From Natrinema ejinorense (GTDB lineage Archaea; Halobacteriota; Halobacteria; Halobacteriales; Natrialbaceae): 64,000 bases of DNA. Position numbers and translations under genes: made by a program. Positions 1-64,000 of this stretch are shown here, one piece after another; within the stretch, counting starts at the first letter, position 1; each line of letters opens with the position of its first letter. The notes beneath the pieces are model-generated. The model was not told the origin of the DNA, did no database searches, and worked only from the letters and a program-made list of their open reading frames with translations. The DNA is taken from the NCBI RefSeq assembly GCF_002494345.1, contig NZ_NXNI01000001.1:1488001-1552000 (forward strand). The letters run 5' to 3'.

Positions 1-1
1 T

Positions 2-514
2 ACGGCGATCGTCTATCTCCTCGTGGGCCGGTTCGTGTGGGCAACGGTCACGGCAATCGTAGCGGTAATCGTGATCGTCCCACCAGTAGTCGCCCGATCG
101 TGGACGTACACACTCCCGTGGCCGCTCCTCGCCACTGCGTCGTTCCCGCTCGTGCTCGGATCGTTTCAGCCGGCATTTTTCAGTCAGTTTGTCGTCAGTA
201 TCGGTGTCGCAGCACTCGGCATGCTTATCGTCAGCGCACTACAGCTTACAACGACGGTTCGGATGACGCCTCCGTTCGCTGTAGTCTTCGTCGGTATCGC
301 CACGCTCGCCGTCGTCGGATTCTGGGCGGTTGGATCGGCGTTCAGCGCAGCCCACCTTGGCGGGACGTTCGTCGAGACGAACGACGAGCTCATGCAGATT
401 TTCAGCGTCGCTCTCGTCGCGGGGCTCGTTTCGGGGTTCGTCTTCTGGCTGTACTTCCGCTGGCAGCTTCGACGGACATCTACTCCACCACCGCAGGAGG
501 TGGAGTCGCCGTGA
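2..514 (+). CDS. Multi-span membrane protein, 5' end outside window
   Basis: The frame is open from the first bases of the window, so the N-terminus lies upstream; a GTG at 23 is unlikely to be the true start. The visible ~170 residues are very hydrophobic with about five transmembrane segments and end in a short basic/proline tail. The protein matches, segment by segment (for example the WPLLA stretch and the WQLR/WDFV region), the product encoded at 29390-30016, so the two are paralogues. Its stop overlaps the GTG start of the next gene, implying an operon and probably a shared membrane complex. No family function is recognised. Confidence 0.75.
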   Translation, partial: TAIVYLLVGRFVWATVTAIVAVIVIVPPVVARSWTYTLPWPLLATASFPLVLGSFQPAFFSQFVVSIGVAALGMLIVSALQLTTTVRMTPPFAVVFVGIATLAVVGFWAVGSAFSAAHLGGTFVETNDELMQIFSVALVAGLVSGFVFWLYFRWQLRRTSTPPPQEVESP

Positions 515-1173
515 CTGATCGGGAATATCGAGGACTCGCTACCGATCGGGTTTCCCTCCTCGTTCGCCTTCTACAACTCATCATCATCGGAATCCTCTTG
601 GCCGGTATCCGGTTCGGAAGGCTGGGCGTAATCGTCAATGCCGTCATTGGTCTCTTCGTCACGCAACTCCCCGCGCTCTTCGAGCGCCGCTACGAGTTCA
701 CGATGAACGCTGGGCTCGTCCTTTGGATCACGGTCTCGATGCTCTTCCATGCGGTCGGCATACTGCCGATGCCCGGTGTCGGCGTCTCGAAACTGTACAG
801 CTCCGTGTGGTGGTGGGATCACGTGACGCATACGCTCTCCTCTTCGCTCGTCGCTGAAGTCGGATACGCAGCCGCACGGGCGATCGATGTGCACACTGAC
901 GCCATCAACTTGCCGCCGAAGTTTTTGTTCGTGTATCTTTTCCTCTTCGTGATGGCGATCGGGGTCCTCTGGGAGCTCCTCGAGTTCTACGTCAGTCTCG
1001 TCTCTCACCGACTCGGACTCCGTGGGATCCTCGTTCAGTACGGGCTCACCGACACCGTCCTCGACCTCACCTACAACATGCTCGGTGCTGTGCTCGTCGC
1101 CATCCTCGGGAGCGCGTCTCTCACTGATGTTTCGGACGAGTTGGCCGAGCGGTTGAGCGCCCGGAACGACTGA
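511..1173 (+). CDS. DUF2238/VanZ-like multi-span membrane protein
   Basis: This 220-residue protein starts at GTG 511, preceded by a strong Shine-Dalgarno (AGGAGGTGG, 496-504) and overlapping the previous stop by four bases (GTGA). It has about six transmembrane helices. Conserved polar spots include WDHVTH after the third helix, a late WELLEF motif and a C-terminal DxxxDLTYNMLGA segment, which resemble DUF2238 (YjdF-like) proteins; that assignment is by motif only. A longer reading of the same frame from position 37 overlaps gene one and is rejected. It is paralogous to 28776-29393, and in both places the gene follows the same partner, so the two products probably act together in the cytoplasmic membrane. 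Substrate unknown. Confidence 0.75.
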   Translation: MTDREYRGLATDRVSLLVRLLQLIIIGILLAGIRFGRLGVIVNAVIGLFVTQLPALFERRYEFTMNAGLVLWITVSMLFHAVGILPMPGVGVSKLYSSVWWWDHVTHTLSSSLVAEVGYAAARAIDVHTDAINLPPKFLFVYLFLFVMAIGVLWELLEFYVSLVSHRLGLRGILVQYGLTDTVLDLTYNMLGAVLVAILGSASLTDVSDELAERLSARND

Positions 1174-1254
1174 GCGTACCGAGGCCGTGTCGCGATATTC
1201 GGCAGCGGGGCGTCGTACGGGGGTAATTTGTCGCTCGTCACCGTTTGGGTGGCT

Positions 1255-1728
1255 ATGCCGTCACAGGTGTTAGTCGGATTTGACGAATCGACACAGGCGA
1301 ACTTCGCATTACGATACACACTGTCGACGTACCCCGATGCAGAAATACACGTGCTCTACGTGAACGATCTTGCTGAGCAGTATAGGACAGACGATCACGA
1401 CGGTGAGGGCGATATCTATGATTTCCCCTCCGAGGAACTCTACGAGCGATCACGGACGGACGCCGAGGAACTCCTCGAGAGAGCAGCGGAGATCCCACGG
1501 GACTTCGAGACGGAAATACAAACGGAGTCGATCGATGGAAAAGCGGACTCGACTATCGTGACCTATGCGGAAGAGCACGACATCGACCATATCGTCCTCG
1601 GTAGTCATGGCCGCAACGGGTTGGCCAGATATCTGCTCGGAAGTGTCGCCGAAAGCGTGGCGCGGAGAGCACACGTCCCCGTGACGATTATCCGAGAGGA
1701 TGTCCCCCCACGAGAACCGGAACGCTAA
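1255..1728 (+). CDS. Universal stress protein (UspA family)
   Basis: A 157-residue single-domain UspA protein, the usual family length. It opens with SQVLVGFDES (first beta strand) and has the ATP-binding signature G-x2-G-x9-G-S near the C-terminus, visible as GSHGRNGLARYLLGSVAES, followed by the AHVPVTIIRE terminal strand. The ATG at 1255 is preferred over a TTG at 1228 because family homology begins there. It stands alone, about 80 bases after the membrane pair. UspA proteins are cytoplasmic nucleotide-binding stress proteins; the specific signal here is unknown. Confidence 0.93.
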   Translation: MPSQVLVGFDESTQANFALRYTLSTYPDAEIHVLYVNDLAEQYRTDDHDGEGDIYDFPSEELYERSRTDAEELLERAAEIPRDFETEIQTESIDGKADSTIVTYAEEHDIDHIVLGSHGRNGLARYLLGSVAESVARRAHVPVTIIREDVPPREPER

Positions 1729-1794
1729 GTGTCGATTCGCAGAGCGGAGACGATATCGTTCCGGCCATTTCGTTGCGAACTCTCACGCTCGAGT

Positions 1795-1965
1795 GCCAGA
1801 CCTTCCGGCGAGATGCCCGGTTTCCGTCGGCTCACGCTCCGATCGCACCACCCAGCGTCGGGTGCCGAGTAGAACGCAACCAGGAGGAAGCCGACGGCGA
1901 GAGATCCGACTCTCGAGGCGAGAGTGAAAGAACAGCGTCACGAGCGTTACGATTACCAAAAATCC
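1795..1965 (-). pseudogene. Decayed DUF5518-like fragment
   Basis: Between the UspA gene and the DUF5518 gene the minus strand holds a degenerate relative of the latter. One frame reads GSLAVGFLLVAFYSAPDAG, which parallels VVLGLLMLAFYAIPGALGG of the intact neighbour, followed by CDRS...SRR against GSWAKGRR. An adjacent frame carries the preceding hydrophobic stretch (LVIVTLVTLFF), so at least one frameshift separates them. The rest of 1729-2041 holds no gene that I recognise. Probably the remains of a tandem duplicate. Confidence 0.5.
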
Positions 1966-2041
1966 GTCATTTTCGATCACTGCCTTTTCGAAGCAGGAGT
2001 CCGCTGTTCGGTAAAAAGCGATCGGTGGTATCGGGAGCCGC

Positions 2042-2452
2042 TCAGGCCCGTGCGCCGACCACTTCCCTGGAGGTGCGACGGCCTTTGGCCCACGATCCGA
2101 TCGCACCACCCAGCGCACCGGGGATGGCGTAGAAGGCGAGCATGAGCAAGCCGAGGACGACCACGCCGAACGTCGGGACGACGCCCGCGAACAGGAGCGT
2201 CGTGAACGCCGCGATAGCTAACAGGATGAGCGAGCCGAAGACGGTCGCGATACCGCCGTGGAGCGCGCCGGAACCCACCGTTCCGCCGACGAGGTAGCCG
2301 GCAGCGAGGCCACCGAGGACACCGATGGTTCCCCAGTACAAGACCACGACCGAGGCTTCCGATCCCACGTAGATCACACCGCTGATGAACCCGAGCACGA
2401 GGGTTACCACGAATCCAGTTACGACTGCTGACCAATTGATGTTCATGATCAA
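2042..2452 (-). CDS. DUF5518 family small membrane protein
   Basis: This 136-residue protein has four predicted transmembrane helices separated by glycine-rich turns (GGLAAGYLVGG, GALGGAIGSW) and a short basic C-terminal tail, which is the layout of haloarchaeal DUF5518 proteins. ATG at 2452 and an in-frame ATG at 2446 are both possible starts. It is transcribed away from the AI-2E gene and stands alone. Function is unknown for the family; the glycine-rich helices suggest tight helix packing or a small channel, which is inference only. Confidence 0.75.
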   Translation of the reverse strand: MIMNINWSAVVTGFVVTLVLGFISGVIYVGSEASVVVLYWGTIGVLGGLAAGYLVGGTVGSGALHGGIATVFGSLILLAIAAFTTLLFAGVVPTFGVVVLGLLMLAFYAIPGALGGAIGSWAKGRRTSREVVGARA

Positions 2453-2802
2453 TAGTAACTACGCTGTCATAGTATATATACCCCCTCTCAGGGAAGACGG
2501 ATAGTACGATCTTCCTGAGCAGAGATTTGGAAATATTAGACCATTCAGAGCGGACGCACGAGCCCAGAATCGGGACGCTCGATTCACGTACGCTACTGAA
2601 TTTTCGGATCCGCTGTACGCCGAGACGGCCTCATGGTATTAAATACGGATCCGTCGTATGTTGGTTCGAGAGGCTCACCGTTTGTCGGTTCCCGAGTAAC
2701 CATGGGAGAACCCGCGAAAGCGACCGATCTCTCGTTGATAGAGTGAAAAAACGTGTCGGAACGAGATACCCTCGCCCCCTTGAGCGGTACCGGTGACTAC
2801 CC
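2453..2802. other. Divergent intergenic region
   Basis: About 350 bases between divergently oriented genes. The first ~60 bases after the DUF5518 start are AT-rich (a TATATATA run near 2474), suitable for a haloarchaeal promoter. The remainder has no recognised gene or repeat. Confidence 0.4.
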
Positions 2803-3831
2803 ATGACCGAGGATGACGACCTGTCCTCAACGACCTTTCTCCGACTTCTCCTGGTGGTGTTCGGGACGCTGTCCCTCGTCCTCGTATTGCCGTTCTTCCA
2901 GCCCGTACTGGCGGGTGCATTACTGGCGTATCTGGTCGCCCCGATAAACAATAGGCTCTCACGTCGACTGGGTGCGACCGTCGGCGCACTCGTCACGATA
3001 CTCATTACGGTCATCGTCGTCCTCGTCCCGCTCCTGCTTATCCTCGCCGTCGCAGTGGACCAGGCGGTTTCGCTGGCGAGCGGTGCTGAAATCCCCGATC
3101 TCGCCGCTGTCGAAACGACCGTCCAAGAACTGCTCGGAACGGATGCGGACCTCCAACGCCTCCTCGAGCCGTTGTCCGGTGCCGCCGAAACCGGTCTCCG
3201 CGGCGTTCTGGGTGGCGTCATCGGTATCGTCGGCGGGATTCCCGCGTTCGTCGTTGGCGCGGTAATCTTCCTGTTTACTTTCTACTATCTCTTACGAGAC
3301 GGAGACGCATTCGTCGCGTGGCTCCGAACGGCCGCCCCGCTCGAGCCGGACGTTATGGATGAGTTGATAGAACGCACCGATGACCTCCTCTGGGCGGCCG
3401 TCGTCGGCAACGTTATCGTCGCCGGCTTACAGGCGATACTGACCGTTCTGGGCTTCGTGGTCCTCGGCTTCGAGGATCTTGTTTTCTGGGGCATAGTCAC
3501 GTTCGTCCTGTCATTGCTGCCGCTCATCGGTGCGTCGATCATCTGGATTCCAGCAGTGATCTATCTCGTGATCGTGGGGAACGTTCCAGCAGCGGTGGGA
3601 CTGCTGGTATACGGATTCGTCATCATCAGTGGCTCGGATAATTTCGTCCGACCGATTGCGATGCAGCGCGGAGCGCACCTGAACTCCGGGCTGCTCGTTC
3701 TCGGCATCTTCGGTGGAGTGGCCGTCTTCGGATTCCTCGGGCTCTTCATCGGCCCGGTCATACTGGGGCTGTCGAAAGCCGTCGTCGATCTGCTGGTGGA
3801 AATACGTGGTACATCTGGAGAGATCCGATAA
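2803..3831 (+). CDS. AI-2E family transporter (PerM/UPF0118)
   Basis: A 342-residue protein with the full AI-2E exporter layout: two N-terminal helix pairs, a soluble segment of roughly residues 90-140, then a helical bundle ending in the conserved GLFIGPVILGLSKAVVDLL. The YYLLRDGD motif after the middle helices and the SDNFVRP segment are family hallmarks. Members export autoinducer-2 or small molecules, or act in cation/H+ exchange; which applies here cannot be told. Two more members occur in the window (30268-31359 and the C-terminal part of 49098-50642), so the family is amplified. ATG 2803 is well placed and the gene appears monocistronic. Confidence 0.92.
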   Translation: MTEDDDLSSTTFLRLLLVVFGTLSLVLVLPFFQPVLAGALLAYLVAPINNRLSRRLGATVGALVTILITVIVVLVPLLLILAVAVDQAVSLASGAEIPDLAAVETTVQELLGTDADLQRLLEPLSGAAETGLRGVLGGVIGIVGGIPAFVVGAVIFLFTFYYLLRDGDAFVAWLRTAAPLEPDVMDELIERTDDLLWAAVVGNVIVAGLQAILTVLGFVVLGFEDLVFWGIVTFVLSLLPLIGASIIWIPAVIYLVIVGNVPAAVGLLVYGFVIISGSDNFVRPIAMQRGAHLNSGLLVLGIFGGVAVFGFLGLFIGPVILGLSKAVVDLLVEIRGTSGEIR

Positions 3832-3954
3832 GAGACCGCCCTGCGCGAACCACTGCCCGACAGTAATACTCTACCTTCGATGAATCGGTCGACGACAGCG
3901 CTACGGTATATTATAGATTGATTGCTTTGTTGAAGTCTTCACTCGAGGATAAGT

Positions 3955-4022
3955 TTCAGCGGATGTGCTAAATACAGAGCACGAGTGGAGCACGAACGAA
4001 GGTCCGTTATCGCTCACTACTG
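3955..4022 (+). repeat. Dispersed structured intergenic repeat, copy 1 (partial)
   Basis: A copy of the repeat family described at 61880-62040: GTGCTAAATACAGAGCACGA followed by GCACGAACGAAGG and the TATCGCTCACTAC trailer. Only the 3' half of the consensus is recognisable. It lies in the 3' flank of the AI-2E gene next to the end of a TnpB element. Confidence 0.5.
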
Positions 4023-4029
4023 GCGCATG

Positions 4030-5465
4030 TGACATCCTCCCCGGCGTAAACGCCGGGGCTTCCCGTACCGCAAGTTGGGATATTTGACGGTCTACGACAC
4101 GACCTGTTCTCCCGTGCGAAACGTCCCGCTCTCGCGGTCGAACAAGTATGTCGATGGCTGTGCCACACAGCCGTTACTCCTATCCTCGCCGTGAGGACTC
4201 GAAGTTATCTTCTGTCGCATGTTCTCCGCCCCGTTGCAATCCGCGTTGGCCACCAACTTGCACGACGAACAAACGTACAGGCCACGTTCAACACGGTTCG
4301 ACTTCGTGTCATCGCCACACGCCGAACACGTCTTCGAGGTGTCCCACTCGTTCTCCTTCAAAACCTTAACACCACGTATCTCTCCTTTGTATTCGAGATA
4401 CTGGTAGATGCGGTCGAACGCCCACGTATGGAGTTTCTTGTTGCCGGTCTTGCCCCAGTCGGATTCTCGCACATTCTCGGGCCAACTCACCGCGAGCGTT
4501 CCAACACCTCGTTCGACACACTCCGTGATGATGGCGTCTGAGAGACCATGGTAGAAGTGTGTCTCTCGGTCAGCGAGTTTTCGACGTGCCCACATCGACT
4601 CCTCGGATGGGCCGTTCTCGCCCTCAGTGCCGTACTCTGCGCGGGTGAAGTAGTGTTTGTCCTGTTTGAGCGAGTTCCCGGGGTAGAGAACGTATTCGTC
4701 GGGGAATGCGACCGTGGCGATGTTCGTGATGCCGAGGTCGATTCCCGCTACTTCGTCACCTGCAGAGTCGTTGGTTTCGAGTTCGACTTTGCAGACGAAG
4801 TGCAGTTCCCACTCGTCGCCGTTCCAGACGGCGCGAACGTTCTGCACGCTGTTGACTTCCGAGAGGTCAACGTCCGGTCGAGTCTGGTACTCGCAGAGGA
4901 TGAAGTCCGACCAGTATTCTTTGAGATTCGAGCCTTTCGAGAGACGAACGCGGTTATTCTCTGGATCATGTTTGAATCCGTCTGTTTTGAACGTAACCGT
5001 GCTCTTGAGACGGGTGCCGCCGTGTTTGCGGTAGCCGGGCGGATTCGCCTCTGGGTCTTTCTGTCGCAGGTCGAACCATGACTGGAAAGCGTCAGAAAGT
5101 TCTTCAATGACTTTCTGACTGGATTGCGCGTTCAAATCTTTCCAGCACGACTGGTTCTTCATGTACGATTTCAGAACGCCTTCGTCTGGGATTTCGCCGG
5201 TTGCGTCCCAGATGCGATCGGCTGTCCAGCGTGCGACGTTCCAGATTTTCGAGGCGGAGTCTCCGAGCGAGTCAAGGCCATCGCAGACCTGTTGCTGGTT
5301 CTGAATGGAACCAATGTAGGTGCGAGTGACCTGAATCGCCATACATAGCCTATGTAGATAAACCTACTTAATGGCTCAGATTGGCGTTGAATATCCGACC
5401 TGCCATCGAACGGTGGATTTCGTAGTCGAGTGACGCGATTCACGTCCGCCCTAAAGGGCGGGATT
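4030..5465 (-). mobile_element. IS200/IS605-superfamily element, IS1341 type (tnpB only)
   Basis: A transposon with a tnpB gene but no tnpA. The terminus downstream of tnpB is marked by a hairpin (CCCCGGCGTTTACGCCGGGG, around 4040-4059) followed on the minus strand by GGAGGATGTCA, the same terminal signature as at 52378-52405. The terminus upstream of tnpB carries the palindrome CCGCCCTAAAGGGCGG (5446-5461). No target duplication is expected for this superfamily. Exact end bases are estimates. Confidence 0.75.
4092..5342 (-). CDS. tnpB: TnpB RNA-guided nuclease homologue with altered RuvC-II
   Basis: A 416-residue TnpB/OrfB protein. It has the N-terminal helical region, RuvC-I (AGIDLGITN, containing the catalytic Asp), a four-cysteine zinc ribbon (CSACG...CSSC) and RuvC-III (NADCNGAEN, Asp present). 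The RuvC-II segment reads LAVSWPENVRE where canonical members, such as 25423-26658 here, read LVLEDLTYIRE, so the catalytic Glu position is Ser and the following Asp is Trp. The frame is otherwise intact and full length. It could be nuclease-impaired or use a rearranged acidic residue. Intact TnpB proteins cut DNA using a guide RNA from the element's 3' end. Confidence 0.9.
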   Translation of the reverse strand: MAIQVTRTYIGSIQNQQQVCDGLDSLGDSASKIWNVARWTADRIWDATGEIPDEGVLKSYMKNQSCWKDLNAQSSQKVIEELSDAFQSWFDLRQKDPEANPPGYRKHGGTRLKSTVTFKTDGFKHDPENNRVRLSKGSNLKEYWSDFILCEYQTRPDVDLSEVNSVQNVRAVWNGDEWELHFVCKVELETNDSAGDEVAGIDLGITNIATVAFPDEYVLYPGNSLKQDKHYFTRAEYGTEGENGPSEESMWARRKLADRETHFYHGLSDAIITECVERGVGTLAVSWPENVRESDWGKTGNKKLHTWAFDRIYQYLEYKGEIRGVKVLKENEWDTSKTCSACGDDTKSNRVERGLYVCSSCKLVANADCNGAENMRQKITSSPHGEDRSNGCVAQPSTYLFDRESGTFRTGEQVVS

Positions 5466-5560
5466 CTCTCGCTGTTTAAAGATAGTCGATTGAGAGTCCA
5501 GAGATAATCATCCATCTACCACTATCATCATCCCATGAAACTATTCTAAAGGATTGACAC

Positions 5561-5639
5561 TGACTTATGTGGTTCGCTGGAGTTCGAACGTGTGAGTGGG
5601 TCCCAACTGCTACTGTGGCCACTCAGAGAGGCATGAATC
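5561..5639 (+). promoter_or_regulatory. Conserved promoter/leader of the DUF1254 gene family, copy 1
   Basis: A TATA-like TGACTTATG (5561-5569) is followed by a ~70-base leader (CTGGAGTTCGAACGTGTGAG, then TCCCAACTGCT and CAGAGAGGCATGA) that recurs almost base for base before the genes at 57347, 60656 and 62188. Conservation may reflect recent duplication or a regulatory role. This copy has the most diverged TATA element. Confidence 0.6.
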
Positions 5640-6779
5640 ATGAGCAACGAGCCGCACCACACGACGCCAAGACTGGACTCCGAACTGCTGCAGGCAACGC
5701 GTCGTACCATGCTTCGCGGGGCAGGTCTCGCCGGAATGCTCGCGCTGGGGGGTGGCAGCGCCACTGCCCAGAAGGACTTCCCGAGATCAAACGCCTTACA
5801 AGACCAGAACGAGACGTCAGCGGATGACGAGTCAGTCCCGGTGACGTGGGAGAATTTCCCAACCGCTAGCTGTCATGCTGGATTCCAGTCAACCGTTAAC
5901 GAGGGTGGGTTCGGACAGTTCTATCATATGCGGGATCTGGCCCCCATCGAGGATCAGTTTGTTCCCGGGATCAGTCGTGACTTTCTCTACTCGTGGGGGG
6001 TCTTCGATCTGACCGAACCAGTCACCGTCACGCTCCCAGACAGCGGTGACCGATACATCTCAATGGGAGTTCAGAACGAGGACCAATATGCGAAGATGTG
6101 TGTCTACGATCCTGGCCAGTACACGATAACACAGGATCTCACAAAAACTCGGTACGCTGGCGTCTTGGTCCGCACGTTCGTCGATCCGAACGATCCTGAC
6201 GACGTAGAGACGGTCCATGGCTTACAGGACGAACTCGCAGTGAGCCAAGACTCCGCCGGTACGTTCGAGATTCCCAACTGGGAGCAGCAATCATTCGAAC
6301 AGATCGACGACGCGCTCAGAACAGTCGTGATCACGATAGACAACTGGTCGGGCGCGTACGGTGACGTCGACCAAGTTGACCCCGTGAAATTTTTCATCGC
6401 CTCTGTATCGAGGTGGACCGGAGTCCCGCAGCCGTCGGAAGCATTATTCCTCCAAAAGATTCCTACCCAGAATGACGGCACAACGCCATTCGAACTAACC
6501 GTCGACAAAGACGTCCCTGTCGGCGGATTCTGGTCGGTCAGCGTTTACAACAGTGAGGGATACTTCGAGGAGAACGAGTACGACGCGTACACGGTTAACA
6601 ACGTGACCGCAGAACAAGCCGACGACGGCAGTGTCACCGTTCACTTCGGTGGCAATCCCGACCAGCCGAACTTCATCTACACCCCTAAGAATTGGAACTA
6701 TATGGTCCGGCTCTACCAACCGCGCGAGGAGATTCTCGACGGAAGCTATCAGTTCCCCGAGGCCGAGCCGCTCGAGTGA
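5640..6779 (+). CDS. Tat-exported DUF1254/DUF1214 domain protein
   Basis: A 379-residue protein with a twin-arginine leader (ATRRTMLRG, residues 19-27, then a hydrophobic stretch ending near GSATA), so it is exported folded. The mature part carries a DUF1254-like region (roughly 60-190; LTEPVTVTLPDSGDRY, VRTFVDPND) and a C-terminal DUF1214 region (roughly 275-375; GFWSVSVYNSEGYF, FGGNPDQPNF, LYQPREEILDGSY). No catalytic residues are known for these families. Full paralogues are at 60656 and 62188, a 3' fragment at 53555, and the leader alone is fused to a photolyase at 57347. The SulP gene follows 44 bases later and may be cotranscribed. Confidence 0.88.
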   Translation: MSNEPHHTTPRLDSELLQATRRTMLRGAGLAGMLALGGGSATAQKDFPRSNALQDQNETSADDESVPVTWENFPTASCHAGFQSTVNEGGFGQFYHMRDLAPIEDQFVPGISRDFLYSWGVFDLTEPVTVTLPDSGDRYISMGVQNEDQYAKMCVYDPGQYTITQDLTKTRYAGVLVRTFVDPNDPDDVETVHGLQDELAVSQDSAGTFEIPNWEQQSFEQIDDALRTVVITIDNWSGAYGDVDQVDPVKFFIASVSRWTGVPQPSEALFLQKIPTQNDGTTPFELTVDKDVPVGGFWSVSVYNSEGYFEENEYDAYTVNNVTAEQADDGSVTVHFGGNPDQPNFIYTPKNWNYMVRLYQPREEILDGSYQFPEAEPLE

Positions 6780-6823
6780 AATTACGAACAACGAGAGTTA
6801 CCTAAGCCAAAAGGTGAGTTTTG

Positions 6824-8560
6824 ATGTCAAAAGAGCACCTAAAAGAACGAATTAGCCGACGGTTTTCGTCTACGCTCCCGGTGCTGGAGTGGCTTCCGCA
6901 GTACGACAGGTCCTGGCTCCGTCTGGACATCGTTGCTGGAATCACCGTTGCAGCGGCGGTCATTCCCGAAGGGTTGGCGTACGCGTCGCTCGCAAACCTG
7001 CCACCGGAGACCGGCTTATACGCCGGGTTGATGGCAGCCATCGCTTACCTTTTTCTTGGCACCTCTCGGCAGGTCATGGTGGGACCGACCTCGGCGCTGG
7101 CGATTCTGCTCGCGAGCGGTGTTGGAGCAGTTGCTGGCGGAAACAGCGCCTCATATGCGTCACTCGTTATCGTGACGACGATCCTCGTCGGTATCTTCGC
7201 AGTTATCGCGTGGGCGTTTCGGCTGGGGTTTCTCGTCCACTTTATTTCTGGTTCGGTGCTTACGGGGTTTTCCGCTGGGGCGGCACTATATATAATGTCT
7301 ACGCAACTGGACAAACTGTTCGGGATTGAGGGTAGCGCGTCGGGCGCCTTCTTCTGGGAAACGTTCTTTGGACGTATATGGTACACTGGTACCCATCTCG
7401 TTGAGACGAACCCGGAGACACTGGCCGTTGGTCTCGCTGGAATCGTGTTGCTCGTGCTCGGAGAACGTTATTTGCCGCGTGTCCCGAGTGCCCTCATCGT
7501 CGTCGTCCTTTCGATCGTGCTAATGTCGGTCACGAACCTGCAGGCACGCGGTGTCGCGATCGTTGGATCGATTCCGAGCGGTCTCCCTTCGCTGACAGTA
7601 CCGACCGTTCCCAGTATCTCGACGCTGGGTACCCTCGTCCCCATCGCCGCCGCGTTGTTTCTTCTTTCGTACGTCGAAGGCATCAGCGCCGTCGAGACGT
7701 TTGCCAGACGCCGCGACTACCGAACCGATGCGAATCAGGAGTTGCTGGCCGATGGCGGCGCCAACCTCGCTGCTGGCTTCGGTGGCGGATTCGTCGTCGG
7801 TGGAAGTATGTCTCGGTCGGCGCTCAACGACGCCGTCGGCGGCAAGACGCAACTCACGAACGCCGTCGTCGCTCTCGTTCTCGTCGTCGTCTTGCTCTTT
7901 CTCACCGAGATGTTCACGAATCTCCCAGAAACGGTTCTTGCAGCAATCGTTATCGTTGCCGTCACGGGCCTTATCGATACGAGCGAAATCCACCAACTGT
8001 ACCACGTGAGCAAGAGCGAGTTTGTCATCGCGATGGCGGCCTTGCTCGGGGTGCTCACAGTCGGGATGCTCTGGGGTGTCTTTGTCGGCGTCGTCCTTTC
8101 GTTGCTGGTCGCAATTTCTCGGGTTAGTCGCCCATCAACACACGAACTCGGTCAGATCACCGGAACGGACCACTTCGTCGCTCTCGACGTGTATCCGGCG
8201 GCAACGACCATCTCAGATGTGTTCGTCTACCGCGTCGAAGCCGAACTGTTCTATGCGAACGCAGATACGGTTCGGACCGACCTCCTTGAACGGCTCGCAG
8301 AACGCGATTCCGATGTCGAATTAGTCGTTTTCGATCTCACATCATCGTCAACAGTCGACTTCGGTGCCGCACAAATGTTGGATAAACTCGAGCAAAAACT
8401 CGACTCACGCGGAATCGACCTCCGTTTTGCGGGGGCGGAGTCCGAGGTTGTCCAGATGTTTGAAACGACGGGACTTGCAGCGAACGTTGGCGGCGTAGAA
8501 CCCGAGGAACCAATCGATGACGTCATTGACCGCTGGAGAACAGAGCGGTCGTCCTCGTAG
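6824..8560 (+). CDS. SulP family sulfate/anion permease with STAS domain
   Basis: A 578-residue SulP transporter. The signature region near the N-terminus is present (AAVIPEGLAYASLANLPPETG, here residues ~45-65, then MVGPTSALAILLASG), followed by about ten more membrane helices. A cytoplasmic STAS domain occupies roughly residues 450-575 (LFYANADTVRTDLLERL, DLTSSSTVDFGAAQML). SulP proteins move sulfate, bicarbonate or other anions, and the STAS domain regulates transport; the substrate cannot be assigned. ATG 6824 is preferred to the TTG at 6821. The short gap after the DUF1254 gene suggests a common transcript. Confidence 0.95.
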   Translation: MSKEHLKERISRRFSSTLPVLEWLPQYDRSWLRLDIVAGITVAAAVIPEGLAYASLANLPPETGLYAGLMAAIAYLFLGTSRQVMVGPTSALAILLASGVGAVAGGNSASYASLVIVTTILVGIFAVIAWAFRLGFLVHFISGSVLTGFSAGAALYIMSTQLDKLFGIEGSASGAFFWETFFGRIWYTGTHLVETNPETLAVGLAGIVLLVLGERYLPRVPSALIVVVLSIVLMSVTNLQARGVAIVGSIPSGLPSLTVPTVPSISTLGTLVPIAAALFLLSYVEGISAVETFARRRDYRTDANQELLADGGANLAAGFGGGFVVGGSMSRSALNDAVGGKTQLTNAVVALVLVVVLLFLTEMFTNLPETVLAAIVIVAVTGLIDTSEIHQLYHVSKSEFVIAMAALLGVLTVGMLWGVFVGVVLSLLVAISRVSRPSTHELGQITGTDHFVALDVYPAATTISDVFVYRVEAELFYANADTVRTDLLERLAERDSDVELVVFDLTSSSTVDFGAAQMLDKLEQKLDSRGIDLRFAGAESEVVQMFETTGLAANVGGVEPEEPIDDVIDRWRTERSSS

Positions 8561-8654
8561 ACGGATCTGTTTTCAGCTGCGGTCCCTCGAACCTTGCAGA
8601 GTCATCCAGATCGATGGCGGCTCGCATCCGACGTGTTCGATCTAGCGTTTTCGG

Positions 8655-10385
8655 TTAGTCATCCACGGCTGTTTCAGAAGTCTCATGTGTCGAACTCTGG
8701 GCTGACTCAGGGTGGTCAGTGTCGTCGTCATCTTCCGGTATCTGTCGTGGCAAGAACGTCGATGCGATAAGCAGGAGTAGCACGAACAGTACGAGGAGGA
8801 GCAGCGCCGCCCGTTGGGCGTCGAACATCGCAGTCTCGAAGATACCCTCGAGCAACTGTCGTTGCGTCGGAGTGAGTCGGTTTAGAAACTGTTGTTGTGT
8901 GGCTTCGGTCGCGGTCTCTGCTGCATCTTGGAGCGCGATCACCAGATCATTTCGTTGCTCCGTTGAAACGGTCACGTGTTCTGCTCGTAGTACCCCATCG
9001 ACGACACTCCCGTAGAACTGTCCGAGAAAGAACGAGCCAATGACTGCTGTCCCCAGGGAAAATCCGATCGAACTGCTCACGTTCAGGACGCCGGATGCCT
9101 CGGGAGAGTTCGCGGTCGGGACAGCCGACATTGTCATATTGCTGATCTGTGCCACTATGAGTCCGACACCGGCTCCGTAAAGCGTCACTGGAATAAGCAT
9201 CATGCCAATCGTCTGACCGGGGCCTGTCTGCTCGTACAACACCAACAATCCAGAGCCCATACACACGATGCCGAGCTGGACGAGCGTCTTTGGCGAGATG
9301 TACTTCCGCCAGCTGACCGTGACCGTCGCAAAGAGGATCGACGCAATAGAATACGGTAACAACGCGAGCCCAGTTTCGAAGGCGGTGTATCCGAGTACTG
9401 CCTGGAGATAGACCGGGAAAATGAACATGAAGCCGGCCGAGACTATCGAGCGAATATTGTACGTTATAATACCGGCCAAAAAAGGACGGTTCGTTAGTAC
9501 ATGCAGCGGAACGAGCGGCGACTTCCCAGCACGTTCCATTCGGCGTTCGTACTGAACGAACGCGGCGAGCACGAAAAGTCCAATCCCGAGAAACCAGATC
9601 GCCGGCGATGTCCCGAACGGATTGAATTGCATCTCTCCGATGACGAACGGCCGCCGTTCGATTAACCACCCGTACTTTCCGGAAAGAAGGAATCCCGTGA
9701 CGAGCGACGTCGCACCGACGATGGACAGCGCCGTCCCACCTTTATCCAGCGAAATGCGTGTTTCCGACAGGGGGTTCGGAGTCACGTACTGAACGAAGAA
9801 GAGAATAATCCCCGCACCGAGGATTTGGAGCGAAAATCCCCAGCGCCAGCTTGCGTACGTGGTTAGTGCGCCACCGATAATCGGTCCAAGAGTCGATCCA
9901 ACCCCGTGCACGCCAGCCAGCAGGCCGAATGCCTTCGCCCGGTCATCGTCGTCGTAACTGACTGTCAATACAGTGAACGTCAGGGGAAATAACACAGCGG
10001 CCGCGACACCCTGGATGAGCGACCAGCCGATATAGAGGATCGTCGTGTTCCAGCTAATAGACGCCACCAGCGTCCCACCGGCATAGACTATCAACGCAAC
10101 TGTCATTACACGCCTCGTGCTATGCCGAGTTGGCAGCGTACCGGCTGGGAGAACCAGCGCAGCTATCACCAGCGAGTAGAGTGAAACCGCCCCTTGAATC
10201 ACGGTGACCGTGGTATCGAACTCATCTACCATCGTGGGGATCGCCACGTTCATCAAAGAAGCGTTGACGACCAGGATGAACGTCGTCAGACTCACAGCGA
10301 TTGCTGGAGCCCAGTACCGTCCCCCAGTCCGCAACTCCTCAGACAGAGACATATTCTCGTCTGAAGGGGGCCCATCTGGGGTCAT
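8655..10385 (-). CDS. DHA2 (EmrB/QacA) family MFS drug exporter
   Basis: A 576-residue major-facilitator protein with 14 predicted helices. The N-terminal NASLMNVAIPTMVDEF motif and the TLGPIIGGALTTYASWRWGF motif C are typical of drug:H+ antiporter family 2. A long insert near residues 470-520 (ETATEATQQQFLNRL region) precedes the last helix, and the tail is acidic. It stands convergent to SulP. A deleted, start-less copy exists at 56415-56926 with the same upstream flank, so this gene was duplicated within the region. Probable role: proton-driven export of toxic compounds. Confidence 0.94.
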   Translation of the reverse strand: MTPDGPPSDENMSLSEELRTGGRYWAPAIAVSLTTFILVVNASLMNVAIPTMVDEFDTTVTVIQGAVSLYSLVIAALVLPAGTLPTRHSTRRVMTVALIVYAGGTLVASISWNTTILYIGWSLIQGVAAAVLFPLTFTVLTVSYDDDDRAKAFGLLAGVHGVGSTLGPIIGGALTTYASWRWGFSLQILGAGIILFFVQYVTPNPLSETRISLDKGGTALSIVGATSLVTGFLLSGKYGWLIERRPFVIGEMQFNPFGTSPAIWFLGIGLFVLAAFVQYERRMERAGKSPLVPLHVLTNRPFLAGIITYNIRSIVSAGFMFIFPVYLQAVLGYTAFETGLALLPYSIASILFATVTVSWRKYISPKTLVQLGIVCMGSGLLVLYEQTGPGQTIGMMLIPVTLYGAGVGLIVAQISNMTMSAVPTANSPEASGVLNVSSSIGFSLGTAVIGSFFLGQFYGSVVDGVLRAEHVTVSTEQRNDLVIALQDAAETATEATQQQFLNRLTPTQRQLLEGIFETAMFDAQRAALLLLVLFVLLLLIASTFLPRQIPEDDDDTDHPESAQSSTHETSETAVDD

Positions 10386-10473
10386 TGAGTAGCCTCATGC
10401 GTTTGATCGTCAAATAACTGGGACGTGGTCAGCTACGTCGCTTCGTCAGCGACTGGCGAGACAAGGTGTGTAC

Positions 10474-11079
10474 TCACATCCGGGATGTCTTACCATCGAA
10501 AAGGGATGTACACCGGACCAGAAGAGCCAGGATGATGGCCAGTCCGAGGGTCGGGTATTCGACCGCGACCACCAGCCATTTCGCCGATTGGGTGGTGTTC
10601 ATCAAGCTGATGAGGGCGTTGGGATAGCTATCGGGGTTTGTATAGATCAGGATAACCCAGAGATTTTCCAGTGCATCGAGGAGCCGTGAACAGACGGTCA
10701 GCACCATCCCGAGCTTCGGAACCAACACCAGACGGTCGTCGAACGACAGTCGCTCCATCACGAGAGAGTGAATGGAGAAAAAGAGAAAGAACCCAGCCAC
10801 AATGAAGAGGTAATCGAGCGCAGAGAGGAGGGCGACTGAATCCATAACCGGCTCGAAGGCCTGCAAGATGGTGTCCACTTCGGTCCGAGTCGTTGCCTCC
10901 TGTAGATCTGCGGTCGAATAACCGGACGTCTCAATCTTCCTCGTGACCGGGGCGAATCCAAAGACGATGGTTCCGACGAAAACACAGAAAGAGATGGCTG
11001 CAACGACACCGTGAGTTCTGGAAGAGCCGGCCTCCGCGTACGCTTCGACCGGTCGGAAGATGCTGATCTCTCCTCGCAT
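10474..11079 (-). CDS. Uncharacterised four- to five-helix membrane protein
   Basis: A ~201-residue protein read from ATG 11079; an upstream TTG at 11148 would add 23 poorly hydrophobic residues and is disfavoured. It has a helix at about residues 24-45, an extracellular-looking segment rich in Thr/Glu, then four closely spaced helices and a short basic C-terminus. I do not recognise a family. It lies upstream of the MFS gene on the same strand, about 90 bases away, so cotranscription is possible. The equivalent gene is absent beside the deleted MFS copy at 56 kb. Confidence 0.65.
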   Translation of the reverse strand: MRGEISIFRPVEAYAEAGSSRTHGVVAAISFCVFVGTIVFGFAPVTRKIETSGYSTADLQEATTRTEVDTILQAFEPVMDSVALLSALDYLFIVAGFFLFFSIHSLVMERLSFDDRLVLVPKLGMVLTVCSRLLDALENLWVILIYTNPDSYPNALISLMNTTQSAKWLVVAVEYPTLGLAIILALLVRCTSLFDGKTSRM

Positions 11080-11269
11080 GCTTGGGACTGTGCTGTCGGC
11101 CGTTGAGCGGCCGCGATGATAAAATAATGAGTTGCCGTTACGTTTCAAATGAGTGGCTATCCGGGTGACTCAGCATCGTCGAAGCTGGTCTCGAAAACCT
11201 CCTCCTCATTGGTATCATGTACTCGGGCTGGCGATGTACCGAGCGGTGGAGGTATCCTCTGTATCTCGC

Positions 11270-11513
11270 ACTGCATTCCTAACCGTATTCTGGTAGGACG
11301 TTTAGACGATGCTGAATATACAGCGCGAATGGGGCACAGACTGAGCGCCCATCTGCGAGGGTAGTGATCGTTCAATAGAGGCGAAGGCGTTACCGGAGCA
11401 GCTGTCCATCTCTCGGATAGGTGTCAGAAACGACCTGCTGAATATAGAGGATGAGTTCACCACGATGGCTTGGTTTGTTTCGCGTTAAAGCCAATGAACC
11501 AGCTGTCCAGTAG
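11270..11513 (-). repeat. Dispersed structured intergenic repeat, copies 2a/2b
   Basis: Within the 480-base gap between divergent genes (no gene seen) lie two units. A repeat core, on the plus strand GATGCTGAATATACAGCGCG then AATGGGGCACAG, lies at about 11308-11340. A second block at 11438-11513 (CTGAATATAGAGGATGAGTT through AATGAACCAGCTGTCCAGTA) is an inverted match to 13996-14071. The two blocks bracket the antiporter and Na/Pi genes in opposite orientation. Confidence 0.6.
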
Positions 11514-11557
11514 ACCTGCGAGCTTAATAATCTGGGAAGCGAACAGGTAGCTAACGG

Positions 11558-12631
11558 ATGACTGTGGTGGGTGTCGGAGGGTATGTCGTTCTCGGGTTCG
11601 TCTCCATGGTCTTGTTAGTGCTTGCGGCCGAGGTGGTCGTTCAGCGGGTCGTGCGGGTCGCGAAGTACTACGGCGTTTCCGAGGCCGTCATCGGACTTAC
11701 CGTGGTCTCTCTTGGGACGAGCCTGCCCGAAATCGCGGCACACGTCGTCGCATCGTCGCAAATCCTCCTCGGCGTCGGGGATCCGCGGATCCTCTCGGCG
11801 ACCGTACTGGGCGGGAACATCGGTTCTGACGTGGTGCAGCAGACACTGTTGTTGGGACTCGTCGTGCTACTCGTGGGCGGCTTTCGGTTCTCGAACAAGT
11901 TCCTTCTCCGGGGCTATGCACCGATGATCGGTACGACGCTTCTCACCTTACTGCTCGCGTGGGACAGGACCCTTACGAGAGTCGACGGGATGATTTTACT
12001 TACGTTCTTCACATCCTACACATACGCTCTATATACGACGCGGAGCGACATTCTCCAGCAACAGGGCACCAGCCCCCCGTCTACGGCACCGAGACGGGAT
12101 ACAGTCGTCTCGGCGGTCGGCCTTCTCATCGTCCTCCTCGCCGCTCATTTTCTGTTTCGATCCGTCGGCTTCTTCGTGGCCCGAACGGGTCTTGAGGGAT
12201 CACTGATCGGCGTCGTCGTGCTCGGAGTCGGTTCCGCCTCACCGGAAATGGTCACCGCAATCGTCGGATTGCGCGAAGGCGCAGAGGGGCTCTCGCTGGG
12301 AACGTTGATCGGGAGCAATATCACGAATCCGCTTCTCGGAATCGGTCTCGGGTCACTCCTCTCGACGTATCACGTTCCCAGGCCGCTCGTGTACTGGGAC
12401 CTGCCGATGGAAACCGTAACGGCCAGTATCCTCCTCGTGTATCTGCTGACGAAAGACGATATTGGCGTTATGCTAGGAACGATTGCCGAACGCTTCGAAC
12501 GCCACACGCTGCAAGCGCGCTTTGAGACGATCGAGGAACGCCATCTGGGTCGGGTCGGGGCAGCGCTATTGATCGTCCTGTATTTCGTCTATCTACTCGT
12601 CCGCGTTTCGTACTTTCCGGAGGACTTCTAA
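11558..12631 (+). CDS. Ca2+:cation antiporter (CaCA) family protein
   Basis: A 357-residue sodium/calcium exchanger-type protein with about ten helices in two halves. The alpha-1 repeat reads GLTVVSLGTSLPEIAAHVVA and the alpha-2 repeat reads GVGSASPEMVTAIVG with GTLIGSNITNPLLGIGLGS; these acidic and small residues line the ion path in the family. Such proteins expel Ca2+ or other cations in exchange for Na+ or H+. ATG 11558 follows an AT-rich promoter-like stretch. It converges on the Na/Pi gene with only ~45 bases between their 3' ends. Confidence 0.93.
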   Translation: MTVVGVGGYVVLGFVSMVLLVLAAEVVVQRVVRVAKYYGVSEAVIGLTVVSLGTSLPEIAAHVVASSQILLGVGDPRILSATVLGGNIGSDVVQQTLLLGLVVLLVGGFRFSNKFLLRGYAPMIGTTLLTLLLAWDRTLTRVDGMILLTFFTSYTYALYTTRSDILQQQGTSPPSTAPRRDTVVSAVGLLIVLLAAHFLFRSVGFFVARTGLEGSLIGVVVLGVGSASPEMVTAIVGLREGAEGLSLGTLIGSNITNPLLGIGLGSLLSTYHVPRPLVYWDLPMETVTASILLVYLLTKDDIGVMLGTIAERFERHTLQARFETIEERHLGRVGAALLIVLYFVYLLVRVSYFPEDF

Positions 12632-12677
12632 CCCGACGGTGCCGCAAAAACACGACATACAGATCGGCGTCGGCGAC

Positions 12678-13733
12678 TCACGGGAACACGATGAGCAACA
12701 GCGGGACGAGCAATAGCGAGAGGAGAACGCTGATAAAGTAGCCTCTATTGTCGACGATCCGGTTTTGGACCCTGTCGATGAGCTTGCTGTATGGCGCGTA
12801 AAAGACCAACACGACTACGGAAATTACGGACCCACCGGTCACTAACGCGAGGACGGTAAGCACGCCGACGGCCGTGTTCAGCGCGATCGCAACGATGAGC
12901 GTATCGATCAGCGTCCCGATGTTCGCTCCCAGCACGAACGGCATGATCTCGTTTCGTTTGATATGCCCTCGATTGTAGAGCGGGACGATCATGCCGAGCG
13001 AAAACGCGACGCTCGTCGTGACTCCCGTAACGATGAGTCCGAGTCCGAACGACACCCACTTGTCCTGCAATCTCGAGACATAGCGCCGACGCAGCCGCTG
13101 TTTATCGATGCCATCGAGTATGTGATCGAATAACTGGAGGCTCACGAGGATACAGCCAATCGCCAAGAGAAACGCGATTCCGGCCCCGACAGAGTCGATA
13201 ATTATGTCGGCGATGACCGAGATCACGTCCGGGAGCGAGACCTCAAGGTCGGGAAGCATCCGACTGTGACCCTCCCCTGTCCGGATCGCCGGCATCGCGA
13301 CATATCCCAGCGCCATCGCAGGCAGGTAGATCGAATGGGTGAGCAGGAAGGTGAGCAATCCGAGGCTTGTCGATTCGCGGAGCGATTCGATCTCCTCGTT
13401 CAAGTAATCGAACGCCCCGATGAAGACGACGACGGCCGCGCCGCCGAGCCGAGAGCCGACGATCATCAGAAACAGTTGCGACGGGAGAACAAGTCCCGAG
13501 TTGAACAGGGATAGCGAGAGGGCGGCGACGATCGACCCGTTGGCTAATACGTACGAGGCGATCCAGCTGAGTCCGAGTGCCGATCTATCGTCGACGATCA
13601 CTCGATCGAGAACCTTTCTGAGTGACGGTGTCAGTGCATCCGTTGCGGCTCCCAACAATCGTATCGCGAAGAGAAATAGGACAACTGTTACGACTACTTG
13701 TGACGCGATCACTAATGACGAATCGGCACGCAA
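12678..13733 (-). CDS. Na/Pi cotransporter II-like membrane protein
   Basis: A 351-residue membrane protein with two inverted halves typical of the phosphate:Na+ symporter family: an N-terminal VTVVLFLFAIRLLGAATDAL segment and a C-terminal LGANIGTLIDTLIVAIAL, the family's GANIGT motif. A hydrophilic loop of about 40 residues (around 205-240) separates the halves. There is no PhoU-like cytosolic domain. The start is unclear: TTG 13733 gives the longest product and a GTG at 13712 is an alternative. Probably phosphate or another anion with Na+; substrate unproven. Confidence 0.85.
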   Translation of the reverse strand: MRADSSLVIASQVVVTVVLFLFAIRLLGAATDALTPSLRKVLDRVIVDDRSALGLSWIASYVLANGSIVAALSLSLFNSGLVLPSQLFLMIVGSRLGGAAVVVFIGAFDYLNEEIESLRESTSLGLLTFLLTHSIYLPAMALGYVAMPAIRTGEGHSRMLPDLEVSLPDVISVIADIIIDSVGAGIAFLLAIGCILVSLQLFDHILDGIDKQRLRRRYVSRLQDKWVSFGLGLIVTGVTTSVAFSLGMIVPLYNRGHIKRNEIMPFVLGANIGTLIDTLIVAIALNTAVGVLTVLALVTGGSVISVVVLVFYAPYSKLIDRVQNRIVDNRGYFISVLLSLLLVPLLLIVFP

Positions 13734-13869
13734 CCATCTGAGACCAGTCTCCCTGCTGATATTCTTTCACCCGGCTCACAACATGCGCTGAGACAGGTAA
13801 AGTATTGTTCAGAGTTCGATGAAAGATAGGATACCAGGAAAGACGGTGGTCACGATAATTGCTACATCT

Positions 13870-14150
13870 GCACTGAGCGTTCACCATTCTCGTAAATCGG
13901 GTAAGCCTTCGTGCGACATTCGCGCCTTGTATTCAGCACGCGATTCCGAATATCTCTCAGTCCTGATAGACCGTCCAGCGTTCAATAAGCACATCTACTG
14001 AACAGCTGGTTCATTGATTACAGGGTGAAACAAACAAGGCTGTCGTGCTGAACTCATCCTCTCTATTCGGTACGCGATTTCTACCAGGATTCGGATACGT
14101 GGGGTCCGAGCTTGCTGAATGCAGGGCGCGAATGCAGTACTCTCTGACCA
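13870..14150 (+). repeat. Dispersed structured intergenic repeat, copies 3a/3b
   Basis: The 450-base gap 13734-14186 has no recognised gene. It contains a partial unit at ~13915-13955 (minus-like: TTCGCGCCTTGTATTCAGCA) and a complete unit at 13996-14150. The complete unit reads CTGAACAGCTGGTTCATTGA, GTGAAACAAACAAGGC, GCTGAACTCATCCTCTCTAT, then a loop and CTTGCTGAATGCAGGGCGCG plus AATGCAGTACTC. The CTCTCTATTCGG and CTGAATGCAGGG segments can pair imperfectly. Confidence 0.6.
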
Positions 14151-14186
14151 TACAGCAGCGAGGATGGCGACGTCAGCACAGACCGT

Positions 14187-17100
14187 TTAGGTATCGACAG
14201 ACGGAAGGGTAAACGAGAATGTCGATCCCTCGTCGGGTTCGGAGTCGACCCAAATCTCGCCATCGTGGCGCTCGACGATCCGCCGGGCCAGTGCAAGGCC
14301 AATGCCCGTCCCAGAGTGTTCCTCGTGTGTATGCAGCCGTTGGAACACCTCGAAGATACGCTCCTGTTTATCGGGATCAATCCCAATACCGTCGTCCCGC
14401 ACTGAAATGACCCATTGATCGTCATCACGCGTGGCGGAAATGTCGACCTGCGGTGGCTTGTCTTCACTGTACTCGATCGCATTACTCAGCAGGTTCTGGA
14501 ATACTTGGCGCAATTGGCTGTCGTCGCCATCGACACGTGGGAGGTCATCGGTCGTGATCTCGGCGTTACTCTCGTCGATCCGCATTTGGAGATCCTTGCG
14601 AACGTCATCAAGGACATCGTCGAGGTCGACCGGTTCGAACGGATCGCCACGCGTTTCGATGCGCGAGTATTCGAGCAGCCCGTCGATCATCTGGCGCATC
14701 CGCTCGGCGCCGTCGACGGCGAACTCAAGGAATTCTTCGCCGTCCTCGTCAAGCGCATCGCCGTACTGATCCCCGATCAACTGGAGGTAGCTCGTCACCA
14801 TCCGCAGTGGCTCTTGAAGGTCGTGGGAGGCGGCGTAGGCGAACTGTTCTAACTGTTCGTTCGACTCCTCGAGCTGGTGCTGGTACTCTCGAAGTTCGGT
14901 AACGTTTTGAACGACGACCATCCCGGCGTAAATCTCGTCGTCGGCATTCCGGACGGGAAGCGTATGCGCTAATAGGGTGCGTTCACCGAGATCGATGTCG
15001 AACGAATTCGATTCGCCGTCGAAGACGGCGCGGAAGTTCGGTTCGATACGGTCGACGAGTTCGTCGGGATAGCGCCCGTAAATCGTCGTGCCGACGACCT
15101 CGTCCAGGGAAAAACCGAGGCCGTCGAGGAGTTCACCACCGACGACGTTGTAGGTTAGCTCCTCATCGTAGAGGCCGACCGCACCGTTCGGGAAGTTCTT
15201 GACGAGCGTCCGGTAGCGCCGTTTGGACTCCTCGAGCGCATTCTCGCGCTCTTTCCGTTCGGTGATGTCACGCGCGACGCCGATTCGTTCGGTTCCGTCG
15301 CCGGGTAACATAGCGAACGTCGCCTCTGCGGGAACGCGACCGCCGTCTGCCGTCTGTAATGTCGCTTCCATCATCGATTCGTCGGTGCTCCCCTCCGCGA
15401 TCGCTTCCTCCAAAGATGCTGCCCGTTCAATCGTCTCCTCGTCGACAACGAGCGAGACGTGCGATCCAAGCAGTTCCTCCCGGGAGTAACCGGTCAGCTT
15501 GGTGTACGCGTCGTTGACCATCGTGAAGCGCCCGTCCTCGTTGACCGTGTAGATTCCGTCGTTGGCGGTTTCGACGATCGTCTCGTACTTCGCCAGTTCT
15601 CGCTCGCGCTCTTTACGCTCGGAGATGTCCCGGACGACACCCGTTCGACCGATCGATCCGCCGCGGGCCTCGTATGGGCCGAATCGTCCCTCGACGGGAA
15701 CGCGGTCACCGCCTGCAGTCTCGAGGTCGAATTCGATCGTGGCGTACTCCATTTCGCCTGCGAGGACGTCTTCACTCAGCTCTTCGGCTCGTTCGTGAAT
15801 GTCCTCGTCTTGGATGAGCGTGACGCGTTCCCCGAGCAACTCCTCGCGATCGTAGCCGCTCATTTCACAGAACGCGTCGTTGACCATCACGAACCGATCA
15901 TCGACGTCGAGCGTCGCCACGCCGTCCCAGACCGTTTCGATTGTCTGTTCGTACCGCTCTAACTCCCGCTCGCGCACCTTCCGTTCGGTGACGTCTTGGA
16001 AGTACACCGAGAGACCGCTGTCGGACGGGTAGACGGTCACCTCAAACCAGGTCCCGGAAAAGTCCTCTTCGTACGTTCTCGACGCTCCGGTTTCGACCGC
16101 TCGAGGAAACTCGTCGAATCCCCGAGAATCGCGCGCATCGGGAAATACCTCCCAGACGGTCTCTCCAAGCAGCTCCGCTTCCGAGTGCTGGAGGATTTCT
16201 TCCGCTCGTTCGTTGACGATCGTAAACTGAAACTCCTCGTCGACCGCGTAGAAGGCGTCGGAGATCCGACCGAATACTCGTTGAAGTTCGCTCTCGAGTT
16301 CCTGCTCGCGCACGTGCCGGTCGGTCATATCGCGGGTGATTTTCAAGTATCCTCGGGTGATTCCTTTCTCGTCGCGAACCGCAGTAATCGTCACGTTTGC
16401 CCAGAAGCGTGTGCCGTCCTTTCTGACGCGCCAGCCTTCGTCTTCGATGGATCCCGCTTCGGCGGCCCATTCGAGATTCCGTTCGGGGACGCCCGCTGCG
16501 CGATCCTCCTCGGTGTAGAACCTCGAAAGGTGTTCGCCGAGGATCTCCTCAGAGTCATATCCCTTGATCGCCTTCGCCCCGTAGTTCCAGCTGACGACGT
16601 GACCCTCCGCATCGAGTCGAAAGATTGCATCTTCCTCAACGGCGTCGACCAGCGACTGAAACTGCTCTTCGGTTTCATGGCGGGCATCCTCCGATCGCTT
16701 CCGATCCGTGATGTCGTAGTAGAGTTCGATTCGACCGCCGGCGTACTCCCCTGATTCGATTGGTTTGCTCCGGTGCTCGAGCCAGCGTTCTTCACGGTCG
16801 TCGCACGCCGTGACGCGGCACTCGAACTCCTCGATGTAACTGTTGTCGTCGTACGTCGCCAAAACTGTCTCTGCAAATCTCTCTGGATCGTCGACTGTAT
16901 CCACGACGAGCTCGTGTACGACCTGTCGTTTGTCGCGGCCGATGAGGTCGTCCCGATCGAGGCCGAAATACCGTTCGATCGTCTCGTCGACCCACGCGAT
17001 GTCGAACTCGTCGTCGAGAACGAAGATGCCGATATCCGCTTCGTCGAGAACGCTCGTGATCGAAGCGTATGACGCCCGTGCCGACTCGAGCGTTTTCAGC

Positions 17101-17522
17101 CGCTGCTCTTGTTCGGAGGTATCTCGTACGACGCCGATCGTTCCCTGAAGCTTCCTCTCTTCGATCAGCAGGTTGATCCGTAATTCACAGGGAACCACGT
17201 CTCCATTGGCAGTTTGAATACCAAGTTCGAAGGGAGCAATGTCCTCATCTTCAGTTTCGATCTGACTTCCGATTTCGCGTTCGATGCGTTTGACGTCGTC
17301 GTCGATGAGAACGAGCGAGACGTGCTCACCGATGAGTTCCTCGCGGGAATACCCCGTCATTTTGACGATCACGCCGTTGACCGCGACGAAACGCCCGTCC
17401 GAATCGAGCTGATACACACCGTCGTCGATCGTGTTGACGAGCGTCCGATACCGGTGCAGCGCCACGTCGTCGTCGATGTCACCCCAGAATGCCTCATCGG
17501 AGGCGCCCGATCGTGTACTCAT
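14187..17522 (-). CDS. Seven-PAS sensor histidine kinase
   Basis: A 1111-residue soluble kinase with no membrane helices. Seven PAS domains run from about residue 15 to 870; five contain the typical W/N...GYSREELLG or similar heart of the fold. A HisKA domain follows with phospho-acceptor His near residue 900 (ASHDLQEPLR). The HATPase_c domain has the N box (NLLSNAIEYS, Asn ~1014), G1 (DDGIGI) and G2 (SGTGIGLALA, ~1070). This is the Bat/HTR-like architecture of haloarchaeal cytosolic redox, light or small-ligand sensors. ATG 17522 is chosen; a longer TTG reading lacks homology. A frameshifted response regulator lies just upstream on the same strand. Confidence 0.95.
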   Translation of the reverse strand: MSTRSGASDEAFWGDIDDDVALHRYRTLVNTIDDGVYQLDSDGRFVAVNGVIVKMTGYSREELIGEHVSLVLIDDDVKRIEREIGSQIETEDEDIAPFELGIQTANGDVVPCELRINLLIEERKLQGTIGVVRDTSEQEQRLKTLESARASYASITSVLDEADIGIFVLDDEFDIAWVDETIERYFGLDRDDLIGRDKRQVVHELVVDTVDDPERFAETVLATYDDNSYIEEFECRVTACDDREERWLEHRSKPIESGEYAGGRIELYYDITDRKRSEDARHETEEQFQSLVDAVEEDAIFRLDAEGHVVSWNYGAKAIKGYDSEEILGEHLSRFYTEEDRAAGVPERNLEWAAEAGSIEDEGWRVRKDGTRFWANVTITAVRDEKGITRGYLKITRDMTDRHVREQELESELQRVFGRISDAFYAVDEEFQFTIVNERAEEILQHSEAELLGETVWEVFPDARDSRGFDEFPRAVETGASRTYEEDFSGTWFEVTVYPSDSGLSVYFQDVTERKVRERELERYEQTIETVWDGVATLDVDDRFVMVNDAFCEMSGYDREELLGERVTLIQDEDIHERAEELSEDVLAGEMEYATIEFDLETAGGDRVPVEGRFGPYEARGGSIGRTGVVRDISERKERERELAKYETIVETANDGIYTVNEDGRFTMVNDAYTKLTGYSREELLGSHVSLVVDEETIERAASLEEAIAEGSTDESMMEATLQTADGGRVPAEATFAMLPGDGTERIGVARDITERKERENALEESKRRYRTLVKNFPNGAVGLYDEELTYNVVGGELLDGLGFSLDEVVGTTIYGRYPDELVDRIEPNFRAVFDGESNSFDIDLGERTLLAHTLPVRNADDEIYAGMVVVQNVTELREYQHQLEESNEQLEQFAYAASHDLQEPLRMVTSYLQLIGDQYGDALDEDGEEFLEFAVDGAERMRQMIDGLLEYSRIETRGDPFEPVDLDDVLDDVRKDLQMRIDESNAEITTDDLPRVDGDDSQLRQVFQNLLSNAIEYSEDKPPQVDISATRDDDQWVISVRDDGIGIDPDKQERIFEVFQRLHTHEEHSGTGIGLALARRIVERHDGEIWVDSEPDEGSTFSFTLPSVDT

Positions 17523-17756
17523 TATCACTCTAATGATTAGAAACAACTTAAAGCACTCGTCGGTCGTGCAAGAATTCACGTTTTTGTCTGGTGATTACAC
17601 GAGTTCTCAAAGTCCAAATCACATACTCTTCGTTGTGACTTCACACCACTGGTAGGCATACGTCGAATACCCCTGTCTCGAGGCGCGAATGAGACTGTTC
17701 GGTGAGGAGAATTTGGGCATTTTAATAACATCGAGAACACGGGCGACAGGCAGTTC

Positions 17757-17935
17757 GTAGGTTGACTGAACGGCTGGTCCATTACCCATGACGTGAAACA
17801 AACGAAGCCGTCGCGCTGCATTCACGCTCTGTATCTTGCACGCCGCATCTGTCAACAGGTCGGAAGTTTTGCAGGTCTTTGCAAGATACACAGCGCGAAT
17901 GCAGCAGAGGTTCGAGCGTGTTCAACGGAGTGTGC
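17757..17935 (+). repeat. Dispersed structured intergenic repeat, copy 4
   Basis: In the 480-base gap 17523-18001. It begins CTGAACGGCTGGTCCATTAC, then GTGAAACAAACGAAGCCGTC, and continues with the arms CTCTGTATCTTGCACG (~17828-17843) and TGCAAGATACACAGCG (~17880-17895), which pair almost perfectly across ~37 bases. It ends with CGAATGCAGCAGAGG. The stem sequence is shared with 61907-61970. Confidence 0.65.
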
Positions 17936-18001
17936 TCGGTAATTCAAACGTGAAATAAAACTCTAAGAGGTAGAGGAGGACTGCCAAAAAGAAGATAGCT
18001 A

Positions 18002-18442
18002 TCAATCTTCTCGAAGGATTGCCACCTGGAACTTCTCGAATGATTGAATGACCTGAACGAACTTGCCGGGATCAACCGATTTTTGAGTACTGCATCTTCG
18101 TCCGCATCGTGATCGCGATCGCGTGATTCAATGAGATTCTCGTCCAATCCGGTCAGGACGATCACCGGGACGTGATCCAGCTCGGAATGATGTTTAATTT
18201 CGTGTAGAACGTCTTCACCGTCCATTTTAGGCAGTTTCAGTTCAAGTAATACGATGACTGGTCGGGGGGGCGTCTTCGTACTCTCCGCGTCGATAGATGA
18301 AGTCGAGTGCTGCTTCGCCATCAGTGACGGTGTTGAGTGAGTTTGCGATATTGCCGTCCGAGAAGGCTTCTTCGATGAGGCGGACATCACCCGGATTGTC
18401 TTCTGCCAGCAGTATCACCGCCTCTGATGACCCGCACGACAT
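18002..18442 (-). pseudogene. Frameshifted CheY-like response regulator
   Basis: A receiver-domain gene of about 145 codons broken twice. The first part (from ATG 18442: VILLAEDNPGDVRLIEEAF) loses frame at a run of seven G/C pairs near 18264-18270; six would restore the frame. The middle continues as VIVLLELKLPKMDGEDVL and VPVIVLTGLDEN. A second shift near 18090 is needed to reach KSVDPGKFVQVIQSFEKF, which ends at 18002. The usual phospho-acceptor position in the beta-3 strand reads LLELKLP, with Glu instead of Asp, so the domain may have been inactive before the shifts. It sits upstream of the PAS kinase on the same strand and was probably its partner. One homopolymer shift could be a sequencing error; two argue for decay. 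Confidence 0.8.
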
Positions 18443-18582
18443 AGAGTAACAATCCGGGTTAACGGGTATAAGGATTCCGTGTGTTGCTCTGTGGATAGAA
18501 TTCCAATATGTAGCTATTGCTGTGCTCGTTGTTCAGTAACCATCTGTAGTGGATGTATTTTCATATGAATATTTCTCTGGAG

Positions 18583-18606
18583 CGTGAGCTTCAACGAAGC
18601 TCACGG
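18583..18606. terminator. Perfect stem-loop 3' of small zinc-protein gene
   Basis: CGTGAGCTT-CAACG-type stem-loop: CGTGAGCTT (18583-18591) pairs with AAGCTCACG (18598-18606) across a short loop. It lies about 50 bases after the stop of the 18656-18787 gene, with AT-rich DNA beyond it on the minus strand. It could act as a transcript end or mRNA-stability hairpin. Confidence 0.45.
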
Positions 18607-18655
18607 GCCCTCATCAGCTTCTGCTCCATCGTCCTTGCCAGCTCCCCGTTCGGAA

Positions 18656-18787
18656 TTACACCCCAGTAAATCGGAAGGTTGTGCCCTCGCAATTCGGGCA
18701 CGACTCATGTCCCCATGGAGCAGGGTCAGCGCCATTCTCAGCCATGTACACGAAACTACAACCGGTGCATTCTACATATTCATCCAT
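18656..18787 (-). CDS. 43-residue zinc-ribbon-like small protein
   Basis: A short gene: ATG 18787, stop at 18656-18658. The product begins MDEYVECTGC and contains two CxxC pairs (CTGC near residue 7 and CPNC near residue 32), consistent with one zinc or iron site, with aromatic residues after each pair. Its start overlaps the stop of the HalOD1 gene by eight bases, so the two are translationally coupled. Tiny CxxC proteins are common in haloarchaea and often act as regulators or protein partners; the role here is unknown. Confidence 0.65.
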   Translation of the reverse strand: MDEYVECTGCSFVYMAENGADPAPWGHESCPNCEGTTFRFTGV

Positions 18788-19121
18788 CCATATCACCGTT
18801 AGAGTGCCTGCACTCGATTACCCCAGAACCATCGACTGTAATGGACAATCCTGCATACTCAAACGTAACCTGATACCCCTCTCCAGAACCAGAAAACAGG
18901 GTATCAAGTGCGCTCGAATCAATTACGCTGTGCAACGGCTTTAAATCGATGAGATCAGTTTGAGAAGCAGCCCCTACTACACTGATCACTGCAAGACTTG
19001 TGTTGTCAATACTGGGATCATAGTCGATTCTGTGTGTCCGATCTCGCTCATCAAAGCTAATACCAGTCGCAGATTGCACAAGATCAACACTTCCCACTGT
19101 GGACCGCTCGTGTTGGCTCAC
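18780..19121 (-). CDS. HalOD1 output-domain protein
   Basis: A 113-residue stand-alone HalOD1 domain. The family core is visible: VISVVGAASQTDLIDLKPL, then VIDSSALDTLF and the closing strand pair VTFEYAGLSITVDGSG. The start is GTG 19121. HalOD1 is a haloarchaea-specific output module of two-component-like systems; a free-standing copy probably receives or relays a signal by protein contact. It is followed, with overlap, by a 43-residue CxxC protein, and preceded by an HTH_10 regulator on the same strand only ~60 bases away, suggesting one regulatory transcript. Confidence 0.8.
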   Translation of the reverse strand: MSQHERSTVGSVDLVQSATGISFDERDRTHRIDYDPSIDNTSLAVISVVGAASQTDLIDLKPLHSVIDSSALDTLFSGSGEGYQVTFEYAGLSITVDGSGVIECRHSNGDMDG

Positions 19122-19184
19122 ACGAGAGCATAGAGTAGCGAATCGAGTAAGAATGGCTTTTGCTTGCGTAATGTGTTTAAATAC

Positions 19185-19835
19185 TCAGCCGGACGGTCTT
19201 ATTAGTGTGCTCGCAATCAAACGCCTCGTCCCGCGCTGCATTCGAGACGCTAATGCTTGCCTCGTAATTCCGAGTTCATCGGCCACATCATCTTGTGTTG
19301 CTTCACGAGGAGAATCGTAGTACCCACATGCATACGCGAGAGTCAGCGCTTCCCGTTGTGCACCAGTCAGATCGTACTCTTGGCCCGACTGTAATGGCGA
19401 TAGCGCATGCAGCTGCGTGAGTTCTACCGGAAAGTCTCTATCTCGGCAGTACGATTGGAACGCAGACACGCCCTGCTGATCGGTGGCGCGTATCTCGAAC
19501 GTCCATCTGCCTTCTTTTCCAATAGCCGAGATAAGTGAGACGTCCGTTTCGAGAATGGCAGTCAAGATACTTTCATAGTCCATATCCCAGTCGATTCGGA
19601 CGAAAAACTCATCGTCTACCGTATCGACTACCCGGAGAGCGTTGATTCCGGGGTGTTCAACCCTGTCCAAATTGATATCTGATTCTTGAACGTCTTGTAG
19701 CCAAAAGTACGGGATTATCGCTTTAGTCGTTGGGACAACCCGATCTAGCTCGACTTTCCCGGCTGGGAATTTTGAGAATATTTCAGAGAGCGGGAAATCG
19801 CCTGACGTGGCAGTGAACGATGCTTCAATAGCCAT
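19185..19835 (-). CDS. Bacterio-opsin-activator-type HTH_10 transcription regulator
   Basis: A 216-residue regulator from ATG 19835. The N-terminal ~150 residues form the mixed alpha/beta sensor typical of Bat-like proteins. The C-terminal HTH_10 reads LTGAQREALTLAYACGYYDS, then REATQDDVADELGITRQALASRMQ, the recognisable two-helix DNA-binding core. No PAS or GAF extension is present. Such single-domain members regulate membrane or redox genes; the targets here are unknown. It precedes the HalOD1/small zinc-protein genes and may control them. Confidence 0.9.
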   Translation of the reverse strand: MAIEASFTATSGDFPLSEIFSKFPAGKVELDRVVPTTKAIIPYFWLQDVQESDINLDRVEHPGINALRVVDTVDDEFFVRIDWDMDYESILTAILETDVSLISAIGKEGRWTFEIRATDQQGVSAFQSYCRDRDFPVELTQLHALSPLQSGQEYDLTGAQREALTLAYACGYYDSPREATQDDVADELGITRQALASRMQRGTRRLIASTLIRPSG

Positions 19836-19988
19836 ACGTGGGTTACGTCGGTATAGGTAAAACCCTCTCGAACCCGAGATTCACAGCGAATATTAACCCA
19901 TGTCGTCGGGAGACTGAACAGGAACACCCTGGACAGCCGCCAATACACTGTTCGCAGATCTACTGGTTAACCGAAATAGCACTACCCA

Positions 19989-20127
19989 GCCTTGTTTAGA
20001 CGCTCCCGGATGAGCGGGTCAGGAGTCATTTTGACTGAAAAGAATCCGGTGGTAAGCACCTCACAGTACGGTTCCAGACTTTGAGAACGAAGCGTTAGCG
20101 CCGATCTCGGTCGCTTCTAAACAAGGC
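19989..20127. repeat. MITE-like element with 15-bp inverted ends
   Basis: GCCTTGTTTAGACGC (19989-20003) faces GCTTCTAAACAAGGC (20113-20127); inverted, the two differ at one base in 15. The ~109 bases between them hold no gene. The size and terminal repeats suit a miniature inverted-repeat element. No clear target duplication was seen. It lies in the otherwise gene-free stretch 19836-20253, upstream of the first DUF4177 cassette. Confidence 0.45.
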
Positions 20128-20253
20128 CCATGCTCTGTATTCGGCACGACCGCTTAAACCCATCACCGATTGAGGGTTTCAACAAGGCCAAAATATTCCC
20201 TCCATTTCGGTGGTGGAGCGGGATATAGAGGGCTACAGTACCTACTAGGAGTG

Positions 20254-20460
20254 ATGTCCGAATCAGAAGCAAACCGCTGGGAGTACGAGACACTTCGCCC
20301 ACCACGTGATGAGACCCAAAAAGAAGCAGAGGATCCGAAAGCAGAGTTGAATCAACTCGGTGCAGAGGGCTGGGAGTTTGTGGAGACGATCGACTATGAG
20401 GGAGGCGGCACCAAGTACCTCGTTTTCAAACGACCTGCTCAATCGAGTGAGCCAGTATGA
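20254..20460 (+). CDS. DUF4177 small protein, cassette copy 1
   Basis: A 68-residue soluble protein from ATG 20254. The DUF4177 core is clear: WEYETLRPP, ELNQLGAEGWEFVETI and a glycine-rich turn before KYLVFKRP. DUF4177 folds are small beta-alpha-beta modules of unknown function. The stop overlaps the ATG of the membrane protein that follows (ATGA), so the pair is translationally coupled. The same pair, with the same order and overlap style, recurs at 23635-24820, which indicates a functional two-gene unit. Confidence 0.85.
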   Translation: MSESEANRWEYETLRPPRDETQKEAEDPKAELNQLGAEGWEFVETIDYEGGGTKYLVFKRPAQSSEPV

Positions 20461-21473
20461 CTGACGAGACCGACATCAGTACGGCCAACACGATGCGTGA
20501 ACGCTCGGGCGAGAGTCGGATAAAACTCTGGTTGCTGCTGCGCGCGAACCGCCTTCTCGTCTCCAGTGTCCTGACCAGTGCCGTGTTCGTCGCATTCGTG
20601 ATCGCCGTCACTGTCCTCGATCCACCGTTTTCACGGCAACTCGAGTCCGGCGACATGATCGAGACGATGTTCTCGACGATGATCACGGTCATAGTGACTG
20701 GGACGACACTCGTCGTCACGATCGGTCAGCTCGTCCTGACCCAAGAGAACGGCCCGCTCGGCGATCAACGCGAGCGGATGGCCAGTTCAATGGATGTCCG
20801 GGACTTTACTGAAGAATTAATCGGGTCTCCGAGTCCTACCGACCCATCCGAATTCCTCCGCCAGATCATCGGAATCACGGCACAACGGACTACGGCTCTT
20901 CGAGAGTCTATTGGCAAGAATGATGACGAGAACCTCCGAGAAGAGGTCGATGAATTCGCTGAGAGCGTCACTGGGAACGCTGACACGGTACGTGATCAAC
21001 TTGAGGGTGCGCAGTTCGGCTCGTTCGATGTGGTATTCGCCGCACTGAATTTCAATTATAGCTGGAAAATCTTCCAAGTTGAACGTCTCGCGAACGAATA
21101 CGAAGAGAGCCTCACTGAGGAAGAACACGGCTTGCTTGACGACCTCAAAACAGCGCTGTCTCTGTTTGGTCCGGCGCGCGAACACATCAAGACGCTGTAC
21201 TTCCAGTGGGCACTCATCGACTTGTCTCAGATGATTCTCTATGCTGCAGTCCCGGCATTGGCCGTTGCGGGTATCATGGTCGGAATCGTCGATGCGGGGA
21301 CGTTCCCGGGAAGCACACTCGGTCTCGATCACATCATCCTCGTCGTGGGCGGTGCGTTTGCAGTGACGCTTGTTCCATTCATGCTGTTCGTCTCGTACGT
21401 CCTTCGCATCCTCACCATCGCGAAACGGACACTTGCCATCGAGCCGCTGATCCTCCGCAAATCACAACGCTAA
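20457..21473 (+). CDS. Four-helix membrane protein with cytosolic domain, cassette copy 1
   Basis: A 338-residue protein. Two N-terminal helices (about 28-55 and 65-95) are followed by a conserved amphipathic stretch (GTTLVVTIGQLVLTQENGPL) and a charged, probably helical cytosolic domain of ~130 residues. Two C-terminal helices (about 255-320) precede a short basic tail. No known family is recognised. It is about half identical by eye to 23825-24820 along the whole length, with the GTTLVV-QLVL block most conserved. Its start overlaps the DUF4177 gene. It may form an oligomeric channel or sensor regulated by the DUF4177 partner, which is inference only. Confidence 0.8.
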   Translation: MTDETDISTANTMRERSGESRIKLWLLLRANRLLVSSVLTSAVFVAFVIAVTVLDPPFSRQLESGDMIETMFSTMITVIVTGTTLVVTIGQLVLTQENGPLGDQRERMASSMDVRDFTEELIGSPSPTDPSEFLRQIIGITAQRTTALRESIGKNDDENLREEVDEFAESVTGNADTVRDQLEGAQFGSFDVVFAALNFNYSWKIFQVERLANEYEESLTEEEHGLLDDLKTALSLFGPAREHIKTLYFQWALIDLSQMILYAAVPALAVAGIMVGIVDAGTFPGSTLGLDHIILVVGGAFAVTLVPFMLFVSYVLRILTIAKRTLAIEPLILRKSQR

Positions 21474-21536
21474 GGCGTTACAGCTCCGCTTGGCGCTCGT
21501 CCGGGGATGTCTGCTTGCTGAATGGTGTGCCTACGA

Positions 21537-21600
21537 CTGGCGACGCCGCGCCGAGGCGGGAGTCGCCTCTGGTGGTGGCCGTTTGAGGAGTCCATCGACA
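21537..21600 (+). pseudogene. ISH3-family transposase fragment (left piece)
   Basis: A short stretch matching the C-terminal region of ISH3-type transposases (TGGCGACGCCGCGCC through GGCCGTTTGAGGAG, encoding the RRGGRRLWWWPFEEF-type segment). It stops abruptly at 21600 and resumes at 23213, so an IS1341-type element is inserted in it. The sequence before 21537 and after the membrane gene holds nothing else recognisable. Confidence 0.6.
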
Positions 21601-21617
21601 TAGTGAACTACCCCACC

Positions 21618-22840
21618 CTACCGCTCGCCTGACGGCTCGCGCTTGAGGGTGGGGCTTCCTGTTTCAACGACGCGCTTTGCAGGAACCGAAGTGGTCCCTG
21701 TAGGGAGCGCAGTCTCCACAGGCGTTAATTCGGAGCGTCCCGCTCCTACCTGCTTGATACCGCGAGAAAGAATATTCCACGCCGCGTTCCAATCCCGGTC
21801 TGCCGTGAACCCGCACGACGGGCACGAGTGTTCGCGGATCCACAGCGGTTTGTCCGTCGAGACACCGCACGCCGCACACTCCTTGGTCGTCCCCGCCAGG
21901 TCCACCGCCACGAAGTGAGTCCCATCGCGTTCACACTTGTACTCAAGCATACGGAGGAATGTCCCCCACGCCGCGCCTGCTCGGTTCCGGGAACTGCCCG
22001 GCAGTTCGTTAGCCCGGCAGCGTCCAAGTCCTCCACGGCCACGAGGTCGTATTCGCGGGCGTAGTGGTTCGACAACTTGTGTAAGAAATCGCGGCGCTTG
22101 TGCTTGAGGTCGGCGTGACGTTCGGCTACGACGCGGCGCTGTTCCGCCCAGTTGTTCGAGCCGTGTTCCTTCCGCGAGAGGTCGCGTTGGGCGCGTTCCA
22201 AGCGTTCGCGTTCGTCCGAGAGTTCGAGCGATCCAACTGCCGTACCGTCAGTGTCGTGGCCATACGTGAGAATCCCTACGTCGATACCGACGCACTTCTC
22301 GGGTGTCTCGGGCTTCTCCGGCGCGTCATCCAGGATTTCAGCGCCGAGGATGGCATACCACTTGCCGGTGGGTTCGCGCTTGACCGTGACGGTCTTGATT
22401 TCGGCGTCGTCGGGCAGGTCGCGATGGAAAGTGAGTGGGATTTCACCGATTTTCGAGAGCCACAGTCGCGTTCGGCCACTCGTGTTCTTGAGTTTAAAGC
22501 CGGATTGACTGTAGGTGAACGAACGGTATTCGCCCTTCCCTTTCTACTTGAGCGTCCCGACTCGATGGCCGTTCTGCTTCCGGCCACGGAGCGTCGAGAG
22601 GTTGTCGTACAGTCGTTGCACGACCTTCTGTAGCACCTTCGAGTGAACTTGTTTCAGGTCGCTCCACCACTTCTTGAGATCAGGGAGTCGCTTCTGTTCG
22701 GAGTATGACGAGGTGTCGTCGTTCCGATTCAAGCGATGGAGGAAGTGATTGTAGACCTGCCTACAGGTATCGACAGTCCACGCTAACTGCTCTTCGAGAG
22801 TGTCGGATGGTCGGAGTCGATACCTGTAGTTGTAGTTCAT
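21618..22840 (-). pseudogene. tnpB: Broken tnpB (one nonsense codon, one frameshift)
   Basis: The reading frame starts at 22840 (MNYNYRYRLRPSDTLEEQ) and is interrupted by TAG at 22544-22546, where TGG is expected (VGTLK-stop-KGKGEYRSF). It continues in frame through RuvC-I (CVGIDVGILTYG) and RuvC-II (LVAVEDLDAAGL, Glu present). A one-base shift near 22010-22020 then moves it to the frame that holds the zinc ribbon (CAACG...CPSCG) and RuvC-III (DRDWNAAWN). All three catalytic acids survive in the decayed sequence, so loss of function is due to these two lesions. The last codons overlap the 3' hairpin, as is usual for this group. Confidence 0.88.
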
Positions 22841-22849
22841 TGTGTGGTA

Positions 22850-22993
22850 CTATTCGTCGTCTGGGTCAGAGACACGGACGACTTTCACGTCCGCGCCACG
22901 CCATCGCTTCGGAACGTAGACGTGTGCGCCGTTACCGGTGGCTTTCACGTCGCCGTCCACGACTTCCTGGCCGTTGATTGTGAACTGTTCCAT
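22850..22993 (-). CDS. DUF2080-type transposase-associated small protein
   Basis: A 47-residue protein from ATG 22993, stop 22850-22852, directly upstream of tnpB on the same strand. It begins MEQFTINGQEVVDGDVKATG and contains GNGAHVYVPKRWRGADVKVV, the AbrB-like fold segment of haloarchaeal transposon-associated proteins. Such proteins are thought to repress or tune the element's transcription. It is intact although the tnpB next to it is dead. Confidence 0.75.
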   Translation of the reverse strand: MEQFTINGQEVVDGDVKATGNGAHVYVPKRWRGADVKVVRVSDPDDE

Positions 22994-23212
22994 GTACGAT
23001 GTAGATATAAAGTATATACTATTAAAGATGGCGGTGGGCCTGTGGGCCGAGCGTCGAACGTGCTTGATACTCGCGCGGCGTTGACGAGACGCGTCGCGTC
23101 TCGTTCGCACACCAGAAATCTCCGACTTCTGGGGACGCTGTATCCCCTCCCTACTCGCTCCCTCCGGTCGCTCGTTGAGGAAGGGGCCTTAGCGTCTTAA
23201 TTCAGGTAACAC

Positions 23213-23474
23213 GGGCTGCGTGGACGGCCCTGGTTGTGCGTCGGGCCGTCCCCGCGAACTAACCACCCGACGACCGGTTCTCCCGGTAGTCACCGACCAG
23301 GTACGCCTCTTCGGGAGTGGCAACGCTGTCGCGTCGCCGGCTGACTGCCGTCGACAGCGACAAGGCTCCATCGATCTCCTCATGGTTACCCCGTCAACCG
23401 TAGTGGTGCAGCCGATCCGACGCAGAACTCGAACCTCAGACACGGTTGGATATGGACGCTTCGTGAGGTACTGA
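23213..23474 (+). pseudogene. ISH3-family element fragment (right piece and end)
   Basis: This continues the ISH3 remnant: GGCTGCGTGGACGGCCCTGG encodes the AAWTAL-type C-terminus, followed by the 3' untranslated region and the terminal GTGAGGTACTGA (~23464-23475). It parallels 42860-43108 closely. A stop (CGAACTAACC) interrupts the coding part before the normal end. From 23475 to 23634 no gene is seen; the promoter of the next cassette probably lies there. Confidence 0.65.
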
Positions 23475-23634
23475 AAATGGATTTCCAGATTGGTCGAGAT
23501 TCATACTCGGGGCTACCTGAGACTCATGATTGTGGTAGACGACGATGCACGAGCACACCGCACTGTTCCCAATCATTACACGACGGGAAACAGCCTGTCA
23601 GCAGAGTCATTACCGTGAGTGCTGATATCCACTC

Positions 23635-23832
23635 ATGGGTACCGAAATACACCAGCAATGGGAATACAAGACACTCGAACCGCCAAAGGGATTGACCAAG
23701 CGAGAGACAGTCGATCCAACAGACGAACTCAACCGCCTCGGTGCAGAGGGCTGGGAACTCGCAGAGACGATCAGCTACGACGGTGGGGGCACGAAACTAC
23801 TGCTGTTCAAACGCCCAGTCTCTCATGAGTGA
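23635..23832 (+). CDS. DUF4177 small protein, cassette copy 2
   Basis: A 65-residue protein from ATG 23635 with WEYKTLEPPKGL, ELNRLGAEGWELAETI and KLLLFKRP, clearly paralogous to 20254-20460. The stop lies eight bases inside the next gene (ATGAGTGA), again coupling it to a membrane protein. Conservation is highest in the GAEGWE turn and in the final strand, which are the likely interaction surfaces. Function unknown. Confidence 0.85.
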   Translation: MGTEIHQQWEYKTLEPPKGLTKRETVDPTDELNRLGAEGWELAETISYDGGGTKLLLFKRPVSHE

Positions 23833-24820
23833 CCTCTCGACGGACAACACGCTACGTGAGCGGACGGATGTCAACAAGTACTGGTTCTGGTTGCTGCTCG
23901 GGGCCAACCGGTGGGTCGTCGCCGGTGGGCTCGCTTTCCTGATCTTCCTCGTGTTCATGATCTGGGGCGTGATGAAGCCGGTCTCGTTATACTCGACCAT
24001 GCAGTCGAGCGACATGGTCGAGACGCTATTCGCCGGTCTCGTCGGCGCGATCATCACGGGAACAACGCTCGTCGTCTCGATCAATCAGCTCGTCCTCTCC
24101 CAGGAGATCGGTTCGCTCGGGAGCCAACGTAGTCGGATGGACACGACGATGGATTTCCGCCAGAACACCGACAGCCTCCTCGGGATGACGACGCCCGCAG
24201 ACCCTTCGGCATACCTCGATGCGCTTATCGAAACGAGCGAACAGCGAGCAAAGACACTGCGAGACACACTCTCCGAGACTGAAAACCAGGAACTCTACAA
24301 GAAGGTGGACGAGTACGTCACCGACCTGTTGGAGAACGCCGACCACGCACGCAACCACCTCGAAGACACAGATTTCGGCACCTTCGACGTCTTATCGCCT
24401 GCGCTCGATTACAACTACGATCGGAAGATGCACGACGTTCGCCGGCTCGGGATGGAGTACGAAGACTCCCTCACCGACGAGGAACGAAGCGCGTTCAGAA
24501 ATTTGCTCGAAGCGCTCACGATGTATGGGGTGGTCCGCGAGTACATCAAGGATCTCTACATCCAGTGGGCGCTGGTAAAACTCTCACGAGCCATCCTGTA
24601 CGCCGCAGTAATTGCACTCACCGTCTCCGGGGGGATGGTTGTCTTCGTCGATGCGACGACGTTTCTCGGCACGTTCCTCGGTATCGAGAGCGTTCTCTGG
24701 GTTGTTAGCGCCGCGTTTGCTATCTCAACGCTGCCATTTCTCCTGTTCATCTCCTACATCCTGCGGCTCGCGACGCTTGCAAAACAGACCCTCTCGATGG
24801 GACCGCTCATGCTTAGCTAA
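23825..24820 (+). CDS. Four-helix membrane protein with cytosolic domain, cassette copy 2
   Basis: A 331-residue paralogue of 20457-21473, started at ATG 23825; an upstream reading from 23741 overlaps the DUF4177 gene in another frame and is rejected. Helices lie at about 28-52 and 62-90, then GTTLVVSINQLVLSQEIGSL, a charged central domain with SYLDALIETSEQRAK-like helices, and two C-terminal helices near 245-320 (ILYAAVIALTVSGGMVVFVD). Conserved features shared with copy 1 include the GTTLVV-QLVL block and a DPS(A/E) turn. It is transcribed toward a dead IS200/IS605 element. Confidence 0.8.
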   Translation: MSDLSTDNTLRERTDVNKYWFWLLLGANRWVVAGGLAFLIFLVFMIWGVMKPVSLYSTMQSSDMVETLFAGLVGAIITGTTLVVSINQLVLSQEIGSLGSQRSRMDTTMDFRQNTDSLLGMTTPADPSAYLDALIETSEQRAKTLRDTLSETENQELYKKVDEYVTDLLENADHARNHLEDTDFGTFDVLSPALDYNYDRKMHDVRRLGMEYEDSLTDEERSAFRNLLEALTMYGVVREYIKDLYIQWALVKLSRAILYAAVIALTVSGGMVVFVDATTFLGTFLGIESVLWVVSAAFAISTLPFLLFISYILRLATLAKQTLSMGPLMLS

Positions 24821-25037
24821 CTGAGTACCAGTCGAGACAATATTCGAGCAGGAGTTCGACGACACGTCACTGAACGACCTGCTCAACGATCCTGATAAAG
24901 ATACAAGCGCATACTCCCGTCTTTAGGCGGGGGTCAAACGGACAATAGCCTACACACCCATCGACGACTCCATGGCTGGATTTCGCCTGTTCTATCGGTA
25001 GTATTAACATACAGACGGACCATAGTATACAACACGG

Positions 25038-25426
25038 ATGAAGACCACACGGCACGCGACCTACAACCTCAAATACCACATAGTGTGGTTGCCGAAGTAC
25101 CGCAACTCGGTACTCGTCAATGAGGTCGCAGACCGTGTCCGGTCGATCCTCCACAAAATAGCCGACGACAAAGGCGTCGAAATTCTCGACCTCACCGTAC
25201 AGCCCGACCACGTTCACCTGTTCGTCAGCAGTCCGCCCAAGAACGAACCGGCGCTACTCGCCAACTGGTTCAAGGGCATCTCCTCGCGCAAGTACAACCA
25301 CCGATACGCTGACCACGAAGGCGAGAAAATCGGATGGGCGCGAGGGTACTACCAGGGACTGCCGGGCACGTTTCAAGTGAGACTGTCGAGAACTACATCC
25401 AACAACACAAGGAGGGCGACTCGTGA
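25038..25426 (+). pseudogene. tnpA: tnpA (Y1 HUH transposase), frameshifted
   Basis: A ~130-codon IS200-type transposase. The HUH metal site is visible (LTVQPDHVHLFVSS), as are the N-terminal YHIVWLPKYR motif and the RGYY turn. A one-base deletion right after RGYY (~25350) shifts the frame. The original C-terminus (GTAGHVSSETVENYIQQHKE), which carries the catalytic Tyr in ENYIQQH, continues in the next frame to TGA 25424-25426. Without that Tyr the product cannot cut single-stranded ends. Confidence 0.88.
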
Positions 25427-26658
25427 CCGAGATCACGAAGACGCTCAAGCTCAAACTTGTGGACCCGAACGCCCACAAGCGGCGGAAACTCCGAGAGACG
25501 CGAGAGGCGTACCAGCACGCACTCCAAGACGCATTCGACGTTGGATGTACCACACAGACCGAAGCGAACGACGTGGTGGTCAACTAAGACCTGAGCGGGT
25601 ACGCGAAGAACGCGCTCAAGAAATACGTCCCGCAGTTGACGAAGACTTACAATGCGGGTGAACTCCACGACGACCACCCTGTCCGCTTCACTAACGAGGG
25701 GCTACGACTCGACCACAAGCCCGAGAACGCTATCGAGTGGTACGTCAAAATCCCGTACCACGAGGACTACCACCTCTGGATGCCAGCACAACCGAATCCC
25801 GAACACCGGGACTGGCTGGAAGCGTTGAACGTGGGAGACGCCACGATGGGCGAGAGTCGGCTGTTTGAGCGGGACGGGACGTGGTATCTCCACGTCACCG
25901 CCACCCGCGACGTGGAGGAACAATCCGAGGTGTCCGCCGAAGAACGGACGCCCATCGGAGTGGATATCGGGGAAGCGTCACTCGTTACGGTGTGTCACCG
26001 CGACGACCACGGTTCCCCGACCGCGCCCGAACTGTGGGCCGACGAGGGCAAAATCGTTCGTCGGCTCCGCAAGACCTACTTCACCGCCAAGCGCCGACTC
26101 CAGACGCGAGGGAGTGAGCGTATCACGGAGTCCTTCGGAGACGACGTGTGGGGACAAATAGACGACATACTCCACATTGTCACCCGCGAAGTCGTAGAGT
26201 ACGCCGAGTCCGTCGAGAACCCCGTTCTTGTTCTGGAAGATCTGACGTACATACGGGAGTCGATGGACTACAGCGACTTCATGAACCGGCGTCTCCACGG
26301 ATGGGGATTCGCCAAACTCCACGCGCAGATACGCTACAAGGCCGTCGAGAAGGGTATCCCCGTCGAGACGGTGAACCCGCGCAACACCTCAAAGGAGTGC
26401 CACGCCTGCGGTGAAGTTGGATACCGCCCTCGACAGGCGACGTTCAAGTGTACGAACGACGCTTGCTGGATGGGTGAGTACCAAGCGGACGTAAACGGCG
26501 CAATAAATATCGCAGACCGCTACCTCAGCGGAGAGAGCAATTCAAGAGAACACACGGATGGCGATGACTCGGCTGAGGATGGGGGGCGTTTGACCGCCCC
26601 GCAAGACACCCAAGCCGATGCTACCACGCAGGAGACGCTTGGGACGTATGCGTCTTGA
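25423..26658 (+). pseudogene. tnpB: tnpB with an early nonsense codon
   Basis: The frame starts at GTG 25423 (TEITKTLKLKLVDPNAHKRR), overlapping the end of tnpA as in active IS605 elements, and is cut by TAA at 25585-25587 (DVVVN-stop-DLSGYAKNAL). After the stop the rest is open and complete: RuvC-I GVDIGEASLVTV, RuvC-II VLVLEDLTYIRE with the canonical Glu, a zinc ribbon (CHACG...CTNDACW) and RuvC-III QADVNGAINIA. A restart downstream of 25587 might give an N-truncated protein. Its 3' end overlaps the minus-strand LEA14-like frame. Confidence 0.88.
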
Positions 26659-27712
26659 AACCATAGGGCCACGACCGGTCTGAAATTCCGTGGTGGGATT
26701 CCCGCGTCTTTAGGCGCGGGAGGAGGTCAATCAACGGTTCTCCCTGTTCTCGTCCGGTCTCTTCGCTCGCAGACTCATTCACGCTCGAGTTTTCAGGGCC
26801 GAATAGATCCGTTTCGAACGTCCGCTCGTACGAGAGAAACTCAAGCGAGGTCGTCCGCTGGACGCCGCCGTACGCCAGCGTCGCATTGAAGTCGACCGTC
26901 AGGTTCGACCGTTCGTCGTTCCGGAGGTGCGTGACCCACCACTCGTCGAGCTTAGAATTGTTGATCATCGCAATGGCCTTGAGCGTTCGGGTACTGTCGG
27001 GCCGTAACACGGTCTGTTGGCCGGCGATGCCCTGCCCGACGACGATCCCATTTAGCTGGACCGTGTAGCGGATTTCCGTGATCGGCACCGGAATTGGCGT
27101 TGGATTGGTCACCGTCGCCGATGCGTCGATCGGCGTTCGGGTGGCGGTGGCATTGCCCCACTGTGCGTTCGTTTTGTTGACGACCATCACCGTTTGGCCG
27201 TACGCCTGCAACTGCTGACTCTCGTTCGTTTCGAGCGACTCGAGCAGGTTCGTATGAACCGTTCGGGTTCGAGTCCACTCTTCCGCCGGGAGTCGGATAC
27301 CGGCGTAGTTGACGACGACATCAGGTTCGACTCGAGCCGTCGTCGTCTCGTTTCTGTTGACGTGGGAAGCCCACCACTCGGGAATCTCGTCGTTGTCGAA
27401 CCATGTGGTGACGGCGACGGTACTCTTGTCGCCGCCGAGAGAGACATGGTTTTTCTGCCCCGTCGCGACCTCGATATCGTTCATCGAAACCGCATACGAG
27501 ACATCCGCCGCGGCGTCGCCGGCGCGGAGCAACAGCGGATTGTCGACGGCGATCTGCGTTTCGACTTCGGTCCGCTCGGCCGTGACGGATCCCCAGTCGT
27601 TATCGACCGATTCGACCTGCGGTCGGTCTACTGCGAAGACACCGTAGCCTACAGTTGCGACGATCAGGACGCCTACGAGGAGGACTACTGCACCCGTTCT
27701 GCCACGAATCAT
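26621..27712 (-). CDS. LEA14/WHy-like membrane-anchored protein, 3' end replaced by IS
   Basis: From ATG 27712 the product has an N-terminal signal anchor (residues 6-29) and two tandem WHy/LEA14 beta-domains (about 30-165 and 175-320), each ending in a conserved W-W pair (EIPEWWASHV, KLDEWWVTHL). These domains occur in water-stress proteins and probably sit outside the membrane. The last ~39 residues (after about EQGEP) are translated from the inserted IS605 right end, with the stop at 26621, so the native C-terminus has been lost or moved. The gene may still be functional, because both domains are intact. Confidence 0.8.
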   Translation of the reverse strand: MIRGRTGAVVLLVGVLIVATVGYGVFAVDRPQVESVDNDWGSVTAERTEVETQIAVDNPLLLRAGDAAADVSYAVSMNDIEVATGQKNHVSLGGDKSTVAVTTWFDNDEIPEWWASHVNRNETTTARVEPDVVVNYAGIRLPAEEWTRTRTVHTNLLESLETNESQQLQAYGQTVMVVNKTNAQWGNATATRTPIDASATVTNPTPIPVPITEIRYTVQLNGIVVGQGIAGQQTVLRPDSTRTLKAIAMINNSKLDEWWVTHLRNDERSNLTVDFNATLAYGGVQRTTSLEFLSYERTFETDLFGPENSSVNESASEETGREQGEPLIDLLPRLKTRESHHGISDRSWPYGFKTHTSQASPAW

Positions 27713-27858
27713 CTACCGCAAGTTCAATACCATCGTAGTTCCGGCATCGCGTTACACATTCAAGCCGTTGAAATCCAATACCCATTCGACTGATCCCGGC
27801 AAGATGGGCCGTCCTCGTCGCCGGTTTTATTCACCAGAGCAGCAGAATGCTGGGCCCA

Positions 27859-28665
27859 CTATCGGAGAGACTCATCGTCGATAGTAAGTGTTTCTTCGTC
27901 TACAACACTGAACTCGGCAGCTACGAGATTCCCAGCCGGATCGAAGATTTCGGACTCGTCACGCATCACGTAGAGCTGTCCCGGTTCCGTGTCCGCGCCC
28001 TCTTGCGGGAAGAAGAGGAACCGGTTGTTCGTGCCGAAGTACTCCGCGTGGACGGTATTGTAATCGGTGAACAGGCCGCTTTGCTCGATGTCCTGTGGGA
28101 CCCAGCCTTGCGGCCCTGAGGTAATCTCGAACGGCGCACTCGAGAAGAAGTTATCGGGACGGACGGCGGCTTCGCCGCCGTCATCGTCCAGAATCTCGAA
28201 GTCCTCTTGGATCTCGAGCTCGAAGGGGAGGTCCTCTCCAGTGAGCGGTCGGTACTGGACACGCACGAGATCGGAGATCGCTAACTCGTCTTCGGTCGGC
28301 GACGATAACCGGTCGTCGAACACGTACTCCTCCCCCTCTTCGATCTGTGCATCCTGAGGCACGAAGAGATACCCTTCCTCGGTCGTGTTGAAATGTTCGA
28401 TGACGCGCACATTGTGATTCTGCAGGACGTCTGGGTTGTCCACGACGGGGGCGTCCTGCAGTGCTGGCGAGACGACCCGGAAGACGGCGCCCGAGAAGTA
28501 CATCTCGCCGGTCGTGATCGCCGCTCGAAACTGCCCGTCACCGTTTTCAGTCGTTGTCTCCTGTGCCACTGCGTTTCCGGTCACTCCGAGCCCCAGCGCG
28601 GCCGCAGTGACCGTCCCCGCCTTTACAAACCACCGTCGAGATTTCCGGCCAGGTTGGTCGTTCAT
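27859..28665 (-). CDS. Tat-exported protein of unknown function (type A)
   Basis: A 268-residue protein with a twin-arginine leader (SRRWFVKAG, residues 9-17, then AALGLGVTGNAVAQE), so it is exported in folded form. The mature part is acidic and beta-rich. A block GWVPQDIEQSGLFTDYNTVH followed by RFLFFPQEG parallels the region of 40293-40823 around DSWFSEYNTYH and LFIAEE, so these are distant relatives. No catalytic motif is seen. It is monocistronic and lies between the LEA14-like gene and the second membrane pair. Confidence 0.75.
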   Translation of the reverse strand: MNDQPGRKSRRWFVKAGTVTAAALGLGVTGNAVAQETTTENGDGQFRAAITTGEMYFSGAVFRVVSPALQDAPVVDNPDVLQNHNVRVIEHFNTTEEGYLFVPQDAQIEEGEEYVFDDRLSSPTEDELAISDLVRVQYRPLTGEDLPFELEIQEDFEILDDDGGEAAVRPDNFFSSAPFEITSGPQGWVPQDIEQSGLFTDYNTVHAEYFGTNNRFLFFPQEGADTEPGQLYVMRDESEIFDPAGNLVAAEFSVVDEETLTIDDESLR

Positions 28666-28775
28666 GCTGAATCACTGTCCTCTCGGACGGTCAGTCATTC
28701 ATCCCGTCTTCGGATAGACCTCGTGCTGGCTTTTGCAGCCGTTTGCAGTGCCATCGATCGAACGTCTGCAGGGAT

Positions 28776-29393
28776 CTAGTTCTCAGGCTTGGAACGAAGT
28801 CGTCGCCGAAAGAATCCAACGAGTTCACTGACGGATCCTGTTCCCCAGATTGCGACGATCACTGCGCCGACTGCGTTGAACACGAAATCGGTAACAACAT
28901 CGTCGATGCCATAGACCGTGACTACCACGCCGCCGAGGGCAAACTCCAGTACCTCCCAGAAGACACCGATCGCGAGGACGAAGATGACGATGGACACGGA
29001 TCGAAACGTCGATAAGACGTTCAGCTCATCTGAGTGGAGTTCGAACGTCCGAAAGGCCGCATACCCCAGTCCTGCGATGACTGATGCCGAGACGATATGG
29101 GCGATCTCGTCGTACCACTGGTACTCTTTGTAGAGCCAGAGCGATCCCATCGTGTGAAGGATCACGGCGGTGGTGATCCAGAAGACAAGTCCGGCGTCCA
29201 TCGAGTATCCGTACTCCCGGCGCAACCACGCCGGCAGGAGCGTTATCCCGAGGGCAAACCCCGCCGTTCCAGTGATTCCGAACTGAAACGTCGCTCCACC
29301 GTAACCGAGGAGCGAGATGAGCACAAGTTGCAGGCCTCGAACGAGACGGCGCTCCTGGGCATCTGTCAGCCCCAGCGCGTCACCGAGCATCAT
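28776..29393 (-). CDS. DUF2238/VanZ-like membrane protein, pair copy 2
   Basis: A 205-residue protein with about six helices, paralogous to 511-1173. Shared marks are GLVFWITTAVILHTMG against GLVLWITVSMLFHAVG, the YDEIAHIVSASVIAGLGYAA segment, and GVFWEVLEF near the end. The start is ATG 29393 or 29390, which overlaps the stop of the upstream partner gene, as in copy 1. A longer reading to 29555 has no homology. Function unknown; the conserved His and acidic residues within helices suggest a catalytic or transport role in the membrane, which is inference. Confidence 0.78.
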   Translation of the reverse strand: MMLGDALGLTDAQERRLVRGLQLVLISLLGYGGATFQFGITGTAGFALGITLLPAWLRREYGYSMDAGLVFWITTAVILHTMGSLWLYKEYQWYDEIAHIVSASVIAGLGYAAFRTFELHSDELNVLSTFRSVSIVIFVLAIGVFWEVLEFALGGVVVTVYGIDDVVTDFVFNAVGAVIVAIWGTGSVSELVGFFRRRLRSKPEN

Positions 29394-30016
29394 GATGAGT
29401 CCGCTCCGTTCGCGACTCGAGCGACGGTACCTGTCGGCTCGAATCGACCGGCGTACCACTGGAAGAGCGCGCCGAGAACGAGCCCCACGACGGTGACGAT
29501 GACGAAATCCCACTGGAGTTCGGTCTGCGAGCGCAGGTACTTGGTCCCGAGCCACTGATCCGAGTAGAACTGCGCGACGGTCCAGAGCGCCTGGAGCGCC
29601 ATCGTCGTCAGCATTGCAAAGACGACAGCGAACCGACGGCTTAGGTCAACCGATGCGAACGTCTCAAGTTCGACGACGATGAGTGCGAGTGTCGCAACGT
29701 CGAGATACACCACCGTCTCGGACGGTAATCCAGCCACACTGGTAACGACAGTGAGCGTAGCGACTGCCAAGAGCGGCCAAGAAACCATCGCCGTCCAGTC
29801 GCCGGTGATCAGCGCTGGGACCGATACCGTAGCGACGATGACTAGCTCGAACCCGCCCCAGAGTAGAACGCCTGTAAGAACGCTCTCGATGGCACCCAGC
29901 GCCACGATGCCCGTCAGCAACCATCCGATGACGGCGTTCATCCGCTCGTCACGGACGAGGCTCTCGAGCGCTACAGCATACCAACTCGGTTCGGAGACAC
30001 TAAAATCCGCAGCCAA
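29390..30016 (-). CDS. Multi-span membrane protein, pair copy 2
   Basis: About 208 residues with five to six helices, partner of 28776-29393 and paralogue of the window's first gene. Matching segments are the WPLLAVATL helix and a late FQWYAGRF against YFRWQLRR. The start is uncertain: TTG 30016 gives MAADFSVSEP, and ATG 29941 (MNAVIGWLL) is a plausible shorter start. The overlap with the next gene (TGA within ATGATGA) repeats the coupling seen in copy 1. No family function recognised. Confidence 0.72.
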   Translation of the reverse strand: MAADFSVSEPSWYAVALESLVRDERMNAVIGWLLTGIVALGAIESVLTGVLLWGGFELVIVATVSVPALITGDWTAMVSWPLLAVATLTVVTSVAGLPSETVVYLDVATLALIVVELETFASVDLSRRFAVVFAMLTTMALQALWTVAQFYSDQWLGTKYLRSQTELQWDFVIVTVVGLVLGALFQWYAGRFEPTGTVARVANGADSS

Positions 30017-30267
30017 GTTTGCAACTATTCAATGGAGATGAACGTCCGTAGCCAACGGATCGACGGACGTGATCTGGCCCCTATCGTCGACGGAGATAGC
30101 TGCCGCTGACAGTGATGAGTCGATTTATATTGCTGACTGGAGTCCGTTCCTGACTCATACCGAATGGTTGAGATTGGTTCTGATTGGCATCGGCGTCAGA
30201 AACGAACTCGAGACAGTCTTCTCTTTCAATACCGGCATTCTTCCGATTTGTGCCCATGTGAGTACCC

Positions 30268-31359
30268 ATGGCCGTTTTCGGCGGATGGGACGGCAAGCGT
30301 CTCCTCTGGGTTGGAGTCGGGTTGGTGATCGCGACACTGATCGGCATTGCCCTCTTCAGATACGTGGGGACCCTGCTCTTCGCGATATTCGTCTACTACG
30401 CAACGCGTCCACTGTATCGCCAGCTCGACCGCGTCATCGACCACCCGAACGTGACGGCGACGGTCACGATACTGTTCGTCGTCATCCCGATGGCGGCCGT
30501 CGTCGCCTACGCGGGCGTCGTCGCACTCCGCGAACTGGATCAGTTTCTCGCCTCGAGCGACTTCGAGGCGTACCGATCGCTGCTCCAGCCGTATTTGCGA
30601 TTGGCCAGGGCGGGCAACATCGATCGACTCCGGGAGGTGCTCACGGCTGGCACCGGTGGCTCGATCAGGAGCGTCGTTCCCCAGGGCACGCTGGACACCC
30701 TGGGACAGCTGCGATCGATCGCCGGGTTCGTCTTCTCGGTTCTCGCTCGGTTCTTTCTCATGCTCACAGTTCTCTTCTATCTCTTGCGTGACGACCAGAA
30801 GGTACGACGGTGGTTCTACGAGAGCATCGACCACGACGACGAGATCGTCTCGTACATCGAGGCAGTCGACGACGACCTCGAGACGATTTTTCTCAGTAAT
30901 CTCGCAGTTATTGCGGTCGCCGCCGTGACAGCCGCCACAACGTACACTGGTCTCAACTATCTCGCATCGGGAGGGGCCGTCGTCGCCACGCCGGTGTTGC
31001 TCTCGCTGCTCATCGGGATCGGAACGCTGATACCGGCCGTCGGGATGAAGATCGTCTACGTCCCGTACGGACTAGTCCTGCTCGGACTCGCAGTGACGAC
31101 GTCGACGCCGCTGTGGCACCCGATCGCGTTCCTCGTTCTCACGTTCGTCGTCGTCGACACCATCCCCGACTTCTTCGCGCGGTCGTACCTGTCTGCGCGA
31201 AGTGGGGTTCACATGGGACTGGTTCTCCTCGGATACTTCCTCGGGACCCTCGCCTTCGGCTGGTACGGACTCTTCCTCGGCCCGATCGTCGTCGTCCTCG
31301 CAGTCCATTTCGCGCATATGATATTTCCCTCCCTCGGTAGCGATCTCCTTGGAGAGTGA
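30268..31359 (+). CDS. AI-2E family transporter, second copy
   Basis: A 363-residue AI-2E (PerM/UPF0118) protein with the family layout: N-terminal helices, the short soluble domain around residues 90-140, FYLLRDDQKVRRWFYESI, and the closing GLFLGPIVVVLAVHFAHMIF. It is more distant from the copies at 2803 and 49605 than they are from each other, judging by the loop sequences. ATG 30268 is well placed. It is divergent from the preceding membrane pair; no gene was recognised in the ~220 bases after it. Confidence 0.92.
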   Translation: MAVFGGWDGKRLLWVGVGLVIATLIGIALFRYVGTLLFAIFVYYATRPLYRQLDRVIDHPNVTATVTILFVVIPMAAVVAYAGVVALRELDQFLASSDFEAYRSLLQPYLRLARAGNIDRLREVLTAGTGGSIRSVVPQGTLDTLGQLRSIAGFVFSVLARFFLMLTVLFYLLRDDQKVRRWFYESIDHDDEIVSYIEAVDDDLETIFLSNLAVIAVAAVTAATTYTGLNYLASGGAVVATPVLLSLLIGIGTLIPAVGMKIVYVPYGLVLLGLAVTTSTPLWHPIAFLVLTFVVVDTIPDFFARSYLSARSGVHMGLVLLGYFLGTLAFGWYGLFLGPIVVVLAVHFAHMIFPSLGSDLLGE

Positions 31360-31610
31360 CCGCGGCCGACCGACACTCTTGTACTTCCGATACCAGCAGT
31401 GATAACGCGAGTCCCGTCGGTGCGTTGATGATCCTGTCGCCAAGCGGTCGTCGCGACAGGAACCGACAGAACCGGAAGTGAGCTGAACACTGTGCGACGG
31501 ACGCAGCTAACGGTCACCAGCAGAGAGTAACCCGGTCGATAGATAGGGATACGAAGGCCGCAACACGATACCCGTCGGTGATAAAGATACGAATACCCCC
31601 GTCTTTAGGC

Positions 31611-33102
31611 CTGTCTCTTACCCAGAAGTCTCAGGAGTGCAGTTCATATCCCTCCGCCAAAGTCTGGAGTTTCTTGAGGCCTTTCCACATCGTCTCCCAA
31701 CCGGGCGGTGGATCAGAGCCACGGTCAAGGTAGCCACCGATCTTCGCAACCGCAATTGCGTATGCTTTCGGCCCGTTGTCGGTCAATTCTGGAAATTTCG
31801 TTTCCAGAATTGACCGCTCAGTCTCAGTTAGAAGGACTTCCGGTGAGTGGTGTACTTCTCCCCGGGCAAGCTCCCGTAACTCTAGAACCTTCCACGCAAT
31901 CACCGAATAGATACTCAACAAGACTTCCATGCGTTCCCACGTTTCGAGTCGGCGCTCCTCAATCCGGCACCCTGTTTTCAGCACCTTGTGCCAGTCTTCA
32001 ATCGTCCATCGGGCGCGGTAGGAGTCTACCACAGTCAGCGAATCACTGAACGTAGTGACCGATTCAGTGGTGAGCAACACCCACTGAATCGGGTCGTTTT
32101 GCTCTCCGAGTTCATCGATCCGCACGACGTTTACCTTGACTGGTTCAGTGTGAGTTGGATCGTTCTGAGGGGGAAGCAACTCGCACGATCCAGCTTTGAT
32201 AGTTAGTTCAGCCTCTCGGGCTTTTCTTCCATTCCCTCGGCCGATTTCGAGAGACGTGCGACCTTGTTCTGGGAGATTTTCACTCCAGTCAATCAGACGG
32301 CCGTCCGTTCCGGACGGCGTCTGAATACAGCGGTTCTGGTTTGCACGAACGATGAACCCAGCGTCTAGATCATCTGTAACTTCATGGTAGAACGCAAATG
32401 CGTCAGCTCCTCGGTCATGGATGAATATCGGTCGAACCTCTTCGACAAGCCAGTGACTGGCTTGCCTATCCCCTCGAATCCACTTCTCCTGTTCACTCTC
32501 TAATTCGATTGGCTCGTCCTTTCCATTCGCATCGTGCTTGGTACTGGCTTGTTGGTCCTCGATCAGCGACTGCTGATCGATGACCCCCGTCATACGGTGA
32601 GTCTGTGGATCAAGACCAATTGTTGAGTGAACTTTGACGCCTTCAAGATCTGTCTTGGAATTACCGATGTCTCCCAAGCCTTCCTTGGACGGATGTCTCG
32701 GGAAGACAAGTTCAGTCGTGTCAGAGACGACTAAGAGTTCTTCCTTCCCACGGATTCGTGACCGTTGTGCTCGTTTGTGCGCATCGAGGATCTCGTTGGG
32801 ATCCACACTCTCGTTATCGCAAAATCGGTACGTAGCTTTTGTGAAGGCCCAGTCTTCGCACGCGTTTGGGATCGACTCGGCAGGTGCTCTGACGAGCCGA
32901 TCTCCGACCTGGATCAATCGGTCAGTGAGACGGTCATCACCCAACTCAGCTGATTGAAACTCCTTGCGAACCTTTCCAGAGACATCTGTCTCGCGCAATT
33001 CACTCTCGTCGTCTCCATCAGATCGCCAACTCAGTGAACCGCTCTGCATCTTGGCCTTTCCCTCATCGAACTACAGCGATAGGAGTTATGGGTAAGAGAC
33101 AG
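31611..33102 (-). mobile_element. IS4-family IS50/Tn5-like insertion sequence
   Basis: A 1492-base element with inverted ends CTGTCTCTTACCCA (31611-31624) and TGGGTAAGAGACAG (33089-33102), 14 of 14 matching. It is flanked by a perfect 10-base target duplication GTCTTTAGGC (31601-31610 and 33103-33112). The first ten end bases (CTGTCTCTTA) equal the start of the Tn5 mosaic end. It carries one transposase gene. The intact ends, duplication and open frame argue for recent activity. Confidence 0.93.
31631..33049 (-). CDS. IS4-family (IS50-like) DDE transposase
   Basis: A 472-residue transposase resembling that of Tn5. The first catalytic Asp lies in VVSDTTELVFP, the second in PIFIHDRGADAF, and the Glu sits in the YREK signature (YRARWTIEDWHKVLKTGCRI). 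An N-terminal domain for end recognition (FQSAELGDDRLTDRLI, residues 30-45) and a C-terminal helical domain are present. The frame is intact. By family knowledge it would act by cut-and-paste with a hairpin intermediate. Confidence 0.93.
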   Translation of the reverse strand: MQSGSLSWRSDGDDESELRETDVSGKVRKEFQSAELGDDRLTDRLIQVGDRLVRAPAESIPNACEDWAFTKATYRFCDNESVDPNEILDAHKRAQRSRIRGKEELLVVSDTTELVFPRHPSKEGLGDIGNSKTDLEGVKVHSTIGLDPQTHRMTGVIDQQSLIEDQQASTKHDANGKDEPIELESEQEKWIRGDRQASHWLVEEVRPIFIHDRGADAFAFYHEVTDDLDAGFIVRANQNRCIQTPSGTDGRLIDWSENLPEQGRTSLEIGRGNGRKAREAELTIKAGSCELLPPQNDPTHTEPVKVNVVRIDELGEQNDPIQWVLLTTESVTTFSDSLTVVDSYRARWTIEDWHKVLKTGCRIEERRLETWERMEVLLSIYSVIAWKVLELRELARGEVHHSPEVLLTETERSILETKFPELTDNGPKAYAIAVAKIGGYLDRGSDPPPGWETMWKGLKKLQTLAEGYELHS

Positions 33103-33221
33103 GTCTTTAGGCGCGGGAGGAGGTCAATAGGCTGGTCCTGTCAGACGGGGCTCCGCCGTAATCGGAAGTAGCGCTTGCAGGCAGCCGGCTTATTGAATTA
33201 TATCGCGTACGATATGCCACA

Positions 33222-33758
33222 ATGGTAGACATAATGGGCCATCTAGCGTTCGGATTGTTGTTCGCGCTGCCGGCGTGGTTCATTTGGCGAAAACGCATCA
33301 GCGTCGCGTTCGTCGGCTTCGCGCTGATCACGTCGCTGCTCCCGGACGTCGACCTCTGGCTCGCCAGGTGGTTCCCAGGACAGATCCACCACCACGGCGT
33401 GACACATACGATCGTATTCGTCGTGCTTGCGAGCCTAGTCACGGGGATAATCGCCGCTGCTTTCCTCACGGGACCGCTTGATAATTGGTTCGAATGGGGC
33501 CGCTTCAATAAGGGCAGCATGTTCACCTTCGCCTCCGTGGCGTTCCTGCTAGGCGGGCTGAGCCACATCTTCGCTGACATGCTCTCCGCACCGGACATCT
33601 CTACGCCGATTGAGCCGTTCTGGCCGTTCTTCGATAAGCCGTGGTCGGTCGACCTAATTTATTATAACGATCCGGTCTGGAATAGCATCTTCCTGACTGC
33701 CATACTCCTCCTGCACGTGGGGCTGGCGTACACAGTCGGCCCTATGGATCACCGCTAA
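33222..33758 (+). CDS. DUF457 membrane-bound metal-dependent hydrolase-like protein
   Basis: A 178-residue protein with four helices and the histidine and acid pattern of the YdjM/DUF457 family: MGHLAFGLLFA at the start, SLLPDVDLWL, HHHGVTHTIVF and LSHIFADMLS. These residues would form a metal site at the membrane face. Some members are called LexA-regulated hydrolases, but the reaction is undefined. Start ATG 33222. It lies just beyond the IS605 scar and runs toward the truncated PAP2 gene. Confidence 0.88.
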   Translation: MVDIMGHLAFGLLFALPAWFIWRKRISVAFVGFALITSLLPDVDLWLARWFPGQIHHHGVTHTIVFVVLASLVTGIIAAAFLTGPLDNWFEWGRFNKGSMFTFASVAFLLGGLSHIFADMLSAPDISTPIEPFWPFFDKPWSVDLIYYNDPVWNSIFLTAILLLHVGLAYTVGPMDHR

Positions 33759-33807
33759 CGCTTCAGGGCCGACCGACCGCCTGACACTGACATTTCTGGG
33801 GAATTCA

Positions 33808-34035
33808 ATGGCAGAACGTAGTGATCTCTTGCCGCGGACTGAACTAGCAACCAGCGGCGAGTCGGTCAAGGGCGGTGACGTCACCGAAGTCAAACGTATT
33901 GACAACGAAGGCAATAGAGAGGACGCTGACATCGGCAAGGAAATCGAAAGAAATATACTCATAACATCTGCTTCGGAAACGGACGGGGCGTCGGGATTAC
34001 CGACGCGCTTCACGGAGGTGCAGAGAGGGCAGTGA
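33808..34035 (+). CDS. Short hypothetical frame
   Basis: A 75-residue, acidic, helix-poor frame from ATG 33808 (MAERSDLLPRTELATSGESV). The first ~50 codons have haloarchaeal composition, but the last ~25 overlap the PAP2 pseudogene in another frame, so the gene, if real, is itself truncated by a junction near 33960. I do not recognise it. Confidence 0.3.
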   Translation: MAERSDLLPRTELATSGESVKGGDVTEVKRIDNEGNREDADIGKEIERNILITSASETDGASGLPTRFTEVQRGQ

Positions 34036-34286
34036 TCAGTCTCTTTGGACTGCTCACCCAACTCGGCGATGGCTGGTTTCTCTTTCTGCTGGGCACCACT
34101 CTCTACGTCGCCGATGACGAACTTCCCCGCTGGGGGATCGATCGGCGTCGGGGTTGTTCGTCCTCGCACTCATTCTCACGTCCGCCGCTCTAATCGGGAG
34201 TCTCAAAGCGTATTTCCAGCTTCCCGGACCATCGTACACGGGTGGGGACGACGTGTTAGTGCTTCCATCGGTACTCGATATCTTGT
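33970..34286 (+). pseudogene. Truncated, frameshifted PAP2-type phosphatase N-terminus
   Basis: The reading VGITDALHGGAERAVISLFG, LLTQLGDGWFLFLLG, DELPRWGIDRRRG matches the first two helices of haloarchaeal PAP2 family membrane phosphatases. No start codon is found in frame. A one-base shift near 34152 separates this from GLFVLALILTSAALIGSLKA. The gene ends at the edge of an IS6-type fragment at 34289, before the catalytic motifs. Non-functional. Confidence 0.65.
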
Positions 34287-34288
34287 TC

Positions 34289-34376
34289 GGCACTGTCTAG
34301 TTCAGCACCTCCTGAGCTGGCGTTCGGCCATCGAGTGCTTGATTCGGCCGATCGTGGTTGTAGTGGTGTGTGAACT
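34289..34376 (-). mobile_element. IS6-family terminal fragment
   Basis: GGCACTGTCTAGTTC (34289-34303) equals the end of the complete IS6 element at 46273. The next ~75 bases encode on the minus strand the transposase C-terminus (a YNHDRPNQALDGRTP-type segment). Everything beyond is missing, so only one end of the element survives, abutting an IS5 end after eight bases. Confidence 0.75.
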
Positions 34377-34384
34377 ACCCTACC

Positions 34385-34500
34385 GGCTCTGTTGAAATCC
34401 TCAGAGAGTTACAGTTTCGACCGATAGTTTGACCGAATGGAAGCCCTCCCGAAGTCGCGGTTACTCCGGTTCGTTGAGCAGGCATTTCACACATACACAG
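34385..34500 (+). mobile_element. IS5-family left-end fragment
   Basis: GGCTCTGTTGAAATCCTCAG (34385-34404) matches the left end of the complete IS5-type element at 41220. The start of its transposase follows (ATGGAAGCCCTCCCGAAGTC, equivalent to MQPFPKSQLLRFVEQAFH). The match ends near 34500, at the beginning of a TnpB element. Confidence 0.75.
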
Positions 34501-34504
34501 GCGG

Positions 34505-35956
34505 TCGAGGCGGACGCCCCGAGGCTTGACCTCGGGGAGGAAGCCGACACGTGGGAATTAACCCACGCAAAAAAGACAGCCCAACTCCCCCACGAAACAC
34601 GGATCTTTATTAAGCAACACCCAATAATGTGAAGTGGATGGTGGACGACGCTCCGCGCCGCACAGTACCTATCAAACTCAACATGCCTAGCGACTGCGAA
34701 GCAGACTTCCACCACACCAAAGACCAGTTCCTCAACTGTGCCAATCAGACGAGTGACTGGGCGTGGCGCTACGATGACTACTGTATCACGTCGAAAGCCA
34801 AAGCTGAGAAAGCACTCTACGACGACCTCAAAGCAGAACACGACCTCACAGCCAACCTCGTCCAGAAAGGCATTCGGCGTGCCATCGAAGCCGTCGATGC
34901 AGGCGTCGAGAAGTTGAAGGAGGGAGAGAAGACGAGTCAACCCGTGTTTGACTCGTGGAGCGTAGTGTACGACAAACGCTCCGCGACGTTCAACGCTGAC
35001 CACGCGACACTCTCCACTGTCAACGGAAGAGTCAAAGCCGACTACGTGTTGCCACTTGAAGACGAGCGGGAAGAGACACCGTTCGGAAGGTACTATGAGA
35101 GCGACGAGTGGGATGCCTCAAGTGCTACACTCCAGTATGATGAACACAGTGAGGACTTCTACCTGCACGTTACGCTGAAGAATCCCAACTACGAGGTTGA
35201 CGGAATAGAACGCCAAGAAGCCACGTCACGTGAAGAGGGTACCGAGAACGGAGTGGTTCTCGGTGTTGACCTGAACGTGACTGGCGCGTTCGCCGTCACC
35301 AGCACTGGAAAATTCATCGGCAGTGCGGATTACCTCACTCACAAACGCAACGAGCTCGAGAAACGCCGAGGTCGCCTGCAACAGACAGGCACGCGTTCAT
35401 CTCACTTGACTATCCAACGTATTGGGAGTCGGTTCTCAGACTGGTCGTTGGACTGGCTCCATAACCGCGTGAACGAGTTACTCGAAGAAGCCGAGCGAGT
35501 CAATGCTGACGGTGTAATCTTCGAGAACCTGAAACACATCCGTGAGAACATTGCTAACGGGTCGAAGTTTCAGCAGTGGGCCTATGCGAAGTTCGTGGAA
35601 ATCGCGGAGTACAAGATTGAAGACCGCGACTTGTTCGTGGATTTCGTGAGTCCAGCGTACACGTCGCAGCGGTGTTCTTGTTGTGGGTTTACCCACGAGG
35701 ATAACCGCGATGATAAGACGTTTGCGTGTCAGAAGTGTGGGTATGAGGTGAACGCGGATTATAACGCGGCGAAGAATATCGCCGTCCGATATTGCGGGTA
35801 TATCCATCGCGGGCAGAAGTCTCGTGGTGGATGGGCTGCGTGTCAATCAGCCCTGAAGTCAGGGACGTTGAACGTGAATGGCGAGTTCAACGCCTCCGCT
35901 GTATAGCGGCAGAACGGGAGTCCACTGACAAGCCCCGACCCTTGTGGTCGGGGTTA
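34505..35956 (+). mobile_element. IS1341-type element inside an IS5 remnant
   Basis: It carries tnpB only. The left end has the hairpin CCCCGAGG/CCTCGGGG (34517-34524 and 34530-34537). The right end has CCCCGACC/GGTCGGGG (35933-35940 and 35946-35953), ending near TTATTGACA. It lies between the N-terminal and central pieces of an IS5 transposase; about 125 codons of the IS5 gene are missing between them, so a deletion accompanied or followed insertion. Confidence 0.75.
34638..35906 (+). CDS. tnpB: TnpB RNA-guided nuclease homologue, catalytic triad intact
   Basis: A ~422-residue TnpB read from ATG 34638; a GTG at 34629 is an alternative start. RuvC-I reads VVLGVDLNVTGAFAVTS, RuvC-II GVIFENLKHIRE (canonical Glu), the zinc ribbon CSCCG...CQKCG, and RuvC-III EVNADYNAAKNIAVRY. 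The frame is uninterrupted, so of the five tnpB genes in the window this is the one with an intact frame and all three acids. The tail (GTLNVNGEFNASAV) runs toward the right-end hairpin, from which the guide RNA would come. No tnpA is adjacent; a tnpA elsewhere would have to mobilise it. Confidence 0.92.
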   Translation: MVDDAPRRTVPIKLNMPSDCEADFHHTKDQFLNCANQTSDWAWRYDDYCITSKAKAEKALYDDLKAEHDLTANLVQKGIRRAIEAVDAGVEKLKEGEKTSQPVFDSWSVVYDKRSATFNADHATLSTVNGRVKADYVLPLEDEREETPFGRYYESDEWDASSATLQYDEHSEDFYLHVTLKNPNYEVDGIERQEATSREEGTENGVVLGVDLNVTGAFAVTSTGKFIGSADYLTHKRNELEKRRGRLQQTGTRSSHLTIQRIGSRFSDWSLDWLHNRVNELLEEAERVNADGVIFENLKHIRENIANGSKFQQWAYAKFVEIAEYKIEDRDLFVDFVSPAYTSQRCSCCGFTHEDNRDDKTFACQKCGYEVNADYNAAKNIAVRYCGYIHRGQKSRGGWAACQSALKSGTLNVNGEFNASAV

Positions 35957-36218
35957 TTGACACTGCTCGTAGACACGAGAGCGAATGTGATTCTCGATCT
36001 ACATGTGACGACGACCCGAAAACACGACTCGAAGATCGCGCCGTCGCTCATCAAGCGAAATGCTGATAAAGTGGTGATTCTGCTCGGAGATAAGGGGTAT
36101 GACGACCAGAAGATTCGCTCATTAGCCCGTGAAGAGGGTGTTCGTCCGCTCATCAAGCACCGAGAATTTTCGTCGCTCCACAAGGCGTGGAACGCTCGGC
36201 TGGACGCCAACCTTACGG
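35957..36218 (+). pseudogene. IS5-family transposase central fragment
   Basis: The segment reads LLVDTRANVILDLHVTTTRK, HDSKIAPSLIKRNADKV, LGDKGYDDQKIR and EFSSLHKAWNARLDANL, colinear with residues ~143-225 of the intact transposase at 41272. It has the second catalytic Asp but neither the first Asp nor the Glu. It ends near 36218, and the following ~95 bases up to the aspartoacylase gene hold no recognised feature. Confidence 0.8.
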
Positions 36219-36314
36219 TAAACGTAGCCAAAACTGCATATTCATCGTTGGCTCCTCTTCGGACGCTTCAATTGGTGGGGAGACTTTCCGCGTGTAGCGT
36301 CTACGTTCGACCAC

Positions 36315-37160
36315 ATGTTCGACCAGGATATAGCGCCTCACGTCATTGAATTCGGCCCGGGCGACGCGGACCTCGCCGTGGTCTGCAACATGCACGGAGA
36401 CGAACCGACAGGCGCCCGCGCGATCCATCGCATCCTCGAGCCGTCGCCCGAATTTGAGCGGGCCGTGAAGTTCATCGTCGCCAATCCGCCGGCGTCAATC
36501 TCGAATCACCGCTCTCTCGACGTTGACATGAACAGGGTGTTTCCGGGCGACCCGGAAGCCGACGAACGCGAGCGGCGCCTCGCCGCCCAGCTCGTGACGG
36601 AGACAGCCAACTGTGATACCGTCTCCTTCCATACGACTCATTCGACCAACGAGCCAGTCGCATTCGTCTCGGAGGGAGATCCCCGCGCGCTCGAAATCGT
36701 CTCACAGCTCCCGATCACGTACGTCGTCAACGAGGCGTCAGTCGTCGACGGTTCGTTCTGTTCGACCGGACAAGTCGTCTCTATAGAGGCCGGGAAGGTC
36801 CAGCAACCGAACGCGACCGCTAAAGCCGAGATGCTGATCCGTGCGTTCCTCGACAACGAGGGTGCGGTCTCGGAGGAGCCTCCGATGCACGCTCCCGTGA
36901 CGAACTACTTCGAGCTCTACGACAAAGTCGATAAGCCGTCCGGGGATGAGTCGTACGAACTGCTCGCACGGAACTTCGAGCGAGTCGAGGAGGGGGAAGC
37001 GTACGCAAAATCAAAGAAGGGGTTTCTCCTCGCCGACGAACCGTTCGTTCCGATCCTGATGTCGCAGTCAGGGTACGGTGAGATATTCGGCTACCGGGGC
37101 CAGAAGGTCGGTGAGTCGGTCGAGGACGCAAAGGAGGCGTGGCTTGATGAAGAGAAGTAA
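36315..37160 (+). CDS. Succinylglutamate desuccinylase/aspartoacylase-like zinc hydrolase
   Basis: A 281-residue protein of the AstE/AspA branch of M14-like metallohydrolases. Zinc ligands His and Glu lie in CNMHGDEPTG (residues ~28-37). The substrate-binding VDMNRVFPG follows near residue 75 and the third ligand is probably in FHTTHSTNEP (~110). A C-terminal beta domain (YRGQKVGE at the end) is typical. The enzymes remove acyl groups from N-acyl amino acids; the substrate is not determinable. ATG 36315 follows the IS debris closely, so its promoter may be new. Gene intact. Confidence 0.85.
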   Translation: MFDQDIAPHVIEFGPGDADLAVVCNMHGDEPTGARAIHRILEPSPEFERAVKFIVANPPASISNHRSLDVDMNRVFPGDPEADERERRLAAQLVTETANCDTVSFHTTHSTNEPVAFVSEGDPRALEIVSQLPITYVVNEASVVDGSFCSTGQVVSIEAGKVQQPNATAKAEMLIRAFLDNEGAVSEEPPMHAPVTNYFELYDKVDKPSGDESYELLARNFERVEEGEAYAKSKKGFLLADEPFVPILMSQSGYGEIFGYRGQKVGESVEDAKEAWLDEEK

Positions 37161-37487
37161 CTGGACACCCGACTGATGGTAGAATGTCCGTCTCTACACT
37201 GAATACACTCCTGGATACAGCAGACAATTCCTGACGGGGACTGGTGGCTTCCGAATCAGCGTGAACCGCATTCGTCTGTTGAAAACAGTCTACGGGCGTT
37301 TGCGGACCGGAGAACGCCTCCAGAAGGGAGACGTGGCGTTCACGCCTACCGCCACCCGAACGGAATACTGCCGAATGTCGGAGCCCTCGAGAGGCGATCC
37401 ACAGCCGATCGCACGCGGCGGTGCGTGATCGCGATAGGCGTTGTATCCCCTCCGATCGACACTGGATAGCGAGTGCTGTTTCACGCG
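37161..37487. other. Intergenic stretch without recognised gene
   Basis: About 330 bases of mixed GC-rich sequence after the aspartoacylase-like gene. Neither strand shows a conserved frame or repeat that I recognise. It precedes a junction of truncated genes and may be relic coding DNA. Confidence 0.35.
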
Positions 37488-37896
37488 TCAGCGGTTCCAC
37501 GACGTGTTGGCGGGATCGACGATGCGTCGGCGCTCCTCGATGGCGTCCAGTGTCGCCACGTCCTCGTCGTCGAGGTCCACGCCGAGACTGAGCCAGTTCT
37601 CCCGGAGGTGCGCCGTGTTCGTCGCCCTCAGAACGGTACTTACCCCCTTCTCGCGGAGCCACGCGAGGCTGATCTGTTCGGGGCTCGCCCCGTGCTTGGC
37701 AGCTACTTCTCGGATCTCGTACACGTCCTCGACGGCGCCGCGGGCGAGCGGCGAGTACGCGACGAGCTCCACGTCGACGTCGTCTCGAGCGCAGAAGGTC
37801 CGGAGTTCCTCCTGCGGGAGCAGGGGATGCATCTCGACCCGGTTGGCGAAGATCGGTTTTTCGGACACCTCGAGGGCCTCCTCGAGGGGGTCGACG
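37488..37896 (-). pseudogene. Aldo/keto reductase, C-terminal half only
   Basis: The sequence reads VDPLEEALEVSEKPIFANRV, EMHPLLPQEELRTFC, VAYSPLARGAVEDV, HGASPEQISLAWLREKGV and ends at 37488, which is the second half of a ~270-residue aldo/keto reductase. The N-terminal half with the catalytic Asp, Tyr and Lys is missing. The break at ~37897 coincides with the start of an oppositely oriented DUF2270 fragment, so two genes were cut and joined head to head. Confidence 0.85.
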
Positions 37897-38181
37897 CTGA
37901 AAGTTACCTTCGGGGAAGCACTTGTCAATCGCCTTCGACGCGTCTACCTCGCCTTGCTGGGGGTATTGCTTGCTGCCTGGATCTTCCGCATCACGGCATT
38001 CGCACCGCGCCAGGATTGGCTCGCGACCGCCGCGGTAGCCAACATCCCCGTCGTGGTCGTGGTCGGAGTCGTCACCACGTTCTTCATCGCGGTTCTCGGA
38101 CTCGCACTCTGGCCCCGAGAACGGTATGCAAAAAGAGAGTTTCGCGAAGGTGATCCAGACGCGTGGAAAGACGACAGGTGA
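37897..38181 (+). pseudogene. DUF2270 membrane protein, C-terminal fragment
   Basis: The plus-strand frame from CTGAAAGTTACC reads LKVTFGEALVNRLRRVYLAL, then two helices and the tail YAKREFREGDPDAWKDDR. It matches the C-terminal ~95 residues of the full DUF2270 protein at 52404-53120 almost position for position. The N-terminal ~140 residues are missing. It is joined to an aldo/keto reductase fragment on the other strand. Confidence 0.85.
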
Positions 38182-38214
38182 AACACACAATAGAGAGTTA
38201 ACCTCCTCCCACGG

Positions 38215-39070
38215 TTACCGGTCGTCGTCCCGCGATCCGTTGTCGGTCACGTTGTCGGACGGTTCTTGCTCCCCCTCATTCTCACCGTCCACGTCCTCGG
38301 AGCCGAACTCACCGTCCTCGTTAGCCGATTCGGGCTCTTCGGCGCTCGAGCCAGCAGGTGCGACGGCACCCTCGCTTACCCGCTCGGGGGCCTTCTCCGA
38401 CGTTGGCTCGGGGTCAGTTCCCTCGCGGGCTGGATATTCCTGCTCGGGGTGGGAACCAGTTGCCTCGCTGGCCTCATCGGCCATCGCCGCCTCGGAGAGG
38501 TTGACCGTCGTCGGCTCGTCGTCTTGGTCGGGGTGCAGTCGTGGGTCGTGAGCGGTCTCGTTCTTGAGGTGCGTCTTTCGGTGCGATCCCGTCAGGCTCG
38601 CCCTCGACGAACTGCGGATCTCCGCTGTCATCCGCGTCGACATCGGCCCTGTCCGTCATTCCTCTGGGATTTGGCGTCGTTTCAGACTGAGTGACACCCG
38701 CGGACTCGTCGGCCGTCCGCTGAGCACCGAGGTTCTGTTCGGCCTCAGCGAAAGCTTCGTCGGAGGCGCGTTTCTCGCCGGCGTCGTCCCGGCGGACGTC
38801 CGCGCCAGTTTCGACGGTGTCCGTCGCTCCCTCGGCTCGCCGCTGGCGGACCGCGAGGCCAAGCAACCCCGCCCTGGTCAGCGCCAGGAGCGTCGATCTC
38901 CCCTTCCGCTCTCGTGCCGCCGCGAACGCCAATGCGAGCGAGACGCCGCCGGCGACCATCGCCAGCGAGGCGTCCCGACCGCGTTTCTCGAGGATCGAAA
39001 CGGCACGCGTTGTCTTCGATCGAGAGCTACTCGCTCGCTTATCTGTCGCCTTGGAATACTGTGGTGACAT
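38215..39070 (-). pseudogene. Acidic haloarchaeal protein, frameshifted
   Basis: From ATG 39070 (MSPQYSKATDKRASS) the product has a possible helix pair around residues 30-65 (LAMVAGGVSLALAFAAA) and then a very acidic, low-complexity tail. At ~38585 a one-base insertion (GACGGGATCG in place of an expected GACGGGTCG) moves the frame. The natural continuation, SHRKTHLKNETAHDPRLHP through VNLSEAAMADEASEATG, ends at 38215. The pieces together make a ~285-residue protein. A sequencing error cannot be excluded. Function unknown. Confidence 0.6.
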
Positions 39071-39341
39071 ACTAATGGTAACTCGTGCCGCAATCGTTCG
39101 TCGAGCCAGTACCAAGCCTCTGTATGTTCCGGAGAGGGTTGAATCCTCGTCCAAAGCGTTTCGGAGCTGACCCCTCATTGCGCATTAACGATCCGATCAC
39201 CCCACAGAGCTTCGAGCTAGCGAGCGAGTCCAAGCGCGACGGTTTTCCCGCTCTCAGGTCAACGGTATCCGAGGCGATCGAGCCGACACTGTACATCTCG
39301 TAAGACCGTCTTATGTTGAGATTCGAGATGGACGCTAAATT

Positions 39342-40166
39342 ATGGAACGCGTCCGCATAACCCTCCGTCCGCAGGGCGACTACGCACCGCCGATATACGA
39401 ACACCTCGCGGGCGGGGCGAGCTACCTCAAGTGAGCCCGGATCGTCAACTGGAGCGTCTCGAGTCTGCCGACGGCGTTTCTGTTTCGGCTCAAGGGAGAG
39501 TACGAACGGTTCGAACGCGCGCTCGAAGCGAGCGGGATGGCTTCGGACCACGAACTCCTCCCGATCACCGACCGAGAGTGTTACTGCTTCTTCGAGGGGG
39601 AGGTTTCGCCGACTGCGCGCTCGTTGTTCGAGACCTTCACGAGCGGGAGCCTGATGACGGCTCCGCCCATTGAGTGCAACGAGGACGGGAGAACCACGTA
39701 CACGATCATCGGAACAGAGGCGGCGGTTCAGGCCGCTGTCGACGGCGTTCCCGACGCGGTCGCCGTCACCGTCGGGGCGGTCGGCGGAAAGCGAGTCGCT
39801 CCCGATAGTATCGTTGGGCGTCCCCCACCCCGGAAGCGGGACGCAGCCGAAACCGCGCTCGAACTTGGCTATTACGACGTGCCCCGCGATGCGACGAGCG
39901 AGGACGTCGACGACGAGCTGGGCTGTGCGACCGCGACCGCGGCGGAGCACCTTCAGAAGGCCGAATCCGCTGTGATCGTGTCCCTGTCCGACGGGTGGGT
40001 ACTCGGTCTCTGTCGAGGCGGGGCGTTCCTACTTCATGGCGTAGAGATCCGTTCGCCGGCTCGTCGTTCCGACCGAAACCGTAAGGCCCACGCTAACACG
40101 AATCGCCGACGTTACGCTGACAAGCGGCTCGAGGGCATCGCTATCACAGTCGAAAAACAAGCGTGA
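39342..40166 (+). pseudogene. HTH_10 regulator with nonsense codon and probable stop loss
   Basis: From ATG 39342 (MERVRITLRPQGDYAPPIYE) the frame has TGA at 39432-39434 after GGASYLK. It then continues open through RIVNWSVSSLP and LKGEYERFERALEAS to the HTH_10 region (ETALELGYYDVPRDATSEDV). After SLSDG, where a stop is usual, a TGG codon lets the frame run on to 40166 through unrelated residues. The helix-turn-helix itself looks intact. A restart at ATG 39537 would give a protein lacking part of the sensor domain. Confidence 0.65.
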
Positions 40167-40292
40167 ATCGTTCGCTCGGATCGTATCAGTCCGTGCCGAT
40201 CCACCGACGATCGGCGTTCCGTCCGATCGGGTCCCGTTCGTCGTATTGGTACTACCGCCGGCAGTCGTCGTGGCGTTCCCGCCAGCGGTAGT

Positions 40293-40823
40293 TCAGCCGG
40301 ATTGCCACCAGTCGTCGCTCTCGAGAATCGACTCCGCGACCTCATCACTGATGGGGCTCGCGTTGACGGTGATGAGCCGCTGGTTATCGCTGAACGGCGT
40401 CCACTCCTGATTCATTTCGAACACCTGCGGTCTGTCCTGGCCTTCCTCCGGCTCCGGGATGTATCCCAGATCCGGATTGTTCTCGCCGATATTGGCTTCC
40501 TCGGCGATGAACAGCGGAACGATCTCGCCGCTGTTGAGCCACCGAATGTGGTAGGTATTGTACTCTGAGAACCAGCTATCCTGAATGTCTCCGTAGGTGG
40601 GCGTCCACTCGACGACGCCGGAGACAATGGCGAACCGCGCTTCGGGATGGAAGTTGTTGGCGAAGAGGACCGCCTTCCACGCGTCGTCGAGATCCTGGGC
40701 CGCCGCCGTGCTCGTTCCCGCACCGACGAGGCCAAGCCCGGCCGTGGCTGCAGCACTTTGTTTCATGAACGTTCGCCGCGTCGACGCCTCGCTGTCCGTG
40801 ATCGAGAGTAACTCGTGATTCAT
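40293..40823 (-). CDS. Tat-exported protein of unknown function (type B)
   Basis: A 176-residue protein with a twin-arginine leader (STRRTFMKQ, residues 14-22, then AAATAGLGLVGAGTSTAAAQ). The mature 130 residues are acidic and tryptophan-rich (DDAWKAVLFANNFHPEAR, DSWFSEYNTYHIRWL, DDWWQSG at the end). Parts resemble 27859-28665, which is longer; the shared DI-x-S-WF/LF-x-EYNT-xH pattern suggests a common fold. No enzyme motif is seen. It is convergent with the broken HTH_10 gene. ATG 40823 is the clear start. Confidence 0.75.
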   Translation of the reverse strand: MNHELLSITDSEASTRRTFMKQSAAATAGLGLVGAGTSTAAAQDLDDAWKAVLFANNFHPEARFAIVSGVVEWTPTYGDIQDSWFSEYNTYHIRWLNSGEIVPLFIAEEANIGENNPDLGYIPEPEEGQDRPQVFEMNQEWTPFSDNQRLITVNASPISDEVAESILESDDWWQSG

Positions 40824-40971
40824 CGTAGTAGCTTCCGACTCCGACTAGCGCACCGATCCCCAATAAGAACAGAGATAGTTCCACCGGACATTCGAACGAT
40901 TTCGACTCGAACAGTATCGTATTGAGGGCCGAAGTATCGAACTGAGTCCAGTAATATTACTTTTATTTTTG

Positions 40972-41205
40972 CTCTGTTGAATAGCGATCTAATCAGTCGA
41001 TATCTCCGCGTTAGAGGGGTGAAGCCGAGGAAATCGATTTCTGCCTATGGAAGTCGACCTCCTCGACTTCGTCGAGCAGTGTCGTCACCTAGCTAAACAA
41101 GCGTTGGGGAAGCACGCGGGCGAGACTAAGCGTTCCCCGTTCAGTTCGCATTTGTAATGAACAGCTGTTCCATATCAAAATGTATGTTTTTCAACAGAGC
41201 AAGGA
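40972..41205 (+). mobile_element. Internally deleted IS5-family derivative (MITE-like)
   Basis: TGCTCTGTTGAATAGCGATC at the left faces a right end GTTTTTCAACAGAGCA (~41188-41203). Between them ATG 41047 opens a frame reading MEVDLLDFVEQCRHLAKQAL, GKHAGETK and stopping at 41155-41157. This is the N-terminus of an ISH1/IS5-type transposase with the catalytic body deleted. At about 230 bases it could be moved in trans by a related transposase. Confidence 0.65.
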
Positions 41206-41219
41206 AAACATCATAGATA

Positions 41220-42314
41220 GGCTCTGTTGAAATCTCCGGAGAGTTACAGATTCAGTCGATAATGTGAGTGGATGCAGCCCTTTCCAAAGTCGCAGTTACT
41301 TCGGTTTGTCGAGCAAGCATTTCACCTTGCCCAGCGAGCAGTCTCACGATATTCCTCAAAATACTCAAAACGACGCTACACGCTCCACCAACACATTGTC
41401 CTGCTCTGTCTCAAAGTCCGGAAGGATACGACCTACCGAAGCCTGCTTGATGAACTCATCGAGATGCCCCGTATTCGGAACGCAATTGGGCTGACTGAGA
41501 TCTCCCATCCGTCAACACTGTGCAAAGCGATCGACCGACTCAATATGGCCGTTTGGCGAGTACTGCTTAACCTCTCTATTTCACTGCTCCCAACCAACGG
41601 TGTTGTGGGGATCGACGCATCCGGGTTCGACCGCAGCCACGCCTCGAAACACTACACGAAACGGGCGAAGTTGACGATTCAGCAACTCAAAGTCACGCTC
41701 TTAGTCGATATCAGAGCGAACGCTATTCTCGATCTCCACATTACAACAACCCGTAAGCACGATACGCAGATCACACCATCGCTCATCAACCGCAACGCAA
41801 CTGAAGTTGATGTCCTTCTTGCAGACAAAGGATACGATGATCGGCACATTCGAGCAGGAGCCCGTGAGAACGGGATTCGACCGATCATCAAATATCGTGA
41901 GTTCTCACCACTACAGAAAGCATGGAACGCTCGATTGGATGCCGATCTCTACGGCCAACGAAGCCAGAGCGAAACGGTGAACTCTCGGCTCAAAAGAAAA
42001 TACGGTTCCTTTGTTCGATCACGCCGCTGGTGGAAGCAGTTCCGTGACCTACTATTCGGCGCTGTATCCGTTATTGGGATTGCGTATACGGGTCAGCCCC
42101 CGTCGCAGTTAGAAAAGTTCGGCTACGGGCTTCCTATTGGGGTTGGATCGGCCCTCACACTCGGTACGCTGGCAGCCACCCTTGGAACACTGGGGAAACA
42201 GATCAGAGAGGTATTGAAACGGCGAAAAGACCGTCTCACTCTGATGACTAATCTAACGAGCAGGGTTCAATCAGACAGTAGCGAAATGACGACCGAATAG
42301 GATTCAATAGAGCC
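41220..42314 (+). mobile_element. IS5-family insertion sequence
   Basis: About 1095 bases, ends GGCTCTGTTGAAATC (41220) and GATTCAATAGAGCC (42301-42314), which are inverted with small differences. One intact transposase gene lies inside. I see no matching target duplication (CATAGATA on the left, GTTCAGTA on the right), so a flank has probably been rearranged: the right side abuts an ISH3 fragment. Two fragments of a related element lie at 34385-34500 and 35957-36218. Confidence 0.82.
41272..42300 (+). CDS. IS5-family DDE transposase
   Basis: A 342-residue transposase from ATG 41272. The DDE acids are GIDASGFDRSHASKHY (first Asp), VLLADKGYDDRHI (second Asp) and SQSETVNSRLKRKYGS (Glu, in the Y-R-E-K-like region). 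The N-terminal helical domain (RRYTLHQHIVLLCLKVRK) probably binds the ends. After about residue 275 the tail (GYGLPIGVGSALTLGTLAAT) is longer than expected. Frame intact. Confidence 0.93.
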   Translation: MQPFPKSQLLRFVEQAFHLAQRAVSRYSSKYSKRRYTLHQHIVLLCLKVRKDTTYRSLLDELIEMPRIRNAIGLTEISHPSTLCKAIDRLNMAVWRVLLNLSISLLPTNGVVGIDASGFDRSHASKHYTKRAKLTIQQLKVTLLVDIRANAILDLHITTTRKHDTQITPSLINRNATEVDVLLADKGYDDRHIRAGARENGIRPIIKYREFSPLQKAWNARLDADLYGQRSQSETVNSRLKRKYGSFVRSRRWWKQFRDLLFGAVSVIGIAYTGQPPSQLEKFGYGLPIGVGSALTLGTLAATLGTLGKQIREVLKRRKDRLTLMTNLTSRVQSDSSEMTTE

Positions 42315-42327
42315 GTTCAGTATCAAG

Positions 42328-43108
42328 GCCGTCTCTTGACCGCGAATTCTACGACAGCAAGTGTCTCACGTTTCTTCAGGCGCACAATCACGCCTACGTA
42401 ATGCCGATTGTCCGGTGGGGAAAGAAGATCAAGCAGGAACTTTCGACTGGCTGGAACCGAATAATCCAGCACGATCTGACGGCGAAACTCGGCGGTCACA
42501 GCTGGACCGTCGAGTTTCCAGTCTACATCGATTGTACCTACCAAAACGGCCGATACAACGAACATGGAGTAGCGCGTCAGCGGCGTAGCCGTGACGCGCC
42601 GTTCATCGACACGCCACGAAACGCTCGATGCCACTACGCGAAACGCTTCGGTATCGAGGCGATCTACCGACTCTCTGAGCAGAGTATCGCGACAACGTCG
42701 ACACAAGATCCGGTGGTTCGGCTGTTGTACGTCGTGGTGAGTCTGCTGTTGTAGAACGTCTGGCTGTATCTGCACTGGGAATATGTGGCGATGCCCCTCC
42801 GTGGCGGGCGTCGCCTCTGGTCCTGGTCGTTCAAGGAATTCATCAACATGATTCGACGGGCAGCGTGGACGGCCCTTGCGGTGCGTCGGGCCGTCCCCGC
42901 AAATCGACCACCGGACGATCGGTTCTACCGCTAACCACCGACCGAGTACGCCCTATCCCAAGTGGCAACGCTGTCGCGTCGGCGGCTGATCGTCGCCGAC
43001 AGCGACAGTTCCTCACCGATCGTCGAAGAGAATCAAATCGGTCACTGTGACCGATGACGGAACTCAGGCTTCAGACTGGCTCATCTGGAGGTGACTTGTG
43101 AGGTACTG
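42328..43108 (+). pseudogene. ISH3-family transposase, 3' part with lesions, plus element end
   Basis: The coding remnant reads DREFYDSKCLTFLQAHNHAY, RNARCHYAKRFGIEAIYRL and VRLLYVVVSLLL, then TAG at 42752-42754 where CAG is expected, continuing NVWLYLHWEYVATPLRGG to AAWTALAVRRAVPANRPPDD. A frame break precedes the first Asp-Arg. It is followed by the 3' untranslated end and GTGAGGTACTGAC at ~43097. The N-terminal half is missing. The right end equals that of the other ISH3 remnant near 23474. Confidence 0.8.
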
Positions 43109-43289
43109 ACCTTCATTATCAGGGGTCACCCTCATTTTATTGACCGCTCATCTGTATCCGTATGCAGGTCATTCCCGTGGTGCCACACCGCGGTAATGAG
43201 CGGAACCCACCACACACAATGGACTATGTGCCGCCGAACCGGTGTGGTACGGTTCCGCCCGCCGCCACCGACAGCGGGGTCGACCGCCG

Positions 43290-44525
43290 ATGAACCACGT
43301 CCAGTGGACCGACGACTCGTACCGATACGTACGGAACCTGTTTCGGAGTTACGGCATGGGGCTGATATTTGCGGCGAACATCTTTGGCGCTGGGTCGATT
43401 TACATTCTCTCTTCCGTCGGCGTATCGTTTGGGTTCACCCTCCTGTGGGTTCTCCCACTCTCCCTTGGTGTCGGTCTCGCGGTCCACGAGATGTCCGCAC
43501 GGCTGGCCGTGCTCGATCGACCACTCATGGGGTACATCCGCGACGTTATCGGGTCACCTGCCGCGAAGGCGTTCGCAGTGTGTATCGCGTTTATCATGCA
43601 CCTCTGGAGCGTGGCAAACTACGCGCTGACGGGGGCCGCACTTGCGTTTCTCACCCCGCTCGACAACGTTCTGATTGCCACCTTCCTCAGTGGTGCCGCC
43701 GGGATCGCACTCATCGAGCTCCGCGTCTATCAGCGGATCGAGGCGGTCATCGCGATCCTCGTCCTCGTGGTCTTCGGGTCGTATCTCGTGATCTTCCTCG
43801 GCATCAACGTCCCGGTCGCCGACGTCGCCCGGGGGTTGGTCCCAGCGGTCCGGACCAGGGTGGGACCTCTCACGATGATCATGGCGCTGGTCGGCACGAC
43901 AATCTACTACCCGAACTTCTTCATCCAGACGAGCATGCACCAGGCGAAGGAGTTCGACACCGTCAGCCAGTACCGACGGGACCACACCGTCGGCCTGGTT
44001 GCGGCCGTCCTAATGAGCATGGCCGTGCTGATCGTAGCCGCGATCACGGTTCCGTCTGGCGTGGTCTCGCTCGTCGATCCGGCTCGGCCACTCGTGGAGG
44101 AGCTCGGCCCCTGGGCCCTGACCGTGTTCATCGTCGGGGCCGGGGCGGCCTCCTTTTCCAGCGCGACGGGAACCCTGTTCGGGGCCGGGTTCATGGTCCC
44201 CCAGGCGTTCGGCAACGACACCGTATTCGGCGACCGGCCGTTCCGCCTCGTCGTCAACGGTCTGATCGTCCTGTCGTTGCTCCTCGCCATGCCGATCCTC
44301 ACGTTCACCGACTTCTCGGCGGTGCAACTGGCACTCGTGGTGCCCGCTGTGAACGGCGTAATCGGCCTGCCGGTGACGGTGCTGGCACTCTACGGCGCGA
44401 TGCACCGGTATTACAACCCCACGCGGATCGAAAATGTGATCTTCATCGGCACCGTGATCCTCATGTTCCTCCTGGCACTCCTGACGGCCACGTCGTTGGC
44501 CGAGACGATCAGAACGCTTGTCTGA
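43290..44525 (+). CDS. NRAMP-family divalent metal transporter
   Basis: A 411-residue protein with 11 helices. The first helix contains GLIFAANIFGAGSIYILSS, a variant of the metal-binding DPGN region, and helix 6 contains GTTIYYPNFFIQTS, the variant of the A/C-x-x-M-P-H segment. Here the metal-coordinating Asp and Met of classical NRAMP are not obvious, so the substrate may differ (NRMT-like Mg2+ or another ion). ATG 43290 is chosen; an upstream GTG at 43242 adds an arginine-rich tail without homology. About 90 bases before a PiT gene on the same strand. Confidence 0.85.
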   Translation: MNHVQWTDDSYRYVRNLFRSYGMGLIFAANIFGAGSIYILSSVGVSFGFTLLWVLPLSLGVGLAVHEMSARLAVLDRPLMGYIRDVIGSPAAKAFAVCIAFIMHLWSVANYALTGAALAFLTPLDNVLIATFLSGAAGIALIELRVYQRIEAVIAILVLVVFGSYLVIFLGINVPVADVARGLVPAVRTRVGPLTMIMALVGTTIYYPNFFIQTSMHQAKEFDTVSQYRRDHTVGLVAAVLMSMAVLIVAAITVPSGVVSLVDPARPLVEELGPWALTVFIVGAGAASFSSATGTLFGAGFMVPQAFGNDTVFGDRPFRLVVNGLIVLSLLLAMPILTFTDFSAVQLALVVPAVNGVIGLPVTVLALYGAMHRYYNPTRIENVIFIGTVILMFLLALLTATSLAETIRTLV

Positions 44526-44616
44526 CGTTTCCCCGTCTTCTCCAGGGGCGAACCCGCCAGCCGTACGTATACGAACCACGGGGACTGAACGGTGATAAGG
44601 TAACTCCACCGAGCGC

Positions 44617-45810
44617 ATGATCGAAGCAGTGTTCGCGATTACCGTCGTAACCGCGTTCGCCGCAGGGCTGTTCATGGCGTGGTCGATCGGCGCCGTGGCC
44701 ATCGGCGGCGGCGCGTTCGCCCCGGCCGTCGGAGCGAACGTCATCCCGGTCAAGCGCGCTGCGTACCTGCTCGGCATCGTTGGGTTCGCCGGGGCACTCA
44801 TCCAAGGGGCGAGCGTGACCGAGACGGTCGGTCGCGGATTAGTACTTGGTACATCGACGACGCCGATGGCCGCGAGCGTCGCCATCCTCCTCTCGGCGTT
44901 CCTGATGGCGCTCGGGGCATTCGGCCGGTACCCAATTCCGGCGGCGTTCACCGTCACCGGCGCGATGGTCGGCGCTGGACTCGCGCTTGGGGGGACGCCC
45001 GCCTGGGACCTGTACGGACAGTTCGCGGCCCTTTGGGTCGTTGCGCCCATTCTCGTCAGCGCCCTCTCGTACATCATCGCACGGCTCCTCGTCCGGAACA
45101 GCCTGCCGCCACAGTACAGCGTCTCGGTTATCGTCGCAGCGGTGTTCCTGGTCTTCCCCCTACTAGAGTTCCCGTTCCTCGGCCCGCCGGATAAGAGCCG
45201 CTCGTTGGCTGCGGCCGTCGCCGCGTGGGCGCCGTACCTGTCAGAGGCGCACTGGATTGGGATACCGCTCGCGTTCGCCGTCGTCGGGGCCGCGCTAGCC
45301 TACCGAACGGTCCTGCGCCACGGCGAGCGCGCGACCAACCGACGACTGCTGGTGTGGCTGGGTATGCTCGTCGCGTTCTCGGGGGCCGGTAACCAGATCG
45401 GGCTAGCGATCGGGCCGCTGTTGCCCCTGCTCGACTCGATACCCTTCTTGGCATCGCCCGTGCTGGTGATCGCGTCGTTCGTCCTCGTCATCGGCGCATG
45501 GTCGGGAGCGCCGCGGCTCATCGAGGCGGTCGCACGGGAATACGCGACGCTGTCGCTTTCCCGCTCCGTTGCCGCACTGGTACCGGCGTTTCTCGCGGCA
45601 CAGGTCGGCATCCTGTACGGCGTCCCGGTCTCGTTCAACGAGATCATCATCAGCGCCATCGTCGGCAGCGGCCTAGCCGAGGGCGGAAGGGGCGAGGTGA
45701 GCCCACGCAAACTCTCTCTCACGGTCGTCGCGTGGGTCGCCTCGCTGGTCGGCGCCTTCGTCGGTACGTACGGGCTCGTCTCTCTCTTCGCCGGCCAGGG
45801 GCTGACCTGA
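44617..45810 (+). CDS. PiT-family inorganic phosphate transporter
   Basis: A 397-residue membrane protein with two inverted PiT halves: VTAFAAGLFMAWSIGAVAIG followed by AFAPAVGANVIPVKRAAYLL near the N-terminus, and LVAFSGAGNQIGLAIGPLLP with FNEIIISAIVGSGLAEGG in the second half. The family signature GANDVANA is diverged (WSIGAVAIGGGAFAPAVGA), so it may be selective for another oxyanion or use a different ion. Family members are low-affinity phosphate symporters. It runs in the same direction as the NRAMP gene and probably shares its transcript. Confidence 0.9.
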   Translation: MIEAVFAITVVTAFAAGLFMAWSIGAVAIGGGAFAPAVGANVIPVKRAAYLLGIVGFAGALIQGASVTETVGRGLVLGTSTTPMAASVAILLSAFLMALGAFGRYPIPAAFTVTGAMVGAGLALGGTPAWDLYGQFAALWVVAPILVSALSYIIARLLVRNSLPPQYSVSVIVAAVFLVFPLLEFPFLGPPDKSRSLAAAVAAWAPYLSEAHWIGIPLAFAVVGAALAYRTVLRHGERATNRRLLVWLGMLVAFSGAGNQIGLAIGPLLPLLDSIPFLASPVLVIASFVLVIGAWSGAPRLIEAVAREYATLSLSRSVAALVPAFLAAQVGILYGVPVSFNEIIISAIVGSGLAEGGRGEVSPRKLSLTVVAWVASLVGAFVGTYGLVSLFAGQGLT

Positions 45811-46050
45811 CGCCGCCTCCCGGCGGTTTCCGTTTCCGAGCCCGGAGTACCAACAGCGGCCACCGGGCCGCCATCTATGACAGACATTGTCGGATTTATT
45901 ACCATACTGTTGTTGTAGTAAGCTATATCCCCGCAAGTCGACTGATGACAAAGGAGATGGTGTTCCAGTCTCAACTGAACCGGGATATACAGTCTCTGTA
46001 CTTATTATTCGTGCGACATCAAATATAGAAGTAATAACCGATTTGATAAC
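45811..46050. other. AT-rich intergenic region
   Basis: After the PiT stop the sequence becomes AT-rich, with the palindromic-looking CAACAGCGGCCACCGGGCC early on and several TATATA-like motifs near 45920-46050. No gene is recognised. It is a possible promoter region for the HalOD1-like fragment that follows. Confidence 0.3.
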
Positions 46051-46052
46051 TC

Positions 46053-46248
46053 AATCTAAGGGTAGAACTTCTCGAGCAGGGACTCGCTCGTAACGAGTAC
46101 CAACTCCAGCGGGTAATCGACGTCGAAGCCCTCGAGCAACTTGTGGATTCAGCGACCCAGCAGACTGATCTCGAAATCCTATTCTCGGTTGATGAGCTCC
46201 GTGTGGTGTTTACATACTTTAGTATAGTTGTAATTAGTGATATGTAAT
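46053..46248 (+). pseudogene. HalOD1-like domain fragment
   Basis: One frame reads LLEQGLARNEYQLQRVIDVE, ALEQLVDSATQQTDLEI, LFSVDELRVVFTY and stops at TAA near 46248. The VIDVEALEQLV segment followed by a beta pair resembles a HalOD1 core. There is no start codon in frame and the N-terminal strand is missing. The assignment is tentative. Confidence 0.4.
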
Positions 46249-46272
46249 AAAATCTTAGAATTAGGATATAAG

Positions 46273-47017
46273 GGCACTGTCTAGTTCTGGATCACCTCGA
46301 CTGGCGCTTTTCCATCGAGAGCTTGATGCGGTCTTTGGTGGTTGTAGTAATGCACGAACTGTTCAAGCCACTCTCGGACGCTTGACCGACTGCCCACCCA
46401 TGAATTATGGAACCGGTCGATGCGCATTTTGAGGGTATGAAACCACTTTTCGATGAGGTTTCGGTCGGTATAGTTGACCCGACCGCTCAGTCCGACTCGG
46501 GAAAGGGCAGTCCGATAGCCAAATTGATCGACGAGAAACTCAGCCTCGGAGAGATCATGTTTCTCGCGGAGTTTCTGCAGAAACGCAGCCGCCGGATCGG
46601 TGCCATGTCGACTAAACAACGCAACGTCGAGAATTACTTTTGTCTCGATGTCTATTGCAGCATACAACCAAGACCACTCGCCGTTGATCTTGACAGCAGT
46701 TTCGTCGACAGCGACCCGCGACGGCGTCGCCGTCGGCGGGTCGCATCCACTGTCAGACAGCCGATGAACCCAGTTCCAAACCGCTCCGTGAGAACGTTCA
46801 ACGCCTAATTCAGCGAGGATCGTTGTTGTCTCCCGAAGCGAACAACCAGTCTGGTGGAGGCGGACGGCGAACGCCCTGACGGGCGTCGCCGTCCGCTCGT
46901 TCTCCCAAGATTCTTCTAAATCCGTCGCATAGCTCTCGCTGAGCAGGTCTGCGAGCATCTTAGCCAATTCACTCAACGACCTGCTCATTTCTCAAACTGA
47001 CGCAACTAGACAGTGCC
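46273..47017 (-). mobile_element. IS6-family insertion sequence
   Basis: A 745-base element. The ends GGCACTGTCTAGTT (46273-46286) and AACTAGACAGTGCC (47004-47017) are perfect inverted repeats over 14 bases. An 8-base target duplication GATATAAG is present on both sides (46265-46272 and 47018-47025). One intact transposase gene. The intact structure suggests recent transposition. Confidence 0.94.
46281..46988 (-). CDS. IS6-family DDE transposase
   Basis: A 235-residue transposase from ATG 46988. A predicted helix-turn-helix (CSLRETTTILAELGVERSHG) precedes the catalytic core: first Asp in RVAVDETAVKINGEW, second in EFLVDQFGYRTAL, Glu in RNLIEKWFHTLKMRIDRF. The length is normal for haloarchaeal IS6 members. 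By family knowledge it acts by replicative, cointegrate-forming transposition, which can delete adjacent DNA. Confidence 0.95.
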   Translation of the reverse strand: MSRSLSELAKMLADLLSESYATDLEESWENERTATPVRAFAVRLHQTGCSLRETTTILAELGVERSHGAVWNWVHRLSDSGCDPPTATPSRVAVDETAVKINGEWSWLYAAIDIETKVILDVALFSRHGTDPAAAFLQKLREKHDLSEAEFLVDQFGYRTALSRVGLSGRVNYTDRNLIEKWFHTLKMRIDRFHNSWVGSRSSVREWLEQFVHYYNHQRPHQALDGKAPVEVIQN

Positions 47018-47320
47018 GATATAAGAGATTTTTATAAGTAAGTATGGACTAAATATTGCTTTAATTCTCAATTTATGAGTCTCTCAGTTCAGATCGTGGC
47101 AGATAGAACTGACAACAAACAGTAACCTCCTGCAACACTCAAAGCTTCTCTTCAGCAGGACCCGATACTGATTTGCCTACTGAATGTCGAGGCCCCATGT
47201 TCGCAGGCAGTCGGCGGAACGAGGAGGACAGTCTACGGTCTAGATCTACGGGACCAGTTCACTACTGACAGCAGTCGGTCACCTGCGAATCATTTATAGG
47301 ATTTTAGTGAATGGGACGGG
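47018..47320. other. Intergenic region before CNNM-like gene
   Basis: About 300 bases. The first part is AT-rich (TTTTTATAAGTAAG near 47029-47042) and may hold a promoter. No conserved frame or repeat was recognised. Confidence 0.3.
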
Positions 47321-48706
47321 ATGCATAGATATGGACACACTCCAATCGAACGGCAGTACGTTCCGGGAGAACCGATGGTAAACGTCGCTCTCTCGGCGGC
47401 ACAAATCGTCTTAGCGTTGTTTCTCGTGGTTCTCAACGGCTTTTTTGTCGCTGCAGAGTTCGCCTTCGTTCGGATCCGGGGGACATCGGTTGACCAGCTC
47501 GTCGAGGAGGGACGGCCCGGATCGGGAACGCTCCAAGAAGTGATGACGAATCTCGACAACTACCTCGCCACGACGCAACTCGGTATCACCATCGCATCTC
47601 TCGGGTTGGGATGGGTCGGCGAACCCGCAGTGGCGGCGCTCATTGAACCCGTACTGGAATCGGTTCTTCCGGCGGATCTCATCCATCTCGTCGCGTTCGC
47701 AATCGGCTTTAGTATCATCACGTTTCTCCACGTCGTCTTCGGAGAACTCGCGCCGAAGACGATCGCAATTGCCAAGACCGAACGACTCTCGCTGTTCCTC
47801 GCCCCGCCCATGAAAGTCTTTTATTTCATACTCTATCCGGGAATTGTCGTCTTCAACGGGGCAGCCAACGCGTTCACGCGGTCGCTCGGTGTGCCACCCG
47901 CTTCCGAAACGGATGAGACACTCGGTGAGCGGGAACTCCTTCGGGTACTAACACGATCCGGCGAGGGCGGGGACATTGACATGGCAGAAGTGACGATGAT
48001 CGAGCGCGTCTTCGATCTTGACGACATCGTGGTGCGGGAGGTTATGGTCCCACGACCGGACGTGGTGAGCGTTCCGGCGGATGCCACACTATCTGAACTT
48101 CATTCGATCGTCTTAGAGGCCGGACACACGCGCTATCCGGTTCTGGATGCCAACGACGGTGACCAAGTGGTTGGATTCGTAGATGTCAAGGACGTGCTGC
48201 GAGCAGAGGTGGACAATGGGGATGCCGAGATGGTCGGTGACATCCCCCGTGAGATTCTCATCGTCCCGGAGACGATGGCAATTAGCGATCTCCTGATACA
48301 GTTCAGGGAGGATCGCCAGCAGATGGCCGCAGTCATCGACGAGTGGGGAGCGCTCGAGGGGATTGCAACGGTTGAAGACATCGTTGAGGCCCTCGTCGGA
48401 GACCTTCGAGACGGGTTTGACCTCGATGAGCGCGAACCCTCGATACGCCAGCGTGACGATGAGGGGTACGACATTGACGGAGGAGTCCAATTATCGAACG
48501 TTAACGATGCTCTGGCGGGCGACTTCGAAAGCGAGGAGGTCGAAACGATCGGTGGACTGGTGCTCGGGCAACTCAACCGCGCGCCAGAACCTGGCGACCG
48601 CGTCGAGGTCGACGGTCACGTCGTTGAGGTAACGAGCGTTGAGGGGACCCGAATTTCGACGGTATGGGTCCATGAAAAAGATCTCGATGATCCAGCGGAG
48701 GACTGA
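47321..48706 (+). CDS. CNNM/CorC-like transporter (DUF21 + CBS pair + CorC_HlyC)
   Basis: A 461-residue protein. The N-terminal DUF21 domain has four helices (GFFVAAEFAFVRIR, LGLGWVGEPAVAALIEP, VFGELAPKTIAIAK). Next come two CBS motifs (VMVPRPDVVSVPADATLSEL at ~235-290 and a second at ~295-350), and a C-terminal CorC_HlyC domain (VNDALAGDF ... ETIGGLVLGQL). Family members transport or sense Mg2+ or Co2+; the CBS pair usually binds ATP-Mg. ATG 47321 is used; ATG 47375 (MVNVALSAAQ) is an alternative that removes 18 residues of weak homology. Monocistronic. Confidence 0.93.
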   Translation: MHRYGHTPIERQYVPGEPMVNVALSAAQIVLALFLVVLNGFFVAAEFAFVRIRGTSVDQLVEEGRPGSGTLQEVMTNLDNYLATTQLGITIASLGLGWVGEPAVAALIEPVLESVLPADLIHLVAFAIGFSIITFLHVVFGELAPKTIAIAKTERLSLFLAPPMKVFYFILYPGIVVFNGAANAFTRSLGVPPASETDETLGERELLRVLTRSGEGGDIDMAEVTMIERVFDLDDIVVREVMVPRPDVVSVPADATLSELHSIVLEAGHTRYPVLDANDGDQVVGFVDVKDVLRAEVDNGDAEMVGDIPREILIVPETMAISDLLIQFREDRQQMAAVIDEWGALEGIATVEDIVEALVGDLRDGFDLDEREPSIRQRDDEGYDIDGGVQLSNVNDALAGDFESEEVETIGGLVLGQLNRAPEPGDRVEVDGHVVEVTSVEGTRISTVWVHEKDLDDPAED

Positions 48707-49097
48707 GTGGGAGGATGGACTTGATCGTTTGGTCTGTTCGGCTTCTCGCCGTTATCTAGTGTTGTTCGTTCTCTACCGGTCTGATTGGTAGTCGTTCATC
48801 AATCGAATCAACAATTGAGGCATCCTGGATTCCAGCGGTGGAACCAGATCTGCGGTAGAATCCATCTACTTACCAGCTGATTTAATCAAAGAGAGTTGAA
48901 ACAAGGCACTCGCAGTCTTTTCGAAGCTATCGACGAGTCGAGCGACCTGACGATCGCTGTTGATGCTACTACCGATCTGGATCACTCTACTCTTTGAGAC
49001 AGGTGCGTTTCTGCGCCGGTGATGGGTGCTGGCGCTCTGAGCAGGATCAAGCGAACACTGACCAGAGCGGCGGCGCAGTGAAGTATCCGAGAGACAT
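48707..49097. other. Gene-poor stretch with possible relic
   Basis: About 390 bases. A short frame (AIDESSDLTIAVDATTDLDH, near 48929-48990) looks protein-like but starts and ends without signals and matches nothing I recognise. The rest has no clear repeat or promoter. Confidence 0.3.
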
Positions 49098-50642
49098 ATG
49101 TTAATTTACGCACTAGTAGAGGCATCGGCAGCAGAAGAGGCACTGTCAACCGGAAAGACCGTGTTCGACCGACTGGTTGGCGCAGAGTCGCATTTCTGTG
49201 CAGCGTTCGACTACTACGTCACCTTCGACGAAGAGGACACGACAGTGGCTGGAAAAGCACGGTGGGGTGACCTGCCGACAGCTGCATTCGTTACGTCCGA
49301 CGAGTGCGAAGAACTCCTCGAGCAGGCCTGGGAAACCACAACGGAAACATTCCAGCAAAATCTGGACCGGGTGAAGAAAGCACTCGAGGAACGCAGCGAC
49401 GACGTGATCATGCGTGACGAGGGGCTCGCTCGGCACGCCTTCCAGTGCGTCGGTGCCTCCCGTGGCCCGTCGATCTACCTATACGATCAACATGCGACCG
49501 GCATCCATCAGACCCGTCATCGAGAAATCGGCCTGCCCCCCTTACGTGAAGAATCGCGAGAATACGGGCACCGAAATGATAAGGATTTCCGTCTAAAGAA
49601 GTATATGACTGAGAAGAGCGAGCCGCCACAGCAGTCTTCGCACAGGAATGCACTAACGATCTTCGCAGTGGTAAGCACGGCGCTCGCCGTACTGCTCGTT
49701 TTCACATACTTGCAATACGTCTTGCTCGCGATCGTGCTCGCATACGTTCTCACACCCGTACAACGGAGACTCGAGCAATGGCTGAGCTCGGCGACGGCAG
49801 CGGTCGCCACCATCGCGATGTCGATAGTCGTATTTTTCATTCCGGTCGTATACGTCCTCGCTATCGCTTTTCAGCAGGGCCTGGCGCTCTTCACCGCAAT
49901 CCAGGAGGGAGCGTTCAGACCGGGCCGTATCGAGGACCGATTCGAAACCATCGGATTCGTCGTCGACCTCGACCTGTTGTACGCGACCTATCAGGATCCT
50001 ATCACGCAGACCGCGCAGCGACTCGCTACTGGCACACTCTCCGTCATCGGCGGCCTCCCGGGTGTGCTGATTGGGCTCACCGTGACAGGTTTCGTCCTCT
50101 TCGCACTGTTACGCGACGGCGACCGGTTCGTCGCGTGGCTGGAATCGGTCGTCCCCGTCGACGATCGTGTACAGCGAGAACTGTTCGTAGAGCTCGACCA
50201 CCTCATGTGGGCCTCCGTCGTGGGTAACGTCGCTGTCGCGGGCATCCAAGCCGTGCTGTTGGGAATCGGACTAGCACTCGTTGGTATGTCCGGGGTCGTC
50301 TTCCTGACCGTCGCGACCTTCGTCCTCACACTGCTCCCGCTCATCGGCGCGTTCGGTGTCTGGGTGCCAGTTTCGGTCTATCTTCTTCTGGTCGGACGGC
50401 CCGTGGCAGCGAGCGCGATACTGGTGTATGGTTCGATAATTAGCGTCTCCGACATCTACCTTCGGCCAGTAATCATTGGTCGGAGCGGGGCGATCAATGC
50501 GGCGACCATCGTGGTGGGCATTTTTGGGGGACTCGTCGTGTTTGGTGCGATTGGCCTGTTCATCGGCCCCGTAGTCCTTGGGGGAGCGAAAATCATACTT
50601 GACCTATTCGCCCGGGAGAACGCGCAACCGATCGCCGACTAA
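49098..50642 (+). CDS. Uncharacterised N-terminal domain fused in frame to AI-2E transporter
   Basis: A 514-residue open frame. Residues 1-140 (MLIYALVEASAAEEAL, FDYYVTFDEEDTTVAGKARW) look like a complete small haloarchaeal protein found elsewhere as a separate gene, by recollection only. Residues 140-169 are linker-like, and from MTEKSEPP (residue 170, ATG 49605) a complete 345-residue AI-2E protein follows: FALLRDGDRFVAWLESVV, GLFIGPVVLGGAKIILDLF. The closest copy in the window is 2803-3831. Either a stop was lost between two genes, giving a true fusion, or translation restarts at 49605. The DNA before 49605 (AAAGAAGTATATGACTG) is AT-rich, as a former intergenic region would be. Confidence 0.82.
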   Translation: MLIYALVEASAAEEALSTGKTVFDRLVGAESHFCAAFDYYVTFDEEDTTVAGKARWGDLPTAAFVTSDECEELLEQAWETTTETFQQNLDRVKKALEERSDDVIMRDEGLARHAFQCVGASRGPSIYLYDQHATGIHQTRHREIGLPPLREESREYGHRNDKDFRLKKYMTEKSEPPQQSSHRNALTIFAVVSTALAVLLVFTYLQYVLLAIVLAYVLTPVQRRLEQWLSSATAAVATIAMSIVVFFIPVVYVLAIAFQQGLALFTAIQEGAFRPGRIEDRFETIGFVVDLDLLYATYQDPITQTAQRLATGTLSVIGGLPGVLIGLTVTGFVLFALLRDGDRFVAWLESVVPVDDRVQRELFVELDHLMWASVVGNVAVAGIQAVLLGIGLALVGMSGVVFLTVATFVLTLLPLIGAFGVWVPVSVYLLLVGRPVAASAILVYGSIISVSDIYLRPVIIGRSGAINAATIVVGIFGGLVVFGAIGLFIGPVVLGGAKIILDLFARENAQPIAD

Positions 50643-50689
50643 TTGCAACCGTCTCCGTCATCCATTTCACCCCTGAATAATGGGTCCCG

Positions 50690-50902
50690 TCACAAAGTCG
50701 TCTGGAGTTCGCCTCTGGTTGCGTCAATTGACACCTCCAATGTGATGGCTGTTTTGGCTGACCGCTCGAGCAGTTCGTCGGCGAACGCCACGAACTGCTC
50801 GGAATCGGCATATCTCACGAGATTGAGCCAGAAGAGCGATTCTAAGTCAGATTCTGTCCATCGCATCCACTGGTTTTTACACTGCTTCGAGATTTTACCC
50901 AT
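50690..50902 (-). pseudogene. Transposase C-terminal fragment (probably ISH6-type)
   Basis: A 70-residue frame, MGKISKQCKNQWMRWTESDL, then LVRYADSEQFVAFADELLER, which looks like the conserved C-terminal end of an ISH6-like transposase. The rest of the element is missing; the region is bounded by the AI-2E gene and an IS1341-type element. The family name is from memory of similar sequences and is tentative. Confidence 0.45.
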
Positions 50903-50961
50903 GGCAGGCCGTGTTTAGACGCCGGGCGATTGACGTCTCGCCCGGGATTATACGCTGAACA

Positions 50962-50999
50962 GGCGCAATACCACGGCCTAAAGGCCGTGGTATTGCGCC
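50962..50999. repeat. Perfect 17-bp inverted repeat (element left-end hairpin)
   Basis: GGCGCAATACCACGGCC, loop TAAA, GGCCGTGGTATTGCGCC: 17 of 17 bases pair. The centre (GGCC-TAAA-GGCC) resembles the CTAAAG/CTTTAG cores at the ends of the other IS605-type elements here (5446-5461, 24914-24933, 26701-26720). Position, ~100 bases before tnpB, fits a left-end recognition hairpin. Confidence 0.7.
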
Positions 51000-51101
51000 G
51001 TCACTCAGTTTCACATTCTACTAATACTGACAGCCTGGGTATTCCACGCCAAACAACTCTTTTAATAATCTCTATTTCATAACTAGTTATAATATAGTAC
51101 G

Positions 51102-52358
51102 ATGCTGGAGACGACCCGCACCTACGTCGCACGCATCACGAACCACCAGCAGGTTCGTGAAGATCTAGACCAGTGTGGGTTCTCCGCATCCAAACTGTGG
51201 AACGTCGGCCGCTACTACATCCAACAACGGTGGGATGAAGACGGTGAGATACCCGACGAATCCGAGCTCAAATCGGAATTAAAAGACCACGAGCGCTATA
51301 GTGACCTGCATTCGCAGTCAAGTCAGCGAGTTCTCGAAGAACTTGCTGAGGCGTTCACCGGCTGGTACAACTCCGACGACGGCAACAACCCACCGGGCTA
51401 CCGGAAACGTGGCGACCGACACCCGCGCTCCACTGTCACATGGAAGAAGCGGGCGATCAAACATGACACGAAGCATGGACAGCTCAGGCTTTCAAAGGGA
51501 TTCAACTTGAAAGGAAGGCGGTCTGACTTCATCCTCGCGGAGTACGACACCCGTCCCGACGTACAGGTGGAGAACATCCAGCAGGTGCGTGCCGTCTACA
51601 ACGGCGACGAGTGGGAACTCCACCTCGTCTGTAAAAAAGAGATCCCCGTGGAAGACGCACCGGGCGACAACACGGCGGGGATCGACCTCGGAATCAGCAA
51701 CTACCTTGCCATCAACTACGAGGATGGCCCCTCGGAGCTGTATCCAGGGAACACGTTGAAAGAGGACAAGCATTACTTCACCCGCGAGGAGTACCAAACC
51801 GAAGGCGAGAACGGGCCGTCAAAACGTGCGCGGACGGCTCGGCAGAAACTCTCCCGACGCAAAGACCATTTCCTCCACACCCTCTCGAAACACATCGTTC
51901 AGCGGTGTGTCGAAGAAGGTGTAAGAGAGATTGCGGTTGGCGACCTCAGCGACATCCGTGAGGATGAGAACGGTGACTCGCGGAACTGGGGTGGGTCGGG
52001 GAACAAGAAACTCCACGGGTGGGAGTTCGACCGCTTCGCTCGTCTGCTTGAGTACAAGGCCGAAGAACACGGCATTCTCGTTGACCGTGTAGACGAGGAG
52101 AACACGAGCAAGACGTGTTCGTGTTGTGGGCAGATTCGTGATAGCAACCGCGTGGAGCGGGGTTTGTACGTCTGTTCGTCGTGCGAGACGACCATGAACG
52201 CGGACGTGAACGGTGCGGTGAACATTCGGAGAAAGATAACTCAGAATCCCCCGACGGGGGATATGAGTAACAGCTGGTTGGCACAGCCCGGAGTCTTCCT
52301 GTTCGACCGCGAGAGCGGGTCGTTCAACACGAGAGAGCAGGGAGTCTGCAAACCCTAA
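51102..52358 (+). CDS. tnpB: TnpB RNA-guided nuclease homologue, RuvC-II Glu replaced
   Basis: A 418-residue TnpB from ATG 51102 (MLETTRTYVARITNHQQVRE). RuvC-I is AGIDLGISNYLAINY, the zinc ribbon CSCCG...CSSC, and RuvC-III MNADVNGAVNIRRK. RuvC-II reads REIAVGDLSDIREDENGDSR, so Gly stands where the canonical Glu lies (LVLEDLTYIRE in 25423-26658), with an Asp one residue later. This GDL form may be a feature of a haloarchaeal subgroup and may use the shifted Asp. It is about as long as, and clearly related to, 4092-5342. Frame intact. Confidence 0.92.
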   Translation: MLETTRTYVARITNHQQVREDLDQCGFSASKLWNVGRYYIQQRWDEDGEIPDESELKSELKDHERYSDLHSQSSQRVLEELAEAFTGWYNSDDGNNPPGYRKRGDRHPRSTVTWKKRAIKHDTKHGQLRLSKGFNLKGRRSDFILAEYDTRPDVQVENIQQVRAVYNGDEWELHLVCKKEIPVEDAPGDNTAGIDLGISNYLAINYEDGPSELYPGNTLKEDKHYFTREEYQTEGENGPSKRARTARQKLSRRKDHFLHTLSKHIVQRCVEEGVREIAVGDLSDIREDENGDSRNWGGSGNKKLHGWEFDRFARLLEYKAEEHGILVDRVDEENTSKTCSCCGQIRDSNRVERGLYVCSSCETTMNADVNGAVNIRRKITQNPPTGDMSNSWLAQPGVFLFDRESGSFNTREQGVCKP

Positions 52359-52403
52359 TATCCCAACGCTTGGGATTCCTCCGGCTTTAGCCGGAGGAGG
52401 ATG

Positions 52404-53120
52404 TCAATGGTTCTCTTTCCAGTCGTCCGGATCCCCTTCACGGAATTCTCCCTTGGCATGGCGCTCGTGGGGCCAGAAGGTGACGCCCAGCAGTACGACG
52501 TAGAACACACCCACAACGGCAACCACAGCAATCCCGGGGATACGGGCGATTCCAGCGGTTGTCAGCCAGTCTTGGCGCGGCGCGAACGCTGTAATCCTGA
52601 AAATCCACGCGACCAATAGAACACTGAGCAGCGCAAGGTACACACGCCGGAGCCTGTTTGCGAGTGCTTCGTGGAACGAGACTTTCAGCGTCGGCCTGCG
52701 ATAGTCCCTGCTCAGTTCCGCTCGCCAGTCGTGACTTTCAGTGCCTTGGGACGGATCGAGGGCGTTTGCGAGCAGGTTCTCTTGGATGACTCGAGTACGA
52801 GAGCGAAAGACGTCGTAGTCCCGGTACCGCCGCGCTTCGATACCCAGAAAGATGGTGACGACAACGATCCCGATCAGCAAGATATAGTGTGGGTTATCGG
52901 TACTCGAAAACGCCCACGTCAAAATTGCTGCCATCAGCGTCACCGCCCACTTCGTCGTCTCGTCGAGGCGCTGCCGCCACGTCCCCACTCGGTCTATCTC
53001 TCCGCGATAGGTGTGGGCCATCACCGAACCGAGTCCCGTACTGTCGTCAACCATTTCGCGGCCGATCTCCCGTTGGTCTGGTGCTGTTGGGTCGAACTCG
53101 TCGCTACTCGAATCAGTCAT
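52404..53120 (-). CDS. DUF2270 membrane protein
   Basis: A 238-residue protein from ATG 53120. An acidic N-terminus of ~45 residues precedes two helices (ILTWAFSS, YILLIGIVVVTIFLGIEARR). A cytosolic segment follows (YDVFRSRTRVIQENLLANAL), then two more helices (LALLSVLLVAWIFRITAFAP and a second near 205). The tail is HERHAKGEFREGDPDDWKEN. DUF2270 is a haloarchaeal family without known function. The stop codon lies at the very border of an IS1341-type element, so the terminal residue may be altered. A 3' copy exists at 37897-38181. Confidence 0.88.
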   Translation of the reverse strand: MTDSSSDEFDPTAPDQREIGREMVDDSTGLGSVMAHTYRGEIDRVGTWRQRLDETTKWAVTLMAAILTWAFSSTDNPHYILLIGIVVVTIFLGIEARRYRDYDVFRSRTRVIQENLLANALDPSQGTESHDWRAELSRDYRRPTLKVSFHEALANRLRRVYLALLSVLLVAWIFRITAFAPRQDWLTTAGIARIPGIAVVAVVGVFYVVLLGVTFWPHERHAKGEFREGDPDDWKENH

Positions 53121-53324
53121 AGAGGATAGACATCTCCTCGCTCCATAAGCAGTTATGGTGACGTCGTAATCTAATTGTCATGTACTGGAGGCCATTAAAC
53201 AGTATGTGTGTATATTGAGCAGTTGATTCAGTCGTGACTGTGTAAACGGCTATGTCTTCTCCAATATAATGTAGTGATAAGTACAGGTGAAATAGTGAAC
53301 AGAGTCTTCTGTCTCGACCAAACC
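53121..53324. other. AT-rich intergenic stretch
   Basis: An AT-rich region upstream of the DUF2270 gene, with several TATA-like segments (TATAATGTAG near 53265). It probably contains the DUF2270 promoter. No gene seen. Confidence 0.3.
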
Positions 53325-53551
53325 TTACCGACGATGGGTTATGACGAGATCTTTTGTACGGCGTCCATCCTCATGTTCAGCCAATAGCCTGAAATGAGGT
53401 CCTATCTCATCAAAACAGGGACCTTCTGCTACGAGATTGTGATCTAAACCCCACTCGATGAATCCGTACTCTGCCAGTTTAGGAAGGTGGATGTGGTGCA
53501 TACTGACCGAATACTCATCCACTTCTGCAATCGTTCGAGAACTGGAGAGAC
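53325..53551 (-). pseudogene. DUF7344-type regulator, C-terminal fragment
   Basis: The minus frame reads RTIAEVDEYSVSMHHIHLPK, LAEYGFIEWGLDHNLVAEGP and ends in RTKDLVITHRR at 53325. The HHIHLPKLAEYGFIEW part is typical of the winged-helix DUF7344 domain. The N-terminal portion is missing: the frame loses its match at ~53550, where an oppositely oriented DUF1254 fragment begins. A junction of two truncated genes. Confidence 0.6.
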
Positions 53552-53554
53552 ATT

Positions 53555-54295
53555 ACCAAACCAGACACCGGTGATCGTCACCAGTCGATGGTTGTCATGG
53601 ACGAGGACGCGTATGTGAAAGAGGCATACCACGATCCCGGTGAGTACACGTTGACCCAGGACGGGGTCGGGACGCGGTACGTGTGGGTCATAGTCCGCAC
53701 GTTCGTTGATCCGAACGATCCGGGCGACGTAGCAGTCGTCCGTGGATTACAGGACGAACTCGCAGTGAGCCAGGACTCGGTCGGCACGTTCGAGATTCCA
53801 AATTGGGACCGCCAGGCACACGCAGAACTCTTCGACGCGCTCGTCACGGTTATGAAAACGATGGACGACTTCGGCGGCGCTTATGGCAACGTGGATGTGG
53901 TCAACCACGTGAAGTACTTCCTCGCTAGTGTGACACCGGGCGGAGTTCCGGAGCCAGAAACAATCTATCTGCAAAGGATCCCCGACCAGAACGACGGTGG
54001 CACGCCACACACATTCACCGTCGATGACGTCCCTGTCGACGGATTCTGGTCGGTCACCGTCTACAACAGCGACGGGTTTCTCGAGGAGAACGAGTACGAC
54101 GCGTACTCGTATAACAACGTGACTGCAGAGCAAGCCGAAGACGGCAGTGTCACGATCCATTTCGGCGGTGACCCCGATCAGCCGAACTTCCTCTACACCC
54201 CAGCGGAGTGGTTCTACCTGGTTCGACTCTACGGGCCCCGCGAGGAGATTCTTGACGGAAGCTATCAGTTCCCCGAAGCCGAGCTGGTCGGTTGA
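53555..54295 (+). pseudogene. DUF1254/DUF1214 protein, N-terminally truncated copy
   Basis: The frame TKPDTGDRHQSMVVMDEDAY onward, through VRTFVDPNDPGDVAVV to GFWSVTVYNSDGFLEENEYD and LYGPREEILDGSYQFPEAEL, is a faithful continuation of the family seen at 62188. The Tat leader and first ~110 residues are gone. The sequence joins a DUF7344 fragment at its 5' end. A start at ATG 53588 is possible but would lack the leader, so the product is probably not exported. Confidence 0.85.
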
Positions 54296-54701
54296 CGAGG
54301 GATCAAGCTTCCGTCTTAGCGCCTCTGACGTCTGAATCGCGCGATATCGACGTCGGCTCGACACCCGTTTTGTACCCGCGGTCGCGCTGAACGCACCCTC
54401 TCTATGCAGTGCGGCGTTTCTCTCAGTTCCAAATGAGTCAACAGCGCCGATCCGGACTACCTGTCCATTCGATCCAGAGAACGCCCGTGAAGGACCGGGG
54501 TGGTTCCGAACGATTCTCGAACCGACACCAGGCAATACTCGATAGCGGTCGGTTGTCGCTGAATCTGCGGATATTTGTGACTGGATGTGGGAGCACGTTG
54601 CATGTCAGTCGTATGGGTCGGGAACTACCCGTGGAGCAGTAGCTCATTGGGTACGTGGTGCACGGATCGCCATACTTCCTGTCCTGGAGGTCGATGAACC
54701 G
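54296..54701. other. Gene-free stretch with partial dispersed repeat
   Basis: Between the truncated DUF1254 copy and the antiporter. Around 54367-54415 the sequence CGCGCTGAACGCACCCTCTC resembles the left arm of the dispersed repeat, so a partial copy may be present. A good Shine-Dalgarno (CTGGAGG, 54684-54690) precedes the antiporter start. Confidence 0.4.
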
Positions 54702-55931
54702 GTGTCCATTCACGTCAGCCTCGACGTCGTCGCCCTCATCGCGGCCATCGTCGGCCTCGGCGTGGCGGCGCAGTTTCTGGCCGCGATGTACCGAGTGCCG
54801 AGCGTGTTGTTTCTCATCCTCACGGGCGTCGCCATCGGTCCCGAGGGCCTCGGGTTGATAACACCCGACGTCGTCGGCGATTCACTCTCGACCATCGTCG
54901 GCGTGAGCGTCGCCATCATCATCTTCGAGGGCACGTTTCGCCTCGAGTATGGGGCCATCTGGAAGACGTCGAAGGCGGTCAGCCGGATGATCACGATCGG
55001 AGCGGTCATCGCGTTCGTTGGGACGGCTCTGACCGTGCGCCTGCTGCTGGAAGCGAGCTGGGACATCGCGTTTCTCATCGGCGCGCTGCTGGTCGCCACC
55101 GGACCGACGGTCATCGCGCCGATTCTCGCGGTGGTTCCCGTTCGTGAGGAGGTTGCCACGACGCTCGAAGTCGAAGGGATAGTAAACGACGTCACGGCCG
55201 CGGTGCTGGCGGTCGTCCTCTTCAAGGCCATGACGGCCCAGCGCCTCGCGCCGGACGGGTACGTATGGCTCTTCGTCCAGCGTCTCGCGACGGGGGTGAT
55301 CGTCGGATTCGTAGTCGCCGGGGTCGTCTGGTACCTCCTTACGCAGGTCGAACACCCATCCGAGACCGCGCCACAGACGGCCCGGCTGCTCGCGCTGGCC
55401 AGTGCCGTCATCGCATTCGCCGCCGCTGACTCGGTGTTCTCGGAGGCAGGGATCGTGGCCGCCGCCACTGCGGGATTCGCTCTCGGAAGCCTCGAACTGC
55501 CCTATCAGGAGGAGATCCTGCAGTTCCTGAGGGATCAGACATTGCTAGTCCTCTCGTTCGTTTTCATCACGCTCGCGGCGTTGCTCGAGTTCGCGGAACT
55601 CCTTGCGCTGGGAGTCGCTGGGCTTGCAGTCGTCGCGGTCCTGATGGTCGTGATTCGTCCGCTGGCCGTCTTCGTTTCGGCGGTCGGAGTCGGCTTCACG
55701 ACGAGCGAACGGCTGTTCGTGAGTTTCGTCGGTCCGCGGGGGATTATCCCTGCATCGGTTGCGACTCTGTTCGCTGTCCGGCTACAGACGGAGGCGCCTC
55801 CGTCGGATCCGTCGGGGGCGCACTTGCTGCTCGGCACTGTCTTTCTGGTCATTCTCGTTACGGTCGTCGTCGAAGCGGGCTTCGCGAGACAGATCGCCAG
55901 TATGCTTGGGGTAATCGAGTCGGAGCAGTGA
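54702..55931 (+). CDS. CPA1-type Na+/H+ antiporter
   Basis: A ~409-residue membrane protein with about 12 helices. Conserved features are SVLFLILTGVAIGPEGLGLI, IFEGTFRLEYG (FEGT motif), ALLVATGPTVIAPIL (the T-P-T turn near the ion site), and VEGIVNDVTAAVLAVVLF, whose ND pair is the ion-binding motif of electroneutral exchangers. GTG 54702 is chosen because a Shine-Dalgarno lies 12 bases upstream; a frame open from 54585 adds residues without homology. Likely job: sodium extrusion or pH control. The protein ends before any RCK-type domain. Confidence 0.92.
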   Translation: MSIHVSLDVVALIAAIVGLGVAAQFLAAMYRVPSVLFLILTGVAIGPEGLGLITPDVVGDSLSTIVGVSVAIIIFEGTFRLEYGAIWKTSKAVSRMITIGAVIAFVGTALTVRLLLEASWDIAFLIGALLVATGPTVIAPILAVVPVREEVATTLEVEGIVNDVTAAVLAVVLFKAMTAQRLAPDGYVWLFVQRLATGVIVGFVVAGVVWYLLTQVEHPSETAPQTARLLALASAVIAFAAADSVFSEAGIVAAATAGFALGSLELPYQEEILQFLRDQTLLVLSFVFITLAALLEFAELLALGVAGLAVVAVLMVVIRPLAVFVSAVGVGFTTSERLFVSFVGPRGIIPASVATLFAVRLQTEAPPSDPSGAHLLLGTVFLVILVTVVVEAGFARQIASMLGVIESEQ

Positions 55932-56104
55932 GTTCCGAACTCGATCTGTAATTTGCGAGTGCCGCGTAGAGAATCGCAATGTGACATGGTAATTCCACGC
56001 CGTTTCGGCCAATCCAAAACGAGAAGCGGTGTGATTGGTTCTGCAGGCTCGCGTTCGTCTGTTGAACGGCATGATCTTTGCGGCGTGAATCGGCCGAATT
56101 CGGG

Positions 56105-56226
56105 GGTTGAGCTCCACCTTTTGGCATATCTCAGAGAAGGACGTAGCGCGATACTGAATAGATAGCGCGAATGCGGCATGGAATCGCAACCGATCTACGA
56201 AAGTGGTGATCGCTCAGTATCGGTCA
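56105..56226 (+). repeat. Dispersed structured intergenic repeat, copy 5
   Basis: Within the gap 55932-56414 (otherwise without recognised gene). ATACTGAATAGATAGCGCGA, ATGCGGCATGGAATCGC and GTGATCGCTCAGTATCGG match the core and trailer of the family at 63415-63570. Confidence 0.6.
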
Positions 56227-56414
56227 AGGAGTTGCCGTAGAACCAGTCTCGATTAGTTCTCTCGCAGAACGGCCAACCGTAACTGCTCAAACGACTGGAT
56301 TATCTCAACGAACTCACTTCCAACCGAGCGTCGGCCTGCTCTAAGCATTCTTTGTAGTTAGCGCATTATTTGTGCCAACACTCGCATCCGAGGTGTCCGA
56401 TTTGGTATCTTCGG

Positions 56415-56926
56415 TTAGTCCTCCATGGCTGTTTCAGACGTTTTACGTGTTGAACCCTGGGGCGATTCGGAGTGATCGGTTCGTTCGTCGGCTTCCGGTA
56501 TTTGCCCTGGCAAGAACGTCGATGCGATAAGCAGGAGCAGTACGAACAGTACGAGGAGGTGCAGCGTCGCCCGTTGTGCGTCGAACACCGCAGCCTCGAA
56601 GATACCATCGAGCAACTGTCGTTGCGTCGGAGTGAGTCGGTTTAGGAACTGTTGTTGCGTGGCTTCGGTCGCCGTCTCAGTTACATCTTCGAGCGCGATC
56701 ACCAGCGAGTAGAGCGAAACGGCCCCCTGAATCACGGTGACTGAGGTATCGAACTCATCAACCATCGTGGGGATCGCCACGTTCATCAGGGAGGCGTTGA
56801 CGACCACGAGGAACGTCGTCAGACTCACGGCGATTGCCGGAGCCCAGTATTCTACCCCGTTCTGAAGCCTATCGGAAAGTGACGTTTTCCCGTTTAAACG
56901 CGCCCCATCTGGGGTTATAGCGTAGC
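56415..56926 (-). pseudogene. Internally deleted, start-less MFS exporter copy
   Basis: A second copy of the DHA2 exporter at 8655-10385. The usual first codon reads ATA (near 56924-56926, ITPDGARLNGKTSL), so the native start is lost; an internal ATG at 56828 (MSLTTFLVVVNASLMNVAIP) opens the frame. After SLYSLVIA the sequence jumps to LEDVTETATEATQQQF, which in the full gene lies about 400 residues later. The same short run (CTGGTGAT-GC, coding LVIA/LVIAL) occurs at both deletion borders of the parent gene. The upstream flank (GTCAAATAACCGGGACGTGG) also matches. Not functional as a transporter. Confidence 0.9.
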
Positions 56927-57104
56927 CTCATGCGTTTGACCGTCAAATAACCGGGACGTGGCCAGTTACGTCGACTCAGCAGAGAGTGACGAGACAGGTG
57001 TGCGCTTACATCCATCAAATTTGAGACGCCGCTTTCCCATCAGAACGCTACCTTTCGACCCGCGGCGATGGTCCCTGTGGACGATATCAGCACTGCATTC
57101 ACTA

Positions 57105-57201
57105 TCAGCTATGGTGAGTGTTCTTCCCAGCGTGCAGCATACACAGCGCGAGTACAACACGAACTGAAGTCCGTCATCGCTCGCTACACGTACAGATAGT
57201 T
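57105..57201 (+). repeat. Dispersed structured intergenic repeat, copy 6
   Basis: GTGCAGCATACACAGCGCGA, GTACAACACGAACTGAAGTC, CATCGCTCGCTACACG and TACAGATAG match 61955-62035 closely, including the trailing CAGATAG. It lies 65 bases before the conserved promoter of the photolyase fusion. Confidence 0.6.
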
Positions 57202-57266
57202 GATCAAGAATTTAGTGCCGTCTATCACTGTCATCATGTCACGAGTTTCTTCTCGAGTATCGTCAC

Positions 57267-57346
57267 TGTATTATATGGAATCCTGAAGTGCGAGTGTGTG
57301 AGTCGGTCGCAACTGCTGCTGTGGGCCACTCAGAGAGGCATGAGTC
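57267..57346 (+). promoter_or_regulatory. Conserved promoter/leader of the DUF1254 family, copy before photolyase
   Basis: TATA-like TATTATATG (57268-57276), then the leader CCTGAAGTGCGAGTGTGTGA, GTCGGTCGCAACTGCTGC, CAGAGAGGCATGAGTC ending at the ATG. It is nearly identical to the leaders at 5561, 60579 and 62110, which shows that promoter, leader and Tat signal were captured as one block by the photolyase. Confidence 0.7.
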
Positions 57347-58924
57347 ATGAGCGAAGAGCCATACCACACGACGTCAGAATCGGACTTTGAACCGCTGCGG
57401 GCGACACGCCGAAACGCACTTCGTGGGGCGGGCCTCGCCGGAATGCTCGCGATGGGCGGCGCCAGTGCCCGCCAAGACTCCGGTGTGCGACTTCACTGGC
57501 ACCGCCGCGATCTTCGTGTGACCGACAACCCGGCGCTGGCGGGCGACGACCGCCTACTCCCAGTGTTCGTCCACGATCCCGCGATACTCGCCTACGGCGC
57601 GCCGCCCGTGGTATCGTTCCTGCTCGGTGCGCTGGACTCGTTGCGCGAGCAGTACCGCGAGCGCGGCGGCGAACTGCTCCTCGCCCGCGGTGACCCGAGG
57701 ACGGTACTTTCCGACCTCGCCGAGGCCTGCGACGCCGATGCGGTCACCTGGAACCGCGACTACTCCGGACTGGCGAGCGAACGCGACCGTGCGGTCGCGG
57801 CGGCGCTCGCCGACGCCGGCGTCAGCGTCGACGTCGAGCGGTTCGGTGGCACTCTCCTCCATGAACCGGAGACCATCACGACGGCCGACGAGAGCCACTA
57901 CTCTGTCTTCTCGGACTTCTTGCAAGAGTGGCGCAACCAGGAGAAGACCGCCCCCGTCGCCGCGCCGGTTCGCGGTGACGTTGTCGACCCCCGCGACAGC
58001 CTCGACGAGGAGTGGCTCGACGAGGCCTCCGGTGCCGCCGGCCCGCTCCCGTCACTCGCCGAACTTGGCTTCGACGATCCTAATGCCGACGTGCAGCCAG
58101 CGGGTACAGACGTCGCCCACGACCTACTCGCCGACTTCCGCGAGGACACTATCTACCGGTACGGGGACGACCGCGAGTACCCCGCCCGGGAGTCGACCTC
58201 GCGTCTCTCGCCGCACCTGAAGTTCGGGACAGTCGGCATCCGAGCGGTCTGGAAAGCCACTGAGGACGCGGCGGCCACCGCTGGCGACGGGTACGCCCGG
58301 GAGTCAGTCGAGACGTTCCAGCGACGGCTTGCCTGGCGTGAGTTCTACGCGCACGTCCTCGACGCGCGTCCCGACGTAGTTATCGAGAACTACCGCGAGT
58401 ACCCGAACGAAATCCAGTGGCGCGACGATCTCGGGGGACTCCGGGCCTGGAAGGACGGCGAGACGGGATATCCGCTCGTCGACGCCGGGATGCGGCAGTT
58501 ACGCGACGAGGCGTGGGTTCACAATCGCGTTCGGATGGTGGCCGCCTCGTTCCTCACGAAGGACCTACTGATCGACTGGCGCGAGGGGTACGACTGGTAC
58601 CGTCGGAAACTTGCGGACCACGACACCGCCCACGCCGCTGGCGGCTGGCAGTGGGCTGCATCGACGGGAACGAACGCCCAGCCGTACTTCCGCTTCCTCA
58701 GCCCCGTGACCCAGTCGAAGGAGTACGACCCGGACGGCGAGTACGTCAGGGAGCACGTTCCCGAACTCCGAGACGCGCCGACCGACGCCATCCACGAGTG
58801 GCCCATACTGGATGACGAGAAACGCGCCGTCATCGCACCCGACTACACCGAGCCTATCGTAGACTACGGCGAGCACTACGAGCGCGCAATCGAGGCGTTC
58901 GAGGCCGCGCGCGGCGACGGCTGA
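57347..58924 (+). CDS. phr: DNA photolyase fused to a Tat signal peptide
   Basis: A 525-residue frame. Residues 1-~44 (EPYHTTSESDFEPL, ATRRNALRGAGLAGMLAMGG) are the Tat leader of the DUF1254 family; from ~47 a full cryptochrome/photolyase follows. The antenna domain spans about 48-185 (RLHWHRRDLRVTDNPALAGD) and the FAD domain the rest: SRLSPHLKFGTVGIR, FQRRLAWREFYAHVL, GYPLVDAGMRQL, WVHNRVRMVAASFL, HAAGGWQWAASTGTNAQPYF. The Trp and Asn positions around the flavin look normal for a class I CPD photolyase. A GTG at 57485 falls exactly where photolyase homology starts and could yield a cytosolic enzyme. If the first ATG is used, the repair enzyme would be sent out of the cell, which is biologically odd. 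Confidence 0.9.
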   Translation: MSEEPYHTTSESDFEPLRATRRNALRGAGLAGMLAMGGASARQDSGVRLHWHRRDLRVTDNPALAGDDRLLPVFVHDPAILAYGAPPVVSFLLGALDSLREQYRERGGELLLARGDPRTVLSDLAEACDADAVTWNRDYSGLASERDRAVAAALADAGVSVDVERFGGTLLHEPETITTADESHYSVFSDFLQEWRNQEKTAPVAAPVRGDVVDPRDSLDEEWLDEASGAAGPLPSLAELGFDDPNADVQPAGTDVAHDLLADFREDTIYRYGDDREYPARESTSRLSPHLKFGTVGIRAVWKATEDAAATAGDGYARESVETFQRRLAWREFYAHVLDARPDVVIENYREYPNEIQWRDDLGGLRAWKDGETGYPLVDAGMRQLRDEAWVHNRVRMVAASFLTKDLLIDWREGYDWYRRKLADHDTAHAAGGWQWAASTGTNAQPYFRFLSPVTQSKEYDPDGEYVREHVPELRDAPTDAIHEWPILDDEKRAVIAPDYTEPIVDYGEHYERAIEAFEAARGDG

Positions 58925-58972
58925 CGGGGCACGCGAAGAGCGGCGCCGTCAGGAGCACGAGGAGACGGCGAG

Positions 58973-59281
58973 GCTGGAAACCCAATCGATATCCACAAGT
59001 TCATCGGCAGGCGCCCCATCGCGGCGTTCGGCAACTACGTCGGAGACCCCCAGATGCTCGAGTGGGCCGAGGCAGGGGACGGTCCGCGGCTGCTCCTGCT
59101 GATTAACCACGACGACGCCAAGCGAGAGTATGCCTATAGTATGGACGAAGACCTAACAGGTGAGACGCCCGACGAGTCTTCCCAGCCATTTATCGACGTG
59201 GCAGAAGAGAAGGGCTGGGTCGTCGCCAGTATGAAAGACGATTGGGAGTACGTCTACCCCTTCGAGCAAGCAGATCGCTGA
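58973..59281 (+). pseudogene. HAD-family phosphatase, C-terminal fragment
   Basis: The frame AGNPIDIHKFIGRRPIAAFG, NYVGDPQMLEWAEAGDGPR, YSMDEDLTGETPD and GWVVASMKDDWEYVYPFEQA is the last ~100 residues of a haloacid-dehalogenase-like phosphatase; the GN-x-x-GD pattern supplies the late metal-binding Asp. The N-terminal half with the nucleophile Asp is absent. It begins directly after the photolyase stop (~50 bases), where the upstream half was presumably replaced. An ATG at 59054 exists but would make a non-functional piece. Confidence 0.75.
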
Positions 59282-59387
59282 GGCGAGCTTACCCGATGAA
59301 TCCCGATCGAGCACCGCATCCAAACGGCCAATACGATGAGCTCAACAGTTCCATATTCGGCGATTCATTTGACGTTCTGTCCTCATA

Positions 59388-59500
59388 GTCGTGCTGAACA
59401 CATCCTCTGGACTGTACAGACTACCTCTGACAGCAACTCGAGAGTTCGATGAGGCTCTACAACATAGAAGGCGAGAATGTCGCACGAGATCTTGCCCGAT
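59388..59500 (+). repeat. Dispersed structured intergenic repeat, copy 7
   Basis: CGTGCTGAACACATCCTCTG, a loop, then CTCTACAACATAGAAGGCGA, GAATGTCGCACGAGATC. The left arm matches 63418-63437 (GTCGTGCTGAACTTATCC) and the tail matches GAATGTCGTGCGAGATC at 63507. It sits in the 3' flank of the DUF4397 gene (minus strand). Confidence 0.55.
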
Positions 59501-59552
59501 TTGCCATCTCGATGCGGCAGCGGGAATCTTCCACGACGGGTAGGCGGCAGTA

Positions 59553-60380
59553 TCACTTAGCCTTCCTCTCCGACTCAGGTTCGTCTTCTTCAGGCTTCTC
59601 TTCGTCCGGTTCAACGTCCTCTTCGTCCGGGAGAGAGCCCTCCGTGGTGAGTATCTCGAACGGCTCATCAGCGGGTGCCACCTCCGGCTCGAGGTAGCCA
59701 ATCGCGAACGCGGAGTAGACGGTTCCTCCGGTGAGGGAAACGTCGATTTCGAAGACGCTGGTCTCCCGGTCACCCGCGGGATAGATGACGAGCGTATACT
59801 CGCCTTCCGGGACTTCGGTGTAGCCGGATTCACCGAACGCGACGTTCTCGAACAGCGCGTCCCCTGTTTCACCGGCAACGACGTCCACCGCAGGCGCATC
59901 GGGTGATGCGTGGAGGACGCGAACCCGAGCGGTACCCGGACCGACTGGGCTGTTGTCGTCGTCGAGGAACAGCGCCTCGAGGGGCTGGTTTTCGGCGGCC
60001 ACTTCGCCGATCACTGCGAGGAGACCGTCGAGGGTGGAGTCCACGTCGCCGGCCTCGACGGTCTCCTCGAGCACTGCTTCGGCCGGGTCTTCACCGGCGG
60101 GAACGACCTGGACCGTGTACGTGCCAGGCGGGAGGTCGCGGTAGTCGGTGACCGTCCCGTACGGGATGCCCTCGCGGACCCGCTCTCCGTCGACGTAGAT
60201 GTCGATGTTGGGTGCATCGGGTGAGAGGTGTGCAACTCGAGTCTGGAAGTCGGTATCGGTTGGCTGGTCGTTCGTTTCGTGGTCACTCGAGGCGGCCGTG
60301 GTACTTCCGACGCCACTGACTACCACGAGGCCGCCGCCGATTTGTATAATTCGCCGTCGGCTCACGCCATTTTCGGTCAT
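59553..60380 (-). CDS. Tat-exported DUF4397 protein
   Basis: A 275-residue protein from ATG 60380 with a twin-arginine leader (GVSRRRIIQIGGGLVV, residues 5-20). Two DUF4397 repeats follow, at about 48-140 (TRVAHLSPDAPNIDIYVDGE, PPGTYTVQVVPAGED) and 148-240 (ARVRVLHASPDAPAVDVVAG, YTLVIYPAGDRE). They are beta-sandwich modules common on archaeal cell surfaces and have no known enzyme activity. The C-terminal ~35 residues are nearly all Asp, Glu, Pro and Lys, with no membrane anchor, so the protein is probably released or cell-surface associated. Confidence 0.88.
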   Translation of the reverse strand: MTENGVSRRRIIQIGGGLVVVSGVGSTTAASSDHETNDQPTDTDFQTRVAHLSPDAPNIDIYVDGERVREGIPYGTVTDYRDLPPGTYTVQVVPAGEDPAEAVLEETVEAGDVDSTLDGLLAVIGEVAAENQPLEALFLDDDNSPVGPGTARVRVLHASPDAPAVDVVAGETGDALFENVAFGESGYTEVPEGEYTLVIYPAGDRETSVFEIDVSLTGGTVYSAFAIGYLEPEVAPADEPFEILTTEGSLPDEEDVEPDEEKPEEDEPESERKAK

Positions 60381-60576
60381 TGGATTGTCATGAACGACGA
60401 TATCGGTAATAGTGCTACCACTTGCAGGCGCAGGCCGATGCAGTTCCGAGTCTCGATATCCAACGCGTTGGGGTTCCGAGCGAACCACAGGTGCAAATAG
60501 GATATTGATAATTTAAAGACAGTCATTAATCTAATACCATCATCATACAATTATATTGTTCGAGAGCATCGGCACT

Positions 60577-60655
60577 GGATTATATGGAATGCTGGAGTAC
60601 GAACGTGTGAGTCGGTCCCAACTGCTGCTGTGGGCCACCCAGAGAGGCACGAGCT
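60577..60655 (+). promoter_or_regulatory. Conserved promoter/leader of the DUF1254 family, copy 3
   Basis: TATA box GGATTATATGG (60577-60587) and leader GCTGGAGTACGAACGTGTGA, CTGCTGCTGTGGGCC, CAGAGAGGCACGAGCT to the ATG. It matches the copies at 5561, 57267 and 62110. A short in-leader frame (MLEYERVSRSQ) exists in several copies but overlaps the gene and has no support as a real product. Confidence 0.65.
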
Positions 60656-61792
60656 ATGAGCAAAGAAACACATCACACGACGGTGAAACCAGAATCCGAA
60701 CCGATACGAGCAACGCGCCGCACCGCGCTTCGCGGGGCAGGCTTCGCCAGTTTACTCGCGCTGGGCGTCGGCAGCGCCACTGCCAGCCAACGCTCTCCGG
60801 GGGTGAACATCCACGAGGCTGAAAGCGAGTCGTCAGCAGAGGACGAGCCAATCCCAGTGACGTGGGTAAACTACCCTCGCGCCAACTGTCATGTCGTGTT
60901 CCAGTCAACCGTCGACGAGGGCGGGTTCGGACAGTTCTACCACCGCAGAAATGTCACCCCCATCGAGGATCAGGTTGCTATCGGAGAGAACCGTGACGTG
61001 CTCGCCTCATTCGGCGTCTTCGATCTGACCGAGCCGGTCACCATCACGCTCCCAGACAGCGGTGACCGATACCGGTCGATGAACGTCCAAAACGAGGATC
61101 AATACGTGAAGAAGTTCGCCACCGACCCCGGCGAGTACACGATAACACAAGACCACGTAGGCACTCGGTATGCTGGCGTCGCGGTTCGCGCGTTCGTCGA
61201 CCCGAACGACCCAACCGATCTGGAAGAAGGCCAGCAACTCCAGGACGAGACCGACGTAGAGCAATCGTCGGCTGGCATGTTCGAGATTCCTAACTGGGAT
61301 CAGCGATCATACGAACAACTCACCGACGCGCTCGTAACGGTCGGACTCACATTTAACGACTTCTCGGGCGCGTATGGCGACGTCGATGAGGTCGATCCCG
61401 TGAAGCATTTCATCGCCAGTACGGCAGGATGGACCGGCGTTCCGAACCCATCAGAAGCGTTCGTCCTTCAACGGACTCCCGCCCAGAATGACGGCACGAC
61501 GCCACACACACTTACCGTCGAGGACGTCCCCGTCGACGGGTTCTGGTCGATCAGCGTCTACAACAGCGACTTCTACTTCGAGGAGAACGAGTACGATGCT
61601 TATACTGTGAGTAACGTGACCGCAGAGCCAAACGACGACGGCAGTATCACGATCCATTTCGGTGGTGGTCCCGACCAGCCGAACTTCCTCTATACACCGG
61701 AGGGATGGAACTACACGGTTCGGCTCTACCAGCCGCGCGAACCCATTCTCGACGGGAGCTATCGGTTCCCCGAAGCCCAGCCGGTGGAGTGA
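60656..61792 (+). CDS. Tat-exported DUF1254/DUF1214 domain protein, copy 3
   Basis: A 378-residue paralogue of 5640-6779. The Tat leader reads ATRRTALRGAGFASLLALGV, followed by an acidic stretch and the shared VTWVNYPRANCH start of the mature domain. DUF1254-like region: PIEDQVAIGE, LTEPVTITLPDSGDRY. C-terminal DUF1214 region: GFWSISVYNSDFYF and LYQPREPILDGSYRFPE. The SSAED-type acidic segment after the leader suits high-salt export. Intact; the ~390 bases that follow contain only a dispersed repeat and the next promoter. Confidence 0.88.
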   Translation: MSKETHHTTVKPESEPIRATRRTALRGAGFASLLALGVGSATASQRSPGVNIHEAESESSAEDEPIPVTWVNYPRANCHVVFQSTVDEGGFGQFYHRRNVTPIEDQVAIGENRDVLASFGVFDLTEPVTITLPDSGDRYRSMNVQNEDQYVKKFATDPGEYTITQDHVGTRYAGVAVRAFVDPNDPTDLEEGQQLQDETDVEQSSAGMFEIPNWDQRSYEQLTDALVTVGLTFNDFSGAYGDVDEVDPVKHFIASTAGWTGVPNPSEAFVLQRTPAQNDGTTPHTLTVEDVPVDGFWSISVYNSDFYFEENEYDAYTVSNVTAEPNDDGSITIHFGGGPDQPNFLYTPEGWNYTVRLYQPREPILDGSYRFPEAQPVE

Positions 61793-61879
61793 GTCAAACG
61801 CGCGGATACCAGTTTTGACGCTTTAGGCGACTGAACCGCCGCGATATCGAACATCGACTCGTCCGCCCACGACTACCGA

Positions 61880-62040
61880 CGGTCATATGCTGAACGTATG
61901 CTCTGGATCTTGCACGCCGCTTCCATCAATAGGTCGGAGATTTGTCAAGTCTTTGCAAGATACACAGCGCAAGTGTAGCACAAACTGAAGTTTGAACAGG
62001 GGGTTCGTGATCGCTCACTACAGATACAGATAGAATATAT
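61880..62040 (+). repeat. Dispersed structured intergenic repeat, copy 8 (long)
   Basis: In the gap 61793-62187. CATATGCTGAACGTATGCTC, then arms CTGGATCTTGCACGCC (~61912-61927) and TTGCAAGATACACAGCGC (~61954-61971) that pair partly, then AAGTGTAGCACAAACTGAAG, GTGATCGCTCACTACAG and TACAGATAG. The core and trailer agree with 17828-17930, 57105-57201, 56105-56226 and 63490-63570, so this is the best reference copy. Confidence 0.65.
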
Positions 62041-62109
62041 GATTCAGACAAATAATATCAAGCTAATACTACCAATATGTCAGGAAATTATCTTTAAGTG
62101 TCGTCACTG

Positions 62110-62187
62110 ATTTATATGAAATGCTGGTGTGCGGTTGTCTGAGTCGGTCCCAACCCCTGCGGTGGGTCACTCAGAGAGACACGAGCC
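62110..62187 (+). promoter_or_regulatory. Conserved promoter/leader of the DUF1254 family, copy 4
   Basis: TATA-like ATTTATATGAA (62110-62120) and leader ATGCTGGTGTGCGGTTGTCT, GAGTCGGTCCCAACCCC, CAGAGAGACACGAGCC to the ATG. The 5' half of the leader is more diverged than in copies 2 and 3. Confidence 0.6.
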
Positions 62188-63339
62188 ATGAGCAACGAAC
62201 CACCAGAAACGACGCCAGGATCGACCTCCGAACTGCTGCGGGCAACGCGCCGAAATGCACTTCGCGGGGCGGGCCTCGCCGGACTGCTCGCGCTGGGTGG
62301 TGGCAGTGCCACTGCCAGCCAAAACCCCTCGGAGGCGAACACCCAGGGGGCTGAAACCGAGACGTCAGCGGATGACGAGCCAATCCCAGTGACGTGGGAG
62401 AACTTCCTCCGCGCCCAAGCGGATGACTACTTCGAATCACATGTCGAAATCGGTGGGTTCGGCGAGTTCAAGCACTACCGAGATATCCCTCCCATCGAAG
62501 AGCAGGTCAACCAACCCAAGGCACCAAATCACGAGGTGCTTTACTCGTGGGGAATATTCGACCTGACCGAGCCGGTTACCATCACGAAACCGGACACCGG
62601 TGACCGGTACCAGTCGATAGTTCTTACCAACCAAGATCAGTACGTGAAAGGGGTTCTCTCCGATCCCGGCGAGTACACGTTGACGCAGGATGAGATCGGA
62701 ACGCGGTACGTCAGCGCCCTCATGCGTACGTTTGTCGACCTGAACGATCCGGACGATGTGAACGAAGTTCATAGGCTACAGGATGAAACGACGGTACGTC
62801 AACAATCGTCGGGAACGTTCGAAATACCCGACTGGGATCGAGGATCGTTGGAAGAAATTCAGGAGGCGCTCATCACGGTCGGAGAGACGATGGACGACTT
62901 AGGAGGCGTCTATGGCGACGTCGACGAGGTCGACCCCGTCAAGTTTTACCTTGGCACTGCGGCGTTCGGCCCGGGTGGACTTCCTGAATCGGAGTCGTTA
63001 CTTGTAATGCGGTACCCCGAACAGAACGACGGCGAAACACCGTACACACTCACCGTCGAGGAGCCGGACGCCGTCCCCGTCGACGCATTTTGGTCGGTTA
63101 CCGTCTACAACAGCGACTGGTTGCTCGAGGAGAACGAGTACGACGCGTACTCGATCAACGACGTGACCGCAGAGCGGGCCAACGACGGGAGTGTCACGGT
63201 TCACCTCGGCGGTGATCCCGATCAACCGAACTACCTCTACACCCCGGAGGGGTGGCGCTATATCGTCCGACTCTACCGACCACGCGAGGAGGTTCTCGAC
63301 GAGAGCTATCAGTTCCCCGAAGCCCATCCGGTCGAGTGA
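62188..63339 (+). CDS. Tat-exported DUF1254/DUF1214 domain protein, copy 4
   Basis: A 383-residue family member. Leader ATRRNALRGAGLAGLLALGG (residues 18-37), nearly identical to the leader fused to the photolyase, which makes this the likeliest type of donor. Mature domain: VTWENFLRAQADDYFES, LTEPVTITKPDTGDRY, MRTFVDLNDPDDVNEV; C-terminal AFWSVTVYNSDWLLEENEYD and LYRPREEVLDESYQFPEAH. It shares the TKPDTGDRYQS turn with the 3' fragment at 53555, so those two are sister copies. Confidence 0.88.
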   Translation: MSNEPPETTPGSTSELLRATRRNALRGAGLAGLLALGGGSATASQNPSEANTQGAETETSADDEPIPVTWENFLRAQADDYFESHVEIGGFGEFKHYRDIPPIEEQVNQPKAPNHEVLYSWGIFDLTEPVTITKPDTGDRYQSIVLTNQDQYVKGVLSDPGEYTLTQDEIGTRYVSALMRTFVDLNDPDDVNEVHRLQDETTVRQQSSGTFEIPDWDRGSLEEIQEALITVGETMDDLGGVYGDVDEVDPVKFYLGTAAFGPGGLPESESLLVMRYPEQNDGETPYTLTVEEPDAVPVDAFWSVTVYNSDWLLEENEYDAYSINDVTAERANDGSVTVHLGGDPDQPNYLYTPEGWRYIVRLYRPREEVLDESYQFPEAHPVE

Positions 63340-63414
63340 CAAAGGCGCGAACAGCACTGTCCTGATGACCGAATCGGCGTGACTCGACTGTCGCTCGTCT
63401 TCCGCGTCGTACTG

Positions 63415-63570
63415 ACGGTCGTGCTGAACTTATCCTTCTATATCGCGCAACGGTTTCTGACTAAACTCTGGTAGTTTGTTCAGGCGCTGCTGAATATAGG
63501 GTGCGAATGTCGTGCGAGATCGGGGCCGATTTGCGAAGGGGGTGATCGCTCAGTACAGATGGAGTAGATA
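63415..63570 (+). repeat. Dispersed structured intergenic repeat, copy 9 (long)
   Basis: In the gap 63340-63635. GTCGTGCTGAACTTATCCTT, CTATATCGCGCAACGG, a ~40-base loop, CGCTGCTGAATATAGGGTGC, GAATGTCGTGCGAGATC and GTGATCGCTCAGTACAG. It shows all three modules of the family (left arm, core, trailer). Confidence 0.65.
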
Positions 63571-63635
63571 ACGGAGCGACAATCAATTCCACGGGTAGCT
63601 GTCATGAAGCCGTTCTGAATGCGCTTTTGTGAACC

Positions 63636-63998
63636 TTAACCACAGACAGATTGGTCAAATTCAAAATATTTATGGTCTCTCTCACGGTTTTCCCGTATCT
63701 CCGCTACGAACAAATCTGCTGTCATATCACGCTCATTGCACACCATCTGGAACCCTCTCTCTTCTGACTCGCCGCTGGAAAGTTCAATAACAATATTAAA
63801 CGTATCACCATTAACTGCTTCAGTAAATCCGTCTTCGCGAATTGCAGTTGCTTCACCATTCGGCTTTCGCTCATCGATTTCATACGAGTTATCCAATACC
63901 GTCTCTCCACCTTCCTCGGAGATGGTAATATCAATATCTTGTATCTCCTCAGTGAAATTCAAGAGTACGAAATCGATAGGGCCAGCCCGTTCAAAAAA
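63636..63998 (-). CDS. Hypothetical protein, 5' end outside window
   Basis: On the minus strand the frame is open from the window edge (FFERAGPIDFVLLNFTEEIQ) to a stop at 63636. The visible ~120 residues look like a beta-sandwich (DIDITISEEGGETVLDNSYE, FNIVIELSSGESEERG) with a late MVCNERD and a final Cys-Gly. I do not recognise a family; a small secreted or lipoprotein beta-domain is possible. Lower GC than its neighbours, so it may be of different origin. Confidence 0.6.
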   Translation of the reverse strand, partial: FFERAGPIDFVLLNFTEEIQDIDITISEEGGETVLDNSYEIDERKPNGEATAIREDGFTEAVNGDTFNIVIELSSGESEERGFQMVCNERDMTADLFVAEIRENRERDHKYFEFDQSVCG

Positions 63999-64000
63999 GA

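Follow-up and report, generated by a model that had tools for sequence, protein, structure and literature searches.

The gene at positions 57347-58924 of the forward strand in the stretch analysed here (64,000 nucleotides of Natrinema ejinorense DNA, referred to below as the window) joins the promoter and twin-arginine (Tat) type leader of one protein family to a class I photolyase, and raises the question of where such a protein acts and what it does there. The known photolyases and cryptochromes are intracellular. The preliminary description of this locus had offered two readings, namely an exported flavoprotein, or a regulatory capture in which a GTG at 57485 gives the normal enzyme under a new promoter. 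The comparisons reported below favour the former, and the product is on balance likely to be an FAD protein that descends from Phr2, the class I CPD photolyase of haloarchaea, and is exported by Tat, with the capacity for CPD repair probably lost.

Layout of the fused gene

The reading frame encodes 525 amino acids and is open throughout. A segment extending from 57247 to 57469 was found to be 76-80% identical at the DNA level to the 5' ends of three DUF1254/DUF1214 genes located at 5640, 60656, and 62188 (E values of 8.9e-51, 2.9e-46, and 5.9e-46 in the three alignments). The homologous DNA thus begins approximately 100 bp upstream of the ATG, ends at codon 41, and comprises a captured upstream region (57247-57346) with a TATA box (TTATAT, 57271-57276), the 5' UTR, and a Shine-Dalgarno-like motif (GAGAGG, 57333-57338, 8 nt before the leader ATG), followed by the ATG and a 41-codon Tat-type leader (57347-57469) with an intact twin arginine (57407-57412). 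The leader ends in GASA, which contains a signal-peptidase-type AxA motif, and is followed by the linker RQDSG (57470-57484), from which the frame continues without interruption into the photolyase.

Homology to photolyases begins one codon past the GTG at 57485, and the class I photolyase body, including the stop codon, occupies 57488-58924. Its assignment was based on Pfam, sequence matches in the PDB, an AlphaFold model, and Foldseek. The Pfam domains DNA_photolyase (PF00875; residues 49-205, 1e-37) and FAD_binding_7 (PF03441; residues 324-519, 1.7e-73) were both detected, and the AlphaFold model showed the photolyase fold with a disordered leader; the closest structural match in Foldseek was the A. 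nidulans photolyase. The fused protein is therefore a member of the photolyase/cryptochrome family. The domains that define DUF1254/DUF1214 proteins (PF06863 and PF06742) were not found in it, and its homology to the members of that family in the window is confined to the promoter, 5' UTR, and leader, the bodies being unrelated. A loop near the FAD (residues 426-448) was modelled with low confidence, but this was rejected as a feature of the fusion since confidence was also low there in the ordinary photolyase when it was modelled from the same rows. These results bear out the in-frame junction, intact RR motif, entire photolyase, and homology to three DUF1254/DUF1214 genes given in the preliminary description. 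Its estimate of about 44 shared codons was close, whereas that of about 75 shared bases upstream was too short.

Distribution and descent of the fusion

Among 125 Natrialbaceae-level relatives searched, the same full-length in-frame fusion was present in 14 genomes, the one containing the window among them, which represent 7 genera; the full-length orthologues were 85-93% identical. Photolyases with a twin-arginine N-terminus, suggested earlier as something to look for, therefore exist beyond the window, and the TRRxxL motif is present in all 14. Carriers include Natronorubrum thiooxidans, Natrinema hispanicum, and Natronococcus jeotgali, and the gene is borne on plasmids in Natrinema gelatinilyticum and Natribaculum luteum; a further copy, additional to the 14, was located on a plasmid of Natribaculum longum (85.5% identity over residues 1-523). 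Because the identical in-frame junction is found in 14 genomes, the possibility raised in the preliminary description that the leader is an assembly join can be excluded. No fused copy was detected outside the Natrialbaceae when 391 genomes sampled evenly across the class were searched, the sole extra match there aligning only from residue 23 (61%), and none was found in the viral contig database.

The fused proteins formed a single clade (support of 100) on a long stem, within which the genera were mixed; this pattern suggests one fusion event followed by transfer. A Phr2-type photolyase copy would have recombined, apparently once, into the position directly after a DUF1254/DUF1214 promoter and signal peptide, and the fusion would afterwards have spread within the Natrialbaceae. 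The gene is accessory, as a genome of the same species (G108) does not carry it. At least one other PF03441 protein is encoded by 12 of the 14 fusion genomes, including that of the window, where a second, ordinary photolyase (G000:C1:1269560) is 57% identical to the fused body. In G133 and G029 (Natronococcus jeotgali), the fused protein is the only PF03441 protein.

Across the neighbourhoods in the fusion genomes, no conserved operon or functional partner was found; DUF1254 genes, a SulP transporter, an MFS gene, a Na+/H+ exchanger, and a DUF4397 protein lie near the fused gene in some genomes only. Within the window, the DUF4397 protein (59553-60488, reverse strand) has an RR motif, and DNA with 85-87% similarity to it precedes the fused gene in two other genomes (G036 and G068). 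The MFS gene (56415-56828, reverse strand) has a large internal deletion, longer relatives being located at 8655-10385 and beside the fused gene in G135, and a DUF1254/DUF1214 body without its leader and N-terminal part is located at 53588-54295 (forward strand). Two OrfB/TnpB-like genes lie near the ends of the window (51102-52358, forward; 4092-5342, reverse), the first of which, the one analysed with Pfam, has OrfB_IS605 and Cas12f1-like TNB domains. In G133, a 561-aa ORF located +1851 to +3537 from the fused ATG (L149) starts with a DUF1254-type leader (MSKKTDHTTPELDVKLLRSPRRTALRG) and continues into a protein that contributes a second RR motif (LTRREALQRGG); this mosaic indicates that leader shuffling may recur in such clusters.

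Start of translation and constraint on the leader

Codon 47 (GTG at 57485-57487 in the window) corresponds to the position at which ordinary photolyases start, a codon that was ATG in 66 and GTG in 21 of 87 unfused haloarchaeal genes. In the fused genes this codon was GTG (6), ATG (2), ATA (2), CTG (2), GTA (1), or GCG (1), giving a non-start codon in 6 of 14 compared with 0 of 87, and this variety implies more than one loss of the ordinary start. The GTG at 57485 was accordingly rejected as a conserved start, and the earlier proposal that it yields a normal enzyme is not upheld, since the residues that contact FAD, CPD, and the antenna are also changed (see below). A better internal-start candidate is the in-frame ATG at codon 36 (57452-57454), which is present in 14/14 fused genes and makes Met36 a possible alternative start; a Met is also found at this place in three DUF1254 leaders.

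Several lines of evidence point to use of the upstream ATG. The position of the TATA-like box varies only between -75 and -78 among the 14 orthologues, and the spacing of both this box and the GAGAGG-like motif fits the leader ATG. In the motif RATRRxALRGAG, the 11 fixed residues were invariant in every orthologue, each being encoded by 2-3 synonymous codons. When omega was estimated under a codon model, with the photolyase body supplying the tree, codons 2-35 of the leader gave an omega of 0.41 (2dlnL of 20.6 against omega of 1) and codons 17-35 gave 0.22 (2dlnL of 22.7). As a control, pooled pN/pS for codons 2-35 was 0.49 in the fused leaders and likewise 0.49 in 19 DUF1254 leaders. In the sequences compared, the leader is thus under purifying selection at the amino-acid level as strong as that on real DUF1254 leaders, which speaks for translation of the whole leader.

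The first alternative is that only regulation was captured, in which case the photolyase took over the DUF1254 promoter but would be made as a cytoplasmic protein starting at ATG36 (57452) or codon 47. The universal presence of ATG36 agrees with such a start, as does the way in which NCBI annotates the N. luteum gene (L184; NZ_CP095398.1, CDS 8139-9578): the CDS begins at the CTG of codon 47, and at least one public record thus hides the leader by omitting it. The constraint on codons 2-35, the six non-start codons at position 47, and the placement of the conserved promoter and GAGAGG-like motifs for the leader ATG nevertheless make this alternative unlikely.

The features expected of a Tat substrate were present in the leaders. 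In addition to TRRxxL, an A/T-S-A cleavage-type site was found in 14/14, and the linker between it and the photolyase was unchanged in length in every copy. Tat substrates have an uncharged h-region; a stretch of at least 15 uncharged residues was present in 12 of 14 leaders, and in G133 and G029 an Arg at leader position 38, seen in these two only, shortens it from 15 to 11 residues. These are the same two genomes that encode no other PF03441 protein, and the fused protein might have an intracellular role in them. Their atypical leaders, and the photolyase fold and DNA-facing residues that are largely retained throughout the clade, are the points in favour of a second alternative, in which the leader is translated but serves as an inert or regulatory extension of a cytoplasmic enzyme. 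The constraint is, however, centred on the twin arginine and the hydrophobic segment, as it is in real DUF1254 leaders, and this alternative is considered somewhat less probable still than the first.

Some lineages have probably exchanged leaders between fused and DUF1254 genes, the fused leader of G020 resembling a DUF1254 leader of G018, and this exchange may contribute to the conservation signal. Gene conversion was rejected as its sole cause. In two genomes (G036 and G107) no DUF1254 homologue was found, yet the fused leader is kept in both, with 9 synonymous changes and 5 nonsynonymous ones separating the two over codons 2-35; exchange therefore cannot explain all of the conservation. The exported-flavoprotein reading, left undecided in the preliminary description, is favoured by this persistence together with the retention of the leader in 14 genomes under amino-acid-level selection. 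The protein would be translated from 57347, fold with FAD in the cytoplasm, and then be exported by the Tat pathway, and cleavage after Ala41 would leave RQDSG and the photolyase body as a soluble flavoprotein at the cell surface or outside the cell.

Active site and probable role

The fused protein belongs to the same family and fold as haloarchaeal Phr2, with 51-63% identity over the body and a conserved Trp triad, and differs from it by the leader and at three sites. The residue facing flavin N5 (E. coli N378 position), Asn or Asp in functional class I CPD photolyases, was Ala in 14/14 fused proteins (Ala430, 58634-58636 in the window) and Asp in 84/85 unfused ones. The position contacting CPD and FAD (E. 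coli E274), where functional enzymes have Glu or Gln, was Arg in 13/14 (Arg327, 58325-58327), with Gln in G018 and in 85/85 unfused proteins. The antenna (8-HDF) Arg was replaced by Val in 14/14 (Val88, 57608-57610) and retained in 85/85 unfused proteins; the equivalent R50 contacts HDF (PMC10052015). The nearest unfused relatives have the ordinary active-site residues, and the changes therefore go with the fusion. The remaining Trp triad and CPD-site residues were preserved (W306, W359, W382, W277, W384, N341, R342, and R344 in 14/14; M345 in 13/14). The N5-facing residue governs protonation of the semiquinone in the photolyase/cryptochrome family (PMC7910608), and its replacement by Ala should therefore alter the flavin photochemistry.

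Judging from these residues, CPD repair by the fused protein has probably been lost, with repair left to the ordinary Phr2 copy where one is present. The protein would most likely be a light-absorbing redox or sensory flavoprotein, probably working outside the cell and in a role other than DNA repair. In a fuller and more tentative form, to which slightly less than an even chance is given, the fused proteins would make up an extracellular clade of the photolyase/cryptochrome family, exported by Tat with FAD loaded, devoid of CPD repair, and acting at the surface or outside the cell as blue-light sensors or light-driven redox proteins. If this is true, a conserved and selected export signal combined with altered flavin-N5, substrate, and antenna sites would mean that a classic flavoprotein family has changed in compartment as well as in chemistry, and would open the question of a role for the photolyase fold outside the cell.

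An exported protein that still repairs CPDs, on extracellular DNA (e.g., before uptake or as a shared resource), would account for the conserved CPD-site Trp, Asn, Arg, and Met residues and Trp triad, but is improbable in view of the three replaced sites and the poor photoreactivation of strain BOL5-1 described below, though that assay reports on intracellular repair. A decaying gene or a functionless product of chance recombination can be dismissed as highly improbable: truncated genes do lie nearby (the DUF1254 body at 53588 and the MFS gene at 56415) and one genome of the same species lacks the gene, but it is open in 14/14 and omega for the body, estimated in two parts, was 0.11-0.13. Among these genomes the body is under strong purifying selection, and a pseudogene was rejected on the same grounds.

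Compared with known systems, plant and insect cryptochromes have the photolyase fold, the Trp triad, and an altered N5-facing residue in common with the fused protein, this residue being Asp in AtCRY1 and Cys in Drosophila CRY (PMC7910608). No report of Ala at this site in cryptochromes was found in the literature examined. Cryptochromes are intracellular, whereas export is predicted for the fused protein, which has no C-terminal extension. The Aspergillus nidulans protein CryA is a class I photolyase whose N-terminal extension sets its cellular location (PMC12887071), but that extension is unrelated and directs shuttling from nucleus to mitochondrion. A literature search covering part of the literature found no earlier report of an exported photolyase.

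A published precedent is the Phr2 variant of Haloterrigena salifodinae BOL5-1, which carries R50V, Q282R, N384H, D385A, and D398N relative to NRC-1; the strain showed little to no photoreactivation, and the changes were attributed to life in the dark subsurface, the photolyase being called degraded (PMC10052015). A leader is nowhere mentioned in that description. This protein shares V50, H144, F148, S149, D150, R282, H384, A385, and N398 (A. nidulans numbering) with the fused clade, and because its residues match the signature of the clade it is very probably a member. The same changes are fixed clade-wide under strong purifying selection, which points to changed function and not to decay. If so, the 'degenerate' photolyase of a subsurface haloarchaeon may instead be read as a conserved paralogue that purifying selection maintains, and relaxed selection in a dark habitat would not be its origin.
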